Below are positions 1 to 62,781 of a stretch of 62,781 nucleotides of DNA, piece after piece. Both the position numbers and the translations under genes were made by a program. Position 1 is the stretch's first letter; the number at the start of each line of letters is the position of its first letter. This DNA comes from Alphaproteobacteria bacterium. Its GTDB lineage: Bacteria > Pseudomonadota > Alphaproteobacteria > SHNJ01. The notes below the pieces were generated by a model. It was given only the letters and a program-made list of their open reading frames with translations, was not told the DNA's origin and did not search any database. The stretch covers positions 8,628 to 71,408 of the forward strand of contig SHNJ01000020.1 in the NCBI GenBank assembly GCA_004295055.1, given 5' to 3'.

Positions 1-1415
1 GACGGTCCGCGGCCCAAATACAAAACGTCGCGCGCTTCGAATACTTTATGGGCGATTTCTAAAATCGCCGAATCCAGTTCCAGTGTTTTTGCGATCAATG
101 ATGGCACTTCGGTCAGTGCCTGAATCATCGTATGGCTTTGCGCCAATGTGATCGTGCCGCGTTCGAGCGACGCCGTGACGGTCAGCGCGGCGAGCACCAT
201 CAATTGCGTCGTAAATGCCTTGGTCGATGCAACGCCGATTTCCGGGCCAGCCAGGGTTGGAATGGCCACATCCGCTTCGCGGCCCATGGAACTGGTTGGC
301 ACGTTGACAATCGCCAATGCGGGCAATTTATTTTGTTTCAAATGCCGCATCGCCGCCAATGTGTCGGCGGTTTCGCCAGATTGCGAAATAAACAGCCCAA
401 CCGATTTTGGATGCAACACCGGATCGCGATACCGGAATTCGGATGCGATATCGACATCGACCGCAAGCCGCGCATATTTTTCCAGCCAGTATTTGGCGAT
501 CATGCAGGAATGGTATGACGTGCCGCAGGCAATCAAATGCATACGTTCGACATTTTTCCAGGAAAACGGCATTTTCGGCAAATGCAATTCGCGGGTTTGC
601 GGATTCAATAACGCATGCAACGTGTCGCCGATCACCGCGGGCTGTTCGTAAATTTCTTTATGCATGAAATGGGCGTGATTGCCCTTGCCGACCATGCCGC
701 CCGATACGGCCGATTGCACCACCTGGCGTTTCACCGGCTGATTGTCGTTGCTGAAAATATTGGCGTTGCCGCGTTCCAACACCGCCCAATCGCCTTCTTC
801 CAGATAAGACACGCGATCGGTCAGCGGCGCGACGGCCAGCGCATCCGATCCCAGATACATTTCGCCATCGCCATAACCGACAACCAGGGGACTGCCCTTG
901 CGCGCGCCGATCAACATATCGTGGCCTGCGAAAATCATCGCCAATGCAAACGCGCCATGCAAACGGGGGAGAGATTTCGCCACGGCCTGTTGCGGCGATA
1001 GGCCTTGTTGCAAATACTGATCCAGCAAATGCACCACCACTTCGGAGTCGGTGTCGGATGCGAATTTATGGCCCAGTTTTTCCAATTCCGCGCGCAGCTC
1101 GGCGAAATTTTCGATAATGCCGTTATGGACAACCGCAACGCGCTCGGTCGCGTGCGGATGCGCGTTCGCCTCGTTCGGGACGCCATGCGTGGCCCAGCGC
1201 GTGTGGCCAATGCCGGTCATGCCGGCAATTTTTTTGGTTTGCACCAATTGCGCAAGGTTGTTCAGCTTGCCTTCGGCGCGGCGGCGTTCGATCTGGCCAT
1301 TTTGCAATGTGGCAATGCCGGCGGAATCATAACCGCGATATTCCAGGCGCTTTAACGCATCGACCAATAACGGGGCCGCTTCTTGTTTGCCGATAATGCC
1401 GATGATGCCGCACAT
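1..1415 (-). CDS. glmS: Glutamine--fructose-6-phosphate aminotransferase, C-terminus cut by window edge
   Basis: GlmS makes glucosamine-6-phosphate from fructose-6-phosphate and glutamine, the first step towards UDP-GlcNAc for peptidoglycan and LPS. The reading frame opens MCGIIGIIGKQEA, placing the N-terminal nucleophile cysteine (Cys2) of the class II glutaminase domain directly after the start Met. Further along are YRGYDSAGI and TRWATHG, both typical of the glutaminase domain, then the first SIS sugar-isomerase domain with an ACGTSYHS motif and SQSGETADT. About 471 codons are in the window. The family is about 600 residues, so roughly the last quarter (second SIS domain) lies beyond position 1. 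The start is 14 bp after the glmU stop, so glmU and glmS form an operon. I am confident of the identity. Confidence 0.97.
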   Translation of the reverse strand, partial: MCGIIGIIGKQEAAPLLVDALKRLEYRGYDSAGIATLQNGQIERRRAEGKLNNLAQLVQTKKIAGMTGIGHTRWATHGVPNEANAHPHATERVAVVHNGIIENFAELRAELEKLGHKFASDTDSEVVVHLLDQYLQQGLSPQQAVAKSLPRLHGAFALAMIFAGHDMLIGARKGSPLVVGYGDGEMYLGSDALAVAPLTDRVSYLEEGDWAVLERGNANIFSNDNQPVKRQVVQSAVSGGMVGKGNHAHFMHKEIYEQPAVIGDTLHALLNPQTRELHLPKMPFSWKNVERMHLIACGTSYHSCMIAKYWLEKYARLAVDVDIASEFRYRDPVLHPKSVGLFISQSGETADTLAAMRHLKQNKLPALAIVNVPTSSMGREADVAIPTLAGPEIGVASTKAFTTQLMVLAALTVTASLERGTITLAQSHTMIQALTEVPSLIAKTLELDSAILEIAHKVFEARDVLYLGRGP

Positions 1416-1429
1416 GGTTGTTCTCTTTC

Positions 1430-2770
1430 TTACGCCGATTTCTTGTTTTTCTTGCCGAGCAGAAAATCGCGGAATTGTTTCGCCCAGCCCGGTTTATTGA
1501 CTTGCGGGGCGCGGCCGATCGCCAGCGCGCCGGGATCCACGTTTTCGGTGATTACGCTGCCGGCGCCGACAATCGCCCCAGCGCCAACCGATACCGGCGC
1601 AACCAGCGCCGTGTTCGATCCGATAAACGCATTCGACCCGATTTTGGTTTGATGTTTATTGACGCCGTCATAATTGCAAGTGATTGTGCCCGCGCCGATA
1701 TTGGTATCCGCGCCAATGTCCGCGTCGCCCAAATATGTTAAATGTCCGGCGCTGGCGCCAGCGCCTAAATGCGCGTTCTTGATTTCAACGAAGTTGCCAA
1801 CCTTCACATTTTCATCCAGCACCGCACCGGGGCGCAGACGGGCAAATGGGCCGATAATAGCGCCGGTTTTTGCGTGCGTTCCTTCGATATGGCTGAACGC
1901 CTTGATCGTAACGCCATTTTCGATTTTCACGTTTGGCCCGAAAAATACGTTCGGTTCGATGGTTACATCCGTGCCAATTTGCGTATCCATGCAAAAATAT
2001 ACCGAATTAGGGTCGATCATGCCGACCCCGGCCGTCAGAAATTTCTGCCGCAATCTTTTTTGCATCGTATCTTCCGCCGCCGCCAGTTGCGCGCGGGTAT
2101 TGATGCCCATAACTTCTTCGACTTCGGCCTCGATCGCCTTGCATGGTAAACCCTTGGCGCGCGCCAAATGCACCAAATCCGTCAAATATAATTCCTTCTG
2201 CGCGTTTTTCGGCGTCAATTGCGACAGCAAAACAGGCAGTTGCTTGCCGTCAATCGCCATCAATCCGGCATTGCAAAACGCGATGGTTTTTTGCGCTTCG
2301 GTGCAATCGGCGAATTCCACAATGGCTTCCAGTCCGCCTTTTTGATCGGTAACCAGGCGGCCATATTGCGCGGGATCGTCCGGGTAAAATCCGGCAATCG
2401 CCACAGCCGCGCCGGCGCGGATTTGATCGATTAATTTTTGCAGCGTGCCGGGATGCAGAAATGGCGTGTCGCCATAAATCACCAAAACCGGACCGTTATG
2501 TCCGGCCAAAAATGGCGCGCCGCACTGCACCGCATGGCCGGTGCCGTGGGCAGGGGATTGGATAATGGTATGGATCGGCGCGGCGTAATCGGATACTTCG
2601 CCCATGCCTTCGCCCACGATGATTGCCATTTTATCCGGTTTCAGCATCATCGCGGTGTTGATGCAATAACGCAGCATCGGTTGGCCGGCGATTTTATGCA
2701 GCACTTTTGGGGTGGTCGAATGCATCCGGGTCGATTTTCCGGCAGCCAGAATTAAACAAGCGAAAGACAT
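1430..2770 (-). CDS. glmU: Bifunctional UDP-GlcNAc pyrophosphorylase / glucosamine-1-phosphate acetyltransferase
   Basis: GlmU acetylates glucosamine-1-phosphate and then uridylates it to UDP-GlcNAc in the cytoplasm. The 446-residue product begins MSFACLILAAGKSTRM, the nucleotidyltransferase signature, followed by TPKVLHKIAG. The C-terminal half is a left-handed beta-helix of hexapeptide repeats (for example VTIEPNVFFGPNVKIENGV), ending in the acetyltransferase region with TITCNYDGVNKHQT. I chose the start at 2770 because an AAAGGA ribosome site sits just upstream and because the family begins at this Met. A longer reading adds 17 unrelated residues. It lies directly upstream of glmS, so two steps of the same pathway are transcribed together. 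Confidence 0.97.
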   Translation of the reverse strand: MSFACLILAAGKSTRMHSTTPKVLHKIAGQPMLRYCINTAMMLKPDKMAIIVGEGMGEVSDYAAPIHTIIQSPAHGTGHAVQCGAPFLAGHNGPVLVIYGDTPFLHPGTLQKLIDQIRAGAAVAIAGFYPDDPAQYGRLVTDQKGGLEAIVEFADCTEAQKTIAFCNAGLMAIDGKQLPVLLSQLTPKNAQKELYLTDLVHLARAKGLPCKAIEAEVEEVMGINTRAQLAAAEDTMQKRLRQKFLTAGVGMIDPNSVYFCMDTQIGTDVTIEPNVFFGPNVKIENGVTIKAFSHIEGTHAKTGAIIGPFARLRPGAVLDENVKVGNFVEIKNAHLGAGASAGHLTYLGDADIGADTNIGAGTITCNYDGVNKHQTKIGSNAFIGSNTALVAPVSVGAGAIVGAGSVITENVDPGALAIGRAPQVNKPGWAKQFRDFLLGKKNKKSA

Positions 2771-2898
2771 AAGAATTCCTTTGACGAGCGAATATATAGC
2801 GTGGGCACAGGCCCGTTCCAATTCACCTTTTATTGCAAAAAATTACTGTATTTCCCAGTGTTTTCTGATAGTTTGAAAGGCTTACGGACCGTTTTTCC

Positions 2899-3765
2899 AT
2901 GCATTTTTCCATAGCTTTAGTCGTTCTTGTCGCCGCCCTGATGCATGCCAGCTGGAATGCCATCGTGCAAGGCAGCCATCACCGCGCCCTAAGCATGGCG
3001 ACATTGAACTTTGTCTCCGCCATGGTATGCGTGCCATTCCTGCCGTTTGTCGATTTCCCGGTGCCCGAATCCTGGCCATATCTCGCGTTTTCGGTGATAA
3101 CGCATGGGCTTTATATCACTTTGCTGATGTTTGCCTATAAATATGGCCCGTTGAATTTGTCTTATCCCATTGCCCGCGGACTGTCGCCCATTTTGCTGAC
3201 GCTTTTCTCGCTGATATTTCTGCGGGACGGATTATCCTTGCCGATGATTGCCGGAATTGCGGCGATTTCATTCGCCATATTTTCATTGGTCTTTACCGCC
3301 AGGCGCACCACGCCCGGCAATGGCGAGCATGTGGAAACCAAGGCGGTGATGTTTGCCGTGATGACCGGCTGCATGATCGCAAGTTACTCAGCCGCCGACG
3401 CGATAGGCGCCAGGATGAACGCGAACACATTGTCATACAGTTTATGGCTGATGTTTTTATGCCAATTCCCATTCTGCTGGTATGTTTTTTACCGCTACCG
3501 CAATCACTTTCATTTATTTTTTAAAGTTGGTATTGCTAAATCCGCGTTCGCAGGCGCCTTGGCGACGTTCAATTATGCGCTAATTTTATGGTGCATGACC
3601 CAGGCTCCGGCGGCATCGGTATCATCCTTGCGCGAAAGCAGCGTCATTTTCGCAAGCCTGATCGGCGCCGTGATATTAAAAGAACCGTTTGGCCGAGCGC
3701 GGATTATGGCGGCTTGTTTGTTGGTTGGCGGCGTGGTGGTATTAATTTTAAGCAAGGCGGGATAA
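2899..3765 (+). CDS. EamA/DMT-superfamily membrane transporter
   Basis: A 288-residue polytopic inner-membrane protein with about ten hydrophobic segments in two repeated halves, the layout of EamA (drug/metabolite transporter) proteins. The first half carries HASWNAIVQG near residue 16 and YKYGPLNLSYPIARGLSPILLTL around residues 80-105. The second half has ASVSSLRESSVIFASLIGAVILKEPFGRARI near residues 235-265, which is the characteristic EamA helix pair with a short charged loop. The substrate cannot be read from sequence. It is divergent from glmU across about 130 bp, and its stop codon abuts the start of the following phosphatase gene, suggesting co-transcription. Confidence 0.85.
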   Translation: MHFSIALVVLVAALMHASWNAIVQGSHHRALSMATLNFVSAMVCVPFLPFVDFPVPESWPYLAFSVITHGLYITLLMFAYKYGPLNLSYPIARGLSPILLTLFSLIFLRDGLSLPMIAGIAAISFAIFSLVFTARRTTPGNGEHVETKAVMFAVMTGCMIASYSAADAIGARMNANTLSYSLWLMFLCQFPFCWYVFYRYRNHFHLFFKVGIAKSAFAGALATFNYALILWCMTQAPAASVSSLRESSVIFASLIGAVILKEPFGRARIMAACLLVGGVVVLILSKAG

Positions 3766-4545
3766 ATGTTAACCAAAGTCATCGATGTTGCAAAAACGGC
3801 CGGCGCGGAAATCATGCGTTTTTATGAAGAAGGCGTTCAGCCTGAAATCAAGCGCGATGGGTCGATGGTAACGCCTGCCGATAGGGCAGCGGAAAAAATC
3901 ATCCGCGAAGGTCTTGCAAAAATAGCGCCGAACATTCCATTTGTCGGCGAAGAATCGGTCGAGGCCGGCATTGTTCCCGATGTATCGGCTGGAACGTTCT
4001 GGTGCGTCGATCCGTTGGACGGTACGCGCAATTTTGTCGAACGTAACGGCAAATTCGGCGTGTTGATCGGTTTGATTGAAAATGGCGCTCCGTCGCTGGG
4101 CGTTTTATACGCGCCATTTTTGAATGTTTTGGCGTTTGGCGGATTTGGCCATGGCGCGTTTGTCAATCGCGGCAAAGGCGACGAGAAATTGCATGATTTG
4201 CGCGCGGCTGGCGCGAATCCCCGTATCGTTGTGGAGCAGCGGATCAAGGACCGCGATAGCGTAAAAAACTATGCCAAAAAAGTAAATGGGACGGTGATCG
4301 GCACATCCAACGCCTGGCCGTTTTTGGAATTCGCGGCTGGCGGATACGATATCTGCGCCGCATTTTCCGCCGCTTATGAATGGGACACGGCGGCTACCCA
4401 TGCGATTTTGCGCGCGCTGGGCGGCGAAGTTTTCGCGCCCGGAAAAATCCCGCTGCCTTACGGCAAATCGGCGCAGAAATTTAAGAATCCGAATATGCTG
4501 GCTTCTCACGCCGCTTTTATTGGCCAAGCGCCGGATTTTGAATAA
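3766..4545 (+). CDS. cysQ: Inositol-monophosphatase-family phosphatase, CysQ-like
   Basis: A 259-residue magnesium-dependent phosphatase of the inositol monophosphatase superfamily. The metal-binding motifs are visible: GEES near residue 65, DPLDGTRNF near residue 84, and the C-terminal AYEWDTAATHAI near residue 204, equivalent to the family WDxAA(G/T) signature. FWCVDPLDGT followed by NGKFGVLIGLIENGAPSLGVLYAP resembles CysQ (3'(2'),5'-bisphosphate nucleotidase), which recycles the adenosine bisphosphate released in sulphate assimilation. Histidinol-phosphate phosphatase (HisN) is an alternative, since the paralogues differ subtly. It begins immediately after the transporter stop, and its own stop overlaps the helicase start by one base (TAATG). 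Confidence 0.82.
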   Translation: MLTKVIDVAKTAGAEIMRFYEEGVQPEIKRDGSMVTPADRAAEKIIREGLAKIAPNIPFVGEESVEAGIVPDVSAGTFWCVDPLDGTRNFVERNGKFGVLIGLIENGAPSLGVLYAPFLNVLAFGGFGHGAFVNRGKGDEKLHDLRAAGANPRIVVEQRIKDRDSVKNYAKKVNGTVIGTSNAWPFLEFAAGGYDICAAFSAAYEWDTAATHAILRALGGEVFAPGKIPLPYGKSAQKFKNPNMLASHAAFIGQAPDFE

Positions 4546-7010
4546 TGACTTATTCCAAAGACCGTATTTCCGCCATTCTTGGTCCCACCAATACCGGCAA
4601 AACATACGTTACGATCGAACGGATGTTGACGCACACGTCCGGCATGATCGGGTTTCCGCTGCGCCTTCTGGCGCGCGAAAATTACGATAAGGTTGCGGCG
4701 ATCAAGGGCGCGGCGCAAGTGGCGCTGATTACCGGCGAAGAACAGATTATTCCAGACAACCCGCGTTATTTCATTTGCACGGTCGAAGCCATGCCGATGG
4801 AACGCATGGTCGAATTCATCGCGGTCGACGAAATTCAATTGGCGGCCGATCCGGATCGCGGCCATATTTTCACCGACCGGATTTTCAACGCGCGCGGATT
4901 GTCGGAAACGATGTTTATCGGGTCGGACACGATCCGGCATTTGCTGGAAAAAATGATTCCGGAGATTCAGGTCACTTCGCGTCCGCGATTTTCGCAATTG
5001 TCCTATGCCGGGTACAAAAAAATCGTCCGCCTGCCGCAACGCAGCGCGGTCGTCGCTTTTTCCGCCGCCGATGTTTATGCGCTGGCCGAATTTATGCGCC
5101 GTCAACGCGGCGGTACGGCGGTGGTTATGGGCGCGCTATCGCCCCGCGCGCGCAACGCGCAGGTAGGCATGTATCAGGCGGGAGAGGTCGATTATATCGT
5201 CGCAACCGACGCGATCGGCATGGGATTGAATATGGATATCGACCATGTGGCGTTTTCCACCATCCGCAAATTCGACGGGCGCAACGTGCGGCAATTGCGC
5301 GCATCGGAAATGGGCCAGATCGCCGGCCGGGCCGGGCGGTATATGCGCGATGGCACGTTCGGCACAACGGCGGACGAAGGATCGTTGCCCGATCATCTGG
5401 CCAAAAAAATCGAAGGGCATAAGTTCGATCCGGTGCAAATCGTTTATTGGCGCAACAGCAAATTGGATTTTTCTTCGGTAAAAGAATTGCAATATACGCT
5501 GAATGCGCCGCCGCCGCGCGAATTTTGCAAACGCCCGACGGGACTGGAGGATCAAGAAATTCTGGAACGCATGGCCGAAGACCAAGGTATTATGCAATTG
5601 GCGCAAGGATACGAATCGGTAAAATTGCTGTGGGAAGTTTGCCAGGTTCCCGATTACCGCAAATTGCTGACTGAAATTCACGCGCGTTTTTTAATGCAGG
5701 TTTATATGAATATCGTCACGGGCCATGGCCATATCCCGCACACCTTCATCGAAAAACAAGTCGCGAATCTGGATCGGTATGATGGCGATATGAATGCGAT
5801 CATGACGCGTTTGGCCCATATTCGCACATGGAATTACATATCGAATCGCGGCGATTGGGTGGAAAATCAGGCGGAATGGAAAGAACGTTGCCGCGATATC
5901 GAAGATCGTTTGTCCGATGCGCTGCACCTGGAATTGACCCAACGTTTCGTCGACAAACGCATTGCCGTGTTGATGAAAAAATTGGACGAAAACGCCGAAT
6001 TCACCGCCGATGTAAACAGTGCGGGCGATGTTTTGGTTGAAGGACAATTTGTTGGGCGTCTGGCCGGTTTTCGGTTCCAACCCGATCAAGATGTTTTGCA
6101 AACCGTCAGCAAACCGATCAAGATCGCCGCGCGCAAGGCGATTTTAGGGCATTTACCAAAACAAGTTGAAAAATTGGTATCAGAAGAAAAACCGGCGCTG
6201 ACATTGGCGCGCAATAACGAGATTTTATGGCATGGCAAGCCGGTGGCAAAATTGAACGCGGGCAAGGATATTTTATCGCCCGCCGTGCATGTGATTGGCG
6301 ATGAAGAAATGGATGCGGGGCTGCGCGCCAAAGCGGCAGAGCCGATTGAAAAATGGATTAATTCGTATTTGCGCGAACATTTGACCGATTTGTATAATGT
6401 AAAACAATTGCCTGCCGAAGGCGCGTTGCGCGGGTTGATATTCCAATTGGTTGAAAATCTGGGCGGCTTGCCGATGAATAAAGTCCGCGCCAGCGTTGGG
6501 GAATTGCATAACGATGCCAAAAATATGCTGGAAGAAGCCGGGTTCGATATCGGCCATCATTCGATCCACGGCAAAAATTTGAACGCGCCACGCCAAACGA
6601 TATTGCGCGCGCAATTATGGGGCCTGTTCCATAACCGTATGCACGGCGCGGCGAATCTCGCTGGAAAAATATTGGCGCAGACCGACGATAAAATTTCCGG
6701 CGACGATGCGATAGCGGCCGGATTTATCAAAGTGAATCAGATTTATGTCCGCGCCGATAAATATGAACGTATCGGCGATGTTCTGGCCGATCATTTGCGG
6801 CGAAAAAAGCCGGTTAAAATTCGCGATATCAAATCGCTGGCCACAATCAACGCGCATCAATTATGGCAAATCGCCGAGGCGCAGGGGTTTATCGCCAAAA
6901 AAATAGATCACGGCGTGATTGTTCAGGGGCGCAGAAAACAATCCGAGAAAAAGAAACAGAAATCCGAAAAGCCGGATGACAAATCGCCTTTTGCAGTTTT
7001 AAAAAATTAA
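4545..7010 (+). CDS. SUV3-like superfamily 2 RNA/DNA helicase
   Basis: An 821-residue helicase of the type found in many alphaproteobacteria and related to the mitochondrial degradosome helicase SUV3. Motif I is GPTNTGKT at residues 13-20. Motif II is VDEIQ around residue 95. Motif III is MFIGSDT, and motif VI is GQIAGRAGRYMRDGTFG near residue 260, with ATDAIGMGLNMDIDHV before it. A long C-terminal half and a Lys/Glu-rich tail (QSEKKKQKSEKPDD) follow, and the tail may bind nucleic acid. The start overlaps the preceding stop by one base, implying translational coupling. The stop codon shares the palindromic TTAA with the stop of the convergent small gene. A role in RNA turnover is inferred from family membership. 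Confidence 0.88.
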   Translation: MTYSKDRISAILGPTNTGKTYVTIERMLTHTSGMIGFPLRLLARENYDKVAAIKGAAQVALITGEEQIIPDNPRYFICTVEAMPMERMVEFIAVDEIQLAADPDRGHIFTDRIFNARGLSETMFIGSDTIRHLLEKMIPEIQVTSRPRFSQLSYAGYKKIVRLPQRSAVVAFSAADVYALAEFMRRQRGGTAVVMGALSPRARNAQVGMYQAGEVDYIVATDAIGMGLNMDIDHVAFSTIRKFDGRNVRQLRASEMGQIAGRAGRYMRDGTFGTTADEGSLPDHLAKKIEGHKFDPVQIVYWRNSKLDFSSVKELQYTLNAPPPREFCKRPTGLEDQEILERMAEDQGIMQLAQGYESVKLLWEVCQVPDYRKLLTEIHARFLMQVYMNIVTGHGHIPHTFIEKQVANLDRYDGDMNAIMTRLAHIRTWNYISNRGDWVENQAEWKERCRDIEDRLSDALHLELTQRFVDKRIAVLMKKLDENAEFTADVNSAGDVLVEGQFVGRLAGFRFQPDQDVLQTVSKPIKIAARKAILGHLPKQVEKLVSEEKPALTLARNNEILWHGKPVAKLNAGKDILSPAVHVIGDEEMDAGLRAKAAEPIEKWINSYLREHLTDLYNVKQLPAEGALRGLIFQLVENLGGLPMNKVRASVGELHNDAKNMLEEAGFDIGHHSIHGKNLNAPRQTILRAQLWGLFHNRMHGAANLAGKILAQTDDKISGDDAIAAGFIKVNQIYVRADKYERIGDVLADHLRRKKPVKIRDIKSLATINAHQLWQIAEAQGFIAKKIDHGVIVQGRRKQSEKKKQKSEKPDDKSPFAVLKN

Positions 7011-7270
7011 CGGCTGCCGCGTTCTAATCTGGCTTTATCGGCTGCGTCTGCGGGTTTTGAGGGTGCGTCATTCCCTTCATATCCAATTACTCTTTTGTTG
7101 TGCGGTTCTGCCGGGTGTCCGCTAAAATTCATACTGATGGCGCAGACGGTTCCAATAGCTAAGGATAAAACTACAAATGTAACCGCCGCATCTCGAATCG
7201 GAGTAGGTAAGCCGCTAGTTTCCGAGCCAAATGTTGGAGTACCAAATGAAGCAGTTGTATTAGCACGCAT
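7007..7270 (-). CDS. Small single-pass membrane protein, hypothetical
   Basis: An 87-residue open frame with one clear hydrophobic segment (AAVTFVVLSLAIGTVCAISM, residues 28-47) between two polar arms. The C-terminal arm is rich in Asp, Ala and Lys. The start is preceded by a strong GGGAGAG ribosome site about five bases upstream, which argues for a real gene. It converges on the helicase and shares its stop-codon TTAA. I do not recognise the family. Confidence 0.55.
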   Translation of the reverse strand: MRANTTASFGTPTFGSETSGLPTPIRDAAVTFVVLSLAIGTVCAISMNFSGHPAEPHNKRVIGYEGNDAPSKPADAADKARLERGSR

Positions 7271-7464
7271 GAAATCTCTCCCTTATTATTTTCTAAGCGA
7301 AACTATGCAATTTCCGGCTATGCCCGTCAATTGGGTTTATATTCTTACAATTTGCCGATTGTGAATATTATTTGGCTTTGCAGCAGAAAATAACCCGGGA
7401 TTGACTAGAATCAATGATCGCTGTAACTAATACGTATTAAATAGATACAATAATAAGGGATACA

Positions 7465-7797
7465 ATGACTTACGTCGTCACCGAAGCCTGCATTCGTTGC
7501 AAATATATGGACTGTATCGAGGTTTGCCCCGTCGATTGTTTTTACGTCGGCGAAAATATGCTGGTGATTCACCCCGATCAATGCATCGATTGCGGCGTGT
7601 GCGAACCCGAATGCCCGGCCGAAGCGATTATTCCAGATACCAAACCCGAGGCAGAAAAATGGCTGGAACTAAACCGTGAATATTCCGAAGTCTGGCCGAA
7701 TATCACCAAAAAGGGCGAAGCCCCTGCGGATGCCGATCAATGGAAAGGCAAACCGGATAAAATGCAGCATTTCGATCCGAAGCCAGGCAAGCCATAA
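7465..7797 (+). CDS. fdxA: Seven-iron ferredoxin FdxA (3Fe-4S/4Fe-4S)
   Basis: A 110-residue ferredoxin of the Azotobacter FdI type, a soluble electron carrier with one 3Fe-4S and one 4Fe-4S cluster. The N-terminal half shows the cysteine pattern [19 protein letters not shown], then [16 protein letters not shown] near residue 40, so all cluster ligands are present. The extended C-terminal tail of about 50 residues ([17 protein letters not shown]) is the usual FdxA extension. An AAGGG ribosome site precedes the ATG. The helicase-fdxA-carD neighbourhood is common in alphaproteobacteria, although the small S4-domain gene that often sits between helicase and ferredoxin is absent here. Confidence 0.95.
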
Positions 7798-7863
7798 AGC
7801 TTGTAGTTTTTCTTAAAAAGATATAATCTTCGCGCTAAGTATATTATTAGCGGGAGATATATT

Positions 7864-8742
7864 ATGGCTAAGCCAACCACCTCCAAACCCTCACCGGCCG
7901 TTACGGTTCAAAAGACGCCGCCAAAACCGGTCGGATGGGCGATAACGGCAATTACTGCGATTGGCGGTGTTGCCATTGCCACCTTCTTTGCGATTCATTA
8001 TCAAAGCGAACTCGGCGATACACGGGCGATGTTGACAGGGGCAAACAAAAATTTGGCGGATGCCGAACATGAAAACTCCAGACTGAAGCTTGTGATAGAT
8101 TATCAAAAAGCGCGGTTAGAACAGCCTTTGCGGCGCATGACGAATGCGGCAAGTTATATTATATGTCCAGACCCGACAAATCCCGCCGAACAGATTATTT
8201 TCGGGATTCGCGGTTATTGGAATGAATCGCAAACCGCATTGGGCGGTGTGTTTTTAGTGCGCGGCCGGCCGATGCAAGATGCCTATGTCGTGGTGCAAGG
8301 TCAAAAGCCGCAATCCTTATCATGGATGGAACCGATTTCGCCATATGAAGCAATGACGACACTAGGCTTGTCCCGTGTGCAAAGCTTGCTGGGCAAAGTA
8401 ACGGCGGACCCGGACAGTTTATCGATTGTTCAATTTCCAACATTTCAGGCACAAGCGCGCGCGATGTTGCAGCAAATTCTAACCGTTCCCGCCGACCAAT
8501 TGGACAGAGCGCGTCCTCCTGTCACCAGTACTGCGGAAAGTATGCCATTAATCGTTCAACCAATTCAGCCAGAACCGCAATGGAGGCCGCTGCCAAAATC
8601 AAAACGGGGATTTCAACCGCAGGACGATGGGCAAGAACCCAAAGATCCAGCAAAACCGTTTTCCTTATTGCCGGGAAAATCGCAATCTGTTCCAGTTTGC
8701 GTTTTAGCGGAAATATCCGGATCGTATCGCCGCCGCGCTTAG
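7864..8742 (+). CDS. Hypothetical membrane-anchored protein
   Basis: A 292-residue protein that I cannot assign. It has a Pro/Thr/Lys-rich N-terminus and one transmembrane segment (residues 24-45, VGWAITAITAIGGVAIATFFAI). A short helical stretch with coiled-coil character follows (GANKNLADAEHENSRLKLVIDYQKARLEQ, about residues 58-86), then a soluble domain, presumably periplasmic, and a Pro/Gln-rich tail. The start has a GGGAG ribosome site six to ten bases upstream, next to a small hairpin (CGCTAA...TTAGCG). It is probably a single transcription unit, convergent with a short frame on the other strand. Confidence 0.6.
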   Translation: MAKPTTSKPSPAVTVQKTPPKPVGWAITAITAIGGVAIATFFAIHYQSELGDTRAMLTGANKNLADAEHENSRLKLVIDYQKARLEQPLRRMTNAASYIICPDPTNPAEQIIFGIRGYWNESQTALGGVFLVRGRPMQDAYVVVQGQKPQSLSWMEPISPYEAMTTLGLSRVQSLLGKVTADPDSLSIVQFPTFQAQARAMLQQILTVPADQLDRARPPVTSTAESMPLIVQPIQPEPQWRPLPKSKRGFQPQDDGQEPKDPAKPFSLLPGKSQSVPVCVLAEISGSYRRRA

Positions 8743-8933
8743 TGCGTTCTGCCAAGGTGCAATCTATTTCCGATTGCTGCGGCAATTTGTTGGCGGTGTC
8801 TCCAGGCGGCGCCGACAATCATGAATGCCATTAATCCTGGCCAGCTGATCAATTCTATTGCCCTGTACAAGGCGCTTGGCGACTCGTTGTCCCAGCCATC
8901 CTCTGCGGTTGCCGATCTTTCACTTTCACTCAT
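8739..8933 (-). CDS. Possible small membrane protein
   Basis: A 64-residue frame, MSESERSATAEDGWDNESPS then one hydrophobic helix (LISWPGLMAFMIVGAAW) and a short basic tail. A GGAG-type ribosome site lies about eight bases before the ATG. It meets the preceding hypothetical tail-to-tail with a four-base overlap. The single helix and tidy boundaries make it plausible, but there is no family match that I can name and it could be spurious. Confidence 0.35.
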   Translation of the reverse strand: MSESERSATAEDGWDNESPSALYRAIELISWPGLMAFMIVGAAWRHRQQIAAAIGNRLHLGRTH

Positions 8934-9150
8934 TATTCCACTCCATCGTACTTTTTTAAATTTTTTGATTAATATTGATTAGGTGCTTATTATATTAATG
9001 CACAAATAAAGCAAAGTATATTTGTGGATGCCAATTGCCGTCGCAAATTCACGTTGAAATTAACCAATTTTTCTGCTATATATTTCACGTTCGGAATATA
9101 ATATTAATTATAATATTACCGAAAACATGGAAAGGTTGGAATTAAATATC

Positions 9151-9906
9151 ATGTCTAAAGCAAAAGCCGCGAAAAAAGCAACTACTGCAAAGAAAAAAGC
9201 TCCAGTAGCTAAGAAAGTTGCTAAACCAGTAGCAGGGATTAAGAAGCAAACTGCTAAACTTATCACCAAGAAACCGAGCAATTCGAATACCGCTCCGGCA
9301 AATGCCCCGAAAACGGCAAAGCCAGGTACCGCCCCGATGGCGGGTATCAAAATGATCGATACCAAGTCGATCATGGCTAAATCGAAATTGAAACCGGCCC
9401 AGGCCGCAAAAATGGCGGAACCCGCCTTCGCCGCTAATGATTTCGTCGTGTACCCAACCCATGGCGTTGGTTTGGTCAAAGGCGTTGAAGTTCAGGAAAT
9501 CGCCGGCCACAAGCTGAAACTATTTGTGATCGAAATCGAAGGCGCGAAAATGACCATTAAAGTTCCGGTAAACAAAGCCGGCAACGTTGGCCTGCGCCGC
9601 TTGTCGTCGCGCAAGGAAATGGGCGTGGCGCTGGAAAAATTGAAAATCAAGGCTCGCGTTCGCCGCACCATGTGGTCGCGCCGCGCCGCCGAATACGAAG
9701 CGAAAATCAATTCCGGCGACCCGACTCAAATCGCCGAAGTCGTGCGCGAATTATATCGCAGCTCGACCCAGCCGGATCAGTCCTATTCCGAACGTCAGAT
9801 TTATCAAAACGCTTTGGAACGCCTGTCCCGTGAAGTCGCTGCCGTGGATCGCAGCAATGAAGCGCAAGCGGTCGAAAAGATTGAAGGCATTTTAAAAGCT
9901 GCCTAA
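9151..9906 (+). CDS. CarD/CdnL-family RNA-polymerase-binding regulator with a Lys/Ala-rich N-terminal arm
   Basis: CarD-family proteins bind the RNA polymerase beta subunit and stabilise open complexes. The conserved domain starts near residue 95 with NDFVVYPTHGVGLVKGVEVQEIAGHKL and continues through IKVPVNKAGNVGLRRLSS. A helical DNA-binding part follows, including RRTMWSRRAAEYEAKINSGDP and ELYRSSTQPDQSYSERQIYQ. Unusually, the domain is preceded by about 90 residues rich in Lys and Ala (AKAAKKATTAKKKAPVAKKV), resembling histone H1-like tails and likely to be disordered and to bind DNA. The start at 9151 is preferred over 9127 because the upstream sequence has no ribosome site. The fdxA-carD-rpoH order fits alphaproteobacteria. 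Confidence 0.92.
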   Translation: MSKAKAAKKATTAKKKAPVAKKVAKPVAGIKKQTAKLITKKPSNSNTAPANAPKTAKPGTAPMAGIKMIDTKSIMAKSKLKPAQAAKMAEPAFAANDFVVYPTHGVGLVKGVEVQEIAGHKLKLFVIEIEGAKMTIKVPVNKAGNVGLRRLSSRKEMGVALEKLKIKARVRRTMWSRRAAEYEAKINSGDPTQIAEVVRELYRSSTQPDQSYSERQIYQNALERLSREVAAVDRSNEAQAVEKIEGILKAA

Positions 9907-9935
9907 TTGATTGATTTTAGATGATATCTTCCAAA

Positions 9936-9959
9936 GGGGCCGGTAGCCAAACCGGCCCC
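9936..9959 (+). terminator. Hairpin terminator after carD
   Basis: A perfect nine-base-pair GC-rich stem (GGGGCCGGT / ACCGGCCCC) with a six-base loop begins about 30 bp after the carD stop. The downstream tract is only modestly T-rich, so termination may be partial. Confidence 0.7.
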
Positions 9960-9981
9960 TAAGTGTTTGAAAAAGAAAAAT

Positions 9982-10044
9982 TTATGCACCCCTTGTTATC
10001 CACTTATACAATGCTTATGTCTTAAGTTGACAAGACTAGTCAAC
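9982..10044 (+). promoter_or_regulatory. DnaA-box-like cluster and inverted repeat upstream of the sigma factor gene
   Basis: Two near-matches to the DnaA box TTATNCACA lie here: TTATGCACC at 9982-9990 and TTATCCACT at 9996-10004, each with one mismatch. A weaker TTATACAAT follows at 10005. About 20 bp further is an inverted repeat GTTGAC-7-GTCAAC (10026-10044) whose left arm overlaps a TTGACA that could be a -35 element. Whether this acts as promoter, DnaA-controlled region or part of an origin cannot be decided by eye. Confidence 0.4.
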
Positions 10045-10086
10045 AATTTACCACAATTCTGCTTAACACTGTTGGCGAAGTTAAAT

Positions 10087-10102
10087 TGTTCCACGTGGAA
10101 CA
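10087..10102. promoter_or_regulatory. Chromosomal parS centromere site
   Basis: TGTTCCACGTGGAACA is a perfect 16-bp palindrome, extended to 22 bp by flanking AAT/ATT. It matches the ParB-binding parS consensus in the form known from Pseudomonas (the other common form has TTTC arms). ParB loads here to organise and segregate the replication origin region. It lies between carD and the sigma factor gene, 28 bp before the sigma factor start codon. It is the only full match that I found in the window. Confidence 0.85.
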
Positions 10103-10130
10103 ATTCTTAGGTCCCAAGTTGGAGGTTCTG

Positions 10131-11012
10131 ATGGGTAGCAATTATCACAATAAATCCAAAGATGCCGACATGCAATTCATTCGCCAGTCGATGCGGATCA
10201 GTTTGCTGAGTAAGGAAGAAGAGTTGAAGCTGGCGAAAGCCTGGCAGAAAAAACGCGATCAAGCCAGTTTGCATAAATTGGTCAGCGCCTATATGCGTCT
10301 GGTGATCGCCATCGCGCACAAATTCCGCGTCTATGGTTTGCCGGTCAGCGACATGATTCAAGAAGGCAATATCGGCCTGATGCAGGCGGCGATGCGGTTC
10401 GATATTGCGCGCAACGTTCGTTTTTCGACTTATGCGTCGTGGTGGATTCGCGCGCAGATTCAGGATTATATTTTACGCAACTGGTCGATCGTCCGCACCG
10501 GAACGACGGCGGCGCACAAATCGCTGTTTTTCAATTTCAACCGGCTGCGCGCAAAAATCGACGGTACCGCCTCACGCGGGTTGACCGATCATGACCGTGG
10601 GCGGATTGCCAAGGAACTTGGCGTCAATCAAATCGACGTGCATCATATGGAACAGCGATTGTCCGGCGGCGATTATTCGTTATCGAATGTTTTGAACGAA
10701 GATTCAGAATCGACCGCCCAGGATTTTCTCGCCGATACGCGTCCGACGCCGGAACAATATGTGACCACCAAATACGATCACATCACCAGATCGCACTGGC
10801 TGAACGAGGCGCTGAATACTCTGTCGGAACGGGAGCGTTTTATTATAACCCGCCGCCGCTTGGCGGAAGAAGGCGATACATTGGAAGTCTTAGGCGAAAA
10901 AATGGGCGTCAGCAAAGAACGCGTGCGCCAGCTTGAAACCCGCGCGATGCAAAAACTGGAAGTTCATTTGCGCAAATCGGTTCCTTCGCCGCAAGACCTG
11001 TTTGAAGAATAA
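10131..11012 (+). CDS. rpoH: RpoH-family (sigma-32-like) RNA polymerase sigma factor, first paralogue
   Basis: A 293-residue group of sigma-70 family factors that direct RNA polymerase to heat-shock or stress promoters. Region 2 is intact (DMIQEGNIGLMQAAMRFD, then RFSTYASWWIRAQIQDYILRNWSIV). The RpoH-specific box after it reads HKSLFFNFNRLR, slightly off the usual QKRLFFNLR. Region 4 has a helix-turn-helix (LEVLGEKMGVSKERVRQLETRA). An upstream in-frame ATG at 10086 would add MFHVEQF, but those codons are the parS palindrome. I take 10131, which has GGAGG about six bases before it. A second, more canonical paralogue lies at 53381-54277, so this one is probably the divergent RpoH2 type. Confidence 0.9.
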   Translation: MGSNYHNKSKDADMQFIRQSMRISLLSKEEELKLAKAWQKKRDQASLHKLVSAYMRLVIAIAHKFRVYGLPVSDMIQEGNIGLMQAAMRFDIARNVRFSTYASWWIRAQIQDYILRNWSIVRTGTTAAHKSLFFNFNRLRAKIDGTASRGLTDHDRGRIAKELGVNQIDVHHMEQRLSGGDYSLSNVLNEDSESTAQDFLADTRPTPEQYVTTKYDHITRSHWLNEALNTLSERERFIITRRRLAEEGDTLEVLGEKMGVSKERVRQLETRAMQKLEVHLRKSVPSPQDLFEE

Positions 11013-11870
11013 TCAGGTTTTCTTTTGCCTTGTCCGTTTGCCTTTAACGGGCTTGGCGGTTGGTGCTGGTTCCAATATTTCCAGCAATTCCGGATGGGTC
11101 AGCGTAATGCTTGGCCCATTTTTATTTTCTACGAATCCGCGCACCCGCACGCGGATTCCTTCCAAATCTTTGGGTTTTATTTTCGCGGCGGTAAATAAGG
11201 CGCGCGCAGTCGGCGGAATTACCGCAGTGAAATCTTTTTTCCAGTCTATGTCGAAATCCAAGTAAATAGTTTTCTTAACTTCCGCCGTATATAGAACCTT
11301 GCCTTCAACAACCTGCACCTGATCCCAATATTTTTTGTCGAGCACTTGTTCCGGCGTCAGCACCTTAAATTCCGGCAGCGCCCAAAGACCGTTGCCGTAT
11401 CCGCGCGCATCGCGATCAAGGGCCATCAATTCCGCCGCAATGACACGATTGTCCGGCGCGCTAAGCGCACGCGCATGCCCTTGTTGCACGATCGCATGGG
11501 CATAAGATAATCCGTCCATGGTAAAAGGGTAGGCGAGGATGCGGCCATACCGGTCCTGTTTCGCCGTGCCATAAAATATTTGCACTTGCGCGGATGGCGA
11601 ATGATCGAGGCCGGAAAATTCCCCCACATATTTTTTTGCCTGCGCGGCATAGGAATTTGGAATATCGATGCCGAGAATTTTGACCGTGCGGCCATCCTGC
11701 AGTTTCAACAAATCCCCGGCCAATACTTCGGTAACGGTTTCCACCGGCCCTTTGATCAGGGCGGGATCAAGCCGCGCTTCATCCGATAATGTGTCCGCAT
11801 AAATATTGCCGCCGACCATAAGAGCCAGTATAATCGCCAACGACACAAAAATTTTTCCGGAGAATTGCAT
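11013..11870 (-). CDS. Staphylococcal-nuclease-like (thermonuclease fold) exported protein
   Basis: A 285-residue protein with an N-terminal signal or anchor segment (KIFVSLAIILALMVGGNIYA). A nuclease-fold domain follows (residues about 40-150: VLAGDLLKLQDGRTVKILGIDIPN, QDRYGRILAYPF, HARAL). Some catalytic arginines of true nucleases are not obvious: the position before the DRYGR loop is intact, but the first Arg is replaced by I/K. The C-terminal half resembles an OB-like domain (VRVRGFVENKNGPSITLTHPELLEIL), common in alphaproteobacterial SNase-like proteins, followed by a basic tail. Its start codon overlaps the divergent pip start by one base. Confidence 0.78.
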   Translation of the reverse strand: MQFSGKIFVSLAIILALMVGGNIYADTLSDEARLDPALIKGPVETVTEVLAGDLLKLQDGRTVKILGIDIPNSYAAQAKKYVGEFSGLDHSPSAQVQIFYGTAKQDRYGRILAYPFTMDGLSYAHAIVQQGHARALSAPDNRVIAAELMALDRDARGYGNGLWALPEFKVLTPEQVLDKKYWDQVQVVEGKVLYTAEVKKTIYLDFDIDWKKDFTAVIPPTARALFTAAKIKPKDLEGIRVRVRGFVENKNGPSITLTHPELLEILEPAPTAKPVKGKRTRQKKT

Positions 11871-12820
11871 TGGATCTTTTCCCACCGATTAAGCCATACG
11901 ACCACGGCATGTTAGCATTAGATTCGACCCATGTCATGTACTGGGAACAATGCGGCAATCCGAATGGGGTTCCGGTTTTATATCTGCATGGCGGCCCGGG
12001 CGCCGGCGCGGGCGAAGACGCGCGGCAGTTTTTCAATCCTGAATTTTACCGCATCATTATTTTCGATCAACGCGGATCCGGCCGGTCCAAGCCGCTGGGA
12101 GAAGTCAAGGATAACACCACCCCGCATCTGATTGCGGATATCGAAACCTTGCGCAAAATGCTGGATGTAGAGCAATGGCTGGTATTCGGGGGATCGTGGG
12201 GCAGCACGTTGGCGTTGATGTATGCCGAAAGTCATCCGCAACCGGTGCTGGGCTTGATATTGCGCGGCATATTTTTGGGCCGGCCGCCGGAAATAAGATG
12301 GTTCTTGCATGGCAGCGGCGATTTTTTCAACGAAGCCTGGAAAGAATTGGTTGCCGCGATTCCGGAAAATGAACGCGCCGATTTATTGACGGCTTATCAC
12401 AAACGGATTCATTCATCCGATCCGGCGGTAATGTTGCCGGCGGTGCGCGCGTTCAGCAAATATGAAGGTTCGTGTTCCAAATTATTGCCGGATTCGGCTT
12501 TGATACAGAATTTTGAATCGGATCATATCGCCATCGGCCTTGCGCGGATGGAGACGCATTATTTTCAAAATAATTTATTCATGCCGGACAATTTCATTTT
12601 AAACAATATCGCAAAAATCCGCCGCATTCCCGGCATCATCATCCAAGGGCGCTACGATATGGTTTGTCCGCCGGTTTCCGCGTTCGATTTGAAAAATGCC
12701 TGGCCGGAGGCGGAATTGCAAATTATCGAAGGCGCCGGCCATTCGCGGTCGGAGCAGGGGATCCGGCACGCGCTTTTGGCCGCAACGCGGCGTTTTGAAG
12801 ACATTTTACGCCCGAAATAG
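11870..12820 (+). CDS. pip: Proline iminopeptidase (alpha/beta hydrolase, peptidase S33)
   Basis: This enzyme removes N-terminal proline from peptides in the cytoplasm. The 316-residue product shows the S33 features: YLHGGPGAGAGEDARQFF (oxyanion loop, near residue 44) and FDQRGSGRS. The nucleophile elbow GGSWGSTLAL has its Ser near residue 112. The acid is near GRYDMVCPP and the catalytic His is in EGAGHSRSE. Length matches the family. It begins with TTG, supported by a GGAGA site about seven bases upstream and by the fit of the N-terminal motif LFPPIKPYDHGML. The TTG shares its first T with the minus-strand ATG of the SNase-like gene, so the two divergent genes overlap at their start codons. 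Confidence 0.93.
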   Translation: MDLFPPIKPYDHGMLALDSTHVMYWEQCGNPNGVPVLYLHGGPGAGAGEDARQFFNPEFYRIIIFDQRGSGRSKPLGEVKDNTTPHLIADIETLRKMLDVEQWLVFGGSWGSTLALMYAESHPQPVLGLILRGIFLGRPPEIRWFLHGSGDFFNEAWKELVAAIPENERADLLTAYHKRIHSSDPAVMLPAVRAFSKYEGSCSKLLPDSALIQNFESDHIAIGLARMETHYFQNNLFMPDNFILNNIAKIRRIPGIIIQGRYDMVCPPVSAFDLKNAWPEAELQIIEGAGHSRSEQGIRHALLAATRRFEDILRPK

Positions 12821-12907
12821 GCCGATTATCGCCGCGCCTATTGCAAAACCATGGATTCGGATGCTATACAAAGATCCGTATAATCTATTGAAAATCAAAA
12901 GGTTCCC

Positions 12908-13417
12908 ATGCGTTTTGTCCGTTTTGCCATTCTTGCCTTTGTTGTGCTTTGCGTCGCTTCTGCTGCTTATGCCGCTCCGATGCCGCGCCGGGAGAATCCT
13001 GATCTAGTAACCTTCAGCGCCGGCGAATATGATGTGTTCGACGATAAAAAAGCGGCTGAGTTCGTTTTAGAATATCGCGTCAAATCCTGGAACTGGAATA
13101 CCATGTCGCCGCTGGTTGGAATTATGGCAACCACCGATGGCGCGGTGTATGGATTCGCCGGTTTGGGTTTCGATTGGTTTATCAATAAAAACTGGGTAGT
13201 CAATCCGAATTTCGCCGCTGGCGCTTATCATAACGGATCGGGCAAGGATTTGGGCAGCGCGATTGAATTCCGGTCCGGTCTTGAACTAAATTATGTCATG
13301 GAAGACCGCGCCCGTCTGGGTCTTGCATTCAATCATATTTCCAATGCCAGCATCGGCGACGAAAATCCGGGCACGGAATCGTTGCTGCTGACTTATTCCA
13401 TGCCAATTGGCTGGTAA
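12908..13417 (+). CDS. PagL-like lipid A 3-O-deacylase (acyloxyacyl hydrolase family)
   Basis: A 169-residue protein with a cleavable signal peptide (RFAILAFVVLCVASAAYAAP, cleavage near residue 23) and a predicted outer-membrane beta-barrel of about 140 residues with alternating strands. Near the end, AFNHISNASIGDENPGTESL matches the PagL active-site signature (His and Ser separated by one residue, with following N-P-G). PagL removes the 3-linked acyl chain from lipid A. The terminal residue is aromatic (W), as expected for Bam-dependent barrels. A bidirectional terminator follows 20 bp later. The assignment rests on the signature and topology and is likely but not certain. Confidence 0.78.
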   Translation: MRFVRFAILAFVVLCVASAAYAAPMPRRENPDLVTFSAGEYDVFDDKKAAEFVLEYRVKSWNWNTMSPLVGIMATTDGAVYGFAGLGFDWFINKNWVVNPNFAAGAYHNGSGKDLGSAIEFRSGLELNYVMEDRARLGLAFNHISNASIGDENPGTESLLLTYSMPIGW

Positions 13418-13436
13418 TTTAGCGGTTATAAAAATT

Positions 13437-13462
13437 AAACCCGGCTTTCGCCGGGTTTTTTA
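13437..13462. terminator. Intrinsic terminator between convergent genes
   Basis: The stem AACCCGGC/GCCGGGTT with a four-base TTTC loop is followed by a T tract on the plus strand and flanked by an A-rich run on the other side. It can therefore serve the PagL-like gene and possibly the convergent 192-residue gene. Confidence 0.88.
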
Positions 13463-13465
13463 TTG

Positions 13466-14044
13466 TTAACGGACATCGCGCTCTATCGTTCGGCGCGTTA
13501 CCGCAGGCCGGGAAGAAAGGTTTGCATTGTCCGGTTTCCATTCCACGCCCCTTGGATACCAGGGCACCAGGTCGGTTAATTGCTGTTCTGTAAATCGATT
13601 GTTTATAGTCGCTCCGGCTTCATCAATTAAAATGGCGGAAAAGTTCGATTGGCCGGATTGTTTTGACGGTAAGGCAATTATAAAAACCCGCGCCGCCGGA
13701 ACTTCTTGATCCGTTGGAAGTCCCAGCCAAATTTCCCGGTCCGGCGCCAACAACAAACGCATGCCGGTATGCAAAGGATTATATGCTTTGGCAGCGGCGG
13801 CAGTAATGCCTAATGCCGGGTCGGCTTGCAATCTAAAGCGCATATCGTCCGCCATCGAGCTTAGCCGCGACCGATCCTTCATTAATTCAAAATCGGTCTC
13901 GCCAATCTGGGTTGCCGCCGTGTCGGCAGAAGTGGGATTCAGGCATAAGCCCAGGCTACAGGCAACAACGAACAAAGCGGTTGCCGCACCCCACTGCATC
14001 GTAACGGATAACTTGGAATCTTGCGGTAAAAGAAATTTTGCCAA
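13466..14044 (-). CDS. Hypothetical exported or membrane-anchored protein
   Basis: A 192-residue product with a single N-terminal hydrophobic segment (residues 17-36, MQWGAATALFVVACSLGLCL) after a basic start, then a soluble region presumably in the periplasm. No motif is recognisable. It ends at a shared terminator with the PagL-like gene and stands alone, upstream of the tRNA region. Confidence 0.6.
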   Translation of the reverse strand: MAKFLLPQDSKLSVTMQWGAATALFVVACSLGLCLNPTSADTAATQIGETDFELMKDRSRLSSMADDMRFRLQADPALGITAAAAKAYNPLHTGMRLLLAPDREIWLGLPTDQEVPAARVFIIALPSKQSGQSNFSAILIDEAGATINNRFTEQQLTDLVPWYPRGVEWKPDNANLSSRPAVTRRTIERDVR

Positions 14045-14170
14045 ACAACACCTGATCGTTATTTCTAATTCGAATCAAACCATACTTATATCGTGGCCAC
14101 AATGGTTTTTCGGATAAGATTCTTGCTTTTTAAGAGAGGCGACAGGCGTAGTTTTAAAGGACGAAGCAAA

Positions 14171-14189
14171 ATGGCGTCCCCGAGATGAT
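14171..14189 (-). repeat. Detached copy of the tRNA-Arg 3' end
   Basis: Nineteen bases here are identical to 14280-14298, the 3' terminal part of the neighbouring tRNA-Arg including its CCA. The preceding dozen bases are also similar (GACGAAGC versus GAGCGAAGC). The copy lacks the rest of the tRNA. Confidence 0.8.
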
Positions 14190-14245
14190 GCTTTTTATGT
14201 ATACGCGCGACGCGCAGTCGCCAGTCGGCTCCGAATTCTTTATGA

Positions 14246-14279
14246 CTCGTCCTGCGTAGCTCCGAAGGAGCGAAGCGGG
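14246..14279. repeat. Palindromic GC-rich repeat unit beside the tRNA
   Basis: A short unit with an inverted repeat (GCTCC-GAA-GGAGC) abuts the tRNA 3' end. A related unit (CTCCGAAGCTCGGAACGAGC then GAAGGAGG) lies at about 14388-14416 on the other side. Together with the tRNA fragments this fills the 434-bp gap between protein genes at 14045-14477. I see no protein gene in the gap. Confidence 0.55.
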
Positions 14280-14280
14280 A

Positions 14281-14357
<77 letters not shown>

Positions 14358-14417
14358 CCTTACACAATTTATTTCCCTGCTGCCTGTCCTCCGAAGCTCG
14401 GAACGAGCGAAGGAGGA

Positions 14418-14429
14418 AGCTACGGGGAC
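14418..14429 (-). repeat. Detached copy of the tRNA-Arg 5' end
   Basis: AGCTACGGGGAC is identical to 14346-14357, the first 12 bases of the tRNA gene read on the minus strand, repeated about 70 bp upstream of the tRNA. With the 3' fragment at 14171 it brackets the tRNA. Confidence 0.6.
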
Positions 14430-14477
14430 TCATATGTAGGCGATTATAGATTTTCTGTGGCGTGTTGGATAGGGTGC

Positions 14478-14717
14478 TTATTTCCCATTCTTTGCCGGTT
14501 TTACGGCATCAATTGGATCCGCATCGTTCGCAACACGCTTGTACCTTCGCAAATTATCGATGATATTTTGCGCATAACCCGCACCGTAACGCATTTCCAG
14601 AAACGCATATAATTCCGCCTCGCTGTGATCGTTGCCGATCGGACTTTGCGGAAAATCCTGATTAAATAAATCCGAGGAATTGCGTGACGGGGGAGTACCA
14701 TCTGTGTGTTGCGTCAT
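14478..14717 (-). CDS. Small hypothetical protein
   Basis: A 79-residue hydrophilic protein. The N-terminal 25 residues are polar and probably flexible. Then come SEAELYAFLEMRYGAGYAQNIIDNLRRYKRV, which looks like two helices, and a short basic end. An AAGG ribosome site sits eight bases before the ATG. The family is unknown to me, but the compact amphipathic core and clean start make it a probable gene. Confidence 0.5.
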   Translation of the reverse strand: MTQHTDGTPPSRNSSDLFNQDFPQSPIGNDHSEAELYAFLEMRYGAGYAQNIIDNLRRYKRVANDADPIDAVKPAKNGK

Positions 14718-14896
14718 ATTTAAAGGCCTTCTGAATTGGGCGGGGGTTGATTTGATGGTTAAAATCTTAAACCCAAATGGTTAACGAACGGTAAATTTTG
14801 CCTTCCAATACGCTATGATGCATGGTTGTGGCATAAAAAATTGAATTTATGCGTTGTTTATGCCGCGGCGCCGTTAACCTTTTGAAAAAAAACAAT

Positions 14897-15805
14897 TTAT
14901 GGTTGTATTTCGGTTTTGCCGACGGGTTGGCTTACGGCAAAGATGGCCGATACCACTAAGAATATGCCCAAGTACTGCATAAATTCGATGTGTTCGCCCA
15001 AAATCCATATCGCACCTAAAACTGCCGCAACCGGTTCCAGTTTTAAAACCAGGCTGACACGCAGCGCGGTAATTTTTTTAATCGCGACGAAAAAACAAAT
15101 TTGGCCAAGCAAGGACAGGCACAGGCTGAATACCATTAAGCTCCATCCGGTAGCGTCGCCGATGGGCGGAAGCGCGATTCCATGTACAATCGACAAAACA
15201 GAAAACGCAATTGCCGGAATAAAACTGAGATGGACGGTGAATACCAACGGATCCTTGGATTGCAAAATCTTGCCGCTGATAAAAAGATAAGTGGCGATTA
15301 AAATTCCGGCGCAAAACGCCATCGTGGCGCCCATCCAATTAAAATCGCTTTGCATAATTTTATCCGGCTGGATCACCAGCGCCAGGCCTGCAAAAGCGGT
15401 CAGCAGCGATAACAGGAATGCGCGCGTCAATTGTGTTTTATCCAGCCATATATGCAAAGCCGCCAGAATCAACGGGTATAAAAAGACCAACATGGTCACT
15501 GGGGCGATATCGAGATACTGAATCGCACTGTAATGCAGCCAGCTAAAGCTTAGGAAAATAATGCTGATGGCGGCGGCCGGGCGGTAATCCGAGATGCCGG
15601 TCCATAATTTGTGACCCAGAAAATGCAGGACGATGCCAACCCCAAAACATTGCACCAGCCGGCCCACAGCCATGAAAGAATAAATATCCATGCCGTGGGT
15701 ATAAATGGATTTGGCCAGGGGGGCCTGAATGCCAAAACAAATGGCCGCGATAACGGCCAACAAGCAGCCATTCCAGAAATCCTGGCGGGATAATGGGGGG
15801 CTCAT
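14897..15805 (-). CDS. EamA/DMT-superfamily membrane transporter
   Basis: A 302-residue polytopic membrane protein with about ten helices in two EamA repeats: LLAVIAAICFGIQAPLAKSIYTHG at the start, YLDIAPVTMLVFLYPLILAAL in the first repeat, and ALRVSLVLKLEPVAAVLGAIWILGEH in the second. The start at 15805 has an excellent AAGGAAGG site and overlaps the stop of the upstream gene by four bases (ATGA), so it is the last gene of the MoxR/DUF4159 operon. Substrate unknown. The start I use removes 66 N-terminal residues of a longer frame that do not resemble the family. Confidence 0.85.
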   Translation of the reverse strand: MSPPLSRQDFWNGCLLAVIAAICFGIQAPLAKSIYTHGMDIYSFMAVGRLVQCFGVGIVLHFLGHKLWTGISDYRPAAAISIIFLSFSWLHYSAIQYLDIAPVTMLVFLYPLILAALHIWLDKTQLTRAFLLSLLTAFAGLALVIQPDKIMQSDFNWMGATMAFCAGILIATYLFISGKILQSKDPLVFTVHLSFIPAIAFSVLSIVHGIALPPIGDATGWSLMVFSLCLSLLGQICFFVAIKKITALRVSLVLKLEPVAAVLGAIWILGEHIEFMQYLGIFLVVSAIFAVSQPVGKTEIQP

Positions 15806-17874
15806 TTTCCTTCCTTGCGCCAGGCCAGCAAAAGCAGGATCGAGCCCAATAATAAATAAGCCAATGGCGGAATTACGGCGGTTTGTTTGATGCCGGTAAT
15901 GCTGTAATTGTTGTTTTTCTTGACGCCGATCCAGCGGTGCCCGGACAGGGAACGATTGCCTTCCAAATGGCGGATATCGGGAATGCCGTCTTCGGAAATC
16001 CACCGTATCGAACCGTTGGTGGACTCGACAAAATTATTCAATTTGTCTTTGGATGACCGCAAATCGGAATATTCCAGCGGGTTTAAACCGCCGACGCCGA
16101 CCATGATGGTTTGCTTGTTGTTGGCAATGCGGTAAACGCCGGTTTTGGTGACGTTGATTTTTGTGCGCGCTAGGCCTGGCGATTCTTCGGTCAGAGTCAC
16201 TTGTTCGGTTTCATTGCCTGGTTTTGTTAGAACGATATTATTATCGCTTTGCATCAGGCTGCGCTGGGTGATTGAAATCGTGTGGCCTTGCACTTCGGCG
16301 CTTAGATCGTTTTCTTCCAGTTGCGGTTCTTTCATCAGCCAGTGCGACAGGCGGCGCAGCAATTCCGAATGCGGTCCGCCGCCGGCGTAACCGCGCGCCC
16401 ATAACCAGATTTGATCGGAAAATAATTGCGCCACGCGTCCTTGGCCGACGCGGTCCAGCACCAATAATGGCCGGTTTCCGGCGCCATCCATAATCACCGT
16501 GCCACGGCGGATCTGCGCATCCATTTGCCGCAGCCATGGCCCCCATTTGCTGGTTTTATTGTCTTTGGACAGGCCCGGCAGGCCGGAAGTAACCGGATGG
16601 CGTAACCCATCGCCGGTTAATGTGGGAACGAACTCCGCATCGATAGTTTTCTGCGCGGTGGCGGTTGGCAGAATCGTCCCGACCGGCGTATCAAATAAAC
16701 TTAAAGACACGTCGGGAACCGGGCCTTCGGCATCCAACACCGCGCCGCCTTTTTCGACGAACTCGACAATATTCAGCATATATTCATTCGGCAAAACGCT
16801 AAGCCGGCGGTAACGGTCGAAAATAATCAAGTTGAAATCGTATAATTTATCCTCGAACAATTCCTTGGTGGGGAATGCGATCAGCGACAATTCTTCGGTT
16901 GGAATCGAATCCTGTTTTTCCGGCGGACGTAAAATAGTGAAATGAACGAGATCCACCGAAGGATCGGATTTCAGGAAATTGCGCCATACCCGCGTGCCGG
17001 GATGAGGATCGCCGGAAATCAGCAACACACGCAACCGGTCGCGCACGCCATTGACGGTAACGACCGCATGGTTATTTTCATCGGATAATTCCGATGCGCC
17101 TTTTGGAATGGACAATTCGAATATATTCGGGCCGGCATGATTAATAGTCAGCGGAATTTCAACATCCCGCCCGGCGGGGATGGCTTGGTTTTGCACCACG
17201 TCGCCATCGCTGCGCAACGATAACATTACGGTGCTTTCGGCATTTAAATCGTCTTCGATATGGACGGTAATTTTTTGCGGCTGGCCGACAATGCCGAATC
17301 CAGGGCTGCGAATGATTTTTAAACGCCGGTCGTGTTCGCCGGGACTGCCGGTCAGCAATGCGTGGAAAGGTACGCCATTCAATTCATTCTGTCCGACGGG
17401 AACGTCGTGAATTTGCCCGTCCGTAATCAATACCACCGCGCCCAGATGGGTTTTTGGAATATCGCTTAAACCGCGCGCGATCGCGCCAAACAACATCGTG
17501 CCGCCCTGATCTTCGGGATTGTCGGCAACGGTGATAACGCGGTAATTGATATTCTCGGCTTCGCCCAATTTATTTTCAATCTCGCGGCGGATTTTTTCTG
17601 TCTCCGCGTCGCGGTTATTGATTTGATTGCTGGTCGATTGATCGACCACCACCAAAACCGTGTCGGGCTTGGTTTCGCGGATTTCCTCGACCAGGCTGGG
17701 ATTGGCCAGCATCAACAGGAACAGCGTAAGCGCCGATACGCGCCAGATCCAGCCGCGCGCGCCTTTGACGATGGCATAAATAGACAAAATGGCAGCCAGC
17801 GCGATCAACGCGATCATCAGCCAGTTAGGCATCAGCGGAAAAAACCGGATCAGGAGTTCGGGATTATGGTTCAT
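15802..17874 (-). CDS. Membrane protein with VWA-like domain, MoxR-operon component
   Basis: A 690-residue protein with two N-terminal membrane helices (LMIALIALAAILSIYAIV and RVSALTLFLLMLANPSL) and one C-terminal helix (AYLLLGSILLLLAWR). Between these lies a large periplasmic-size region opening with VLVVVDQSTSNQI, a VWA-like MIDAS motif (DxSxS). GAVVLITDGQIHD follows, and later a glutamine-amidotransferase-like fold region (residues about 300-480, SLIAFPTKELFEDKLYDFNLIIFDRY). This matches the large membrane component usually encoded after DUF4159 in alphaproteobacterial MoxR operons. It starts 11 bp inside the end of the preceding gene. Exact function is not established by sequence. Confidence 0.75.
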   Translation of the reverse strand: MNHNPELLIRFFPLMPNWLMIALIALAAILSIYAIVKGARGWIWRVSALTLFLLMLANPSLVEEIRETKPDTVLVVVDQSTSNQINNRDAETEKIRREIENKLGEAENINYRVITVADNPEDQGGTMLFGAIARGLSDIPKTHLGAVVLITDGQIHDVPVGQNELNGVPFHALLTGSPGEHDRRLKIIRSPGFGIVGQPQKITVHIEDDLNAESTVMLSLRSDGDVVQNQAIPAGRDVEIPLTINHAGPNIFELSIPKGASELSDENNHAVVTVNGVRDRLRVLLISGDPHPGTRVWRNFLKSDPSVDLVHFTILRPPEKQDSIPTEELSLIAFPTKELFEDKLYDFNLIIFDRYRRLSVLPNEYMLNIVEFVEKGGAVLDAEGPVPDVSLSLFDTPVGTILPTATAQKTIDAEFVPTLTGDGLRHPVTSGLPGLSKDNKTSKWGPWLRQMDAQIRRGTVIMDGAGNRPLLVLDRVGQGRVAQLFSDQIWLWARGYAGGGPHSELLRRLSHWLMKEPQLEENDLSAEVQGHTISITQRSLMQSDNNIVLTKPGNETEQVTLTEESPGLARTKINVTKTGVYRIANNKQTIMVGVGGLNPLEYSDLRSSKDKLNNFVESTNGSIRWISEDGIPDIRHLEGNRSLSGHRWIGVKKNNNYSITGIKQTAVIPPLAYLLLGSILLLLAWRKEGK

Positions 17875-20566
17875 TGCCCAAACGCTCCAAAATTGCGGGG
17901 ACGTGGACTTGATCGGATTTGTAATTTCCGGTCAATGCGTACATCACCAAATTCACCCCAAATCGCCGCGCCATTTCCCGCTGCTGCTCGCCGCCCGGCA
18001 CCACTGGAAACATCGGTTTGCCGGTTTTATCGACCGCCCAGGCGGCTGCCCAGTCTTCTGTGCCGACAATCACCGGCGATACGCCGTCGAAATAACTCGA
18101 CTCGCTATCGACCAGCCAAAGGGTTTTGTCGTTCCAGCGGCCGGGCCATTCTTTTAATAAATAAAAACTGCGCAGCAGAACGTGATTTTTATCGATGGTA
18201 TTCAAAATCGGAATATCGATATTCTGAAAATAATTGGCCAGGATATTTTGCGAAATCGATGCGCCGTTGCCGTCGCGCGTGTCGATGACGATCATTCCGC
18301 CATTATGCAAATAATTATTGATCCGGTACGTTGCGGTTGGCGACAAAATCGGCGCATTCGGCGCGACCGGCCAGTATAATAGCGGATAAAAAGCCAGCTC
18401 GTCCTTGTCCGGATCAAGGCCGATCGGCCCTTCGGCTTCTACCGCCGTGCGGGAACGCAAAACGCGCGATAGGCCGGCAAGTCCGGCCTCGCTGACCCGG
18501 TCGATTTCCTGCACATAGGTTTTGATGTACGCCAGACGCAGATGTTTCGCGGCTTCCATTGCGGTTTGATCGGCCATCGCAGGGGACGAGGCGAATAAAA
18601 TGCCGAGCGCAATCGCGGAAATCCAGGAACGCTGCAATCCCGGCAAAAGACCGCGAATATTGAGGCCAATAATCATATCGATCAGCGCCAGCAACGCGGC
18701 GAGCAAATATAATATTGGGCGAACGTCCTTTTCGCGGCTTTTCAGATCGCTCATCAATTCGACGTCTTTTGGCAACGCGGTTACCGGTTCCATCGCGGCG
18801 GTATGATCGCTGAGGTTGAACGCTTTTTTATCCGTGTCGGTGCCATAATATCCGGGCGGCAAAATCGGGCTGGCGCGGCGGGTAATCAATTCTTCGGCCT
18901 GTATAGTTTTAACATAAGAAGGCGGCGCTTGCAGTTGACCGAATCCATCCAGCATTTGGTGCAAATTCAACCCGCCTTCGTTGCCTTGGGCGATAATGCC
19001 TTGGCTGCTCCAGATCAAGCGTTGCAACATTTCAACGAACAGCCCCGATAAAATCAAATTCGACCAATTGTGATTCGCGGCGACATGAAAAAAGGCCAAT
19101 TGCCCGTCGCCCAATTTATCCCCAGTTACCAGCGGCGTACCGTCTTGCAGCGAAGCCCAAGTCTTGCCGGCCAAATCCGGCGTTGGCGTGGTCAGCAATT
19201 GCTTGTTGACCTTGATATCGCCTGGCACTTGCAATCCTGCAAAAGGCCCGATTTCCGGCATAGGCGCCAGCGCCAAAGGTTCCGACCAGGAAAGATTGCC
19301 GCTGAGGTTGCGCGGTTTATCGTGAATCGGAACCGGCAGCAATTTGGTATTGGACTGCAAATTGTCTCCCGCAAAACGGATCAGCAATCCGCCTTTTTTG
19401 ACCCAATCCTCCAATTGCACGGCCTCGGTATCGGTTGGATTGTTGGCATCGGTTAAAATAATCGCGGCGACATTGGCTTTTAATACTTCATCGATATCGC
19501 CATGGATAATATCGGCGAATGGCGTGATCGCGCGTTCAATAAAATATAAATCGTCCAGCAACGGCTTGCTGGAATCCATCGCTTGCGTGGTCACAATTCC
19601 AACCGGATGCTGGCGGCCCATTTCATCCATCAAATACGTCGTTGCGGCATTGACTTGTTCGGTCAACACCACGCGCGATATTTTATTTTTCACGTCCAGC
19701 GGCAAATCCAATTTTGCCTTGGCGGTATTTTTGTCTTTTTCGAACGATATTTCTTTTTGGCCCATGGCGCGGCCATCTTCGTCGAACGCTTGTACCAGAA
19801 TATTGGCGGGCATTAATGCGGATTCAAATGGCAAGGTGCGGCGCGCGACAAGATCGATCCCGCCCACGGCCCAGGGATCGGCGGATAACATATATATTGG
19901 CTGATCGCCGCGCAGAATAAAATGAACCCGGCCGGCGCTGCTTAGTTTGTCCATCAATTCGTAAAAATTCTCGCTCATCAATCCGCCGCTGAACCAGAAT
20001 ATGTCCGGATTCGGCACCAGTTTTTTCGCCGACACATCGCGCATTGCTAAATCGTAACGCGCCGCCCATGGCAGGGGGCGCAATCCTTTGACGATTTGTT
20101 GCGCTTCGGCGGCGGCCAGATAATCGGTGGCAAAACCGAATTTGCTGTCGGGGTTTGGCGCGGTCGTGATAATTTGCACCGGTTTGTTTTCCCGCTGAGC
20201 TACATCCAGAATTTGTTGAATCTGCTGGCCGGTGGAATTCCAGTTCCGCGCCGCTGACCAACTGTTGTCGATCACCAGTAAAATCGAATTGCGCGTGGTC
20301 AATTGCTGTTCCGGATTCAATACCGGATGCGATGCGCCCAGAATGACCAAAACAATTAAAATAATCCGCAGCAATAACAGCCACCATGGCGCGCGGCGCG
20401 GGGTGTCTTCCTGCTGCTTTAAGAATTTTAAAAGACGAATTGCCGGAAACTCAATATGTTTTGGGGCTGGCGGCGTAAATCGCACGATCTGCCACAAAAT
20501 TGGCAGGATAATCAAAGCCAGCAAGTGCCACGGCGATAGAAACGCGATAAAGCCGAGGGAAAACAT
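17864..20566 (-). CDS. BatA-type N-terminal / DUF4159 membrane protein
   Basis: A 900-residue protein. It starts with the BatA-like double helix (FIAFLSPWHLLALIILPILWQIV, then PWWLLLLRIILIVLVILGASHP) and a VWA-like segment beginning NSILLVIDNSWSAARNW. A central membrane segment follows near residue 630 (PILYLLAALLALIDMIIGLNI), then a second hydrophobic segment ending ASSPAMA, and finally a DUF4159 domain (about residues 690-895, KHLRLAYIKTYV ... FYPLLYWPV ... IVIDTRDG). Its start overlaps the DUF58 stop by one base. Such proteins act with MoxR ATPases in envelope-associated complexes, but the biochemical role is not defined. Confidence 0.85.
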   Translation of the reverse strand: MFSLGFIAFLSPWHLLALIILPILWQIVRFTPPAPKHIEFPAIRLLKFLKQQEDTPRRAPWWLLLLRIILIVLVILGASHPVLNPEQQLTTRNSILLVIDNSWSAARNWNSTGQQIQQILDVAQRENKPVQIITTAPNPDSKFGFATDYLAAAEAQQIVKGLRPLPWAARYDLAMRDVSAKKLVPNPDIFWFSGGLMSENFYELMDKLSSAGRVHFILRGDQPIYMLSADPWAVGGIDLVARRTLPFESALMPANILVQAFDEDGRAMGQKEISFEKDKNTAKAKLDLPLDVKNKISRVVLTEQVNAATTYLMDEMGRQHPVGIVTTQAMDSSKPLLDDLYFIERAITPFADIIHGDIDEVLKANVAAIILTDANNPTDTEAVQLEDWVKKGGLLIRFAGDNLQSNTKLLPVPIHDKPRNLSGNLSWSEPLALAPMPEIGPFAGLQVPGDIKVNKQLLTTPTPDLAGKTWASLQDGTPLVTGDKLGDGQLAFFHVAANHNWSNLILSGLFVEMLQRLIWSSQGIIAQGNEGGLNLHQMLDGFGQLQAPPSYVKTIQAEELITRRASPILPPGYYGTDTDKKAFNLSDHTAAMEPVTALPKDVELMSDLKSREKDVRPILYLLAALLALIDMIIGLNIRGLLPGLQRSWISAIALGILFASSPAMADQTAMEAAKHLRLAYIKTYVQEIDRVSEAGLAGLSRVLRSRTAVEAEGPIGLDPDKDELAFYPLLYWPVAPNAPILSPTATYRINNYLHNGGMIVIDTRDGNGASISQNILANYFQNIDIPILNTIDKNHVLLRSFYLLKEWPGRWNDKTLWLVDSESSYFDGVSPVIVGTEDWAAAWAVDKTGKPMFPVVPGGEQQREMARRFGVNLVMYALTGNYKSDQVHVPAILERLGNEP

Positions 20567-21450
20567 TACACCACCCGCCGTTCGGACAGAGTCATATATA
20601 ATTCCATCAATGCTTTTTCAGGGGGCCGGTCGGTGCGGTGGAAACTGTAACTCCATCCGGCTTGCTTGCAAACCAATTCAACGCCCTGGCGGTGCGATTC
20701 CGCCCGGCGCGCATACGATTCACGCAACGCATCGGCGCGTTTTACCTCGAGCCAGCCATCGTCTTCTTCCAGGCCTTCGAATATCGCGCGGCCACGGAAT
20801 GGCAAATCGATTTCCGCCGGATCGAATACCTGTAAAATATGCCCCTTTACGCTGATCGCGGCATAAGATTGGATCAATTTGCGGATATCGCGGATGGGGG
20901 ACAGAAAATCGCCGATGAAAACCACTTGAGAGTGCCGCGGCAGAATATAATAAGGCGGCAAATTGTCGGTGCGGCGCTTTTCATCGATCATAAATTCCGT
21001 GGCGCGGTACAATCCGTGCTTGCCGGTCATTGGCGGCAGTCCCGATGCCAGGATGGCAAACCGTTCGCCGGATCTTGCCAGCAAAGCGATAATCGCCAAC
21101 AGCAATAACGCGCCGCGGCGAACCTTGGACGGGAATTTCTTTTTCGACCGGTATACCATCGACATGGATGTATCGGCCCATAGCCACAAAGTTTGCGGCG
21201 CTTCCCATTCTTTTTGCCGGACGAACAAATCTTCGGCGCGCGCGGAACGGCGCCAATCGATAATCGCCGCCGGATCGCCGGGTAAATAAGGGCGATATTG
21301 CCAGAAATTGTCGCCTTGTCCCGCGCGGCGCAAGCCGTGCAAGCCCTGTGCGACCGTGGCGGCAATTTTCTCCGCTTCCAGCAACAGCGGCGGCAGGCGC
21401 GAAGCCAAAGCTTCGGCGCGATTTTGAATCTTTAGCGGGTTGACCGGCAT
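20566..21450 (-). CDS. DUF58 domain protein (MoxR partner)
   Basis: A 294-residue protein with the DUF58 signature YRPYLPGDPAAIIDWRRSARAEDLFVRQKEWE at residues 58-90, followed by a VWA-like alpha/beta fold (TLWLWADTSMSM). DUF58 proteins are regularly encoded directly after MoxR AAA ATPases and are thought to be their VWA-type partners. It begins three bases after the moxR stop and overlaps the next gene by one base, so it sits in the middle of a tightly coupled operon. Confidence 0.9.
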   Translation of the reverse strand: MPVNPLKIQNRAEALASRLPPLLLEAEKIAATVAQGLHGLRRAGQGDNFWQYRPYLPGDPAAIIDWRRSARAEDLFVRQKEWEAPQTLWLWADTSMSMVYRSKKKFPSKVRRGALLLLAIIALLARSGERFAILASGLPPMTGKHGLYRATEFMIDEKRRTDNLPPYYILPRHSQVVFIGDFLSPIRDIRKLIQSYAAISVKGHILQVFDPAEIDLPFRGRAIFEGLEEDDGWLEVKRADALRESYARRAESHRQGVELVCKQAGWSYSFHRTDRPPEKALMELYMTLSERRVV

Positions 21451-21453
21451 GAA

Positions 21454-22470
21454 TTAGCGCAATGGTTCAAGCAAGCGATTGATAATACTGTCGATGGTGA
21501 CGCCTTCGGCGCGCGCGGCGAAATTAAGCGCCATGCGGTGGCGTAAAATCGGGTGGGCCAGGGCGATGATGTCGTCGACCGACGGCGACAAGCGGCCTTG
21601 CAACATGGCGCGGGCGCGGCAGGCCATCATTAATGCCTGGCTGGCGCGTGGGCCAGGACCCCAGGCGACATAGGATGTCACATCGTCGAATTCGCTGTCG
21701 TTCGGACGGCCGGCGCGGACCAAGGTTAGAATCGCATTCACGAAATTTTCGCCAACTGGCATGCGGCGCAAGATATTTTGTCCTTGAAGCAACTGATCCG
21801 GCGTAATCACGGCTTGCGGCTTGGCTTCGTCCGCGCCAGTGGTGGTCAGCAGCATTTTATGTTCGGCTTCGCGGTCCGGATATCCGACATCGATTTGCAG
21901 CAAAAAACGATCCAATTGCGCTTCGGGCAATGGATATGTGCCTTCCTGTTCCAATGGATTTTGCGTCGCCAGCACATGAAACGGCGATGGCAAATCGTAA
22001 TGTTGTCCGGCAACCGATACGCGGCGTTCCTGCATGGCTTGTAATAAAGCCGATTGCGTGCGTGGGCTGGCGCGGTTGATTTCATCGGCCATCAATAACT
22101 GGCAAAATACCGGGCCTTTGATGAACCGGAAAAAACGCTCGCCGGTCTGGGATTCTTCCAAAACTTCGGAACCGATAATATCGGCGGGCATTAAATCGGG
22201 CGTACATTGAATACGTTTGTCCAACAATCCCGTGACCTGGGCGATGGTTTCAACCAATTTGGTTTTGGCAAGACCGGGCACGCCAATTAACAATCCATGT
22301 CCGCCGGCCAATAAGGTGATCAAAGTTTGCTCGATCACTTCGGCCTGGCCGAAAATGACCCGCGACACCATATCGCGCGCGTGCTGAAACTTCTTTCCTA
22401 AATTTTCGATTTCTCGGATGGTTTGCTGAACGTCTTGCGATGGATGGGTCGGTGGAAGATCGGTGGGCAC
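21454..22470 (-). CDS. MoxR-family AAA+ ATPase
   Basis: A 338-residue AAA+ chaperone-like ATPase. Walker A is GVPGLAKTKLVE near residue 61. Walker B and the family-specific segment are LLMADEINRASPRTQSALLQAMQERRVSV near residue 127. Sensor 1 is ATQNPLEQEGTYPLPEAQLDRF. It heads the operon MoxR-DUF58-DUF4159-VWA membrane protein-EamA transporter. MoxR proteins help assemble or activate protein complexes, for instance inserting cofactors, through VWA partners; the client here is unknown. Confidence 0.95.
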   Translation of the reverse strand: MPTDLPPTHPSQDVQQTIREIENLGKKFQHARDMVSRVIFGQAEVIEQTLITLLAGGHGLLIGVPGLAKTKLVETIAQVTGLLDKRIQCTPDLMPADIIGSEVLEESQTGERFFRFIKGPVFCQLLMADEINRASPRTQSALLQAMQERRVSVAGQHYDLPSPFHVLATQNPLEQEGTYPLPEAQLDRFLLQIDVGYPDREAEHKMLLTTTGADEAKPQAVITPDQLLQGQNILRRMPVGENFVNAILTLVRAGRPNDSEFDDVTSYVAWGPGPRASQALMMACRARAMLQGRLSPSVDDIIALAHPILRHRMALNFAARAEGVTIDSIINRLLEPLR

Positions 22471-22618
22471 GGATGGCTCCTTAACAGGCTTTGGGGGAAA
22501 AGCAATTTATATCAGTATCTTATACGCGCACCAATTCTGCCAGTAAACATTGCAATTGTCATAAAAAATCAACATGATTATGGCATAAAGCCGTTGTTTA
22601 ATTGGATATAGAGAGAAT

Positions 22619-23614
22619 ATGACTAAAGTAACCAGACAGCCGTATAATGCGATCGATTTAAAAGGTTTAATCGGTCGATGCCGATCCATCGTCAACCGCA
22701 ATGGGGACTTGGGCATCGATGTTGCTCACGCGTTTTATTGGATTCTACGCGGTCGTCCCCTTGCAGAAATTGTGGATCTGCATCCAGCGGCCGATATGGA
22801 CGGTGTGGTGTTCCCATTTATACGATCTTATCTTTCTGCCATTACGGCGGAAAATTGCGATCAATTAATTGGGAATCGCGCCGAACGATTAAAAATTTTA
22901 GAAAAAATAAAAGCAACCCAAGCAGGGGCCACATTTTATAATCTGAACGTTGTCGATAAAGACCCCAATTTGCCGTGGGAAGTTATTGAACAGGTTGATA
23001 GTAAATGGAATATAAGAATAGGGGAGCGGAAAGAAGCGAAACCTAAACGGTTCGTTCCAAAAAAAACCGCCGCAACGAATGCCGCCGATCCAACTTGTGT
23101 CGGCCATGTTAGTAAAGTGGTTGTTGTCCCTGTATTGCTGCCATTGCCAATGGCGGTGTCACGTCCAAGAGCGATTCGAACAAGTTTCCGAATAGATCTC
23201 ACGACAACTACGCCAAAACAAAGTTTAACCGAGTTTTTACGATCCAAAGGCTGTAGAAATTTTGCCGATGCGATTAGAGAGGTATGCAGACATATCGGAC
23301 TTTCTTTGATTTGTGATGATATCTTAGCAAGATTTAGCGTATCACCCCAATCGGGTAGGTTAACTATTCAGAGAAGTGCGGGAAGTAAACAAAGCATGTT
23401 GTTATTTAATGGTGGCTTCTCGGAATATTTCACATCCTCCGCTTCGGCCGACGATGCAGCACAAAGAATTTTTAATGTGGTTAATGCGCTAGCCAAACCC
23501 GAAACTGTTACTGCTTCAGAAGCTTTAGGTTATACTAGACGATCCATACCATCCGAATTAGCGCCTGGCGGCAAAAGCGTTCATGCAGTCAGAGCTGCTG
23601 TTTGCGCGCGGTAA
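22619..23614 (+). CDS. Unrecognised 331-residue protein
   Basis: I do not recognise this protein. It has no signal peptide. A first domain spans about residues 1-135 (MTKVTRQPYNAIDLKGLIGRC, then HAFYWILRGRPLAEIVDLHPAADMDGVVFPFIRSYL). A basic linker (ERKEAKPKRFVPKKTAA) and a Pro/Val-rich segment come next, and a second domain from about residue 200 (SLTEFLRSKGCRNFADAIREVCRHIGLSLICDD). The gene uses more AGA, TTA and ATA codons than its neighbours, hinting at recent acquisition. A GAGAGA site precedes the ATG. It stands alone between the MoxR operon and cca. Confidence 0.6.
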   Translation: MTKVTRQPYNAIDLKGLIGRCRSIVNRNGDLGIDVAHAFYWILRGRPLAEIVDLHPAADMDGVVFPFIRSYLSAITAENCDQLIGNRAERLKILEKIKATQAGATFYNLNVVDKDPNLPWEVIEQVDSKWNIRIGERKEAKPKRFVPKKTAATNAADPTCVGHVSKVVVVPVLLPLPMAVSRPRAIRTSFRIDLTTTTPKQSLTEFLRSKGCRNFADAIREVCRHIGLSLICDDILARFSVSPQSGRLTIQRSAGSKQSMLLFNGGFSEYFTSSASADDAAQRIFNVVNALAKPETVTASEALGYTRRSIPSELAPGGKSVHAVRAAVCAR

Positions 23615-23687
23615 TAATTTTTATTCCCGACTTTTTCTTATCAGCCACATAGTTGCGATGATTTTATAAGCGTGATAGGTTCGGGGT

Positions 23688-24905
23688 ATGACCGCGCCGA
23701 CCATCAATCTTCCGTCCGAAATGAACAATGATTCTATCACCGCCGTGCTGCGCGCGCTGACGGCGGATGGCCAGATAGTGCGTTTTGTCGGTGGGTGCGT
23801 GCGCGATGCGATTTTAAACCGTCCGCTGGCGGATATTGATCTGGCCACGCCGGATGTGCCGCAAAAAGTGATCGAGTTGTTGCAACGGGCGCATATTAAA
23901 TTTGTGCCAACGGGCATCGATCATGGAACCATTACCGCTATTTCCGGCGCCAAGGCATATCAAGTCACCACTTTGCGCCGAGATATCGAAACGGATGGCC
24001 GCCATGCGACGGTGACTTTTACGGACAACTGGGCCGAAGATGCGGCGCGGCGCGATTTTACCATGAACGCGATATATTGCGATGGGGCGGGGCATTTGTT
24101 CGATCCGCTGGGCGCCGGGATCGAGGATGCGCGCGCGGGACGGGTGCGGTTTGTGGGAAACGCGGCTGACCGGATCGGCGAGGATTATTTACGGATTTTG
24201 CGTTTTTTCCGTTTCTACGCGCATTATGGGCAGATGGATTTGAACCGTTCGGAATTGGAAGCCTGCCGCTCTGCGGCGGCGCATCTTCAGCGCCTGTCGG
24301 CGGAAAGAGTGCGGGATGAATTTTTAAAATTGCTTGCCGCCCGTCAGGCAGCAAGAATTTTGCAACTGATGCTGGATTACGATGTTTTGCCGCAAATCAT
24401 ATCCGCAGCGCAATTTGCCATGATCAATTCGCTGGCCGGCTTGGAAATGCATTCCGATGCGGTAAGGCGTCTTGCGGCGTTGATGATTGAAAATCATTTG
24501 AATGCCGATGACTTGGCGGCGCGATTTAAATTGTCGAATGAACAAAAAGAACGGCTGGAGTTTTTGCAACGCGGTTTTGCGGCGCGGACAACGCCGACTC
24601 CGCAGGAATGGCAAAAAATCATATATTATGCCGGGCAGTCCCGCGCGGTTGATTTGGCGTATTTGTGGGCCGCCGAAGGATTGTGGGAAGATTATAAATT
24701 CGCGGAAAATCTGCAACTGGCGCTGCAATGGCAAGATCGCCGTTTGCCGGTTGGCGGCGAAGATTTAATCGCGCTGGGCATTCCGCAAGGCCCCAAATTG
24801 GGCGAGTATTTGGCGGCGGTGGAAAGCTGGTGGGTGGAAGGAAATTTTTCAGCCGGACGCGAGCAATGTCTGGCCCATCTCCGGCAACTGGCCGGTTTGG
24901 CGTAA
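23688..24905 (+). CDS. cca: CCA tRNA nucleotidyltransferase / poly(A) polymerase family
   Basis: A 405-residue class II nucleotidyltransferase that adds or repairs the 3' CCA of tRNAs. The N-terminal head has VRFVGGCVRDAILNRPLADIDLATPDVP with the catalytic pair DID near residue 51. It is followed by GTITAISGAKAYQVTTLRRD and ARRDFTMNAIYCD. The RNA-binding signature GEDYLRILRFFRFYAHYG lies near residue 165. Length is as expected. The last 57 bp overlap, tail-to-tail, the 3' end of trmL on the other strand, so the two C-termini share sequence in opposite frames. One encoded tRNA in this window already carries its CCA, so the enzyme may be mainly for repair. Confidence 0.93.
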   Translation: MTAPTINLPSEMNNDSITAVLRALTADGQIVRFVGGCVRDAILNRPLADIDLATPDVPQKVIELLQRAHIKFVPTGIDHGTITAISGAKAYQVTTLRRDIETDGRHATVTFTDNWAEDAARRDFTMNAIYCDGAGHLFDPLGAGIEDARAGRVRFVGNAADRIGEDYLRILRFFRFYAHYGQMDLNRSELEACRSAAAHLQRLSAERVRDEFLKLLAARQAARILQLMLDYDVLPQIISAAQFAMINSLAGLEMHSDAVRRLAALMIENHLNADDLAARFKLSNEQKERLEFLQRGFAARTTPTPQEWQKIIYYAGQSRAVDLAYLWAAEGLWEDYKFAENLQLALQWQDRRLPVGGEDLIALGIPQGPKLGEYLAAVESWWVEGNFSAGREQCLAHLRQLAGLA

Positions 24906-25361
24906 CGCTTCGGACAATGTAATCGCGGCGGCCAGCGCCACATTCAACGACCGGCCTTGCGACTGCGGAATAAAAATAGATTCATCGGCGGCGTCATATA
25001 CTTCGCGCGGCGTGCCGGCGCTCTCGCGGCCGACAATCAAAACATCGTACGGCGCGAAGGTGAATTTTTGATAAGGCGTTTTGCCGTCCGTTTCGACCAG
25101 CACCAGGCGGCCGGTTTTTGCATTCATAAAATTGGAAAAAGAGGCGTGGCGCGTGACGGCCGCAAGGTCGATATAATCCATTCCCGCGCGCCGCAATTTT
25201 GAATCCGAAAAGGGGAAGCCGCAGGGTTCAATAATATCCAATCCCACGCCAAAACAGGCGCAAAGACGCATTAACGCACCGGTATTTTGTGGAATATCAG
25301 GCTGATACAACGCAAGCCGCATAAAGGGTCCAGGGGGTAAGGCAGGGCGATCACGATTCAT
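24849..25361 (-). CDS. trmL: tRNA (cytidine(34)-2'-O)-methyltransferase TrmL
   Basis: A SPOUT-family methyltransferase that 2'-O-methylates the wobble base of tRNA-Leu. The core begins RLALYQPDIPQNTGALMRLCACFGVGLDIIEPCGFPFSDSKLRRAGMDY. The SPOUT knot is represented by DVLIVGRESAGTPREVYDAADESIFIPQSQGRSLNVALAAAI. An ATG at 25361 (MNRDRPALPPGPF-) has an AGGA site nearby, giving 170 residues. The alternative at 25322 (MRLALYQP) gives the family's usual 157. The 57-bp antiparallel overlap with cca covers its C-terminus. Confidence 0.92.
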   Translation of the reverse strand: MNRDRPALPPGPFMRLALYQPDIPQNTGALMRLCACFGVGLDIIEPCGFPFSDSKLRRAGMDYIDLAAVTRHASFSNFMNAKTGRLVLVETDGKTPYQKFTFAPYDVLIVGRESAGTPREVYDAADESIFIPQSQGRSLNVALAAAITLSEALRQTGQLPEMGQTLLASG

Positions 25362-25508
25362 GCACAATCCTATAAATGCCCTGATTTTTTTGTGCCTTTT
25401 CGATTGTAAATCGGCTAAAAACCATAGGTTATTCAACCATATAATCCAAAAATATCGCAAAGAAAATAAGAATTCTATACCAAGATCACTTTTATATAAG
25501 GACGAACG

Positions 25509-26045
25509 ATGGCTCATTCCGCCGATAATGATAATAAAACCCGCCGGGAATTTTTGTATCTAACCACCGCCGCCGTTGCCGGCGTGGGCGTAGTAGGGAC
25601 GACTTGGAATTTCATCGATTACATGAATCCATCCGCCGATGTTTTGGCGGTATCGACCACCGAAGTGGATTTGGCGCCGATCAAGGAAGGCCAGTCGATC
25701 ACCGTTATGTGGCGCGGCAAACCGGTATTTATCCGCCGCCGCACGCCAGAAGAAATCAAATCGGCGGAAGCCGACGATAAAGCGGAATTGCGCGATCCGC
25801 AATCCGATGAAGCACGCGTGAAAAAACCGGAATGGTTGATCGTCGTTGGCGTTTGCACGCATTTGGGTTGCGTGCCGCTGGGACAAAAAGTCACCGACAG
25901 CCGCGGCGATTTCGGCGGCTGGTTCTGCCCGTGCCATGGATCGCATTACGACACGTCCGGCCGCATTCGCAAAGGCCCGGCGCCAAAGAATTTGGAAGTT
26001 CCAACCTATTCCTTCTTATCCGACAGCAAAATTTTGATCGGCTAA
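25509..26045 (+). CDS. petA: Ubiquinol-cytochrome c reductase Rieske iron-sulphur subunit
   Basis: The Rieske 2Fe-2S subunit of the bc1 complex transfers electrons from ubiquinol to cytochrome c1. The 178-residue protein starts with a twin-arginine-type signal anchor ([22 protein letters not shown]) and a flexible hinge. The cluster loops are complete: CTHLGC near residue 117 and [20 protein letters not shown] near residue 139. An AAGGACG ribosome site precedes the start. It is followed 29 bp later by the cytochrome b/c1 fusion gene, the usual operon order. Confidence 0.97.
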
Positions 26046-26074
26046 TACGATTTTAATCAGGAGATTTTTTTACT

Positions 26075-28045
26075 ATGGCCAATAATAATCCCGCCAATTT
26101 CAGCAACCCGGTCGTCAAATGGATCGATAGCCGTCTGCCGATTTTCAGTTTAATGAGCAAGGAATACGGCGTATTCCCAACCCCGCGCAATTTCAATTAC
26201 TGGTGGAATTTCGGCGCGATCGCCATGGTGATGCTGGTGGTTATGATCTTAACCGGCATTTTCCTTGCCATGAATTATCAGCCATCGACCGTGATGGCGT
26301 TCGATTCGGTCGAACGGATTATGCGCGATGTCAATCATGGCTGGCTGCTGCGTTACATTCACGCCAACGGCGCATCGTTCTTTTTCATCGCCGTATATAT
26401 TCATATCTTCCGCGGTTTGTATTACGGATCTTATAAAAATCCGCGCGAGTTGTTATGGATTTTGGGCGTCGTTATTTTGCTGTTGATGATGGCAACCGCG
26501 TTCATGGGTTATGTATTGCCTTGGGGCCAGATGTCCGGCTGGGGCGCAACCGTCATTACCAATCTGTTCTCGGCATTTCCCGTTGTAGGCAAAAGCATCG
26601 TCACTTTATTATGGGGCGGGTTTTCGGTCGATAATCCAACCTTGAACCGCTTCTTCTCGCTGCATTATTTATTGCCGTTCGTCATTGTCGCCGTGGTGTT
26701 TTTACACGTTTGGGCATTGCACGTCACGGGTTCGAACAACCCGCTGGGCATTGATGTGAAAACCCCGCAAGATACGGTGCCATTCCATCCGTATTATACG
26801 GTCAAGGATATGTTCGGTCTGTCGGTATTTTTAATCATTTATATGGCGTTCGTATTCTTCGCGCCGAATTATTTGGGCCACCCGGATAATTACACGCCAT
26901 TCGATCCGATGGTTACCCCCGCGCATATCGTGCCGGAATGGTATTTCTTGCCATTCTATGCGATCTTGCGTTCGATCCCGGATAAATTGACCGGCGTTTT
27001 GGCCATGTTTGGATCGATTGCGGTTTTGTTTATCGTACCATGGCTGGATACTTCGAAAATTCGCAGCGCGCGTTTCCGCCCGATGTATAAATGGTTCTTC
27101 TGGCTGTTGGTGATCGACTGCGTGGCGTTATGCTGGGCAGGCGGCAAACCGCCGGAAGGATTGCCATTGATCGTGGCGCGTGTCGGTACCGCTTATTATT
27201 TCGCGCATTTTATTATTATCATGCCGTTGCTGGGCCGGATTGAAAAACCGTTGCCTTTGCCGCAATCGATTGCGGCGGCGGTTTTGAAAAAGGCGGCCAT
27301 TGTTTTATTCGCGGTGTTGGCGCTTGGCGCGGCATCGCCTGCGATGGCCAACGAAGGCGTTGAAATGCCAAAAATGCAATGGTCGTTCGACGGGCCATTC
27401 GGCACGTTCGATCGCGCATCGGCACAACGCGGATTTCAGGTATACAAGGAAGTCTGCGCCGCTGGCCGCTCGATGCATCAAATGTCGTACCGCAATTTGG
27501 CCGCGCTTGGATATAACGATGCCGAATTAAAAGCGATTGCCGCCGGCGTTACGGTAAAAGATGGACCTAATGACGAAGGCGATATGTTCGACCGTCCAGG
27601 CCGCCCATCGGATAAATTCGTTTCTCCTTATGCCAATAAGCAAGCCGCGCGCGCGGCGAATAACGGCGCCGCGCCGCCGGACTTATCTTTGATTACCAAA
27701 GCCCGTGTTGGCGGCGCCGATTATATTCACGCATTGCTGACCGGTTATGGCACGCCGCCAGCCGATATCAAAATCGCGCCAGGCATGAATTACAATAAAT
27801 ATTTCCCTGGCCATCAAATTGCGATGCCTGCGCCATTAAGCGATGGTCAAGTCACCTATGGCGATGGCACCACCGCCAGCGTCGATCAGATGGCGCGCGA
27901 TGTGGCCACGTTCCTGACCTTTGCGGCGGAGCCGGAAATGGAAGAACGTAAACGCACCGGCATTCGCGTGATGATCTTTCTGGCGGTTATGGCCGGTCTG
28001 TTTTATCTAAGCAAACGCAAATTATGGAGCGGGTTGAAAGACTAG
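26075..28045 (+). CDS. fbcH: Fused cytochrome b / cytochrome c1 of the bc1 complex, c1 haem motif missing
   Basis: A 656-residue precursor of the fbcH type, known from Bradyrhizobium, in which cytochrome b and c1 are made as one chain and cut. Residues 1-about 405 are cytochrome b. They have eight or so helices, the bis-histidine haem ligands in [20 protein letters not shown] and SLHYLLPF...LHVWALH, and the PEWY motif ([10 protein letters not shown]). A signal-like stretch ending ASPAMA precedes c1 at about residue 430. The c1 part looks normal ([19 protein letters not shown], a [20 protein letters not shown] ligand region and a C-terminal membrane anchor), but where CxxCH should be it reads CAAGR (C461, G464, R465). 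Both the second Cys and the proximal His ligand are lost. Confidence 0.9.
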
Positions 28046-28063
28046 CCCCATTAAATACCTAAT

Positions 28064-28092
28064 AAAAAAGGGTCTTTTTAGACCCTTTTTTT
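28064..28092 (+). terminator. Intrinsic terminator after the bc1 operon
   Basis: The stem GGGTC/GACCC with a TTTTTA loop is extended by A:T pairs (AAAAAA against a run of seven T). It lies about 20 bp after the cytochrome b/c1 stop and is a textbook rho-independent terminator. Confidence 0.92.
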
Positions 28093-28163
28093 ATGCAATA
28101 AGCTTGTGCCAGACGAATATTTATGTATTCTTATAAGAAAAGGCACGGAATAAGACCAACAAG

Positions 28164-28718
28164 ATGGCAAGAGAAGTACGAATTAAAACAAAACCCGGCT
28201 TTTACGTCGATTGCAATGTGCCGGCTCGATTGAAAACAGTCCTGGAAACTGCGGGTTTGACTTGCGTTGACGCCAGGCCCAAAACCCCGGACCTTGTGGT
28301 GGCGCGGGCAGCGTTGCTGGAACGCATGCCATTGGTTACGATCAATATCGTCGATTTTTTGCCTATTGTCGCTACACAAGAATGGCATCCGGGACTTATT
28401 GCATTTTCTTCGGTGCGGGAAGGTTATACAAGCCAGCATCAAATCGTTACTTTTCGTAAATTTGCGGAATGGGTTGGTGAAAGACCCGGATATAATTTCG
28501 CCAATCAATTGATTGTTGTTCCGCCGGAACAACCGATCACTGTATTTCAATTTAGCGCAAAAGGTATCTATCAAACAGAATATTCGCGGCGCGGGGATTT
28601 AAATGGGTTGTTAAGGCATTGGCATTATACAGTGCGCCGCCAACTCACCACCGAACAACAGCGGAAAATAAGGCGCGCAAAATGGCCTTCCGTCGGACAA
28701 ACCAGCAAGGTTAGATAG
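28164..28718 (+). CDS. DUF5615/PIN-like domain protein
   Basis: A 184-residue protein whose first 90 residues resemble DUF5615 PIN-like domains: an early acidic motif in FYVDCNVPARLKTVLETAGL, then KTPDLVVARAALLERMPLVTINIVDF, echoing the family pattern of Asp, A-region and T..DF near a predicted active site. The rest (GVRE..., FAEWVGERPGYNFAN, LNGLLRHWHYTVRRQ) has no motif I know. PIN-like domains are nucleases, often toxins. No antitoxin gene is obvious next to it. The last third is basic. The match is by eye and uncertain. It lies upstream of the quorum-sensing genes with its own leader. Confidence 0.55.
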   Translation: MAREVRIKTKPGFYVDCNVPARLKTVLETAGLTCVDARPKTPDLVVARAALLERMPLVTINIVDFLPIVATQEWHPGLIAFSSVREGYTSQHQIVTFRKFAEWVGERPGYNFANQLIVVPPEQPITVFQFSAKGIYQTEYSRRGDLNGLLRHWHYTVRRQLTTEQQRKIRRAKWPSVGQTSKVR

Positions 28719-28853
28719 AGAGTCGGTTTTGGAAATTGTGGTTTCTGAGAAATAAAAACCAACAGAAAATAGCATTTCATACAATAGTATGGAGTTTAAA
28801 ATTTAAATTCATCGCACAATAGCGGACGCAACTGTAAGTTGTCTGTATAGCGA

Positions 28854-29594
28854 ATGAAGCCAATTATTATTGATTTTATAACCAAGCTGCAGACCATTAA
28901 TACGGTGGAAGAGCTGGATCAACTATTTGCAACCTGTGTCGGGCATATGGGTTTCCATCGCTATGCCTATCAATTGTCCAGAGCCATCGGCCACGATCCA
29001 AACAAGCCCGTTATTGTCGCATCTTATCCAAAAGAATGGGTCGATTATTATTTATCCAGCGAATATCATTTGATCGATCCGATCGTTACGCAAAGCCCGA
29101 AAGAACGGCAGCCATTTCAATGGAGCTCGGTGCTGCAAACGATGGATTTGGATAAAAAGCAGAAACAGTTTTTTAACGAGGCTGATGATTATGGCGTTGC
29201 CAATGGCCTTGGTATTCCAATTCACGGCATCAACAATTCTTTTTCCGTTGTCAGTCTGGTCGCGGATACCAACGACAGGGAACTGACAAAGCTGCTAGGC
29301 GAAGATTCCGATACGCTGCATATTTTGTCTTTGTATTATCATCAGGCGATGAAAGATTTGCTGCGCCAGCGCGCGTTGGTGGCGAACGACAATACGGTTT
29401 TGTGCGAACTAAGTCCGCGCGAGAAAGAATGCTTGCGCTGGTCGGCGCAGGGAAAAACCAGTTGGGAAATCAGCAAGATTCTAAGCATCTCCGAACGGAC
29501 GGTTATTTTTCATATTGAAAACGCCAAAAATAAATTGGGCGTATGCAATCGCAACCATGCCGTGGTCAAGGCGATTATGTTGAACATTATTTGA
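28854..29594 (+). CDS. LuxR-family acyl-homoserine-lactone receptor and transcription regulator
   Basis: A 246-residue quorum-sensing regulator. The N-terminal autoinducer-binding domain keeps the invariant residues: W and Y in KEWVDYYL (residues about 62-68), D and P in IDPIV (about 75-76), W in FQWSSV (about 89), and G in GLGIPIHG (about 122). The C-terminal LuxR helix-turn-helix is LSPREKECLRWSAQGKTSWEISKILSISERTVIFHIENAKNKLGV (about 185-230). It is followed by a terminator-like hairpin and then, 137 bp on, by the luxI homologue on the same strand. The start lacks a strong ribosome site, so initiation could be weak or the start could be slightly different. Confidence 0.93.
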   Translation: MKPIIIDFITKLQTINTVEELDQLFATCVGHMGFHRYAYQLSRAIGHDPNKPVIVASYPKEWVDYYLSSEYHLIDPIVTQSPKERQPFQWSSVLQTMDLDKKQKQFFNEADDYGVANGLGIPIHGINNSFSVVSLVADTNDRELTKLLGEDSDTLHILSLYYHQAMKDLLRQRALVANDNTVLCELSPREKECLRWSAQGKTSWEISKILSISERTVIFHIENAKNKLGVCNRNHAVVKAIMLNII

Positions 29595-29615
29595 TAGCGC
29601 GCCACAGCATAGAAA

Positions 29616-29640
29616 ACCCTTATTTGTATAAGGGTATTTT
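29616..29640 (+). terminator. Terminator-like hairpin between luxR and luxI
   Basis: An eight-base-pair stem ACCCTTAT/ATAAGGGT with a TTGT loop is followed by ATTTTG. It begins 22 bp after the luxR stop and separates luxR transcription from the luxI promoter downstream. Confidence 0.65.
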
Positions 29641-29650
29641 GAATCCTCCC

Positions 29651-29666
29651 CTGTAATTTCTTACAG
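29651..29666. promoter_or_regulatory. lux box upstream of luxI
   Basis: CTGTAATTTCTTACAG is a 16-bp inverted repeat (six-base arms, four-base centre). It fits the lux-box pattern CTG-N10-CAG recognised by LuxR-type dimers. It lies 65 bp before the luxI ATG. Downstream, GGCTTAAAATCGG offers a possible -10. This implies that the LuxR homologue autoregulates luxI. Confidence 0.8.
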
Positions 29667-29730
29667 CAGACGGCGCGGCTTAAAATCGGCAATCCTTGAG
29701 CATCGACAATCGCATGCTTGGGGTTTTCTA

Positions 29731-30369
29731 ATGTTCAAAGTTATTACCGCTCAAAATGCCGAAGAAAATTTTAAATACTTAGCGTCTATGCATTACTTGC
29801 GATACCGGGTGTTCCGCCGCCGCCTGGAATGGCCGGTCAGCAATTTCAGCTGTATGGAACATGATCAATTCGACACCGAGGATGCGGTTTATATTGTGCA
29901 TATCGACGAAAAAGACAATGTGGACGCTTGCACCCGCCTGTTGCCAACGACAAAACCGAATTTATTGGCGGATGTGTATCCGCACCTGGTCGATGGTGAA
30001 GTTCCAAAGGCGGACGATATTTGGGAAACCACCCGGTTCTGCGCCGATTATGAAACCGCCCCCGCCAATATTACCGGCCTTTTGGTTGCCGCGATGCTGG
30101 AATATGGAATTCAATTGGGGTTGCGCCATTACGTATCGGTATCCGATATCCGGATCGAACCGTTATTGCGCCGCGCCGGATGGAACCCGCAACGTTTGGG
30201 CGAACCGCAGCCGACCGGTACCGATACCGCTGCGGCGGAAATTTTCGAAGTAAGCGAAGATGCGCTGGCAAAAGTAAGAATGCGTTCAAAAATTCCAAAA
30301 CAGCTTTTGAACGATACGCCAATATATCATCTGGCCCCAGTTTATTCCGATCTAAGGGCCGCCGCCTAA
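29731..30369 (+). CDS. LuxI-family acyl-homoserine-lactone synthase
   Basis: A 212-residue autoinducer synthase joining S-adenosylmethionine and an acyl-acyl carrier protein into an acyl-homoserine lactone. The conserved N-terminal pattern is complete: R and F in RYRVFRRRLEW (residues about 24-34), W at the end of that run, D's in EHDQFDTED (about 43-50), R in DACTRLLPTT (about 70), and E and R in IWETTRFCAD (about 101-104). The C-terminal half, which sets acyl-chain choice, is variable as expected. A lux box lies upstream. The stop overlaps the next start by one base (TAATG). Confidence 0.95.
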   Translation: MFKVITAQNAEENFKYLASMHYLRYRVFRRRLEWPVSNFSCMEHDQFDTEDAVYIVHIDEKDNVDACTRLLPTTKPNLLADVYPHLVDGEVPKADDIWETTRFCADYETAPANITGLLVAAMLEYGIQLGLRHYVSVSDIRIEPLLRRAGWNPQRLGEPQPTGTDTAAAEIFEVSEDALAKVRMRSKIPKQLLNDTPIYHLAPVYSDLRAAA

Positions 30370-30611
30370 TGCCCGTGCATGTTCTAGATAAATATAGGTT
30401 GCGCAAGGACCATCAACGGCAAGGATTCATATATTCGATGCAGGAATGCTTAACCTATCTTGCAGAACAAGCTAGGATAGAAAAATTTTACCTGCTGGAG
30501 CATATGCTGAATGTGGCGCTTTATTCCATGGATCATCCTCAGGGTAATGAAGATGAGTTTCGAGATAAAGAGCCTGTTGCGATTAAATCAAAACGAAAAC
30601 CAGCGAAATAA
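30369..30611 (+). CDS. Small hypothetical protein translationally coupled to luxI
   Basis: An 80-residue basic protein starting MPVHVLDKYRLRKDHQRQGF. A predicted helical core follows (YSMQECLTYLAEQARIEKFYLLEHMLNVALYSM), then an acidic-to-basic tail (KSKRKPAK). The start ATG overlaps the luxI stop by one base, so its production should follow luxI and the lux box. I do not recognise the family. The coupling suggests a quorum-sensing-linked function, for example a modulator, but that is inference. Confidence 0.65.
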   Translation: MPVHVLDKYRLRKDHQRQGFIYSMQECLTYLAEQARIEKFYLLEHMLNVALYSMDHPQGNEDEFRDKEPVAIKSKRKPAK

Positions 30612-30625
30612 TCATTGGTTGTTGT

Positions 30626-31726
30626 TTACACGTTAAACCTAAAATGCACCACGTCGCCGTCGGCAACGGTGTATTCCTTGCCTTCAAGGCGCATTTTGCC
30701 TGATTCTTTCGCGCCGGTTTCGCCGCCGCCGGCGACATAATCGGGATAGGCGATGGTTTCCGCGCAAATAAATCCTTTTTCAAAATCGGTGTGAATGACG
30801 CCTGCCGCGCCAGGGGCCTTGGTGCCCTTGATGATGGTCCAGGCGCGCGCTTCTTTCGGGCCGATGGTGAAATAGGTAATCAGGTCGAGCAGGGCGTAAC
30901 CCGCGCGAATCACGCGGTTCAAACCCGGTTCCGTCAATCCCATGCTGGACAGGAATTCTTTCTTTTCCTCGTCCGATTCCATCACCGAAATTTCCGATTC
31001 GATTTTGGCGGAGATAACCACCGATTGCGCATTCTCGGCCTTGGCGCGCGCGGCGACTTTGGCGGACAACGCATTGCCTTTATCCGCCTCATTTTCTTCG
31101 ACGTTGCAAACATATAAAACCGGTTTTGCGGTCATCAATTGTAACAATCGCACTAATGGCTTTTTTTCCTTGGAAAATTGCACGCTGCGCGCCGGCTTGC
31201 CTTCGCGCAACGCCGCCAGAATCGGATCGACGATTTCGATCATTTCCTTGGATTCCTTATCGCCTTGTTTGGCCTTTTTCGCCAAATTGTCATAACGCTT
31301 TTCCAATGACTCCATGTCCGCGATCATTAATTCGGTGTCGATGGTTTCGATATCGCGGATCGGATCGACGCTGCCTTCGACATGGGTGATGTCGCCGCCA
31401 TCAAAGCAACGGACTACATGTAAAATCGCGTCAACTTCGCGGATATTGGCCAGGAATTGATTGCCCAAACCTTCGCCCTTGGATGCGCCGCGCACAATAC
31501 CAGCGATGTCGACGAATTCGATAAAAGTCGGAATGATTTTGGCGCTGGATGCTATTTTAGCAAGCTTGTCCAAACGGTCGTCGGGAACCGCTACACGGCC
31601 GACATTCGGTTCAATCGTGCAGAATGGATAATTCGCGGCGGCAGCGGCGGCCGATGCCGTCAATGCGTTAAACAAGGTCGATTTACCGACGTTTGGCAGT
31701 CCAACAATTCCACAATTGAATCCCAT
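30626..31726 (-). CDS. ychF: Ribosome-binding ATPase YchF (Obg-family)
   Basis: A 366-residue Obg-like ATPase that prefers ATP over GTP and associates with ribosomes. G1 is [15 protein letters not shown] at residues 8-22. G3 lies around [32 protein letters not shown]. The G4 position reads CNVEE rather than NKxD, the YchF hallmark. A C-terminal TGS domain follows (near residues 280-366, [18 protein letters not shown] ... [18 protein letters not shown]). It is last in the usual prs-rplY-pth-ychF order. Confidence 0.97.
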
Positions 31727-31744
31727 AATTTTCTCACTTCGTTC

Positions 31745-31783
31745 GTAGGGTATAGGGGTTAGGGTTTAGGGTATAGGAAAGAT
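31745..31783. repeat. GGGTTTAGGG-like intergenic repeat
   Basis: A G-rich tract made of GGGTATAGG, GGGTTAGGG and TTTAGGG-type units occupies the space between ychF and pth. Related tracts occur at 32364-32420, 56747-56838 and 57519-57557. Confidence 0.6.
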
Positions 31784-31791
31784 TCATAATT

Positions 31792-32355
31792 TTATGCAAT
31801 TTTAAATGTGCTTAAAAAATTATTATGTTTTCCGCTTAAGAATAAATCAAAAGCATCGGTTAAATGTTCATATATGACTTCGTGAACCAATATATTTTCG
31901 CTTTTATCAAAATCATGTAAGACAAATGATGAAACCGCATCTTTATGTCCTGGGTGACCTATGCCAAATCTGAGGCGGTTGTAATTATTTCCTATGCTTG
32001 CATCGATTGATCGCAATCCATTATGTCCTGCAGATCCTCCCCCACTTTTAAATCGCAATTCTCCGGGGTCTATATCCAATTCATCATGTATGACGATAAT
32101 CTTATCCAATGGAATTTTATAGAAGTTCATCGCTTGTTCCACTGCCACCCCTGATACATTCATAAAAGTTTGAGGTTTAATCGCAATAACACGATAGTCT
32201 TTGATATTGCCTTCATAAACTTCAGACTCGAACTTTCTTTTCGGACCAGAAAGGTGGTATTTTTTTACCAATGCATCAATAACCATAAAACCGACATTGT
32301 GACGGTTGTTTTGGTATTCGGAGCCAGGGTTACCAAGACCAACGATTAAATGCAT
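31792..32355 (-). CDS. pth: Peptidyl-tRNA hydrolase
   Basis: Pth releases tRNA from peptidyl-tRNA that has dropped off ribosomes. The 187-residue product shows LIVGLGNPGSEYQNNRHNVGFMVID with the catalytic His in NRHNVG near residue 19. It continues with KPQTFMNVSG and IVIHDELDIDPGELRFKSGGGSAGHNGLRSI, where the catalytic Asp lies in DELD. It ends with the family C-terminal helices. It follows rplY, separated by a repeat-bearing spacer. Confidence 0.97.
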   Translation of the reverse strand: MHLIVGLGNPGSEYQNNRHNVGFMVIDALVKKYHLSGPKRKFESEVYEGNIKDYRVIAIKPQTFMNVSGVAVEQAMNFYKIPLDKIIVIHDELDIDPGELRFKSGGGSAGHNGLRSIDASIGNNYNRLRFGIGHPGHKDAVSSFVLHDFDKSENILVHEVIYEHLTDAFDLFLSGKHNNFLSTFKIA

Positions 32356-32363
32356 GGGAATTA

Positions 32364-32420
32364 GAAATTGCGGGTTAGGGTTTAGGGCTGAATACTAAAC
32401 CCTAAACCCAAAACCCTACA
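32364..32420. repeat. Inverted GGGTTTAGGG / CCCTAAACCC repeat
   Basis: A G-rich half (GGGTTAGGGTTTAGGG) is followed after about ten bases by a C-rich half (AAACCCTAAACCC, AAACCCT). The whole can fold into an imperfect hairpin between pth and rplY. It may serve as a terminator or be a mobile repeat. Confidence 0.65.
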
Positions 32421-32424
32421 ACCC

Positions 32425-33150
32425 TTATTTTTTTGCAGGAGCAGCCGGTTTCGCGGCGTCTTTGCCAGCGGCCGGAGCAGCAGCGCCAGCAGCCGGAGCG
32501 GCGGCACCAGCAGCGGCACCTTCGGCAGGCGCGGCGCCTTCGGCGGTAGCAGCGGCAGCCGCAACAGGCGTTTCTTCTTTAACGACTGTCGGCGGATTGA
32601 TCGCCAAAACCGTAAAGTCGCGGTCACGGATGACCGGTTGAACGGTGGATGGCAATTTCAGCGCGCTGATATGCACCGATGTGTTCATTTCCATGCCTTC
32701 GATATCGATTTCAAAATATTCAGGGATATCGCTGGCCAAGCAGGTGACTTCGATTTCGTGTTGAACGAGGTTCAAAACGCCGCCTTGTTTCAAGCCAGGG
32801 CATTTTGCTTCGTTTTTCACGTGAATCGGCACGCTGACGCGGATGCGGGTTTTATCCGACACGCGCAAGAAATCGGCGTGAATGACGTTATCGGTCAACG
32901 GATCGGTTTGCACATCGCGTGGCAAAGTACGAATGGTTTTTCCAGCCACATCCAAATCCAGCAATTTGGTGAAAAAATTGCCGGCATGATAGAGCTTGTT
33001 GAACTCCAACGGGTTTACTTGAATGTTTTGGGGATCTTTTTTGTCGCCGTAAATAACGGCAGGAATTTTATCGGCTCGACGTGTCGCGCGGGCGGCCCCT
33101 TTACCAGCTCCCTCGCGATTTTCGGCGGCCAGTTTCAAGACTTTCGTCAT
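32425..33150 (-). CDS. rplY: 50S ribosomal protein L25 (CTC/TL5 type)
   Basis: A 241-residue ribosomal protein binding 5S rRNA. It has the L25 N-terminal domain (KLAAENREGAGKGAARATRRADKIPAVIYG) and the CTC C-terminal domain (HVKNEAKCPGLKQGGVLNLVQHEIEVTCLASDIPEYFEIDIEGMEM ... VHISAL). The last 60 residues are low-complexity Ala/Pro/Gly-rich, common in alphaproteobacterial L25. It is downstream of prs on the same strand, as in many relatives, although a short gene on the other strand intervenes. Confidence 0.95.
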   Translation of the reverse strand: MTKVLKLAAENREGAGKGAARATRRADKIPAVIYGDKKDPQNIQVNPLEFNKLYHAGNFFTKLLDLDVAGKTIRTLPRDVQTDPLTDNVIHADFLRVSDKTRIRVSVPIHVKNEAKCPGLKQGGVLNLVQHEIEVTCLASDIPEYFEIDIEGMEMNTSVHISALKLPSTVQPVIRDRDFTVLAINPPTVVKEETPVAAAAATAEGAAPAEGAAAGAAAPAAGAAAPAAGKDAAKPAAPAKK

Positions 33151-33380
33151 GATGCTACCTATGATCTAGAGTTGTAATCGCCCGGACCTCCAGGGGTGTC
33201 CATGAGCGTCCAAAAGGCCCAAAGGCCCAAAGGAACGGTGTTTATACGCGATTTCCTTCCGAAAACCAAGCGATTAACCCACAAAAACAGTATCTTATAT
33301 GGAAATTTACTGCTACACATGTATTGATTTTGGATATAAAGCTGATATACTCATCCGGGATTTTCAATCAGGGAGTTTTC

Positions 33381-33446
33381 ATGCAAAAACGCGATTTTTT
33401 GAAATGGCTGGACGCGGCTGGCGTTGGTGCGGCGGTGCATGGCTAA
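33381..33446 (+). pseudogene. Short Tat-signal-like leader frame
   Basis: A 21-codon frame, MQKRDFLKWLDAAGVGAAVHG, with an excellent GGGAG ribosome site six bases upstream. It reads like the start of a twin-arginine signal peptide (KRDFLK then a hydrophobic Ala/Gly stretch) but stops after VHG. It overlaps the start of the next frame by eight bases. It may be a remnant of an exported protein, or a leader peptide that couples translation to the following gene. Confidence 0.4.
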
Positions 33447-33861
33447 AAACCCGGTTCGGATTTTAGCGCCAGGCGGTTGCGCGGCGCAAGACGTGGTGCA
33501 GGCCGCGCGCTCGGCGGCGATTGAATCTTTGAAAAAGGCGCGAATATCCCCGGACCAGGCGGAAACGTTAGCGACTAGAATCGCGATGGCTTGTTTCGCC
33601 GGGCTGAATAGAAATGGCGAGCAGGCGGTGGCGCGCGCCATTCGAGAAATCGCGGGTCAATATATTGCCGCAAATCAAGGCGCAAAAAAAACCGGCATCG
33701 ATAATGTTATCGTTCAATATGGGTTGGATATGCCGCCTATATCCCGCTACGGTTCCAGCCCGGGCCGCAATGCGGATTCCCGCGGTAGAAATGCAAATAC
33801 AGACGCGGCGCATCATTCCCACCCGCGATCACCGCGCCGTCCAAAAACCCACGAAAAATAA
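33439..33861 (+). CDS. Hypothetical protein
   Basis: A 140-residue basic, Ala-rich protein. Its first 80 residues (APGGCAAQDVVQAARSAAIESLKKARISPDQAETLATRIAMACFAGL) look helical; the remainder is rich in Arg, Asn, Pro and His and probably disordered. The ribosome site is weak, but a well-initiated leader frame overlaps the start, so translation may be coupled. It converges on prs. Family unknown. Confidence 0.45.
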   Translation: MAKNPVRILAPGGCAAQDVVQAARSAAIESLKKARISPDQAETLATRIAMACFAGLNRNGEQAVARAIREIAGQYIAANQGAKKTGIDNVIVQYGLDMPPISRYGSSPGRNADSRGRNANTDAAHHSHPRSPRRPKTHEK

Positions 33862-34797
33862 TTAATCAAACAAACTGGAAACCGATTTTTCTTCGGCAAT
33901 GCGGCTGATGGCTTCGCCAAGCAAGCCCGCAATATCAATCTGGCGGATATTGTTCGCAACCCGAACCGCTTCGGTCGCTTGGATCGAATTGGTGGTGATC
34001 ATATGCGAAATTGGCGACGATGTAATGCGCGCCACCGCGCCGCCGGAAAATACGCCGTGGGTGACATAGGCTTGCACGGTTTTCGCGCCAGCTTCCATCA
34101 ATGCGACGGCGGCGTTGCATAATGTTCCCGCCGAATCGACGATATCGTCGACCAATACGCAATCGCGGCCCTTGACATCGCCAATGATATTCATGACTTC
34201 GGATACGCCGGCGCGTTCGCGGCGTTTATCGATAATCGCCAAATCCGCATCGACTTTGCGCGCAAGGGCGCGGGTGCGGCCAACGCCGCCGACATCGGGC
34301 GAGACGAATAATAAATTGCTGGCGTCTTTGAATGTGGTCTTGATGTCTTTGACGAACACCGGAAAGGCGATCAGATTGTCGGTCGGAATGTCAAAGAAAC
34401 CTTGGATTTGCGAGGCGTGCAGATCCAGCGTCAATACGCGGTCGGCCCCGGCGGTGGTAATCAGATTCGCCATCAATTTCGCCGAAATCGGCGTGCGCGG
34501 GGATGACTTCCGGTCCTGGCGCGCATAGCCATAATATGGAATCACGGCGGTAATGCGTTTGGCGGATGAACGGCGCAATGCGTCGATCATCACCAATAAT
34601 TCCATGACGTGATCGTTGGCGGGGTAGGAGGTGGATTGAATGACGAAGACATCTTCGCCGCGCACGTTTTCATGGATTTCGACAAACACTTCCATATCGG
34701 TGAAACGTTTGACGCTAGCATTGGTCAGGGGGATTTTCAGATACTCGCCAATCGATTCGGCGAGCGGTCGGTTGCTGTTGCCAGTGACAATTTTCAT
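33862..34797 (-). CDS. prs: Ribose-phosphate pyrophosphokinase (PRPP synthetase)
   Basis: Prs transfers pyrophosphate from ATP to ribose-5-phosphate, making PRPP for nucleotide, His and Trp synthesis. The 311 residues include the catalytic [20 protein letters not shown], the metal-binding [18 protein letters not shown] near residue 128, a flexible-loop region and the PRPP-binding loop [17 protein letters not shown] near residue 215. Length and motifs are canonical, and all active-site residues I looked for are present. Confidence 0.98.
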
Positions 34798-34895
34798 GCC
34801 GCGAAAACCCTACCTTTGTATGCGCATTGTGTGCGGTGCAGTATTGGCGGCAATCTATCAATCTGTCACAATTCTGTAAAGTGAAATGTTAAAAA

Positions 34896-35687
34896 TCAAG
34901 GTTTTAACGCTATTGCCGATATTTGGCGCGCATAATCCGGCTCTTTATTTAACGTGGCCCGGCGATGGCTGAAGAAAGTCGCCTGATCCTTGCACGTATC
35001 GCCCTGCACATGGCCGATCTGTCCAAGGCGCAGATTCAATAACCGGCCCAGCACATATCCGGCCAAATCGAACCGGTAATGATCGGGTTTGGGATCGGGT
35101 TTGAAATAAATTTCATTCAGCTCGCTGTGATCCAGAAAGTTTTTATAATATTCCGCGCCGACCTGGTAAGAATCCTGGCCGATACAAGGACCGACACTGG
35201 CAATAATATCGCTACGCTTGCTGCCAAGGTTTTCCATCGCATGAATGGTCGATTCCAGAATGCCATTCACCGCGCCGCGCCATCCGGCATGCGCCGCGCC
35301 GACGATTCTGGCATGCGGATCGTAAAATAAAATCGGCGTGCAATCGGCGGTTAAAACGCCGATGGTCAAATTCGGCACATTGGTGACGATCGCATCCATT
35401 TTCGCCTGATCCCAGACCGGTGTTTTGCCCATGTTGGTGACGGTCAGGCATTGATTGCTGTGAATTTGGTATAAGGTCAGCAATTTTCCGCCGCCGGTGC
35501 CAAAGGCGTTTAATATGCGCGAACGGTTTTCGGCGACCGCTTCCGGCTTGTCTTGCGTGCCCAGTCCGCAATTAAGCGACTGATAAATCCCCGTGCTGAC
35601 GCCGCCATTGCGGGTAAAAAAACCATGCGCCAGTTGCGCGGAAAAAGATCGCAGATGCGTGTCGGTTAGATATTGGGCTTTGGTCAT
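34896..35687 (-). CDS. pgeF: Peptidoglycan editing factor PgeF (YfiH/laccase domain)
   Basis: A 263-residue member of the YfiH family that repairs misincorporated residues in peptidoglycan precursors and hydrolyses purine nucleosides in some relatives. The features are AQLAHGFFTRNGGVSTGIYQSLNCG, LTVTNMGKTPVWDQAKMDAIVT, VLTADCTPILFYDP (the metal Cys) and VGAAHAGWRGAVNGI (the metal His), ending in FFSHRR. It overlaps the midA stop by four bases (ATGA), so the two are translationally linked. Confidence 0.95.
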   Translation of the reverse strand: MTKAQYLTDTHLRSFSAQLAHGFFTRNGGVSTGIYQSLNCGLGTQDKPEAVAENRSRILNAFGTGGGKLLTLYQIHSNQCLTVTNMGKTPVWDQAKMDAIVTNVPNLTIGVLTADCTPILFYDPHARIVGAAHAGWRGAVNGILESTIHAMENLGSKRSDIIASVGPCIGQDSYQVGAEYYKNFLDHSELNEIYFKPDPKPDHYRFDLAGYVLGRLLNLRLGQIGHVQGDTCKDQATFFSHRRATLNKEPDYARQISAIALKP

Positions 35688-36769
35688 GCGGCGGCGGTGG
35701 AAGAAAAGGATAATACTTTAAACAGGCTGCCCATTTGCGAAGGCAATGTCAACCGGTGCATGCCGGATTGCAACGATTCTTGCTGGGCTGGCGTGGCGGC
35801 TTTCATCAATTGCTGCAATCGGGTTTCTATGCCGCATCGTTTTAAAAATTCGCCCTGGGTGGTGTAGTCATGCACATGTAGTCCCGATTTTTTAACAATT
35901 TTGCGCAAGGCGGAAAAGTCCACGTGGCAAGTCAAATCCGCGTCGCCAGGATGGGCCAGGGGATCGATTTTTTCATGTTTCATAACCGCCTGAAACGTAT
36001 CGCCGTATCCCGATTGCAAATGGCCATAATCGATAATCAGCGCGGATCCGCCATAGGTGCGGATCTGATGGATCATTTGATTCGCCCATCGCCAGGATTC
36101 GGGGCTATATTCAAAGATATCGCCGGCCATGGGATCATCCGGCGGCAGCATATCGGCAATAGGCGCCGGATCGAAATTTTCCGCCGCCGCCATAAAATGA
36201 AAATTCTTATTGTCATTGTTATAGCCTATTTTCCGGGTATGCCATTGTTTGCCGTCATGAATGACTTGTTCGACCGGCAAGGCATCGAAAAACTCGTTGG
36301 CTATGAAAATAACCGGCAAATTCGGCAATTGCTTTAAATCTTCGATCCAGGCCGGCGCATAATTTTTAAGAACGATTTTTTGCTTGTCACGCAGCAAAGG
36401 GTTGGTTTCGCATAAATATAATTTGGCTTGGGTCAGGGATTTGCTGATTTTCGCGGTGCCGCGCAATGCGTCCGCCATTAAGGTGCCGCGCCCAGGGCCG
36501 ATTTCACATAAGGCGAATTCCAGCGGATAATTAAGCTTGCGGTATTGATCGACGGCCCACATCCCGATTAACTCGCCGAACATCTGGCTGATTTCCGGCG
36601 ATGTGGTAAAATCGCCGTCTTTGCCCAGCGGATCGGCGTTGCGTTTGTAATATCCGTGTTCTCCGGTTAGGGCTTCGGTCATAAACGTGGCCAGCGAAAC
36701 CGGGCCGCCGGTTTCGATCATACGGATTATTTTTTTAACGCACGGATTGGTTTTTTGGAATAGAGGCAT
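35684..36769 (-). CDS. midA: Class I SAM-dependent methyltransferase, MidA/NDUFAF7 family
   Basis: A 361-residue protein arginine methyltransferase homologue. In mitochondria the family member NDUFAF7 methylates a complex I subunit. The N-terminal signature is complete (IIRMIETGGPVSLATFMTEAL, then GEHGYYKRNADPLGKDGDFTTSPEISQMFGELIG). The SAM-binding loop is ALCEIGPGRGTLMADALR near residue 95. The start is uncertain: 36769 keeps the KKIIRMI helix that the family needs and overlaps the end of lgt by 35 bp, whereas a TTG further upstream is less likely. Its operon is lgt-midA-pgeF, a common alphaproteobacterial order. Confidence 0.92.
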   Translation of the reverse strand: MPLFQKTNPCVKKIIRMIETGGPVSLATFMTEALTGEHGYYKRNADPLGKDGDFTTSPEISQMFGELIGMWAVDQYRKLNYPLEFALCEIGPGRGTLMADALRGTAKISKSLTQAKLYLCETNPLLRDKQKIVLKNYAPAWIEDLKQLPNLPVIFIANEFFDALPVEQVIHDGKQWHTRKIGYNNDNKNFHFMAAAENFDPAPIADMLPPDDPMAGDIFEYSPESWRWANQMIHQIRTYGGSALIIDYGHLQSGYGDTFQAVMKHEKIDPLAHPGDADLTCHVDFSALRKIVKKSGLHVHDYTTQGEFLKRCGIETRLQQLMKAATPAQQESLQSGMHRLTLPSQMGSLFKVLSFSSTAAA

Positions 36770-37538
36770 AAAGGCACAATATAATTCCGCAAACAAGCAT
36801 CGGAGCCGACAGCCATTGGCCCATGCTTAGGCCAAGATTCAGCAATCCCAGAAAATCGTCCGGTTCGCGGAAATATTCCATGATAAAGCGGTAGCAGCCA
36901 TATAAAATCAAAAATACGCCCGAAGCCATGCCAGGTTTTCGCATCATGTTGGTGCTGCGCTGCATGAAGAACATCATTATAAACAGCAATAGGCCTTCGC
37001 TTAGGGCCTCGTATATTTGCGATGGGTGGCGCGGCTGACCGTCGGAATTGGGAAAGATAATCGCCCACGGCACATCGGTCGCCCTGCCATATAATTCGCC
37101 GTTGATGAAATTGGCAATCCGGCCCAGGAACAGCCCGATCGGGGTAATGCACGCCCCAATATCCAGCAAACACCATGGATTCACGCCGTGTTTGCGCCCG
37201 AATATCCAAAGCGCGATCAGTACGCCTAAGAACCCGCCATGGAACGACATGCCGCCATGCCAGACCATAAAAATTTGCAATGGATGTTCCAGATAAAATA
37301 ACGGTTTATAAAACAGCACATATCCCAACCGTCCGCCGGCGATAATGCCGATCGTGGCCCAGGCGATCGCATCGCCGATTAAATCTTTCGGCCAATGCGG
37401 ATAATGGCGTTTTTTCAGAATTTCGGCATAGGCCCAGCCCAGCAATATCCCGCCCAAATAGGCAAGCGCATACCAATGAATCGCCAACGGGCCAAGGCGG
37501 ATTGCAACCGGATCGATATTTGGAAATTGAATATACAT
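36735..37538 (-). CDS. lgt: Prolipoprotein diacylglyceryl transferase
   Basis: Lgt adds diacylglycerol to the lipobox cysteine of prolipoproteins in the inner membrane. The 267-residue protein has about seven helices, a His in HGGMSFHGGFLG, and the Lgt signature ITPIGLFLGRIANFINGELYGRATD near residues 129-153, containing the essential Arg and Asn. It ends with a basic tail. The first gene of the lgt-midA-pgeF operon; a strong hairpin lies just upstream. Confidence 0.97.
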   Translation of the reverse strand: MYIQFPNIDPVAIRLGPLAIHWYALAYLGGILLGWAYAEILKKRHYPHWPKDLIGDAIAWATIGIIAGGRLGYVLFYKPLFYLEHPLQIFMVWHGGMSFHGGFLGVLIALWIFGRKHGVNPWCLLDIGACITPIGLFLGRIANFINGELYGRATDVPWAIIFPNSDGQPRHPSQIYEALSEGLLLFIMMFFMQRSTNMMRKPGMASGVFLILYGCYRFIMEYFREPDDFLGLLNLGLSMGQWLSAPMLVCGIILCLYASIPKNQSVR

Positions 37539-37541
37539 AAG

Positions 37542-37576
37542 AATAAGCGGTAGATGGGATTTAACTACCGCTTATT
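37542..37576 (-). terminator. Terminator downstream of the peroxiredoxin operon
   Basis: A perfect 12-bp stem AATAAGCGGTAG/CTACCGCTTATT with an 11-base loop lies between the peroxiredoxin stop and the lgt start. It has no long T tract but its position and stem length indicate a terminator or attenuator. Confidence 0.65.
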
Positions 37577-37606
37577 AGTACTGACTAATTTCCATTTACT
37601 CAATAT

Positions 37607-38209
37607 TTAAATCGCGGTCTTATTCCGCTGAATATAATCGATCATGCCGTTGGAATTGGCCGGAATCGCCGGTTCGCCAGCCAGCCAGCCGGGCGGACAT
37701 AGCTCGCCGGTTGCGTTATGATGGGTCAGGGCATCATGCACCCGGATAATTTCGTCGATATTGCGGCCAATCGGAAAATCATACGTGGCCGAATACCTTA
37801 CCACAAAATTCCGGTCAATTAAGAAGCTGCCGCGCAGCGCTACGCTGTCGTTTACCAGCATATCGTAACCTTGACAGACAACTTTGGAAATATCGGATAC
37901 TAGCGGAAAGCTAATAATGCCTGTGCCGCCCGCCTGTGGAGGCAGTTCGCGCAATTTTAAATGCGACATGTGCGAATCGACGGAAATGCCGACCGGCTTA
38001 ATGCCGCGCGCAAAGAACATGTCCAGACGATTATTGATAGCGGTCAATTCCACCGGACATAAATAAGAAAAATCCAGCGCATAGAAAAATATCAGGCCCG
38101 AAGATCCATTTAGATATTGTTTCAAATTGAATTGGCTGTTGATGTTGCCATCCGGCATAACCGCCAGCGCGGTGAAATCCGGCGCTTCGCGTCCTACAAA
38201 TTTACTCAT
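37607..38209 (-). CDS. 2-Cys peroxiredoxin (AhpC/Prx1 family)
   Basis: A 200-residue thiol peroxidase that reduces hydrogen peroxide and organic hydroperoxides. The peroxidatic cysteine lies in LDFSYLCPVEL near residue 51, where the more usual family form is DFTFVCPTEL, so a Ser replaces the Thr three residues before the Cys. The supporting Arg is in LRGSFLIDRNF near residue 126. The resolving Cys is in GELCPPGW near residue 169. Its start overlaps the upstream gene by four bases, so it belongs to the 837/331-residue gene operon. Confidence 0.93.
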   Translation of the reverse strand: MSKFVGREAPDFTALAVMPDGNINSQFNLKQYLNGSSGLIFFYALDFSYLCPVELTAINNRLDMFFARGIKPVGISVDSHMSHLKLRELPPQAGGTGIISFPLVSDISKVVCQGYDMLVNDSVALRGSFLIDRNFVVRYSATYDFPIGRNIDEIIRVHDALTHHNATGELCPPGWLAGEPAIPANSNGMIDYIQRNKTAI

Positions 38210-39201
38210 CGGGAAGCTCCTTGATTGCGATCGCGTCCGGTAGATCCAAAAGGATTAAATACAAACGCGCGCCGCGTTGCCGGCGCAGTCGTTACTATGC
38301 CGGTATCTTGAATTCTATCGCCCTTGGGGGTGCCGGCGCTCATCGGTGTCGTTTTGCAACCAACGCAGGCGCTTTGAACCGCAGTAATATCTTGGAAGTT
38401 ACGCCCACAACCGCCACAACCGCCGCTGGATTGGCCTAAAACAGTTAAGGAAATGCCCATGGGCAATCCCGCCGCTGCGCGTAATAAATTGTCTATTTGC
38501 TTGCCCAATAAAAATTTGCCTTCCGAAATCTGGGTTTGCATCATAGCTACCAATTCCTGCGCCTTATCGTTGGTTTGGACGCGGAATGGCGATAATGTTC
38601 CAGGATAATATTCATTGTGTACGGCTTCGGTGTATCGAGTGCCGGCCGGTATTGTGGCGGCAAAGTTGCACCCAATTTTTGGCGCGCCATTTTCCAGAAA
38701 ACGCGATAAAACGCCTACATTGTCTTCCCGGTCAGGGAAACGCTCCAACATGCAGAATTGCGCTTCGCTTCCAGAAATAATGGATGCTTTGCCTGCCGTC
38801 ATATCCATTATCACTGTAATGGATTGATTGGCCACCGGATTCGGATGACGGCGCCACATAAACACATCATGGGTGGCAGTATTATGGCCCGGCGCGGCAA
38901 AGGAAAATTGCGCCGCCAAATGATACAATGGTTTGGTTATTTTATGTTCTTTGCCAAAAAATTTATACATAGCGGCAATAATTTTTGGACATTGCGCCCA
39001 ACTGCGGCTCAAGGCTTGCTGGGCAACTGGCAACGTAATGCCATTCGGATTAACGTTGTTAACATTGCCGTCTTTTGGGTCTAGCAAACACATATGCTCT
39101 TCCGGCAGAACGCCTAAAAATTGCGCGCCGAATTTTTGCTGGCCGCTGCCTATGCGCGCGACCATGCCTTTCGCATCCAAAAAACTTCTGGTAAATGACA
39201 T
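38206..39201 (-). CDS. Unrecognised Cys-rich 331-residue protein
   Basis: I do not recognise this protein. It has no signal peptide. The first 240 residues form a soluble domain (RIGSGQQKFGAQFLGVLPEEHMCLL, PLYHLAAQFSFAAPGHNTATHDVFMWRRHPNP). The C-terminal part carries a cysteine cluster GGCGGCGRNF followed by ACVGC, i.e. two close CxxC-like pairs that could bind metal or an iron-sulphur cluster. A basic tail follows. It lies 45 bp after the Gln/Pro-rich gene and overlaps the peroxiredoxin start by four bases, so the three are probably one transcription unit. Confidence 0.7.
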   Translation of the reverse strand: MSFTRSFLDAKGMVARIGSGQQKFGAQFLGVLPEEHMCLLDPKDGNVNNVNPNGITLPVAQQALSRSWAQCPKIIAAMYKFFGKEHKITKPLYHLAAQFSFAAPGHNTATHDVFMWRRHPNPVANQSITVIMDMTAGKASIISGSEAQFCMLERFPDREDNVGVLSRFLENGAPKIGCNFAATIPAGTRYTEAVHNEYYPGTLSPFRVQTNDKAQELVAMMQTQISEGKFLLGKQIDNLLRAAAGLPMGISLTVLGQSSGGCGGCGRNFQDITAVQSACVGCKTTPMSAGTPKGDRIQDTGIVTTAPATRRAFVFNPFGSTGRDRNQGASR

Positions 39202-39245
39202 ACCCGTTACTCCTTTGTATATAATTTAGTGCCGGCTGTTATGCA

Positions 39246-41759
39246 TTAGCGCGTAGCCGGATTTCTGCCTTTAAACAATTTTCCGAACAAATCGCCCAAA
39301 AAAGAATTTTTGACCATTGATCCTCCAATGGCTGGGCAAGCGGACGTAAATTCGGCTTTACCTTCTTTGTTTTGCTGTTCGCTTCGCCTGTTGAACGCAT
39401 TCAGGTCTACGTCCGGTGCTTTATTGACGGCATTAATACCGTTTACCACGGCAACAGGTTGTATTCCACCGTTTGTTTTGCGTATTGCTTCTTCTTGGCC
39501 GAGTTCCGCTTGGCGGTTGGTTCCTTTTTCTTGCGGTCTATCGGCGCCATCTATTGCATCCGCTTTTTCCTGGCCATTGGTCGGTTCATATTTCTTGCCC
39601 CCGCCACCGCAACAACCTGGTTCACCATTACATGGTCCGCAAGTATTTTGATCAACCGCAGTAACAGCGATTTTATCGCGGATATATTTCTGGCCGCTAG
39701 GCATGATTACGCGTTCCCGGTTAGTATCATAAGAAAGCGTTATGCCTAACGATTGTAATACTTTGCCAACCGCGGATTTTTCGTCGACGATTTTGCCTAT
39801 GGCGGTGGTTTCCCGAATTATTTCAGTTTTAAAGGTATTGGATGCGGCTGATTCAGCCGATGACGCAGGGCGCGGCGATTCTATGGGTACGGCAGCGCGG
39901 TCAGCCGGTGCTGGTGCAGATGGTGCCGGGACAGGTTTCGATTCCTGGATAGGCGTTGGCGCGGCCGGTGTAGGAGCAGTTGCGCGCGCCGAAACTTGTG
40001 GTTGTTGCGGTGTGGAGGTGTTTGCGGAAGTAGGTGCAGCGCGATCCGACACGGGTTGTGCAACCGGGACTACACGGCTGTCATTGCCGCGAACGGAAAC
40101 ATTGGATGGCGGCGTTACTTGTTGCGGCGCTGTCCACGGCGTTGCGGTTTTTGTGGACGATGTAAAATTGGAATTGGCCGGGATAACAGTTACCGAAGTT
40201 CCGGCATGCCAGCCGACATTATTGGTCGATGGACGCAAGCCAAGAACATTGACATTGCTGCGGTTCAAATCGCTAACTATCTGCCTGGTGGTGACGGGTG
40301 CGGCTATGGACGAGCCGGCGATATTGCCAGGAACGCGCGTCGCTGCATCCCGCAACTGCAATAAACGGTCCGGTGTAGTAATTGATTTTCGGTCTTGGCC
40401 CGCCACAATTTTAAGATCGACTGCTTTGCCTTGGGTAGCTTTGTTGTCATTTACAGGGGCTGGCACTTGTGCTGGATTTTGCCCTGCACGCAATTGGGCA
40501 ATTTCCCGTACCGCTTGGCGCACTTGGTCACGGATTTCCCGAGCCGGTTCCGGGCGCAGCGCGGTTTGGGTAACGCGCATCGAGGCTTGTTGCTGCCAGA
40601 AACGGGTTAGGGATTCGGGTAAACGAATGGTTTGAGTTTGGGCGACGCCGCGCACATCGTTGGTATTTGGCACGCGCAGAATGCCTTGCGCCCATTCGCT
40701 TTGCACCCGCAACATCGCGCGCGATACTTGCAATGTTTGGGTCAAAGCCTGCATGGTTGCGGCGGTCATGGCGAATTTTGGCAGGGCGGCGAAGTTGACT
40801 TGCGGCGCTTGACCGGGCTGGCCATTGCGCGCCGGGCCATTTTGGGCTTGTCCGGTTTGCGCGGCGATTTGCGCGTTAATCGCGCGGGCATAATCCATCA
40901 ATGGCTTTAATGCCGGCGATTGGAATGTTTTCACCGTGGCTTGCAATTGCGCGATTTGCATTTGCAATACCTGTACATATTTCATGTTGGTATTGTTTTG
41001 CACCGCCTGTTTCAGCATATCCTGCAATTTGGTCAATTGCTGCTGAAATACTTGTTCTAATGGCAGCAATTGCCTTGCCACCACAATCGCGGTCAGTTGC
41101 GATAACGGCACTTTGGCCAGGCCTTGTTGCGTCAATTGCTGGCGCAATTCGGTAATCGCGGCGCGTTCGGTTTTAATCAGCGCTTTGAATGCGGCTTCGG
41201 GATTTGGGCCATTGGCGGCAATTTTCAATTGCTGATACAATCGCTGAATCATTTCGCTGCGCACCCAATATTGGGCATTCTGCGCATTTAAAGACGCTTG
41301 TTGCAGGGCGTAAAAATGCAAAACTTGAATCAATTGCTGCATCCGGCGCACGGATGGTTTTTCAAGGCCTGGAATGTCGCGATCATCCAGTAAATATTCT
41401 AAAACCGATTCAATGGTAAAATCGGCCTTGCCCATCTCGGCCATCAATTCGGCCAGAAGTTTCATTTGCAATTCTGGATTGGCAAGATCCGGATCTAGGA
41501 CATTTTCTTCTTCATTGTCGTTGCCAACGGCGCCGCGCGCATCGCCCGACATACTGACTTTGCCGGCGGGGCCAGCGATAGCGGCGCCTTGTTCATTGCT
41601 TTGAAATTGGGCGTCGATAGTGCCGATCGCCGTGGTCTTGCCGCGGGTAATTGCCGCAATGCCGCCGAGCGTGTCATCGGTAAAACGAGCCGTCGCTTCG
41701 ACGAGTTCGTCGGTGACAGGCGCTTCTGGGTCGAATTCTAATGTGGCAGTGGCGGTCAT
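39246..41759 (-). CDS. Unrecognised 837-residue Gln/Ala/Pro-rich protein with Cys cluster
   Basis: I know of no family for this protein. It begins with an acidic segment (residues 1-100), then a long helix-prone Gln/Ala-rich part (residues about 130-450, e.g. QQLTQQGLAKVPLSQLTAIV). A linker of Ser, Thr, Pro and Val follows (about 500-660, APTPAAPTPIQESKPVPAPSAP). Near residue 700 there is a cysteine cluster CGPCNGEPGCCGGGGKK. No signal peptide or transmembrane helix is seen at either end. The operon partners are a Cys-rich protein and a peroxiredoxin. Structural or scaffold function is a guess. Confidence 0.7.
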   Translation of the reverse strand: MTATATLEFDPEAPVTDELVEATARFTDDTLGGIAAITRGKTTAIGTIDAQFQSNEQGAAIAGPAGKVSMSGDARGAVGNDNEEENVLDPDLANPELQMKLLAELMAEMGKADFTIESVLEYLLDDRDIPGLEKPSVRRMQQLIQVLHFYALQQASLNAQNAQYWVRSEMIQRLYQQLKIAANGPNPEAAFKALIKTERAAITELRQQLTQQGLAKVPLSQLTAIVVARQLLPLEQVFQQQLTKLQDMLKQAVQNNTNMKYVQVLQMQIAQLQATVKTFQSPALKPLMDYARAINAQIAAQTGQAQNGPARNGQPGQAPQVNFAALPKFAMTAATMQALTQTLQVSRAMLRVQSEWAQGILRVPNTNDVRGVAQTQTIRLPESLTRFWQQQASMRVTQTALRPEPAREIRDQVRQAVREIAQLRAGQNPAQVPAPVNDNKATQGKAVDLKIVAGQDRKSITTPDRLLQLRDAATRVPGNIAGSSIAAPVTTRQIVSDLNRSNVNVLGLRPSTNNVGWHAGTSVTVIPANSNFTSSTKTATPWTAPQQVTPPSNVSVRGNDSRVVPVAQPVSDRAAPTSANTSTPQQPQVSARATAPTPAAPTPIQESKPVPAPSAPAPADRAAVPIESPRPASSAESAASNTFKTEIIRETTAIGKIVDEKSAVGKVLQSLGITLSYDTNRERVIMPSGQKYIRDKIAVTAVDQNTCGPCNGEPGCCGGGGKKYEPTNGQEKADAIDGADRPQEKGTNRQAELGQEEAIRKTNGGIQPVAVVNGINAVNKAPDVDLNAFNRRSEQQNKEGKAEFTSACPAIGGSMVKNSFLGDLFGKLFKGRNPATR

Positions 41760-41890
41760 TTATAATTCCGGTATTTTTATTACCGAAATTATTAACGCTT
41801 TTCAGGCATGACGGCAACCTAAACTGCTATAGTTTTAATTTAGAACAATTCTAAATTGGTTGAAAAAAGTCTCAGCTTGCCAAGGCTTTA

Positions 41891-42877
41891 TTAAAGATAC
41901 GGGTTCGCTTGCGCCAAAAAGTCCTGAACATAGGTTTTTACGCCATCTTCCAGGCTGGTAAATGGTTTGGAATAGCCCACAGCGCGCAGGCGATCCATTT
42001 TGGCTTCAGTGAAGTATTGGTACTTTTCCCGAATATTTTCTGGCGTGTCCACAAACTTGATATCCGGCTGTTTGCCCATGGCGGCATAAACTGCGTTGGC
42101 AAGATCCAGGAAACTGCGCGCTTTGCCGGTACCCAGATTGAAAATGCCATTTACGCTTTGATTGTCGTACAGCCATAACATCACATCCACGCAATCGCCG
42201 ACCCATACGAAATCGCGCAACTGTCCGCCATCCGGATATTTTGGATTGTGCGACCGGAACAAAGTCGCGGCTTCGCCTTTTTTAACCTTATCGAAAGTCT
42301 GCGCGACAACACTGCGTTGCCCACCTTTGTGGTATTCGTTCGGGCCATAGACATTGAAAAATTTCAATCCAACCCATTGCGGTGGGCGAACCCGGCCAGT
42401 GCGCACCACGCGCGCAATCCAGCGGTCAAAAGCATGCTTGCTCCATCCATACGCGTTAAGCGGGTGATAAGTCTCTAAAACATCGGACGAAAAATTATCG
42501 TCAAATCCCGATTTGCCATCGCCATAGGTAGCGGCAGAAGACGCATACACAAAACGCGTGCCATGCCGGCAGCACCAGCGCCATAAATGGATCGGCAGTT
42601 GGAAATTGCTTTTGACGATCAGATCGGCATCGGTTTCGGTGGTCGCCGATACGCCGCCCAAATGATAAATCATGCTGATTTCGCTGGCGTGATCTTCCAG
42701 AAAATCGAACAAATCGTCGGTCATGATGAATTCGGCCAATTCGCGTTTGGCGATATTGCGCCATTTATCGTCCTTGCCCAGCGTGTCGCAAATAATAATA
42801 TCGTTGTGTCCGCGTTTTTCCAAACCTGCGACCAAATTCGATCCGATAAATCCGGCGCCGCCGGTGACGATAATCAT
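41891..42877 (-). CDS. hldD: ADP-L-glycero-D-manno-heptose 6-epimerase
   Basis: HldD makes the L-glycero-D-manno-heptose used in the LPS inner core. The 328-residue SDR enzyme starts MIIVTGGAGFIGSNLVAGLEKRG, the NAD(P)-binding loop. Further features are the catalytic YGWSKHAFDRW (Y-x-x-x-K), VYASSAATYGDG and LKFFNVYGPNEYHKGGQRSV near residue 170. The start at 42877 is set by the family N-terminus and by an AGGAA site; a longer frame of 70 residues upstream is spurious. Heptose points to a Gram-negative cell with LPS core. Confidence 0.95.
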   Translation of the reverse strand: MIIVTGGAGFIGSNLVAGLEKRGHNDIIICDTLGKDDKWRNIAKRELAEFIMTDDLFDFLEDHASEISMIYHLGGVSATTETDADLIVKSNFQLPIHLWRWCCRHGTRFVYASSAATYGDGKSGFDDNFSSDVLETYHPLNAYGWSKHAFDRWIARVVRTGRVRPPQWVGLKFFNVYGPNEYHKGGQRSVVAQTFDKVKKGEAATLFRSHNPKYPDGGQLRDFVWVGDCVDVMLWLYDNQSVNGIFNLGTGKARSFLDLANAVYAAMGKQPDIKFVDTPENIREKYQYFTEAKMDRLRAVGYSKPFTSLEDGVKTYVQDFLAQANPYL

Positions 42878-42977
42878 GGGAAATTCCTGCAATAGTCCGT
42901 TAAATCTATAGGAAGTATATTTAAACTTATACGGCTTTGTTGTAAATAGGGTGCCTGTTGGTAAAGGGGTATCTGCT

Positions 42978-43241
42978 ATGAATGATTGGAAATTATTGCT
43001 GGATGATATGGCGAAACTGGCGACATCGGCTTTTGGCATGGCCGATGAAATGCGCAAAGACGGCGAAAAGAAATTGAAAATGCGCATTGAAAAGTTGGCG
43101 AAGAAAATGGATTTCGTCAGCCGTCAGGAGTTTGAAATGGTCAAAGCGATGGCAATCAAGGCGCGTCAGGAACAGGAAGAATTGAAAAAGCAGATTAAAA
43201 AAATGCAGGCCGCGCGTCCCGCCGCAAAAAAGAAGAAATAA
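42978..43241 (+). CDS. ubiK: UbiK/BMFP-type ubiquinone biosynthesis accessory protein
   Basis: An 87-residue coiled-coil protein of the UbiK (YqiC) family, which binds membranes and helps ubiquinone synthesis. The pattern LLDDMAKLATSAFGMADEMRKDGEKKLKMRIEKLAKKMDFVSRQEFEMVKAMAIKARQEQEEL is typical. The C-terminus is a Lys/Ala tail. AGGGG about eight bases before 42978 supports that start over 42951. It precedes the YbjN and proC genes, a usual neighbourhood. Confidence 0.9.
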   Translation: MNDWKLLLDDMAKLATSAFGMADEMRKDGEKKLKMRIEKLAKKMDFVSRQEFEMVKAMAIKARQEQEELKKQIKKMQAARPAAKKKK

Positions 43242-43463
43242 GGGTTTTATCCCCAACCGCGCTATTTTAGATTCACTGCGCAGAGGAAAAATTCTTGGCA
43301 AATAGTTTGGCTATTGTCACTATATATAGTAGGTGGCAAGCTGAGAATAGGTGATGAACCTACCCAAGCAACTGGTTGGGGCTTTGTTATAAGAGTCAGG
43401 GTTTTAATGCCCACAACTAGCGGGAATAATTTGCCATCCTTAACCGAACGGGAGATGCAAAAT

Positions 43464-43964
43464 ATGGCCGCTTTATCTGACGATTTCCAAGCATCAGAAA
43501 ATCCTATTGATTTAGTCGAAGAATTGGTTGCCGCCAATTCCTGGCAATTTAGCCGTTTTGACAGCGATGAAATGATGGTCGATGTTCAAGGCAAATGGTG
43601 CCAGTACCGGCTGCATTTTTTATGGCGCGAAGATTTAAATGCGCTGTATTTTTCCGCCGCCATCGATACACAGATTCCATCCGAACGAAAAATGCCGGTT
43701 TACGAATTACTGGCCCATGTGAACGAAAAAATGTGGATGGGACATTTTGAAATTTGCCATGACGATATGATTCCGATGTTCCGCCAAACCTGCTTGATGC
43801 GCGGCCAATTTGCGACTTCTTTCGAACAGATCGAGGATTTGATCGATATCGCCTTGGCTGAATGCGACCGGTTCTTCCCGGCCTTTCAACATGTCATCGG
43901 CGGCGGTAAACATGCCGAAGAGGCGTTGTTGATGTCTTTGGTGGATGTCGCTGGCGCGGCTTGA
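43464..43964 (+). CDS. YbjN-domain protein
   Basis: A 166-residue cytoplasmic protein of the YbjN/type III secretion chaperone-like fold. Recognisable features are NPIDLVEELVAANSWQFSRFDSDEMMVDVQGKWCQYRLHFLWREDLNALYFSAAID and the helical C-terminus with QTCLMRGQFATSFEQIEDLIDIALAECDRFFPAFQHVI. In alphaproteobacteria it sits between ubiK and proC as here. The start was taken at the second of two close ATGs after a GGGAG site; the long frame upstream to 43314 includes a non-family stretch. Confidence 0.85.
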   Translation: MAALSDDFQASENPIDLVEELVAANSWQFSRFDSDEMMVDVQGKWCQYRLHFLWREDLNALYFSAAIDTQIPSERKMPVYELLAHVNEKMWMGHFEICHDDMIPMFRQTCLMRGQFATSFEQIEDLIDIALAECDRFFPAFQHVIGGGKHAEEALLMSLVDVAGAA

Positions 43965-44009
43965 TAACCGCTTATTGCAGCTTTACCGGCAATCGGCTAT
44001 TTTGCCGGT

Positions 44010-44819
44010 ATGAGTAAAACGATAGTCCTTATAGGTTGCGGCCATTTGGGCGCGGCGATGTTGCAAGGCTGGTTGTCCAATTCTGGTCCAGGCTACCAAT
44101 TTTTTGCCATTGATCCAAAGGCCGATGCGCTGTCCCGTCAATTTTCTGGCGTTCGGTTTGGCGCCGATTCTTCCATCTTGCCGCAAGCCGTCGATGCGAT
44201 TGTTATCGCGCTAAAACCGGCTAAGTTTAAGGAAATTTTACCGTTATATAAAAATTATATAGGGGCCGGCACATTGGTTATTTCGGTTGCCGCCGGAATG
44301 ACAATTGGCAAAATCCAGGAATTTTTATCCGCGCCCAATGCCGCCGTGGTGCGCGCCATGCCCAATTTGCCATCGCAGATAGGACAGGGCGTTGCCGGCG
44401 CTTTGGCCAACGTGCATGTTACGCCGGTACAAAAACAATTGGCGCAATCGGTTTTATCCAGTCTGGGTTCCGTGATTTGGGTGGATGACGAAAAATATAT
44501 GGATGCCGTTACCGCCACATCCGGCAGCGGCCCGGCTTATGTTTTCCGGTTATGCGAAGTGATGGCGGAAGCAGGGGTGAAATCCGGCTTGCCGCGCGAT
44601 GTGGCGATGACATTGGCAAGGCAAACCGTCATCGGCAGCGCCTTGTATATGCAGCAATCCGATAAATCGGTTGCAGATCTGCGTTCGTCGATTGCAACCC
44701 CGGGCGGGACCACCGAGGCCGCGCTGAATGTGCTGAATCAGAATAATGCGCTGCAGGATTTATTTGACCTGGCGATTGCCGCCGCCACGGCGCGCGGAAA
44801 AATTTTATCGGGCAGTTAA
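44010..44819 (+). CDS. proC: Pyrroline-5-carboxylate reductase
   Basis: ProC catalyses the final step of proline synthesis, reducing pyrroline-5-carboxylate with NAD(P)H. The 269 residues open with the Rossmann loop VLIGCGHLGAAMLQGW. They include VISVAAGMTIGKIQEFL, VVRAMPNLPSQIGQGVAG and the C-terminal catalytic signature DAVTATSGSGPAYVFRLCEVMAEAGVKSGLPRDVAMTLARQTVIGSA, followed by RSSIATPGGTTEAAL. Length and order are canonical. Confidence 0.97.
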   Translation: MSKTIVLIGCGHLGAAMLQGWLSNSGPGYQFFAIDPKADALSRQFSGVRFGADSSILPQAVDAIVIALKPAKFKEILPLYKNYIGAGTLVISVAAGMTIGKIQEFLSAPNAAVVRAMPNLPSQIGQGVAGALANVHVTPVQKQLAQSVLSSLGSVIWVDDEKYMDAVTATSGSGPAYVFRLCEVMAEAGVKSGLPRDVAMTLARQTVIGSALYMQQSDKSVADLRSSIATPGGTTEAALNVLNQNNALQDLFDLAIAAATARGKILSGS

Positions 44820-44821
44820 CC

Positions 44822-45370
44822 ATGCCGCCGCGCAAAAAAACGTCTCGCCCCAGAAAAAATAAATCGTCGGCGCATTCAACGCCGGAATGGCAAAAACAAA
44901 TTAAAAAATTCATGCGCGATCAAAATTTATGGGAGACCTATCCGGATAAATCCGGTTTCTTAAAATCTTTTTTCAAGGATGTTTCCACGCGCGCGGCAAA
45001 AAAAATGGATTCCGATTCCGGATCGGCGCGCGACAAGATTTTCGATTATCTAATGTTACAGTTCGATGAATTGGAACCGTATAAAAAATTCATAAGAATA
45101 TTGCGGCACGATACGGCTTCCTGGCCTTTGTTATTGGGGGTTTTATGCCGTTCTTCCGTGTCCTGGATAAATGATTTGGATTTGCAACAATCATCCAAGC
45201 TACGCTGCGCCTGGGTTTTAGCGTTATGCGGAATATACCCGTATGGATTGTGGTTGTGGCTTCACGACAATTCCGGCGATCATGCCAATCTAATGGCCGC
45301 AATAGACCGCGCCTTGATGCGTATCGATATGATTTTACAGCAAATTACGGCGATGAAGTCGAAAGTTTGA
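44822..45370 (+). CDS. TetR/COQ9-like C-terminal-domain protein
   Basis: A 182-residue basic, helical protein beginning MPPRKKTSRPRKNKSSAHS. It resembles the TetR-type or COQ9-like protein often next to proC in this class: RDKIFDYLMLQFDELEPYKKFIRILRHD echoes the family D-x-L-F-D-x-x-x-x-R-F-D motif, and WVLALCGIYPYGLWLWLHD is the typical hydrophobic helix. The N-terminal helix-turn-helix, if ever present, is degenerate, so DNA binding is doubtful. It starts two bases after proC. Confidence 0.65.
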   Translation: MPPRKKTSRPRKNKSSAHSTPEWQKQIKKFMRDQNLWETYPDKSGFLKSFFKDVSTRAAKKMDSDSGSARDKIFDYLMLQFDELEPYKKFIRILRHDTASWPLLLGVLCRSSVSWINDLDLQQSSKLRCAWVLALCGIYPYGLWLWLHDNSGDHANLMAAIDRALMRIDMILQQITAMKSKV

Positions 45371-45489
45371 TCGCGAGGAGCGCATACAGGATTGCAAAAT
45401 AGAAATATTTTTACAAAGGCCTTTATTTTTGGTATATTAACGAGTCTTAAATTGATAAGTCTTAAGGCGCTAAATCTTGAGGTGTTGTC

Positions 45490-45948
45490 ATGCGTAAAAC
45501 CAATGGTCATGCTCCGGATTGGGCAAAACTTTTTCTCTCGTTCTCCGCTAACCCTAATATGTCAGGTATAGATATGAACAAATTTCTGAATTTATATAAA
45601 CGCAACCTCGAAGCATGGACTGAGGTCAGCCGCGTTGGCGCCAATTGCGCCCAAGCTTTTACCCGCGCGCAAAGCGAAGCGGTGCAACAAGGTCTTCACA
45701 ATCTGACCACTGTCTTGGAATGCATTGCTGAACAAGGTTCCACCGGCCAGCAAAAAGCGCGCAAGAGCAGCGAGATTTTGCAGGACGCCTGGCAGAATTC
45801 CACCGCCAATGCGAAAGAACTGGCTCAAGTTTTAACCCGTTCCAACCGCGAAGCATTCGAAATTTTGAATGCGCGCATGAAAGAATCGGCGTCGGAATTG
45901 CAGGATATCGTTCCAGCCGAATTGCGCCGCACTTCCGGTAAACGGTAA
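45490..45948 (+). CDS. Phasin-family protein
   Basis: A 152-residue mainly helical protein of the phasin type, which coats polyhydroxyalkanoate granules. The helical core is FLNLYKRNLEAWTEVSRVGANCAQAFTRAQSEAVQQGLHNLTTVLECIAEQG... and QDAWQNSTANAKELAQVLTRSNREAFEILNARMKESASELQ. The start at 45490 has a GAGGTG site, giving 28 extra N-terminal residues; alternative starts at 45559 or 45574 give the more usual length. A 3-hydroxybutyrate dehydrogenase at 60471 supports storage-polymer metabolism in this organism. Confidence 0.8.
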   Translation: MRKTNGHAPDWAKLFLSFSANPNMSGIDMNKFLNLYKRNLEAWTEVSRVGANCAQAFTRAQSEAVQQGLHNLTTVLECIAEQGSTGQQKARKSSEILQDAWQNSTANAKELAQVLTRSNREAFEILNARMKESASELQDIVPAELRRTSGKR

Positions 45949-45958
45949 TTTTTAAAAA

Positions 45959-47263
45959 TTATAACGGTAAATACAGGGTGGCCGAAAGGCCGCCCTGTTT
46001 TGCTTTATCGAGGGTGATGTCGCCGCCATGATTGCGGGCAATGTCGCGCGCAATGCTAAGGCCAAGGCCGACACCGCCGGTTTCCGAATTGCGCGAGTCG
46101 TCCAGGCGCCGAAATGGTTTGAATACTTCTTCGCGCATTTCCGGCGGGATTCCAGGGCCGTCGTCGCTGACTTCGATGCGGACGCCGCGTGCGCCGATCT
46201 CAGCCGTAATCCATACATTTTTCGCGTAACGGCAGGCATTGCCAAGCAGATTGCCGATGCAGCGTTTCAGGGCATTGCGCCGCCCGGATATTTCCACCGC
46301 CCCGTCTGGCCTATATTGGATTTGTTTTCCATCGCGCGCAAAATCGCGCACGATTTCATCAAGCAAGTCGGGAATAGATACGGTCTGCGATTCTTCCTCG
46401 GCATCGCCGCGGGCAAAATCCAAATATGTTTCGACCATTTGCCGCATTTCATCGACATCGCCCTGCATCGCCTGAATATCCGGCGAAGATGGCAAAAGAG
46501 CCAGTTCCAGTTTCAGGCGCGTCAATGGCGTGCGCAAATCATGCGAAATGCCGGACAGCATATCGGTGCGCTGCTGGATCTGGCGGCGGATGCGATCGCG
46601 CATGATGCCGAATGCGGCCGTTGCCTGGCGAATCTCGATCGACCCGGATGGTTTTAAATCCCCGGCTTCCTGGCCTTTGCCTAATTTTTCGGCGGCAATG
46701 GCCAGCTTGCGGATTGGGCGGATCTGATTGCGCAGAAATATCGCCGCGATGCCCAATAATAGGACGGAGCTTCCCACCATCCAAATAATCACAAGACGGG
46801 TGGTATAGGAAAACAGCCTTTTCTTATTGGCGTAAACGATCAAAAATCCATTATCCAATTGCACGATAATTTTAACGCGGTCGGGATCGGCATTGACCGT
46901 GGCGTAAAATTGATTGTCCAGACGTTGATCCAGTTCTTCGTACAATAATTGATCGACCAGGCTGTTGATCTGTGGCGCCGTGGGCAATTCCATGGCTTCC
47001 AGCGGCACGAAATCGAACTGCATATGCAAATCCTGTTCGGCCTTTTCTAAAATATTTTTTTGCATGCTTATCGGCGCATCGTTCAAGATATGCGCGACAT
47101 AGGCGATATCGCCGCCTAAACTGCCGGTCAGACGGCGCGCCAGCGTTTCCCAGTGGCGGTCGTAAAACACATAAGTCGTGACGATCTGCACCAGCACCGT
47201 TGGAATCAATAGGATCAACAGCGTGCGGGTAAACAGGGAACGGGGAAGGAAACGTTTGATCAT
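45959..47263 (-). CDS. EnvZ-type sensor histidine kinase
   Basis: A 434-residue membrane histidine kinase. It has an N-terminal helix (LFTRTLLILLIPTVLVQIVTTYVF), a periplasmic loop, and a second helix (LVIIWMVGSSVLLLGIAAIFL). A HAMP region follows (RKLAIAAEKLGKGQ), then the H-box with its phosphorylated His in GISHDLRTPLTRLKLEL near residue 243, the N-box RCIGNLLGNACRYAKNV and the G-box DDGPGIP. It is transcribed after the response-regulator gene with a five-base gap. The sensed signal is unknown; the EnvZ/OmpR type often controls envelope genes. Confidence 0.93.
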   Translation of the reverse strand: MIKRFLPRSLFTRTLLILLIPTVLVQIVTTYVFYDRHWETLARRLTGSLGGDIAYVAHILNDAPISMQKNILEKAEQDLHMQFDFVPLEAMELPTAPQINSLVDQLLYEELDQRLDNQFYATVNADPDRVKIIVQLDNGFLIVYANKKRLFSYTTRLVIIWMVGSSVLLLGIAAIFLRNQIRPIRKLAIAAEKLGKGQEAGDLKPSGSIEIRQATAAFGIMRDRIRRQIQQRTDMLSGISHDLRTPLTRLKLELALLPSSPDIQAMQGDVDEMRQMVETYLDFARGDAEEESQTVSIPDLLDEIVRDFARDGKQIQYRPDGAVEISGRRNALKRCIGNLLGNACRYAKNVWITAEIGARGVRIEVSDDGPGIPPEMREEVFKPFRRLDDSRNSETGGVGLGLSIARDIARNHGGDITLDKAKQGGLSATLYLPL

Positions 47264-47268
47264 CGTCT

Positions 47269-47985
47269 TTAAGTTACTATTTTTTCCGGCTTTAGCATAT
47301 AGCCCTTGCCGCGCACCGTTTGCAGGTACCGGGCAAACCCGGGATCGGCCTCGATCTTACGGCGCAAACGCGTGACTTGCACGTCGATGGCGCGCTCGCC
47401 GCCCTCGATGGAACAGCGCCGGACCAAATCCTCGCGGCTGCAAGGCAGATGCGCGTTTTCGGCCAGAACCTGCATTAACGACGTTTCGGCAGTGGTCAGA
47501 TAAATCATTTCGCCGTCGGTCTTTTTCAATTCATTGCGCGACAAATCAAATACGAAATCCCCGAAATGAACAGCCGCCGGCTTTTGTTGTGGCATAACTG
47601 GCGCGCCGTTTTGTGCGGCGCGGCGCAAAATAGATTCAATGCGCAGCACCAATTCGCGCGGTTCGAAAGGCTTGGTTAAATAATCATCGGCGCCGACTTC
47701 AAATCCATTAATGCGGTCTTCGGCGGTGTCTTTGGCTGTCAGCAGCAAGATGGGCACACGATTTTTAACAGCGCGCAATTTTTGCGTTAATTCAAATCCG
47801 GTAATGCCCGGCATCATCACATCCAGCACGATTAAATCGAATTGCATGCTTTTTAAAACATGTTCGGCTTCCGCCGCATCGGCAACCGTCGTAACCAGGA
47901 AGTTATTTTGCGATAAATAGCGTTTTAAAAGGTCGCGCAAACGGCGATCGTCGTCGACAACCAGAATATGTTTTTGCTCATTCAT
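47269..47985 (-). CDS. OmpR-family response regulator
   Basis: A 238-residue two-component regulator. The receiver domain has the acidic pocket DDD (residues 10-12), the phosphorylated Asp in LIVLDVMMPG (residue about 54) and the Lys in LTKPFEP. The winged-helix output domain spans about residues 130-235 (LTTAETSLMQVLAENAHLPCSREDLVRR ... IDVQVTRLRRKIEADP). The start at 47985 gives the family N-terminus MNEQKHILVVDDD and overlaps the pgsA stop by eight bases. Confidence 0.94.
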   Translation of the reverse strand: MNEQKHILVVDDDRRLRDLLKRYLSQNNFLVTTVADAAEAEHVLKSMQFDLIVLDVMMPGITGFELTQKLRAVKNRVPILLLTAKDTAEDRINGFEVGADDYLTKPFEPRELVLRIESILRRAAQNGAPVMPQQKPAAVHFGDFVFDLSRNELKKTDGEMIYLTTAETSLMQVLAENAHLPCSREDLVRRCSIEGGERAIDVQVTRLRRKIEADPGFARYLQTVRGKGYMLKPEKIVT

Positions 47986-48556
47986 TCGCGTCTTTGAACA
48001 TAACTTGGGCAAAGGCGCGGAAATAATTCCATCCGGTAATAACCGACAGTACCGCCGCCACCCACAATGCCAGATCGGCAAGTTCCATCAGCGGTTCCAG
48101 CAATGGCCAGGCCTGGATGGACAGCAATGCAATCAGCGCGCCCATTTGAAATCCGGTTTTCCATTTGGCAAGATTCGATACGGGAATGACCACCGGCGTT
48201 TTAGTTTCGCCTAAAAATTCGCGTAAACCCGATACCAGAATTTCCCGGCCAATAATTAAATAGGCCGCGACGACATCGACGCCGGAAATGCGTTGAATCA
48301 TGATCAGCATCATAATCACCGCCGTGACCGCCAGTTTGTCGGCAATCGGATCGAGAAACCGGCCCAGGGGAGAAGTCATATTATATTTTCGCGCCGCCCA
48401 GCCATCCAGATAGTCGGTGATGGCGCCGACCACGAATAAAATCAACGCGGTCCAGTTGGCAACCTCCACCAAAGATTCCGGCGCGTAATAACACGCGATG
48501 ATCAACGGGACGAGGGCGATGCGGGCAAGGGTCAGAAAATTGGGCAGTTGCAACAT
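47978..48556 (-). CDS. pgsA: CDP-diacylglycerol--glycerol-3-phosphate 3-phosphatidyltransferase
   Basis: PgsA makes phosphatidylglycerol phosphate at the inner membrane, the committed step to phosphatidylglycerol. The 192-residue protein carries the CDP-alcohol phosphotransferase motif in full: DYLDGWAARKYNMTSPLGRFLDPIADKLA (D-x2-DG-x2-AR-x8-G-x3-D-x3-D) near residues 63-92. About five hydrophobic segments surround it. It follows uvrC by 46 bp, and the ompR-like gene starts within its last codons. Confidence 0.95.
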   Translation of the reverse strand: MLQLPNFLTLARIALVPLIIACYYAPESLVEVANWTALILFVVGAITDYLDGWAARKYNMTSPLGRFLDPIADKLAVTAVIMMLIMIQRISGVDVVAAYLIIGREILVSGLREFLGETKTPVVIPVSNLAKWKTGFQMGALIALLSIQAWPLLEPLMELADLALWVAAVLSVITGWNYFRAFAQVMFKDANE

Positions 48557-48602
48557 GGATATCGGCTCAAATTCTAGAATTGAAAAAGTACCCGAATATG
48601 CC

Positions 48603-50501
48603 CTAATCCGAATCAGAATGGAAGTAGTTGTATAGGCGTTTGGCGGTATGCTTGTTAATGCCCTTAACCATTTCTAGGTCCAATAGGGACGCTTTGCGGA
48701 TCGATGCGACAGAGCCAAAATGGTTTAAAAGCGCGCGTTTCCGGCTGGCGCCAATGCCCGGAACGGCATCAAGTTCCGATCGTCCCATTTCGCTGATCCG
48801 TTTTTTGCGGTGTCCGCCAATGGCGAAACGATGCGCCTCGTCCCGCAGCCTTTGCAGAAAATGCAGCACCGGATCGTTGACGGGCATCTGGAAATCGGGC
48901 CGGCCTTCCATAAAAAAACGTTCCCGCCCGGCATTGCGATCAGGCCCCTTGGCAATGCCTAAAATAGGAATATCGATAATTCCGGAATCGGATAAAGATT
49001 GCAGCGCGGTATTCAACTGGCCTAGGCCGCCATCAATCAATAGCAAATCCGGTTTGGCGGAACTTGTATCGCCGTCGTCTTTGTTCATGCGCGCAAAACG
49101 GCGGCGCAAAACCTGGCGTAGCATGGCATAATCGTCGCCGCCATGATCCGGCATTTTTTCAAGTTCGTCGATGCGGATGTTGAATTTACGGTACGATTTT
49201 TTTTGAAAACCTTCCGGCGTTGCGACGATCATTGCACCGATCGCGTTTTTGCCCTGGATATGGCTGTTATCGTAAACTTCTATTCGTTGCGGTATTTTCG
49301 GCAAATCCAGCTTTTCCGCCAACAGCCGCAAAGACTCTTCCTGCGCTGTCCGTTCGGCCAATGCGCGATCTAGGGCATTTTCCGCGTTTTTAACCGCATG
49401 CAATACCGCCTGGCGGCGCTTGCCGCGATTGGCGGCGCTGATCGAAACTTTGTGTCCGGATTTCAGGCTTAGCGCCTGGGCCAGCAAATTTTGCTCTTGC
49501 GCGGATTCACTTAGTAAAATTTCTTTCGGTGCGGGGCGGCTGGCGTAAAACTGCGCGATAAAGGCCGATAAGACGCGCGGCAAATCTTCGTCTTCGCCCG
49601 CTTTCGGGAAAAAGGCGTGATTGCCCAAATAACAATCGTCGCGATAGGTAAATACCTGCACGCAAATCTTGCCCGATTTTTGCGCGGCGGCAATCACATC
49701 CACATCGCCAATGCCATCGATATGCACCCGCTGTTTTGCCTGGATAATCGTCAGGGCGCGAATGCGGTCGCGATATTGCGCGGCAACTTCGTAATCCTGG
49801 CGCCGGCTGGCTTCGTTCATATTGGCGGCAAATTTTTGTTGAATTTCGGTATGCTTGCCGCGCAGGAAATCCTTGGCCTGTTTGATATTGGCGTTGTATT
49901 CTTCCGCCGTTACATAATTCACGCATGGCGCGGAACAACGTTTAATATGATATTGCAGGCATGGCCGCGTGCGCGCCGCGAAGAAAGAATCGCTGCAATT
50001 GCGGATTAAAAACGCTCGTTGCAATGTGGCGATCGTTTGATCGACCGCGCCGCCGCTGGACATAAAAGGCCCGAAATAATCGCCTTTGTCCTGCTTGGCG
50101 CCGCGATGTTTGGCAATGCGCGGAAATTCGTGGTTGCCGGAAATATAAATGAACGGAAAAGATTTATCGTCGCGCAACAAGATATTGTATCGCGGCAAAT
50201 GTTCCTTGATTAACACCGCTTCCAGCAGCAGTGCCTCGGCTTCGGATTGCGTGGTGGTAAATTCCATTTTCACGGTTTCTGCAATCATCCGTTGCAGCCG
50301 GTGCGGCAATTGCGCCGGGCGGGTATAGGCGGCGACGCGCGCGTGCAAATTGCGCGCCTTGCCGACGTATAATACTTCGCCACGCGTGTTCAGCATGCGG
50401 TAAACGCCGGGACCTTTGCCGGCGTGGCGTTGAAAAGATAAAATCGCCTCGGTTCCCGCCGCAAGTCTTGTTTTATGACTGGTTTTGCCGTTGCTGGACA
50501 T
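48603..50501 (-). CDS. uvrC: Excinuclease ABC subunit C
   Basis: UvrC makes the two incisions in nucleotide excision repair. The 632-residue product has the GIY-YIG nuclease at the N-terminus (PGVYRMLNTRGEVLYVGKARNLHARVAAYT), a cysteine segment RPCLQYHIKRCSAPC, a UVR domain (EASRRQDYEVAAQYRDRIRALT) and the RNase H-like half with YDNSHIQGKNAIGAMIV and DLLLIDGGLGQLN. Two helix-hairpin-helix motifs end it (LDAVPGIGASRKRALLNHFGSVASI). The start at 50501 fits the family. The folB stop lies five bases upstream, so the genes share a transcript. Confidence 0.96.
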   Translation of the reverse strand: MSSNGKTSHKTRLAAGTEAILSFQRHAGKGPGVYRMLNTRGEVLYVGKARNLHARVAAYTRPAQLPHRLQRMIAETVKMEFTTTQSEAEALLLEAVLIKEHLPRYNILLRDDKSFPFIYISGNHEFPRIAKHRGAKQDKGDYFGPFMSSGGAVDQTIATLQRAFLIRNCSDSFFAARTRPCLQYHIKRCSAPCVNYVTAEEYNANIKQAKDFLRGKHTEIQQKFAANMNEASRRQDYEVAAQYRDRIRALTIIQAKQRVHIDGIGDVDVIAAAQKSGKICVQVFTYRDDCYLGNHAFFPKAGEDEDLPRVLSAFIAQFYASRPAPKEILLSESAQEQNLLAQALSLKSGHKVSISAANRGKRRQAVLHAVKNAENALDRALAERTAQEESLRLLAEKLDLPKIPQRIEVYDNSHIQGKNAIGAMIVATPEGFQKKSYRKFNIRIDELEKMPDHGGDDYAMLRQVLRRRFARMNKDDGDTSSAKPDLLLIDGGLGQLNTALQSLSDSGIIDIPILGIAKGPDRNAGRERFFMEGRPDFQMPVNDPVLHFLQRLRDEAHRFAIGGHRKKRISEMGRSELDAVPGIGASRKRALLNHFGSVASIRKASLLDLEMVKGINKHTAKRLYNYFHSDSD

Positions 50502-50506
50502 GATTT

Positions 50507-50863
50507 TTATATAGTTTGACGGCGCGTTATTTCCACGCCGACTTGGCAATCGGGAAACACATCCAACTTTTCAATGCGTATGGTCGCGGCAGCGGCACGT
50601 TTATCGGCCAGACAAAGTTTGGCGATATTTTCCGCGGCCGTTTCCAGCAATTCGGTATGCTGGCCAGTCAGCAGATGTATAATATTCTGCCGCACGGTAT
50701 CGTACCGGATCGTATCGGTGATATCGTCTTTGCCGGAACGTGTTTGCGGCGCCAGTTCAATAATGCAATGAATACGGATGCGTTGCGGGGTGTTTTTTTC
50801 TTCTTCAAAAATCCCGATGCGCGCGGCAACGACTAAATTGCTGATCAAAATCTTATCGTTCAT
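50507..50863 (-). CDS. folB: Dihydroneopterin aldolase
   Basis: FolB cleaves dihydroneopterin to hydroxymethyldihydropterin in folate synthesis. The 118-residue product has the family features ISNLVVAARIGIFEEEKNTPQRIRIHCII and DTIRYDTVRQNIIHLLTGQHTELLETAAENIA, with the catalytic Glu in the HTELLETAAE region. It ends with a short basic tail. It overlaps the neighbouring SDR stop and start by four bases. Confidence 0.9.
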   Translation of the reverse strand: MNDKILISNLVVAARIGIFEEEKNTPQRIRIHCIIELAPQTRSGKDDITDTIRYDTVRQNIIHLLTGQHTELLETAAENIAKLCLADKRAAAATIRIEKLDVFPDCQVGVEITRRQTI

Positions 50864-51633
50864 GACGCTCTCCGCCCGGACATGATCGGCGCCGAATCAA
50901 TATGGCGGCCGGAATCGACGGCGATCATTTGTCCGCTCAACGCCGGATTCAGCAACAAATGCAGGCAAGTATTGACCACGTCGTCGACGGATTCGGAATG
51001 AGGCAGGGGGGATGGCGAAAAATCGTTTCGCCAGCTTTGATCGTTTTTACCGGCATTCGGCGGCAAAATAATGCCTGGCGCCACGGCGTTGATACGCAAT
51101 TTTGGCGCCAATTGCCTGGCCGCAAGCTGCGTTGCGGACCACAAGGCGGATTTGCTGACTACATACGAAGTATAGCCGCGTGGCGATTTTAAAATTGAAT
51201 GGTCGAGCAGATTGACCACCGCTCCGAAAGCAATGTCTTGTTTGGCCATTTCCTGCATTAAAATCATCGGCGCCAGCGTATTAATGTTCAAATGCCGCTG
51301 CATCGTTTCTGGGGTGAAATCGGCGAATGTGTCGCGTTCAAACATTGCCGCATTATTCACCAGCATGGTAATCGGCCCAAATTTCTGTCGGGCTTTCCCG
51401 AATAATTTTTGTACAGATTTAGGGTCGGCAAGATCGGCTGCAATCATGGCAGCTTTGCCATTTTTTTTGCCAATTTCCTCAATCAATTCTTCGGCGTCCG
51501 GGCGCGATGTGTTATAATGCACAATAACCGCGCAACCTCGTGCCGCCAGCGCCAAACACAAAGCCCGGCCGATCCGCTTGGCGCCGCCAGTTACCAAAGC
51601 CACTTGATTGGAAAAAGATTGATTCATTGCCAA
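50860..51633 (-). CDS. Short-chain dehydrogenase, pteridine-reductase-like (FolM type)
   Basis: A 257-residue SDR enzyme with the NADP-binding loop VTGGAKRIGRALCLALAARG (the Lys/Arg-Ile form of the pteridine reductase and FolM group). The rest of the NNAA motif is LVNNAAMFERD near residue 91. The catalytic Y-x-x-x-K is in YTSYVVSKSALW near residue 158. RINAVAPGIILPP and a family C-terminus follow. Coupling to folB by a four-base overlap makes a pterin substrate likely. Other SDR functions remain possible. Confidence 0.82.
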   Translation of the reverse strand: MAMNQSFSNQVALVTGGAKRIGRALCLALAARGCAVIVHYNTSRPDAEELIEEIGKKNGKAAMIAADLADPKSVQKLFGKARQKFGPITMLVNNAAMFERDTFADFTPETMQRHLNINTLAPMILMQEMAKQDIAFGAVVNLLDHSILKSPRGYTSYVVSKSALWSATQLAARQLAPKLRINAVAPGIILPPNAGKNDQSWRNDFSPSPLPHSESVDDVVNTCLHLLLNPALSGQMIAVDSGRHIDSAPIMSGRRAS

Positions 51634-51695
51634 AGATTATCCGAACCACCGCCAAAGTACAATAAGCCAGAAAACATAAAAAAGGCCGTAAAAAT

Positions 51696-53375
51696 ATGAT
51701 TGAGACGCATAGTTTAGATTTGACCATCCCCATTATCATGCTGGCGGCGGCAGTATTGATTACCTCGTTCGTGCAACGGTTGCGGGCCAGTCCCATTTTG
51801 GGATATTTGCTGGCGGGATTGTTGATCGGGCCATATGGATTCGGCTTTATCGAAAACACGCCCACGACTTCATTCCTGGCCGACTTGGGCGTGGTATTTT
51901 TATTGTTTGCGATTGGCCTTGAACTGCCCTTGGAGCGGTTGCGGGTGATGCGGCATCTGGTGTTTGGATTTGGCGGCATAACCACCATTTCTTTGATGCT
52001 GATATTCGGCGGCTTGGTTTATTATTCGCGCGAAAATCTGGCGGAGGCGATCATTATCGGCGGGGCGATGGCGTTTTCATCGACCGCGATGCTGGTGCAG
52101 TTATTGGCCGAACGCGGTGAATTTTCGACACGCCACGGCAGGGCCAGTTTTGCCGCCGCCTTGTTTCAGGATTTGGCGGTTGTGCCGTTGCTGGTGGTGA
52201 TTCCGCTGTTAAATCAAAAAGGCGCATTGATAGTCAGCAGTTTGATTGGCGCAGGATTGAAAGCCGTCATAGCGCTTGTATTGATCATGTATGTCGGGCA
52301 ATTCTTGTTGCGCCCATTTTACCGCCTGGTGATCGGCAATAAGAATCATGAACTGCTGACCGGCCTGACATTATTAATAGTATTGGGTATGGGTTTTTCG
52401 ACTTTTCATTTCGGCCTCAGCATGGCGCTGGGCGCGTTTCTCGCCGGGGTGATTTTGTCGGAAACCGAATTCCGCCATCAGATTGCCGCCGATATTGAAC
52501 CGTTCCGTGGCTTGTTCCTGGGCTTGTTTTTTATGACCGTGGGCATGATGATCGATTTGCGCTTTATTGTCGATAATCCGCTGCCTGTTGTGTTGCTATT
52601 GTTCACTTTAATCGGCTTAAAACTGGCGGTATTCTACTGTGCAGCGCGATACTATGAATTGCCGTTGTACAAGGCAATGCGTACCGCCATTTTATTGGCG
52701 CAAGGCGGCGAATTCGGATTCGTATTGTTCGGTCTTGCGATGCAATCGCGGTTGGTCGACGCTGATTTAGTCAATTTATTTTCCACGGTTGCAATTATCA
52801 GCATGGCCATCACTCCGGTCGCGGTGCGGTTTTCCTGGCCGTATTTGGTGCAACCGATCGCGCATATGGACGACGAATCCTTGCCGGCGCCGGAAGAATT
52901 TAAGGATAAGCAGAAACATGTGGTAATTTTCGGCTATGGCCGTGTTGGCGAAGTGATCGCCGGCATGTGCCAGGCACAGCAAATTCCGTATGTCGTGATC
53001 GATGACGATCATGACCGCATTACGCGCGCCAGGGCGAAAAATCTGCCGGTGTTTTATGGCGATGCGTCCAAAGTGCATGTGTTGCGTTCGGTCGGCACCG
53101 ATTGGGCGCAAGCGGCGGTGATTGCCGTCAGCCGCGCTAAAAAAGCGACTCAGATAACCCATATATTGCGGGATAATTGGCCGCATGTGCCAATATTCGC
53201 CCGCGCGCGCGATTTTGAACATTCCAGAAAGCTGATAGAAACTGGTGTTGCCGCGACCGTGCCGATTACCTTGAACGCCAGCCTGGAATTGGGCAAGACG
53301 TTATTGCAAAGCCTGGGTTGCACGCCGCAACAAATCGATGCGGCGCAATCCAGCGTGCAGAAAAATTTCGAATAA
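51696..53375 (+). CDS. CPA2 monovalent cation:proton antiporter (KefB/KefC-like) with RCK domain
   Basis: A 559-residue inner-membrane transporter. About 12 helices occupy residues 1-385, including the ion path residues near LADLGVVFLLFAIGLELPLERL and the core motif SSTAMLVQLLAERGE. The C-terminus holds a TrkA-N/RCK domain with the NAD(H) loop HVVIFGYGRVGEVIAGMC near residue 408. Such proteins export potassium in exchange for protons and are gated by nucleotide or glutathione binding. It is divergent from the SDR gene. The exact ion and effector cannot be read. Confidence 0.9.
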   Translation: MIETHSLDLTIPIIMLAAAVLITSFVQRLRASPILGYLLAGLLIGPYGFGFIENTPTTSFLADLGVVFLLFAIGLELPLERLRVMRHLVFGFGGITTISLMLIFGGLVYYSRENLAEAIIIGGAMAFSSTAMLVQLLAERGEFSTRHGRASFAAALFQDLAVVPLLVVIPLLNQKGALIVSSLIGAGLKAVIALVLIMYVGQFLLRPFYRLVIGNKNHELLTGLTLLIVLGMGFSTFHFGLSMALGAFLAGVILSETEFRHQIAADIEPFRGLFLGLFFMTVGMMIDLRFIVDNPLPVVLLLFTLIGLKLAVFYCAARYYELPLYKAMRTAILLAQGGEFGFVLFGLAMQSRLVDADLVNLFSTVAIISMAITPVAVRFSWPYLVQPIAHMDDESLPAPEEFKDKQKHVVIFGYGRVGEVIAGMCQAQQIPYVVIDDDHDRITRARAKNLPVFYGDASKVHVLRSVGTDWAQAAVIAVSRAKKATQITHILRDNWPHVPIFARARDFEHSRKLIETGVAATVPITLNASLELGKTLLQSLGCTPQQIDAAQSSVQKNFE

Positions 53376-53380
53376 TTGAT

Positions 53381-54277
53381 TTAATTCTTTTTATGTTCCA
53401 AGAATTGCTGTGGCCGCGCATCGACCAGCATTTTCATCTGGGTTTGCAGTTTTTCGAACGCTTTTTCTTCGATTTGCCGGATGCGTTCGCGCGACACATT
53501 GTATTTTTGGCTTAATTCATCCAGTGTTTGCGGGGTTTCCTGCAATCGGCGCGCGCGGATGATATCCCGTTCGCGATCGTTTAAAATTTCCATGGCTTGC
53601 ATCAATAAATGGTGGCGTTCGTTTTCTTCCTGATGCTGCGACAATGTTTCTTCTTGATTGCTGGCGTCATCCACCAGCCAGTCCATCCATTCGCCGCCGC
53701 CATCTTCGCCGGTGCGAATTGGCGCGTTCAAGGACTGGTCGCCGCGTAAACGGCGGTTCATATCGATCACGTCTTGTTCGGTTACGTCCAGTTTTTGCGC
53801 GATGGCTTCGACATGTTCGGGTTTTAAATCTCCATCTTCTATCGCTTGCATCTGGCTTTTCAATTTGCGCAGATTGAAAAACAATCTTTTCTGCGCGGCG
53901 GTCGTGCCCAGTTTAACCAGCGACCAGGATCGTAAAATATATTCCTGGATCGAAGCCCGGATCCACCACATCGCATAAGTGGCCAGGCGAAAACCCTTGT
54001 CTGGGTCGAATTTTTTTACCGCCTGCATCATGCCGATATTGCCCTCGGAAATTAATTCGGCGACCGGCAATCCATATCCACGGTATCCAAGCGCGATTTT
54101 AGCAACCAATCGCAAATGGCTTGTCACCAGCATATGCGCGGCATCGCGATCGCCATCTTCCCGCCAGCGTTTAGCCAGCATGAATTCTTCTTCCGGCTTG
54201 AGCATCGGAATTTTGCGTATTTCCGCAAGATACCTGGAAAGATTGCTGTCGGGGCTAAGGGCGGGTACATTGGCCAT
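53381..54277 (-). CDS. rpoH: RNA polymerase sigma factor RpoH (sigma-32)
   Basis: A 298-residue heat-shock sigma factor. Region 2 shows AELISEGNIGMMQAVKKFDPDKGFRLATYAMWWIRASIQEYILRSWSLVKLGTT. The RpoH box is canonical, AAQKRLFFNLRKLKSQ. Region 4 ends with LDELSQKYNVSRERIRQIEEKAFEKLQ. It lies after rluD on the same strand, the usual alphaproteobacterial arrangement, and is probably the housekeeping RpoH. A second, divergent paralogue lies at 10131. Confidence 0.95.
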   Translation of the reverse strand: MANVPALSPDSNLSRYLAEIRKIPMLKPEEEFMLAKRWREDGDRDAAHMLVTSHLRLVAKIALGYRGYGLPVAELISEGNIGMMQAVKKFDPDKGFRLATYAMWWIRASIQEYILRSWSLVKLGTTAAQKRLFFNLRKLKSQMQAIEDGDLKPEHVEAIAQKLDVTEQDVIDMNRRLRGDQSLNAPIRTGEDGGGEWMDWLVDDASNQEETLSQHQEENERHHLLMQAMEILNDRERDIIRARRLQETPQTLDELSQKYNVSRERIRQIEEKAFEKLQTQMKMLVDARPQQFLEHKKN

Positions 54278-54287
54278 GCGGAGGATA

Positions 54288-55253
54288 CTAGCCTATCTTC
54301 GACAATTTTTCAGCCAGTATTTCCAAATCTTTGGGCAGATCGGCCTTGAATTGCATGAATTTTCCATTCACCGGATGATGGAATCCAAGCGTTGCGGCAT
54401 GCAGCGCCTGGCGTGGATAATGATATAGGTAATCCGTTATGTCTTTTTCAAGTCCCTTGATTTTACGGGCGCGGCCGTATGTTTGATCGCCGATCAAAGG
54501 ATGGCCGATATGGGTCATATGCACCCGTATCTGGTGCGTGCGTCCGGTTTCCAAATTGCATTCGACCAAACTGACAATGCCGGAAAAATTTTTCACGGTG
54601 CGATAATGAGTCGCGGCGCGTTTGCCGCCGGATTTTACCACCGCCATCTTTTTACGGTTTTGCGGACTGCGGCCAATATTGCCGGATATGCTGCCTTTGC
54701 CAGGATTCGGAATGCCCCAGACAAAAGCCTGATAGGTTCGTTCGATGCTATGATCGGCGAATTGCTTGCTGAGATTTTGATGGGCGATATCGTGTTTGGC
54801 GATTACCAAAATGCCGCTGGTGTCTTTGTCGATCCGGTGCACGATACCGGGCCGTTTTTCGCCGCCGATGCCGGATAGGGAATCGCCGCAATGGGCCAGC
54901 AGAGCATTGACCAAGGTATGATCGGGATTGCCCGCGGCGGGATGCACTACCAGGCCCGGCGGTTTGTTTAAAACCAAAATATCTTTATCCTCGTATACAA
55001 TGTCGAGCGGTATGGATTGCGCCGCAATCGGCACATCACGAATTTCAGGAATCGTAATGGTGTATGTCTGGCCCGATTTTACTTTGTGCGCGGGATCGGA
55101 AATTATTTTGCCGTTGCCACGCACTTGGTTTTCCTTGATCAGCGCTTGAATTCGCGCGCGGGAAAGATCGGCTAATTTCTGCGACAGAAATTTATCCAGC
55201 CGCGCATGATCGTCGGCTGGGCCAGCGGAAAGGGAATGATTTTGTGCAGACAT
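54288..55253 (-). CDS. rluD: 23S rRNA pseudouridine synthase RluD
   Basis: RluD makes three pseudouridines in helix 69 of 23S rRNA. The 321-residue protein has an S4 RNA-binding domain at the N-terminus (RLDKFLSQKLADLSRARIQALIKENQVRGNGK). Its catalytic domain has the essential Asp in HRIDKDTSGILV near residue 136, followed by FVWGIPNPGKGSI and GRTHQIRVHMTHIGHPLIGDQTYG. The start at 55253 gives a family-like N-terminus, and a TTG further upstream is less likely. It is followed by rpoH after ten bases. Confidence 0.95.
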   Translation of the reverse strand: MSAQNHSLSAGPADDHARLDKFLSQKLADLSRARIQALIKENQVRGNGKIISDPAHKVKSGQTYTITIPEIRDVPIAAQSIPLDIVYEDKDILVLNKPPGLVVHPAAGNPDHTLVNALLAHCGDSLSGIGGEKRPGIVHRIDKDTSGILVIAKHDIAHQNLSKQFADHSIERTYQAFVWGIPNPGKGSISGNIGRSPQNRKKMAVVKSGGKRAATHYRTVKNFSGIVSLVECNLETGRTHQIRVHMTHIGHPLIGDQTYGRARKIKGLEKDITDYLYHYPRQALHAATLGFHHPVNGKFMQFKADLPKDLEILAEKLSKIG

Positions 55254-55257
55254 AAAA

Positions 55258-55365
55258 TTATGGCCTGGAATGTCCAACGGCAGCGCCGGTTAGAATCCAT
55301 AAGCCATAAAGGATGAACAGGCTTAATAGAATAAAACAAATGAATCGAATAACTTTAAAACCCAT
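55258..55365 (-). CDS. Tiny single-pass membrane protein upstream of rluD
   Basis: A 35-residue frame, MGFKVIRFICFILLSLFILYGLWILTGAAVGHSRP, with basic residues at both ends of one long helix. Its stop is four bases before the rluD start. No clear ribosome site is seen. It lies directly after another tiny membrane-protein gene, and the pair looks like a small-protein operon ahead of rluD. Confidence 0.4.
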   Translation of the reverse strand: MGFKVIRFICFILLSLFILYGLWILTGAAVGHSRP

Positions 55366-55375
55366 GGTGGGTATT

Positions 55376-55489
55376 TTAATAAACTTGCCCCAACATTTGC
55401 AAGCCGCCACCACGAAACAGCCATAATACGATTAACAACATAGGAAATATAATTACAAAGCCGACTAAGGCGGCAATATGCTTATCCAT
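55376..55489 (-). CDS. Tiny single-pass membrane protein with strong ribosome site
   Basis: A 37-residue frame beginning MDKHIAALVGFVIIFPML, with one hydrophobic helix and a Gly-rich end (RGGGLQMLGQVY). GGAGG stands nine bases before the ATG, with no competing start that gives a longer product. Position and helix make it a credible small membrane protein. Family unknown. Confidence 0.55.
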   Translation of the reverse strand: MDKHIAALVGFVIIFPMLLIVLWLFRGGGLQMLGQVY

Positions 55490-55584
55490 GTCATCTTACC
55501 TCCTACCATTAATATTGGCATGGTAAGATGGCGTTTCAATGGCGGAAAACCGATGTTATAGCGCGATGCAGCATGGAAAAGCAT

Positions 55585-55616
55585 AGAAAAAAGGGCCGAT
55601 CCGAAGACCGACCCTT
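55585..55616 (-). terminator. Intrinsic terminator with UUCG tetraloop
   Basis: Read on the minus strand, a ten-base-pair stem AAGGGTCGGT/ATCGGCCCTT (two G-U pairs) encloses C(TTCG)G and is followed by a run of T. It follows the stop of the small secreted-protein gene by about 50 bp. Confidence 0.88.
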
Positions 55617-55666
55617 AAGAGCACACCCCAAAATCTAAAATTCACAAGAGTATGCGGGGAACCTGC

Positions 55667-55903
55667 TTACGGGATATTTTCCCGGCAATCCCATCCCGCA
55701 TCGCCCACAGGCTGGCAATCCAAGGTTTGGTTAGGATCATGCGGATCATCTTCGCCGCCGTCACCGCCCCCGCCACCATCTGGAGGAGGGTCTTCGCCAT
55801 CGAATATGGCTTGGTGGGTATAATTCCAATCGGCGTGGGCTATGGAAGGGGCCAATCCTTGGAAGGCCAGAATCATAGCTAAAATCAATAGCTTATACTG
55901 CAT
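55667..55903 (-). CDS. Small secreted Gly/Asp-rich protein
   Basis: A 78-residue protein with a signal peptide (YKLLILAMILAFQGLAPSIAHA, cleavage after AHA near residue 24). The mature part is a 54-residue segment with a PPPDGGGGGDGGEDDPHDP stretch and two cysteines (DCQPVGDAGWDC) that could form a disulphide. AGAGGA lies six bases before the ATG, and a strong terminator follows. No family is known to me. The acidic, Gly-rich centre suggests a flexible exported or cell-surface protein. Confidence 0.65.
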   Translation of the reverse strand: MQYKLLILAMILAFQGLAPSIAHADWNYTHQAIFDGEDPPPDGGGGGDGGEDDPHDPNQTLDCQPVGDAGWDCRENIP

Positions 55904-56008
55904 ATTATCCTCTCCCCGGCTAATAAGACCGCGTGAATACAGTTCTATTATGGCAAAGAAAGCCTAATTAACCATTGAATATCGTTAAAATTGTATGGAT
56001 TTTCGGCG

Positions 56009-56737
56009 TTAGCTGGCCGCCAGGACATGGGATAAGAAAGTCTTAATCCGTGGGTTCTGCGGGTTTTCCAGGATTTCGGACCCACCTTGTTCAATGGCTC
56101 TGCCTTGATCCAGGCAAATGATCTGGTTGGCCGCGCGTTTGGCAAAATTCAAATGGTGCGTGACAATAATCATCCCGCAACCTTTGTCTTTGACCACCAG
56201 CAAGAATTCCAGAATTTTGGCAATCTGTTCCACGTCCAGCGCCGAGGTGATTTCATCCAGCAATAAATATTTAGGTTGCAAGGCAATCGCCCGGGCGAGG
56301 GCTAGGCGTTGTTTTTGGCCGCCCGATACTTCGCTGGGATAGCGGTCGATGAATTGGCGCATGCCGAAAAAGTCGATCACTTCTTCGACCAATTCCTTGC
56401 GCTCTGGCGTTAATTTATCTTCAATAGGTAACAACAGATTTTGCCGCAGGGTGATATGCGGCCATAAAAATAACTGCTGAAACACCACGGTCATTTCCGG
56501 CCATGGCGGGGTGAACTGCGCGCCTTCGGCCATTGGGAAATGATATTCTCTGCCATCGATGCTGATCGATCCGGAATCCGGCGTTTCGATCATCGATAAA
56601 GAGCGCAATAATGTGGTTTTGCCGCCGCCAGACGGGCCGACAATCGCAGTGATGGTGCCTGGCGCGACCGTCAGGCTGACATCCTGAACGACTGGAAAAC
56701 CTTGCAGTGATTTGGATATGTTTTTAGCAATGAACAT
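56009..56737 (-). CDS. Polar amino acid ABC transporter ATP-binding protein
   Basis: A 242-residue ABC ATPase of the GlnQ/HisP type. Walker A is GPSGGGKTTLLRSL near residue 33. The Q-loop is FQQLFLWPHITLRQNLL. The signature is EVSGGQKQRLALARAIALQPKYLLLDEITSALD (Walker B with a catalytic Glu). The switch His is in IIVTHHLNFAKRAANQIICLDQGRAIEQG. The permease and binding protein follow upstream on the same strand with repeat-bearing gaps, so the three form one importer. Confidence 0.93.
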   Translation of the reverse strand: MFIAKNISKSLQGFPVVQDVSLTVAPGTITAIVGPSGGGKTTLLRSLSMIETPDSGSISIDGREYHFPMAEGAQFTPPWPEMTVVFQQLFLWPHITLRQNLLLPIEDKLTPERKELVEEVIDFFGMRQFIDRYPSEVSGGQKQRLALARAIALQPKYLLLDEITSALDVEQIAKILEFLLVVKDKGCGMIIVTHHLNFAKRAANQIICLDQGRAIEQGGSEILENPQNPRIKTFLSHVLAAS

Positions 56738-56746
56738 GAAAACTCT

Positions 56747-56838
56747 GGGTTCTGGGTTTCGGGTAATGGGTATTGGGATTTCTGGCTGAAAAAGAACTAT
56801 TTAAAATTCCAAACCCCAAAACCCAATCCCCAAATCCC
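56747..56838. repeat. Imperfect inverted G-rich/C-rich repeat
   Basis: A left part of GGGTTTCGGGTAATGGGTATTGGG-type units is mirrored about 30 bases later by CCAAACCCCAAAACCCAATCCCC-type units. It fills the gap between the permease and ATPase genes and resembles the tracts at 31745 and 32364. Confidence 0.6.
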
Positions 56839-56843
56839 TTTTC

Positions 56844-57515
56844 TTATCGGTCCGACAAATTCCTCGTATACTTATTCTTGATCCAAACAGCGACGCCGTT
56901 GACCGGCAGGCAAACCATCAGGAAAAAGATCCCAAGCGCGGTGTAAATTTCAACGGGTTTATAAATTTGCGCGTTGATGCGCTGCGCCACGCGGAAAATT
57001 TCTTCGACTGAAATCAAACTGGAAAACAAGGTTACATGCAGCATCGTGACTTGCAGCATTAACAAACCAGGCAAGACCTGGCGGAATAAAATCGGCAATT
57101 GGATTTTAAAAATGGTCTTTTTGTGCGGCAGGCCGCAAACGCGCGCGGCAAATAAATATTGCTGCGGAAAATCTTCGAGCGCAAAGCGCACCAAATCCGC
57201 GACGCCAAAAATATTGACGATAGTGAATGTAAAAGCGGCGGTGTAAAACGGGTCAATCACGACTTCAAAAATCGCCTGCACCGGATAATGCAGCCAGAAT
57301 AAAAATACCAGGATCGGAATGCCGGCCAGGATAAAGGAAATAATGCGCGATACTTTTCCAACCGAATCCGGATATTGCCATCCAAAGAATCCAAGCGCCG
57401 AGCCCAAAATAATGCCAAGCGACCAGATAATCGCGCAAAGCTGTAAAGTAACCGCAAGACCGCTTAAAAAGCCGGTATGGTATTGAATTAATATGTCGAG
57501 GACAGTCGAAAACAT
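56844..57515 (-). CDS. Polar amino acid ABC transporter permease
   Basis: A 223-residue membrane permease with five or six helices, of the HisM/GlnP type. The EAA-like loop is YLFAARVCGLPHKKTIFKIQLPILFRQVLPGLL near residues 118-150, preceded by VNIFGVADLVRFALEDFPQQ, which matches the family. It lies between the binding-protein and ATPase genes of one importer. The family pairs two permeases or forms a homodimer; only one is seen here. Confidence 0.9.
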   Translation of the reverse strand: MFSTVLDILIQYHTGFLSGLAVTLQLCAIIWSLGIILGSALGFFGWQYPDSVGKVSRIISFILAGIPILVFLFWLHYPVQAIFEVVIDPFYTAAFTFTIVNIFGVADLVRFALEDFPQQYLFAARVCGLPHKKTIFKIQLPILFRQVLPGLLMLQVTMLHVTLFSSLISVEEIFRVAQRINAQIYKPVEIYTALGIFFLMVCLPVNGVAVWIKNKYTRNLSDR

Positions 57516-57518
57516 CTG

Positions 57519-57557
57519 AACAGGGTATAGGGTTTAGGGGTTGGGGTAAAGGGATAA
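57519..57557. repeat. GGGTTTAGGG-like intergenic repeat
   Basis: A tract of GGGTATAGGG, GTTTAGGGG and TTGGGG-type units lies between the binding-protein and permease genes. It shares the style and spacing of the other G-rich tracts but lacks the mirrored half. Confidence 0.55.
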
Positions 57558-57567
57558 GTGGGCCGCA

Positions 57568-58434
57568 TTATCGAAACGGTTTCGCCAGGCGGTAAAAACT
57601 GCCGGGATATTTTTCATATTTATCCAATATCTGATCCATTTCGCCGCTGTTGATTATATCGGTCAGTGCTGCATCGATCATGGTTTTAAAAGCCAGATCG
57701 CCTTGCGGGATTGCAATCACATTGGGAAATACCACCAATGGTTTTTCGCTGCCGCATAATTTATCCTTGGGATTATTGGCATTCCATTCGGCAATATGAA
57801 ATGGTTCGACAAAAGCCATATCGGCCTTGCCGGTTGTGACATTCATCAGCAACTGCGTCAGATCGGCGGAATTGGGCAGGGTAACAACACCGGCCTTTGG
57901 GAATCTTGCGGCCGTTACCCTTGATGCGACCGATCCATCCAGCAATGCGATTTTGAAATTTGGATCGTTCCAGTCTTTTTCATCTCGGGGTTTATCGCAT
58001 TTCTGGGCGCCGATCATGCCGCTGTAATAAAATGGGGTGCTGAATCCGACAAATTTGCCTTCGTTCGGGTTCATCCAGTAGGTAATGCAAACAGCGTCGT
58101 ACCGTCCGGTTTGCAGTCCCTGGACATTGGTGGCAAAAGTGACTTCTTCGGTCCAATCTATGTTTAACCCAAGCCGTTCGCCCACCTTTGTCATTACATC
58201 CACCGCTACGCCGGAAAAAGCGCCGGTATTGGGATCTTTCATCACCGCCGGGGGAAATAGGATATAGCCGCAACGCAAGGTTTTGGACTGCATCACCCGT
58301 TCATAGGCCGACAAGGGGGTGTTAATTTTAGCGGGTTTTTTAAAGGTATTGATCAAGCCTTGCGCGGCCAATAAAATCAGCCAAATCGAAAGCGCGACCA
58401 ACATAACACGGTTAAATGTTTGATTTTTCTGCAT
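57568..58434 (-). CDS. ABC-transporter substrate-binding protein, amino-acid type
   Basis: A 288-residue periplasmic binding protein of the SBP_bac_3 family, anchored by one N-terminal helix (VMLVALSIWLILLAAQGL) and without a lipobox. The domain begins LRCGYILFPPAVMKDPNTGAFSGVAVDVMTKVGERLGLNIDWTEEVTF and continues to DAVCITYWMNPNEGKFVGFSTPFYYSG, which resembles the ligand pocket of polar amino acid binders. It begins the transporter operon and is divergent from the transglutaminase-like gene. Confidence 0.88.
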   Translation of the reverse strand: MQKNQTFNRVMLVALSIWLILLAAQGLINTFKKPAKINTPLSAYERVMQSKTLRCGYILFPPAVMKDPNTGAFSGVAVDVMTKVGERLGLNIDWTEEVTFATNVQGLQTGRYDAVCITYWMNPNEGKFVGFSTPFYYSGMIGAQKCDKPRDEKDWNDPNFKIALLDGSVASRVTAARFPKAGVVTLPNSADLTQLLMNVTTGKADMAFVEPFHIAEWNANNPKDKLCGSEKPLVVFPNVIAIPQGDLAFKTMIDAALTDIINSGEMDQILDKYEKYPGSFYRLAKPFR

Positions 58435-58494
58435 GAAACGAAGTTTTAAGCATTTGCGCGGTAAGATATTGTATACTAAAAGCATATCGGGGAA

Positions 58495-59439
58495 ATGACA
58501 AGCGTGCTTATTCGGGTACTGATTTTATCGCTGTTGATGATGTGTATGTTGGCGCCAAATGCGCTGGCCGACCAAAATCGTTGGCAAACCGCGCGGGTCG
58601 GCAATATGACCCAATTCACCTATCAGTATGATGATTTTTCCGGCCGGGCGCGGCAATTGAGCTTTATGCTGAATACGCGCCAACTGAATGCCGGCAGCAG
58701 CCAATTCCAAACATTCGATCAAGACACCATGGAAAATTATACCATGGAATATTTGCAATATTATGCGGCGCAAATGCCGGGCGTTTCGGTTTCGGTCGAT
58801 AAAATAGGGGATGCGATCAGTTTTCATGTGTTAGGCCCCAACGAGCAAGCGGTGCAACAGACGCTGGCCGTCATGAAAGCGCGCAATGACGAGGCACAGG
58901 ATCAATATTTGCAATCCAAATATTTTATCAAGGATACCACCGGCAAATATATTATGCCTGACCATATCCGTATTGCGCTGGATTACGTTGCGCCGATGCG
59001 TCCCGTGGCAAAAGCGGTTTCCGGGGCCGCGGCCGAAAAAGGTCCGCGCGGATTTTTAAATGAAACGCTGAACTTCCTGCAATCGATTCCGTTCGATACT
59101 TTGCAGGATCGCACCACATCGAATGGTTCCGGATTTGCAACGCCTTATGGCTTGCTGGGTATGAACAAGGGAGACTGTGATACCAAAAGCGTTGCGATGA
59201 TCGCCATGGCAAGGGCTTTATACCCAAATATGCCAATTGCGATGATCTACACCACCAATCATGCCTTTGTCGGTTTTGGCGTGCCTGCGGCGTCTGGCGA
59301 CCGGATTCTAACTATAGACCGTAAGGTTTTGGTATTGGCCGAACCGGCCGGTCCGGGCCTGTTCCGCCTCGGCCGCGTTGGACATGAATCCAACGCCGAC
59401 CTGGATAAAAATTACTTTTCTTATGTGATGGTGCCTTAA
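58495..59439 (+). CDS. Exported transglutaminase-fold protein
   Basis: A 314-residue protein with an N-terminal signal segment (ILSLLMMCMLAPNALA, cleavage near residue 25). The second half holds a papain/transglutaminase-like pattern: the Cys in NKGDCDTKSVAM near residue 225, the His in YTTNHAFVGFG near residue 260, and an Asp in LTIDRKVLVLAEPAG near residue 279. The remainder (YQYDDFSGRARQLSFMLNTRQL) is unassigned. It may act on cell-wall peptides, but the substrate is unknown. It is divergent from the binding-protein gene. Confidence 0.65.
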   Translation: MTSVLIRVLILSLLMMCMLAPNALADQNRWQTARVGNMTQFTYQYDDFSGRARQLSFMLNTRQLNAGSSQFQTFDQDTMENYTMEYLQYYAAQMPGVSVSVDKIGDAISFHVLGPNEQAVQQTLAVMKARNDEAQDQYLQSKYFIKDTTGKYIMPDHIRIALDYVAPMRPVAKAVSGAAAEKGPRGFLNETLNFLQSIPFDTLQDRTTSNGSGFATPYGLLGMNKGDCDTKSVAMIAMARALYPNMPIAMIYTTNHAFVGFGVPAASGDRILTIDRKVLVLAEPAGPGLFRLGRVGHESNADLDKNYFSYVMVP

Positions 59440-59440
59440 G

Positions 59441-59566
59441 AAGGTATCAGGTTTCAGGTGTCCGGTGCCAGGCCAAATTTACTTGGCAAATATTATTTTG
59501 AAAATAATCATGGAAATAGACCGGCTTAAACCTGAAACCCGGTACCTGATACCTGACACCTTTAAT
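59441..59566. repeat. Inverted repeat of AGGTATCAGGTTTCAGG type
   Basis: The left part reads AGGTATCAGGTTTCAGGTGT and the right part, about 70 bases later, holds ACCTGAAACC, GGTACCTGATACCTGACACC, in reverse orientation. The whole can form a long hairpin between the transglutaminase-like and cold-shock genes. It differs in sequence from the GGGTTTAGGG tracts. Confidence 0.7.
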
Positions 59567-60193
59567 CTAAATAATCTCGATCGACTCGGCTTCTTGGCCC
59601 TTGCCGCCGTTGACAACGCGCATGCGCACCGCCTGGCCTTCGTCCAATGTCGATAATCCCGAACGGCGCAAGGTGGACATATGAATGAACACATCGCGGC
59701 TGCCGTCTTCGGGCATGACGAATCCGAAACCTTTTTGGCTGTTATACCATTTTACAGTGCCGGTCATTTCCTGCGCGGGACCGCTTGGGGCGTGATGATC
59801 ACGATCGCGATGGCCATGTCCGCCACCATCGCCATATTTGCTGCGGCGTCCGCCGCCACCAAATCCATCGTCCCGGCGCGGACGGTCGCCAAATCCGCCT
59901 TCGCGGCGCGGGGGGCGATCGCCAAAATTGCTGCGCGGACGTTCTTGCGCTGTGCTGGTGTCGACCGATATGATTTGTTTTACTTCCTGGCCTTTTTGAC
60001 CGCTGCCAATAATGCAGCTTAAAGTCGTGCCATCCGGCAAAAATTCATGTCCGGCATTGGTGACTGCGGAGATATGCAGAAATATGTCCCGGTCACTGCC
60101 TGGGGCATTTACGAAACCAAAACCTTTTCTGGGGGAAAACCATTTAACCGTTACTGTAGTCGGAGTCGCATCGGAACCAAAAGAATCATTCAT
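59567..60193 (-). CDS. Two-domain cold-shock protein
   Basis: A 208-residue RNA chaperone with two cold-shock domains, typical of alphaproteobacteria. The first domain is residues about 10-75: TVKWFSPRKGFGFVNAPGSDRDIFLHIS with its RNP motifs. A Gly/Arg/Asp-rich linker (GGRRSKYGDGGGHGHRDRDHH) joins it to the second, residues about 145-205: GTVKWYNSQKGFGFVMPEDGSRDVFIHMS. The long, AT-rich region upstream (60194-60470, 277 bp) holds no gene I can support and may include a cold-shock leader. Confidence 0.93.
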   Translation of the reverse strand: MNDSFGSDATPTTVTVKWFSPRKGFGFVNAPGSDRDIFLHISAVTNAGHEFLPDGTTLSCIIGSGQKGQEVKQIISVDTSTAQERPRSNFGDRPPRREGGFGDRPRRDDGFGGGGRRSKYGDGGGHGHRDRDHHAPSGPAQEMTGTVKWYNSQKGFGFVMPEDGSRDVFIHMSTLRRSGLSTLDEGQAVRMRVVNGGKGQEAESIEII

Positions 60194-60470
60194 AGGATAA
60201 CACTCATTTATAATTGATAATACGCCACTTAATACTTAACTGTACCAATTAATTATATCACAAGAACTAGGCCCAATTGGGCAAGAATCATTAAGATTCA
60301 TTGCCACTATATCTAGATTCGGTAAATTTTACTTTAACAAAATCGGAAATCAATCTATTTCATCTTAAAAAATTACTAGGATCTATATATAAGTCATTTT
60401 ACATAAAAAGCTCATACAGTTTTGGCACGATTTTTGTTTATCTTTGGCTTTGCCCGGAATGGAATCCAAC

Positions 60471-61247
60471 ATGTTGCAAAATAAGAAAGTTTTGATTACC
60501 GGTTCTACCAGCGGTATTGGCTTGTCCATAGCAGAAAAATTTGCGGGACAGGGCTGTAATATAATGATTCATGGGCTTAGGGATCAAAAACAGCTACAAA
60601 ATATCCAAAACAATCTCATGGACCGTTTTAAGGTCGAGGTCCGCGTGTCTGATGCGGATGTGGCCAATTCCCAGGATTTGTCGACATTGGCCGATGAAGC
60701 CGCAAAATGGGGGGTGGATATTCTGATCAATAATGCGGGTATTCAACATGTAAGCCCGATTGAGAATTTCGCGCCGGAAAAATGGGACCAGGTAATGGCG
60801 GTTAATTTGCGCGCCGCCTATTTCCTGATTCACAAACTGATTGCTGGAATGAAAAAAAGTGGCTGGGGCCGGATCGTCAATATTGCGTCGGCGCACGGTT
60901 TGGTCGCATCCATCAACAAGGCCGCCTATGTTGCCAGCAAACATGGCTTGGTAGGGTTGACCAAGGTTGTTGCGTTGGAATCCGCGAATGACGGGATAAC
61001 ATGCAACGCCATTTGCCCGGGCTGGGTACATACCGATATAGTCGAAAAACAAATCCAGGCGCGCGCGTCCGCATCTGGCCGCAGTGCCCAGGAAACGGCG
61101 CTTGATTTAATTGCCGAAAAAATGCCGTATCATAAATTCGTGCAACCGGACGAGGTTGCTTCATTGGCTTTATACTTGGCCAGCGATGCGGCGCGGGCGA
61201 TTACCGGCGCATCATTGTCTATCGATGGCGCTTGGACGGCGCAGTAA
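60471..61247 (+). CDS. bdhA: 3-hydroxybutyrate dehydrogenase
   Basis: A 258-residue SDR enzyme that oxidises 3-hydroxybutyrate to acetoacetate during PHB use. It starts MLQNKKVLITGSTSGIGLSIAEKFAGQG, with the NAD-binding loop. NNAGIQHVSPIENFAPEKWDQVMAVNL is the family NAG and partner motif. Y-x-x-x-K is in YVASKHGLVG near residue 153. CNAICPGWVHTDIVEKQI and a C-terminus with ITGASLSIDGAWTAQ match this enzyme. A phasin at 45490 supports PHB metabolism. The start is one of two close ATGs (60459 and 60471). Confidence 0.9.
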   Translation: MLQNKKVLITGSTSGIGLSIAEKFAGQGCNIMIHGLRDQKQLQNIQNNLMDRFKVEVRVSDADVANSQDLSTLADEAAKWGVDILINNAGIQHVSPIENFAPEKWDQVMAVNLRAAYFLIHKLIAGMKKSGWGRIVNIASAHGLVASINKAAYVASKHGLVGLTKVVALESANDGITCNAICPGWVHTDIVEKQIQARASASGRSAQETALDLIAEKMPYHKFVQPDEVASLALYLASDAARAITGASLSIDGAWTAQ

Positions 61248-61258
61248 CTGCAAATTAA

Positions 61259-61282
61259 AACGGCCGGGAATTCCCGGCCGTT
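61259..61282. terminator. Palindromic bidirectional terminator
   Basis: A perfect 24-bp palindrome whose arms read AACGGCCGGGAA/TTCCCGGCCGTT lies between the bdhA stop and the cyclophilin stop. An A-rich run on the left and TTA on the right make it suitable for both convergent genes. Confidence 0.85.
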
Positions 61283-61300
61283 ATGCTTAGTACCGAATGA

Positions 61301-61867
61301 TTAGTTCGATTTAACTTTTTTGCCTTTCGGTTTTTCAACCACATCGGCGGCAACATGCATTTCCAAAATTCTATCCGGATCTTCTACTTTGCCGTTGCGG
61401 GTGCGATCGCCTTTTTTCAAGGCATCGACATATTCCATGCCTTCGATTACGCGGCCCCAAATAGTGTACTGGCCATCCAGATAGGACGCCGGCGCAAAGC
61501 AAATGAAAAACTGGCTGTCCGCGCTGTTGGGATCGGACGTGCGGGCCATGGATACCGTGCCGCGAACATGTTTTTCGCTGCTAAATTCGGCGGGCAATTT
61601 GGTGCCCGATCCGCCCGTGCCATCGCCCTTTGGATCGCCGGTTTGGGCCATAAAGCCTTCGATGACGCGATGGAAAGTCAGGCCATCATAAAATTTCTGG
61701 CGGGTCAATTCCTTGATCCGCGCAACATGTTTTGGCGCAAGATCAGGACGCAGTTCGATCACGACCCGGCCGGATTTCAATTCCATATATAAAGTATTTT
61801 CTAAATCAGCAGCATTCACAGAAGTCACCATAATTAAAGTTAATAAAATACCTAGCAAAAAACGCAT
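61301..61867 (-). CDS. ppiA: Cyclophilin-type peptidyl-prolyl cis-trans isomerase, exported
   Basis: A 188-residue prolyl isomerase with a signal peptide (FLLGILLTLIMVTSVNA, cleavage near residue 19). The cyclophilin core is present: LTFHRVIEGFMAQTGDPKGDGTGGSG near residue 59 (with the catalytic Arg), then SMARTSDPNSADSQFFICFAPASYLDGQYTIWGRVIEGMEYVDAL. Its role is folding proteins in the periplasm. It shares a terminator with bdhA and follows the neighbouring hypothetical gene. Confidence 0.93.
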   Translation of the reverse strand: MRFLLGILLTLIMVTSVNAADLENTLYMELKSGRVVIELRPDLAPKHVARIKELTRQKFYDGLTFHRVIEGFMAQTGDPKGDGTGGSGTKLPAEFSSEKHVRGTVSMARTSDPNSADSQFFICFAPASYLDGQYTIWGRVIEGMEYVDALKKGDRTRNGKVEDPDRILEMHVAADVVEKPKGKKVKSN

Positions 61868-61890
61868 ATATATTCTCCGTTACAATATGG

Positions 61891-62310
61891 TTAGGATTTT
61901 GGGGAAGATTTTTTAAAAGGTTTCTTAAACGCATCGGCAATGGCGCGTAAATTATTGCCATGGCCCGGGTTGTCGGAAATTTTATGGGCTTGCTGCCCTG
62001 GCGCCGGTTTCAAAGTGCTGGCGGATAATGGATCTTGATTGGCCATATTTTTTTGCAATTGACCGATCATGCCTGCGAAATCGATCTCTCCGTTCGCCGT
62101 CGCGCCGGTTTGCGGCTTGCCTTCCAGCTTATGGGCCACGCGCTGTACATGCGCCATGGTTGCGGCTTCGCGGAAATTGGCGAACAGGCCGTCTTCCAGC
62201 AATTGGTCTTCGGCGCAACGCGCCAATAAAATCTGGCAGGCTTTTTGGCGATTGCCGCCCGACTGGCGCAAGGCTTCCTCGATACATCCATCAACGTAAT
62301 TTTTGCTCAT
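61891..62310 (-). CDS. Hypothetical protein
   Basis: A 139-residue cytoplasmic protein. It starts SKNYVDGCIEEALRQSGGNRQKACQILLARCAEDQLLEDGLFANFREAATMAHVQRV, helical and reminiscent of a small DNA-binding or regulator fold, with NRQKACQILL resembling a short helix-turn-helix. A flexible C-terminal half rich in Gln, Pro and Lys follows. AGGG precedes the ATG. It lies between ccmF and the cyclophilin. I do not recognise it. Confidence 0.6.
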   Translation of the reverse strand: MSKNYVDGCIEEALRQSGGNRQKACQILLARCAEDQLLEDGLFANFREAATMAHVQRVAHKLEGKPQTGATANGEIDFAGMIGQLQKNMANQDPLSASTLKPAPGQQAHKISDNPGHGNNLRAIADAFKKPFKKSSPKS

Positions 62311-62403
62311 GATCCGGCCCTTTCGCGATATGATAGGCAGAGAATTTAGCATAGCATGGGGATAGAAAAAGAAAAATTAAAAACCGGCCTTGCCCCAATA
62401 AGG

Positions 62404-62781
62404 TCACAATATAAACAGGAAAAAGGGCGATCCGATAACGGTGTATAAAATAATTGCGGCGGCAAAACCAAATACTAGCCGCTTGGAATTAAAGCGGAAA
62501 TGGGTTTTGACCCCGGTTTTTAACGGTTGGGCGATTGTTAATAAGCGCAATGCCTGCATGAACGCGGCCAATCCCATAATTGCCGCGCCCAGCCAAATCC
62601 AAACCACCAATGGATGATAGGATAGGCGCAAAATCGCGGCGGATTTATCGGATTCAACTTCGGCCATGGCGGTATACACATCGCCCATCAGGGACGTATC
62701 GCGAGACGATTCGGTAGTAACCATGCCTTGCGAAGGGTAAAGATGTTTTTCCGGATATAGTAATTGCGAGTAAAAATTTTT
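62404..62781 (-). CDS. ccmF: Cytochrome c-type biogenesis protein CcmF, C-terminal end only
   Basis: The last 125 residues of a CcmF-like haem lyase, open to the window edge. The sequence reads QLLYPEKHLYPSQGMVTTESSRDTSLMGDVYTAMAE, the CcmF pattern before its last helices, then LSYHPLVVWIWLGAAIMGLAAFMQAL and a final C-terminal helix (VFGFAAAIILYTVIGSPFFLFIL). CcmF helps ligate haem to apocytochromes c in system I maturation. Its presence matters because the c1 motif in this same window is defective. Confidence 0.88.
   Translation of the reverse strand, partial: KNFYSQLLYPEKHLYPSQGMVTTESSRDTSLMGDVYTAMAEVESDKSAAILRLSYHPLVVWIWLGAAIMGLAAFMQALRLLTIAQPLKTGVKTHFRFNSKRLVFGFAAAIILYTVIGSPFFLFIL

Follow-up and report, generated by a model that had tools for sequence, protein, structure and literature searches.

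Do two proteins without a recognised family and the peroxiredoxin encoded in tandem with them form a functional unit, and what would such a unit do? The question is raised by a locus within a stretch of alphaproteobacterial DNA of 62,781 nucleotides, referred to here as the window. The three genes, designated A, B and Prx, and the elements around them are the following.

41839..41855, minus strand: predicted Irr (ICE) box, TTTAGAATTGTTCTAAA, a perfect match, 79 bp upstream of the A start
41759..41795, minus strand: hairpin with 15-nt arms, 87% complementary (z -3.3), its 3' arm reaching the A start codon
39246..41759, minus strand: gene A, an 837-aa Gln/Ala/Pro-rich protein with a C-terminal cysteine knuckle and no Pfam or NCBIfam assignment
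39609..39641, minus strand: A residues 707-717, CGPCNGEPGCC (C-x2-C-x5-CC), the sole stretch kept in the A protein of relative G001
38206..39201, minus strand: gene B, a 331-aa orphan with C262xxC265-x13-C279xxC282
38356..38418, minus strand: candidate four-cysteine site of B (CGGC ... CVGC), from sequence
37607..38209, minus strand: Prx, a peroxiredoxin of a divergent subfamily, 200 aa, with Cys51, Cys171 and Arg126 kept, Pro44 replaced by Ala and Thr48 by Ser
37542..37576, minus strand: 12-bp perfect stem between Prx and lgt (z -4.45)

The three tandem open reading frames of the original prediction are real, and the four-base overlap that it placed between B and Prx was confirmed (38206-38209). 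The gap between A and B is 44 bp, and AAGGAG precedes both B (39210-39215) and Prx (38217-38222). A is Gln/Ala- and Pro-rich as had been described (Q 9.2%, A 13.1%, P 7.0%) and carries the CGPCNGEPGCC motif; the label of a "giant" was dropped, since a size of 837 aa is unexceptional. GGCGGCG and ACVGC were likewise found in B, where they make up its four-cysteine pattern. The hairpin at the start of A is a possible site of translational control or a possible operator, and the stem downstream of Prx is likely to mark the end of the operon transcript. A loop of 11 nt and a weak run of T explain why this stem escaped a simple scan for terminators, and the simple version of the sigma-70/terminator scan gave no excess over shuffles. 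The neighbours of the operon in the window include genes for an epimerase and a methyltransferase, lgt, and others.

Searches of Pfam and NCBIfam with A and B gave nothing above the cut-off, and B had no match in the PDB, which bears out the earlier statement that neither protein belongs to a recognised family. Weak Pfam matches to the two proteins (ICMT, CSTF_C and SAM_KSR1) fell below the cut-off and were treated as chance. Sequence searches with B of 385 genomes of the class and of the genome_contigs, viral_contigs and plasmids collections found no match.

A search led by Prx identified seven further loci in Alphaproteobacteria of several families, one of them in the window's own family. 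The group is present in the window, G001, G033, G047, G133, G383, L148 and L150. At each of these loci, a Prx of the same subfamily is accompanied by an A-like protein that carries a cysteine cluster at its C terminus and by a small protein resembling B or NifU. Positional equivalents of B are encoded in G001, G047, G133, G383 and L148, while in G033 and L150 A and Prx have genes for NifU-domain (PF01106) proteins as neighbours. The four-base overlap of B and Prx recurs in G047 and L148. Gene order is conserved in relatives, and the recurrence of the A/B/Prx grouping in other families makes it more than chance. Neither outcome that had been named in advance as refuting the original prediction, known families for both A and B or a lack of synteny, came about. 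No new members were found among the relatives of G383, G047 and G133, and a candidate locus in G395 was discarded when its Prx proved canonical. With a Prx profile, only the window genome was recovered among 398 genomes of the phylum, and nothing in viral contigs. Most of the listed genome_contigs matches (L091-L160; Gallionella, Nitrotoga and others) were canonical 2-Cys peroxiredoxins without A or B neighbours. Since the operon is missing from most relatives, it is dispensable. No description of it was found in the open-access papers searched; it is a conserved but previously undescribed operon of uncultured Alphaproteobacteria.

Between lineages, A and B are nearly unalignable. The positional equivalents of B mostly show no detectable homology to each other. 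The A protein of the syntenic G001 locus (L032:2450-4954), from the same family as the window, shares with the window protein only C-x2-C-N-G-E-x-G-C-C (BLAST E 7e-5), and an alignment extending beyond the cysteine cluster was obtained only between L148 and L150; common descent of the A proteins therefore rests on position and architecture. The cysteines themselves are strongly localized, all five of the window protein and 51 of the 58 in the eight A proteins lying within the last quarter. The tight cysteine clusters that had been noted in A and B exist in both window proteins, but they are not a general property of B, which lacks cysteine altogether in G383 and is not generally Cys-rich in relatives. 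Structure predictions were too poor to be used, with a pLDDT of 31 for B and of 39 for the N-terminal domain of the L148 A protein.

Prx is an AhpC/TSA protein over its full length (PF00578, 9.8e-23), and its best PDB relative is 1zof (E 1.9e-50, aligned over residues 5-197). Its earlier identification as a 2-Cys peroxiredoxin stands in so far as the peroxidatic cysteine (Cp, Cys51) and the resolving cysteine (Cr, Cys171) are both present, together with Arg126, Glu54 and Trp175. It is not an ordinary member of that class, however: the PxxxT/S motif before Cp is broken by Ala44 in place of the active-site Pro, and Thr48 is replaced by Ser. The Pro was lost in 7/8 Prx of the system and Cr in 5/8, compared to 0/37 canonical sequences in either case. 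Cp is lost only in G033 and kept in the other seven proteins; the catalytic Arg is kept in 8/8, and the Arg, Glu and Trp positions are invariant. In the tree, a 100/99 branch parts the eight system Prx from 39 canonical ones, and also places one long-branch planctomycete with them; constraining the eight to one clade changed the likelihood by +10.7 (p-AU 0.75). Judged from these sequences, the system Prx are one fast-evolving, divergent subfamily. Canonical homologues in G051, G010 and G002 adjoin thioredoxin reductase, whereas the window Prx does not.

The loss of Cp in G033, in a protein whose Arg, Glu and Trp are retained, would also agree with a structural role, in which the Prx-like protein is a ring or chaperone and its decamer orders A into inclusions or storage granules, catalysis being secondary. 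The long, low-complexity, Q/A/P-rich A protein would suit such an assembly. Given that Cp is kept in 7/8 and that granules are a proposal only, we consider this explanation improbable.

The regions upstream of the operon point to metal control. Predicted Irr, Fur or Zur operators were found in all 6 loci with an intact 5' end: Irr in the window (14/14), Irr and Zur in G001 (13/14 each), Fur in G133 (15/19), Zur and Fur in G383 (13/14 and 17/19, respectively), Zur in L148 (13/14) and Fur in L150 (17/19). Each of these scores was reached by 0/500 dinucleotide shuffles. The operators are putative, being matches to consensus sequences. A box of any of these types is present in 7/7 upstream regions of the system, whereas the 103 other genes at these loci yielded a single one, which sits inside the L148 operon itself; none was found for 239 genes of other loci or for 23 canonical Prx genes. 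Regulators that fit the boxes are encoded in the genomes concerned. IrrA (NF045678, cut-off 150 bits) is encoded in the window genome, G000 (164.2 bits; G000:C17:71919-72206), and in G001 (168.3 bits). The window genome also encodes a Zur-like protein and no Fur, while G133 has Fur- and Zur-like proteins and G383 has IrrA together with a Fur-like and a Zur-like protein. Elsewhere in the window genome, nothing matches the Irr pattern with one mismatch or fewer, and an Irr regulon can therefore not be inferred there. Regulation of the operon itself by Irr, Fur or Zur is a well supported prediction.

These observations bear on two further explanations. An ordinary Prx lying by chance next to unrelated orphan genes would be in keeping with how poorly A and B align between lineages, but the order recurs in several families, with four-base overlaps, one Prx subfamily and boxes in every upstream region; contradicted by both synteny and operator data, this explanation is very improbable. 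The operators are also of a kind typical for uptake genes, and transporter genes lie nearby in L148, where the operon is followed by genes for COG0523/CobW, an ABC ATPase, an FtsX permease, DUF3299 and a Zur-like regulator, and, on this gene content, is part of a putative zinc-limitation cluster with zrg-like transporter genes. A could accordingly be an exported metal-capturing protein, either a ribosomal metallophore or a surface binder, with B and Prx serving its folding or disulfide chemistry; its rapid divergence and patchy distribution resemble those of secreted factors. Against this, inspection of the A proteins by eye revealed neither a signal peptide nor a membrane segment, the operon showed no gene for an MNIO, a radical SAM protein, a peptidase or a dedicated exporter, and the Prx and NifU partners are of cytoplasmic types. 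Export of A is thus also improbable.

The reading that we prefer draws on the gene content shared across families, the single divergent Prx subfamily and the Irr/Fur/Zur operators: A, B and Prx may form a single conserved operon with which Alphaproteobacteria respond to limitation by iron and zinc, handling metals through thiols. We put this forward tentatively, at slightly less than an even chance. It retains much of the original suggestion of a redox, metal-binding or thiol-based assembly system, which fits the cysteine knuckles, the presence of NifU genes next to the operon in two relatives and, most of all, the operators, which it had not included; the assembly part found no support.

The biochemical mechanism that we infer would be as follows. 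Under iron or zinc shortage, a Fur-superfamily regulator would release (Irr: change) transcription, yielding three cytoplasmic proteins. A would be a long scaffold, of low complexity over most of its length, that binds a thiophilic metal (Zn2+, Fe2+ or an Fe-S cluster) through knuckles of three and four cysteines at its C terminus. Delivery of the metal or cluster to A, or its removal, would fall to B or, in two lineages, to the NifU-like carrier in its place. Prx, presumably a ring like its relatives, would dock on A and react with peroxide; the cysteines of A would serve it either as resolving partner or as regulated target, and peroxide would then set whether the A thiolates hold or release metal. 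Conversely, Prx might keep the thiols of A usable while metal-dependent peroxidases cannot be made. Since the G033 Prx has no Cp, the peroxide-gating step cannot be universal. That the proteins form an undescribed class, in which a cytoplasmic, fast-diverging scaffold stores or passes Fe/Zn (or Fe-S) and is gated by a Prx that borrows scaffold thiols, its own Cr having been lost in several lineages, is a more speculative proposal and on balance unlikely.

Much of the same evidence would be accommodated by metal-sparing peroxide defence, with Prx as a metal-free peroxidase replacing heme or iron enzymes, A providing resolving thiols and metal binding being incidental. Such a role agrees with the retention of Cp and Arg and with the existence of Irr-controlled peroxide-defence genes in Rhodobacter (PMC3413700). 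The system Prx is the sole Prx1-type relative found by sequence in G000, G001 and G033, but other AhpC/TSA-fold proteins exist (8 in G000). The five loci without Cr tend to have more C-terminal cysteines in A (10, 5, 12, 6 and 5, compared to 5, 4 and 4 in the others), a comparison made post hoc. However, an otherwise invariant active-site Pro has gone from most of the proteins and Cp from one, and the predicted Zur control in L148, its putative zinc cluster and the NifU neighbours are left unexplained. We regard this explanation as unlikely, though worth keeping in view, and a role in metal limitation as the better frame than peroxide defence alone.

Metal-starvation regulons are a main route to the discovery of new metal-handling proteins. 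Here, an operon lies behind predicted sites for all three Fur-superfamily regulators across lineages, its two larger proteins belong to no recognised family, and the active site of its Prx is altered; this combination suggests a new thiol-based handling of scarce metals. If the metal-limitation reading is true, peroxide chemistry would have a direct tie to the storage or delivery of metal, and a peroxiredoxin would have been repurposed as the partner of a metal scaffold. The A, B and Prx genes of these uncultured, small-genome Alphaproteobacteria would gain a first testable function.

Several known systems invite comparison. Two were set aside as models for A: MNIO-modified Cys-rich peptides (bufferins), given its 837 aa, the lack of a signal peptide by eye and the lack of DUF692 beside the window operon, and metallothionein, since just five of the 837 residues of A are Cys and only its C-terminal motif is metallothionein-like. 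NifU/Nfu Fe-S carriers adjoin A and Prx in two loci, and a short GCGGC/ACGGC motif is alike in window B and G133 B, but neither B protein matched PF01106 at E 10, and B was rejected as such a carrier; hhalign of G133 B with the L150 Nfu gave a probability of 29%.

The zrg operon is Zur-regulated (PMC9817125), and zinc-limitation operons of the zrg/Zur type with COG0523 (PMC9817125, PMC6103462) resemble the present system in their Fur-superfamily control. The L148 locus is alike even in its COG0523, ABC ATPase, permease, DUF3299 and Zur-like regulator genes. Nevertheless, A, B and Prx are not among the members described in the literature searched, most of the loci found here would use Fur or Irr, and a His-rich periplasmic domain in those operons contrasts with the Cys knuckles of A. 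The alphaproteobacterial Irr regulon includes mbfA and ccpA, and peroxide-defence genes are among its targets in Rhodobacter (PMC3413700). Its palindrome type, exemplified by the isc-suf P3 site of R. sphaeroides, TTAGAAATATTCTAGA (PMC6956336), is that of the predicted boxes preceding A in the window and in G001, both genomes encoding IrrA; no homologue of A or B is known in that regulon, and the window genome has one strong site only. Finally, typical 2-Cys peroxiredoxins (Prx1/AhpC, such as H. pylori AhpC, 1zof) share with the window Prx the full-length fold, Cp, Cr, Arg126, Glu54 and Trp175. They differ from it in the residues at positions 44 and 48 and from its subfamily in Cr, which is frequently absent there, and the window Prx is set apart from them by its coupling to A, B and predicted metal operators.

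The three genes of the original prediction were located, head to tail on one strand, together with a candidate operator:

39246-41759, minus strand: gene A, 837 aa
38206-39201, minus strand: gene B, 331 aa
37607-38209, minus strand: peroxiredoxin gene (Prx), 200 aa
41839-41855, upstream of A: perfect palindrome TTTAGAATTGTTCTAAA, Irr/ICE type, by consensus match

The four-base overlap also agrees, ATGA being common to B and Prx. Both of these genes have good ribosome-binding sites, and a perfect 12-bp hairpin lies between Prx and lgt; the transcript therefore probably ends there. By eye, no signal peptide was evident in any of the three products. A strong hairpin (41759-41795, z -3.3) reaches the A start codon, with no Shine-Dalgarno sequence visible, and may represent translational control or a second operator.

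The window Prx is a true AhpC/TSA protein, while A and B, as predicted, matched no Pfam or NCBIfam family above the cut-off, nor did B match any PDB chain. No relatives of window B were detectable in 385 genomes of the class, GTDB species genomes, viral contigs or plasmids; relatives of the operon were traced via Prx, B alone yielding none. No description of this operon was found in the open-access literature.

A check of gene order in relatives showed A, B and Prx in identical order in G001, the only other genome of the window's family compared. Its A protein (834 aa) carries two CGPxCxCGK-type motifs and CEGCNGEKGCC, the last being the only part that aligns with window A (BLAST E 7e-5); its B protein has 173 aa. 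The grouping recurs in further loci.

Gene content of the further loci, by genome (G) or locus (L) number
G047: A (at least 1411 aa), B (446 aa), Prx; four-base B/Prx overlap as in the window
G383: B paralogue, A (639 aa), B, Prx
G133: Prx, A (1091 aa, three copies of a CxGCxGCG...C repeat), B
L148 (MAG ETNP7_MAG_65): A (898 aa, two HPxGCTCxSC repeats), B, Prx
L150: A (682 aa), NifU-domain gene on the opposite strand, Prx
G033: A (with CAGCNGNCCQC), NifU-domain gene, Prx

All loci with the system come from uncultured Alphaproteobacteria. Only 6 of the 385 sampled genomes of the class carry it, a patchy occurrence, and the five numbered genomes besides the window's represent five families, the window's own among them. 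Among 398 genomes of the phylum only the window's own carried it, and searches of relatives of G383, G047 and G133 revealed no further member. The two G383 B paralogues (L075:3194-3778 and 5818-6486; mutual E 4e-7) flank A, the first being preceded by its own Zur-like box.

When all pairs of A proteins were compared, the cysteine cluster was the only common feature; one pair, L148 and L150, has an N-terminal domain in common as well (28% identity over 239 residues, E 8e-11). Orthology of A and B across loci is assigned by position and architecture, not by alignment. The eight A proteins contain 58 cysteines in total, of which 51 lie in the C-terminal quarter, grouped by three to five, and window B contains CxxC-x13-CxxC; these spacings would suit tetrahedral Zn/Fe or Fe-S sites. 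The predicted tight clusters hold for both window proteins and for A throughout, but not for B in all relatives: since G383 B has no cysteine, the B cluster is not general. In G047 (L038:4200-4350) the A tail, EECPVVGPLIKAQKKAE, resembles the B N-terminus, NSCPVIEPLFEAQREVE, and window A contains SACPAIGGSM in its tail; a shared docking motif is possible.

A tree of 48 peroxiredoxins (39 canonical, the eight encoded beside A/B-type genes, here termed system Prx, and one planctomycete sequence) set the canonical proteins apart on a 100/99 branch, leaving the system Prx and the very long-branched planctomycete sequence outside. Constraining the eight to one clade improved the likelihood (+10.7) and was not rejected (p-AU 0.75). 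Compared with 37 canonical proteins, the proline of the PxxxT/S motif is replaced in seven of the eight (kept in 37/37), and the threonine is Ser or Gly in all eight. The peroxidatic cysteine is present in seven, the catalytic arginine in all; the resolving cysteine is absent from five (lost in 0/37). The window protein was expected to be a 2-Cys peroxiredoxin, and it does retain both cysteines, but with Ala44 in place of the active-site proline and Ser48. In view of these replacements, the system Prx, which are peroxiredoxins by descent, have probably changed in chemistry or use. The G033 protein (L034:4852-5487), with Glu and Thr at the peroxidatic and resolving positions and Pro44 retained, is a putative pseudo-peroxiredoxin. 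Outside the system, G093 encodes two divergent copies ∼18 kb apart (L076:6406-7014, L077:8312-9079), one with an extra hydrophobic N-terminal segment. In G383, irrA precedes another gene of the AhpC/TSA family by ∼170 bp (G383:C7:130925-131794), a second Irr/peroxiredoxin neighbourhood.

The predicted operators provide the decisive new evidence. In R. sphaeroides, a site shown by experiment to bind Irr has the sequence TTAGAAATATTCTAGA (PMC6956336). With at most one mismatch to the pattern TTTAGAANNNTTCTAAA, the box at 41839-41855 is the sole site in the whole window genome; in G001 this box recurs with a single mismatch and is accompanied by a Zur-like one. All six loci whose 5' end is intact carry one or more candidate Irr, Fur or Zur boxes, those for Fur and Zur being scored against assumed consensus strings; for every box, 0 of 500 shuffles reached its score. 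As controls, such boxes preceded 1 of 103 other genes of the same loci (that one inside the L148 operon), none of 239 genes at other loci and none of 23 genes for canonical Prx. In the window genome IrrA (164 bits; cut-off 150) is encoded alongside a Zur-like protein, with no Fur; IrrA is encoded in G001, Fur- and Zur-like proteins in G133, and Fur-like, IrrA and Zur-like proteins in G383. The candidate box types fit these regulators, and the operon is very probably under metal-limitation control.

The original prediction of a redox, metal-binding or thiol-based system thus gains one operon, one Prx subfamily, a cysteine-cluster scaffold and predicted metal-limitation operators. The most likely mechanism can be offered only tentatively, with fairly low confidence in its details: A would be made under Fe or Zn shortage and would bind metal or an Fe-S cluster through its C-terminal thiolates; its partner in metal exchange would be B, or in two lineages a NifU carrier; and Prx would couple peroxide to the state of A's thiols, A replacing the lost resolving cysteine. 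A proteins beside Prx lacking this residue have 10, 5, 12, 6 and 5 C-terminal cysteines, versus 5, 4 and 4 beside those keeping it, a post hoc comparison that weakly supports the substitution. The main rival, plain metal-sparing peroxide defence, is opposed by the loss of the active-site proline, the G033 protein without a peroxidatic cysteine, the NifU-domain genes nearby and the Zur locus.

Inside the L148 operon, the 250 bp preceding B (L148:6266-6515) also contain a Zur-like box (13/14). The operon is followed there by genes for a COG0523 GTPase, an ABC ATPase, an FtsX permease, a DUF3299 protein and a Zur-like regulator. COG0523 occurs in Zur regulons (PMC6103462), and this downstream gene content is that of known zinc-limitation operons, such as zrgE/B/C of V. 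parahaemolyticus (PMC9817125).
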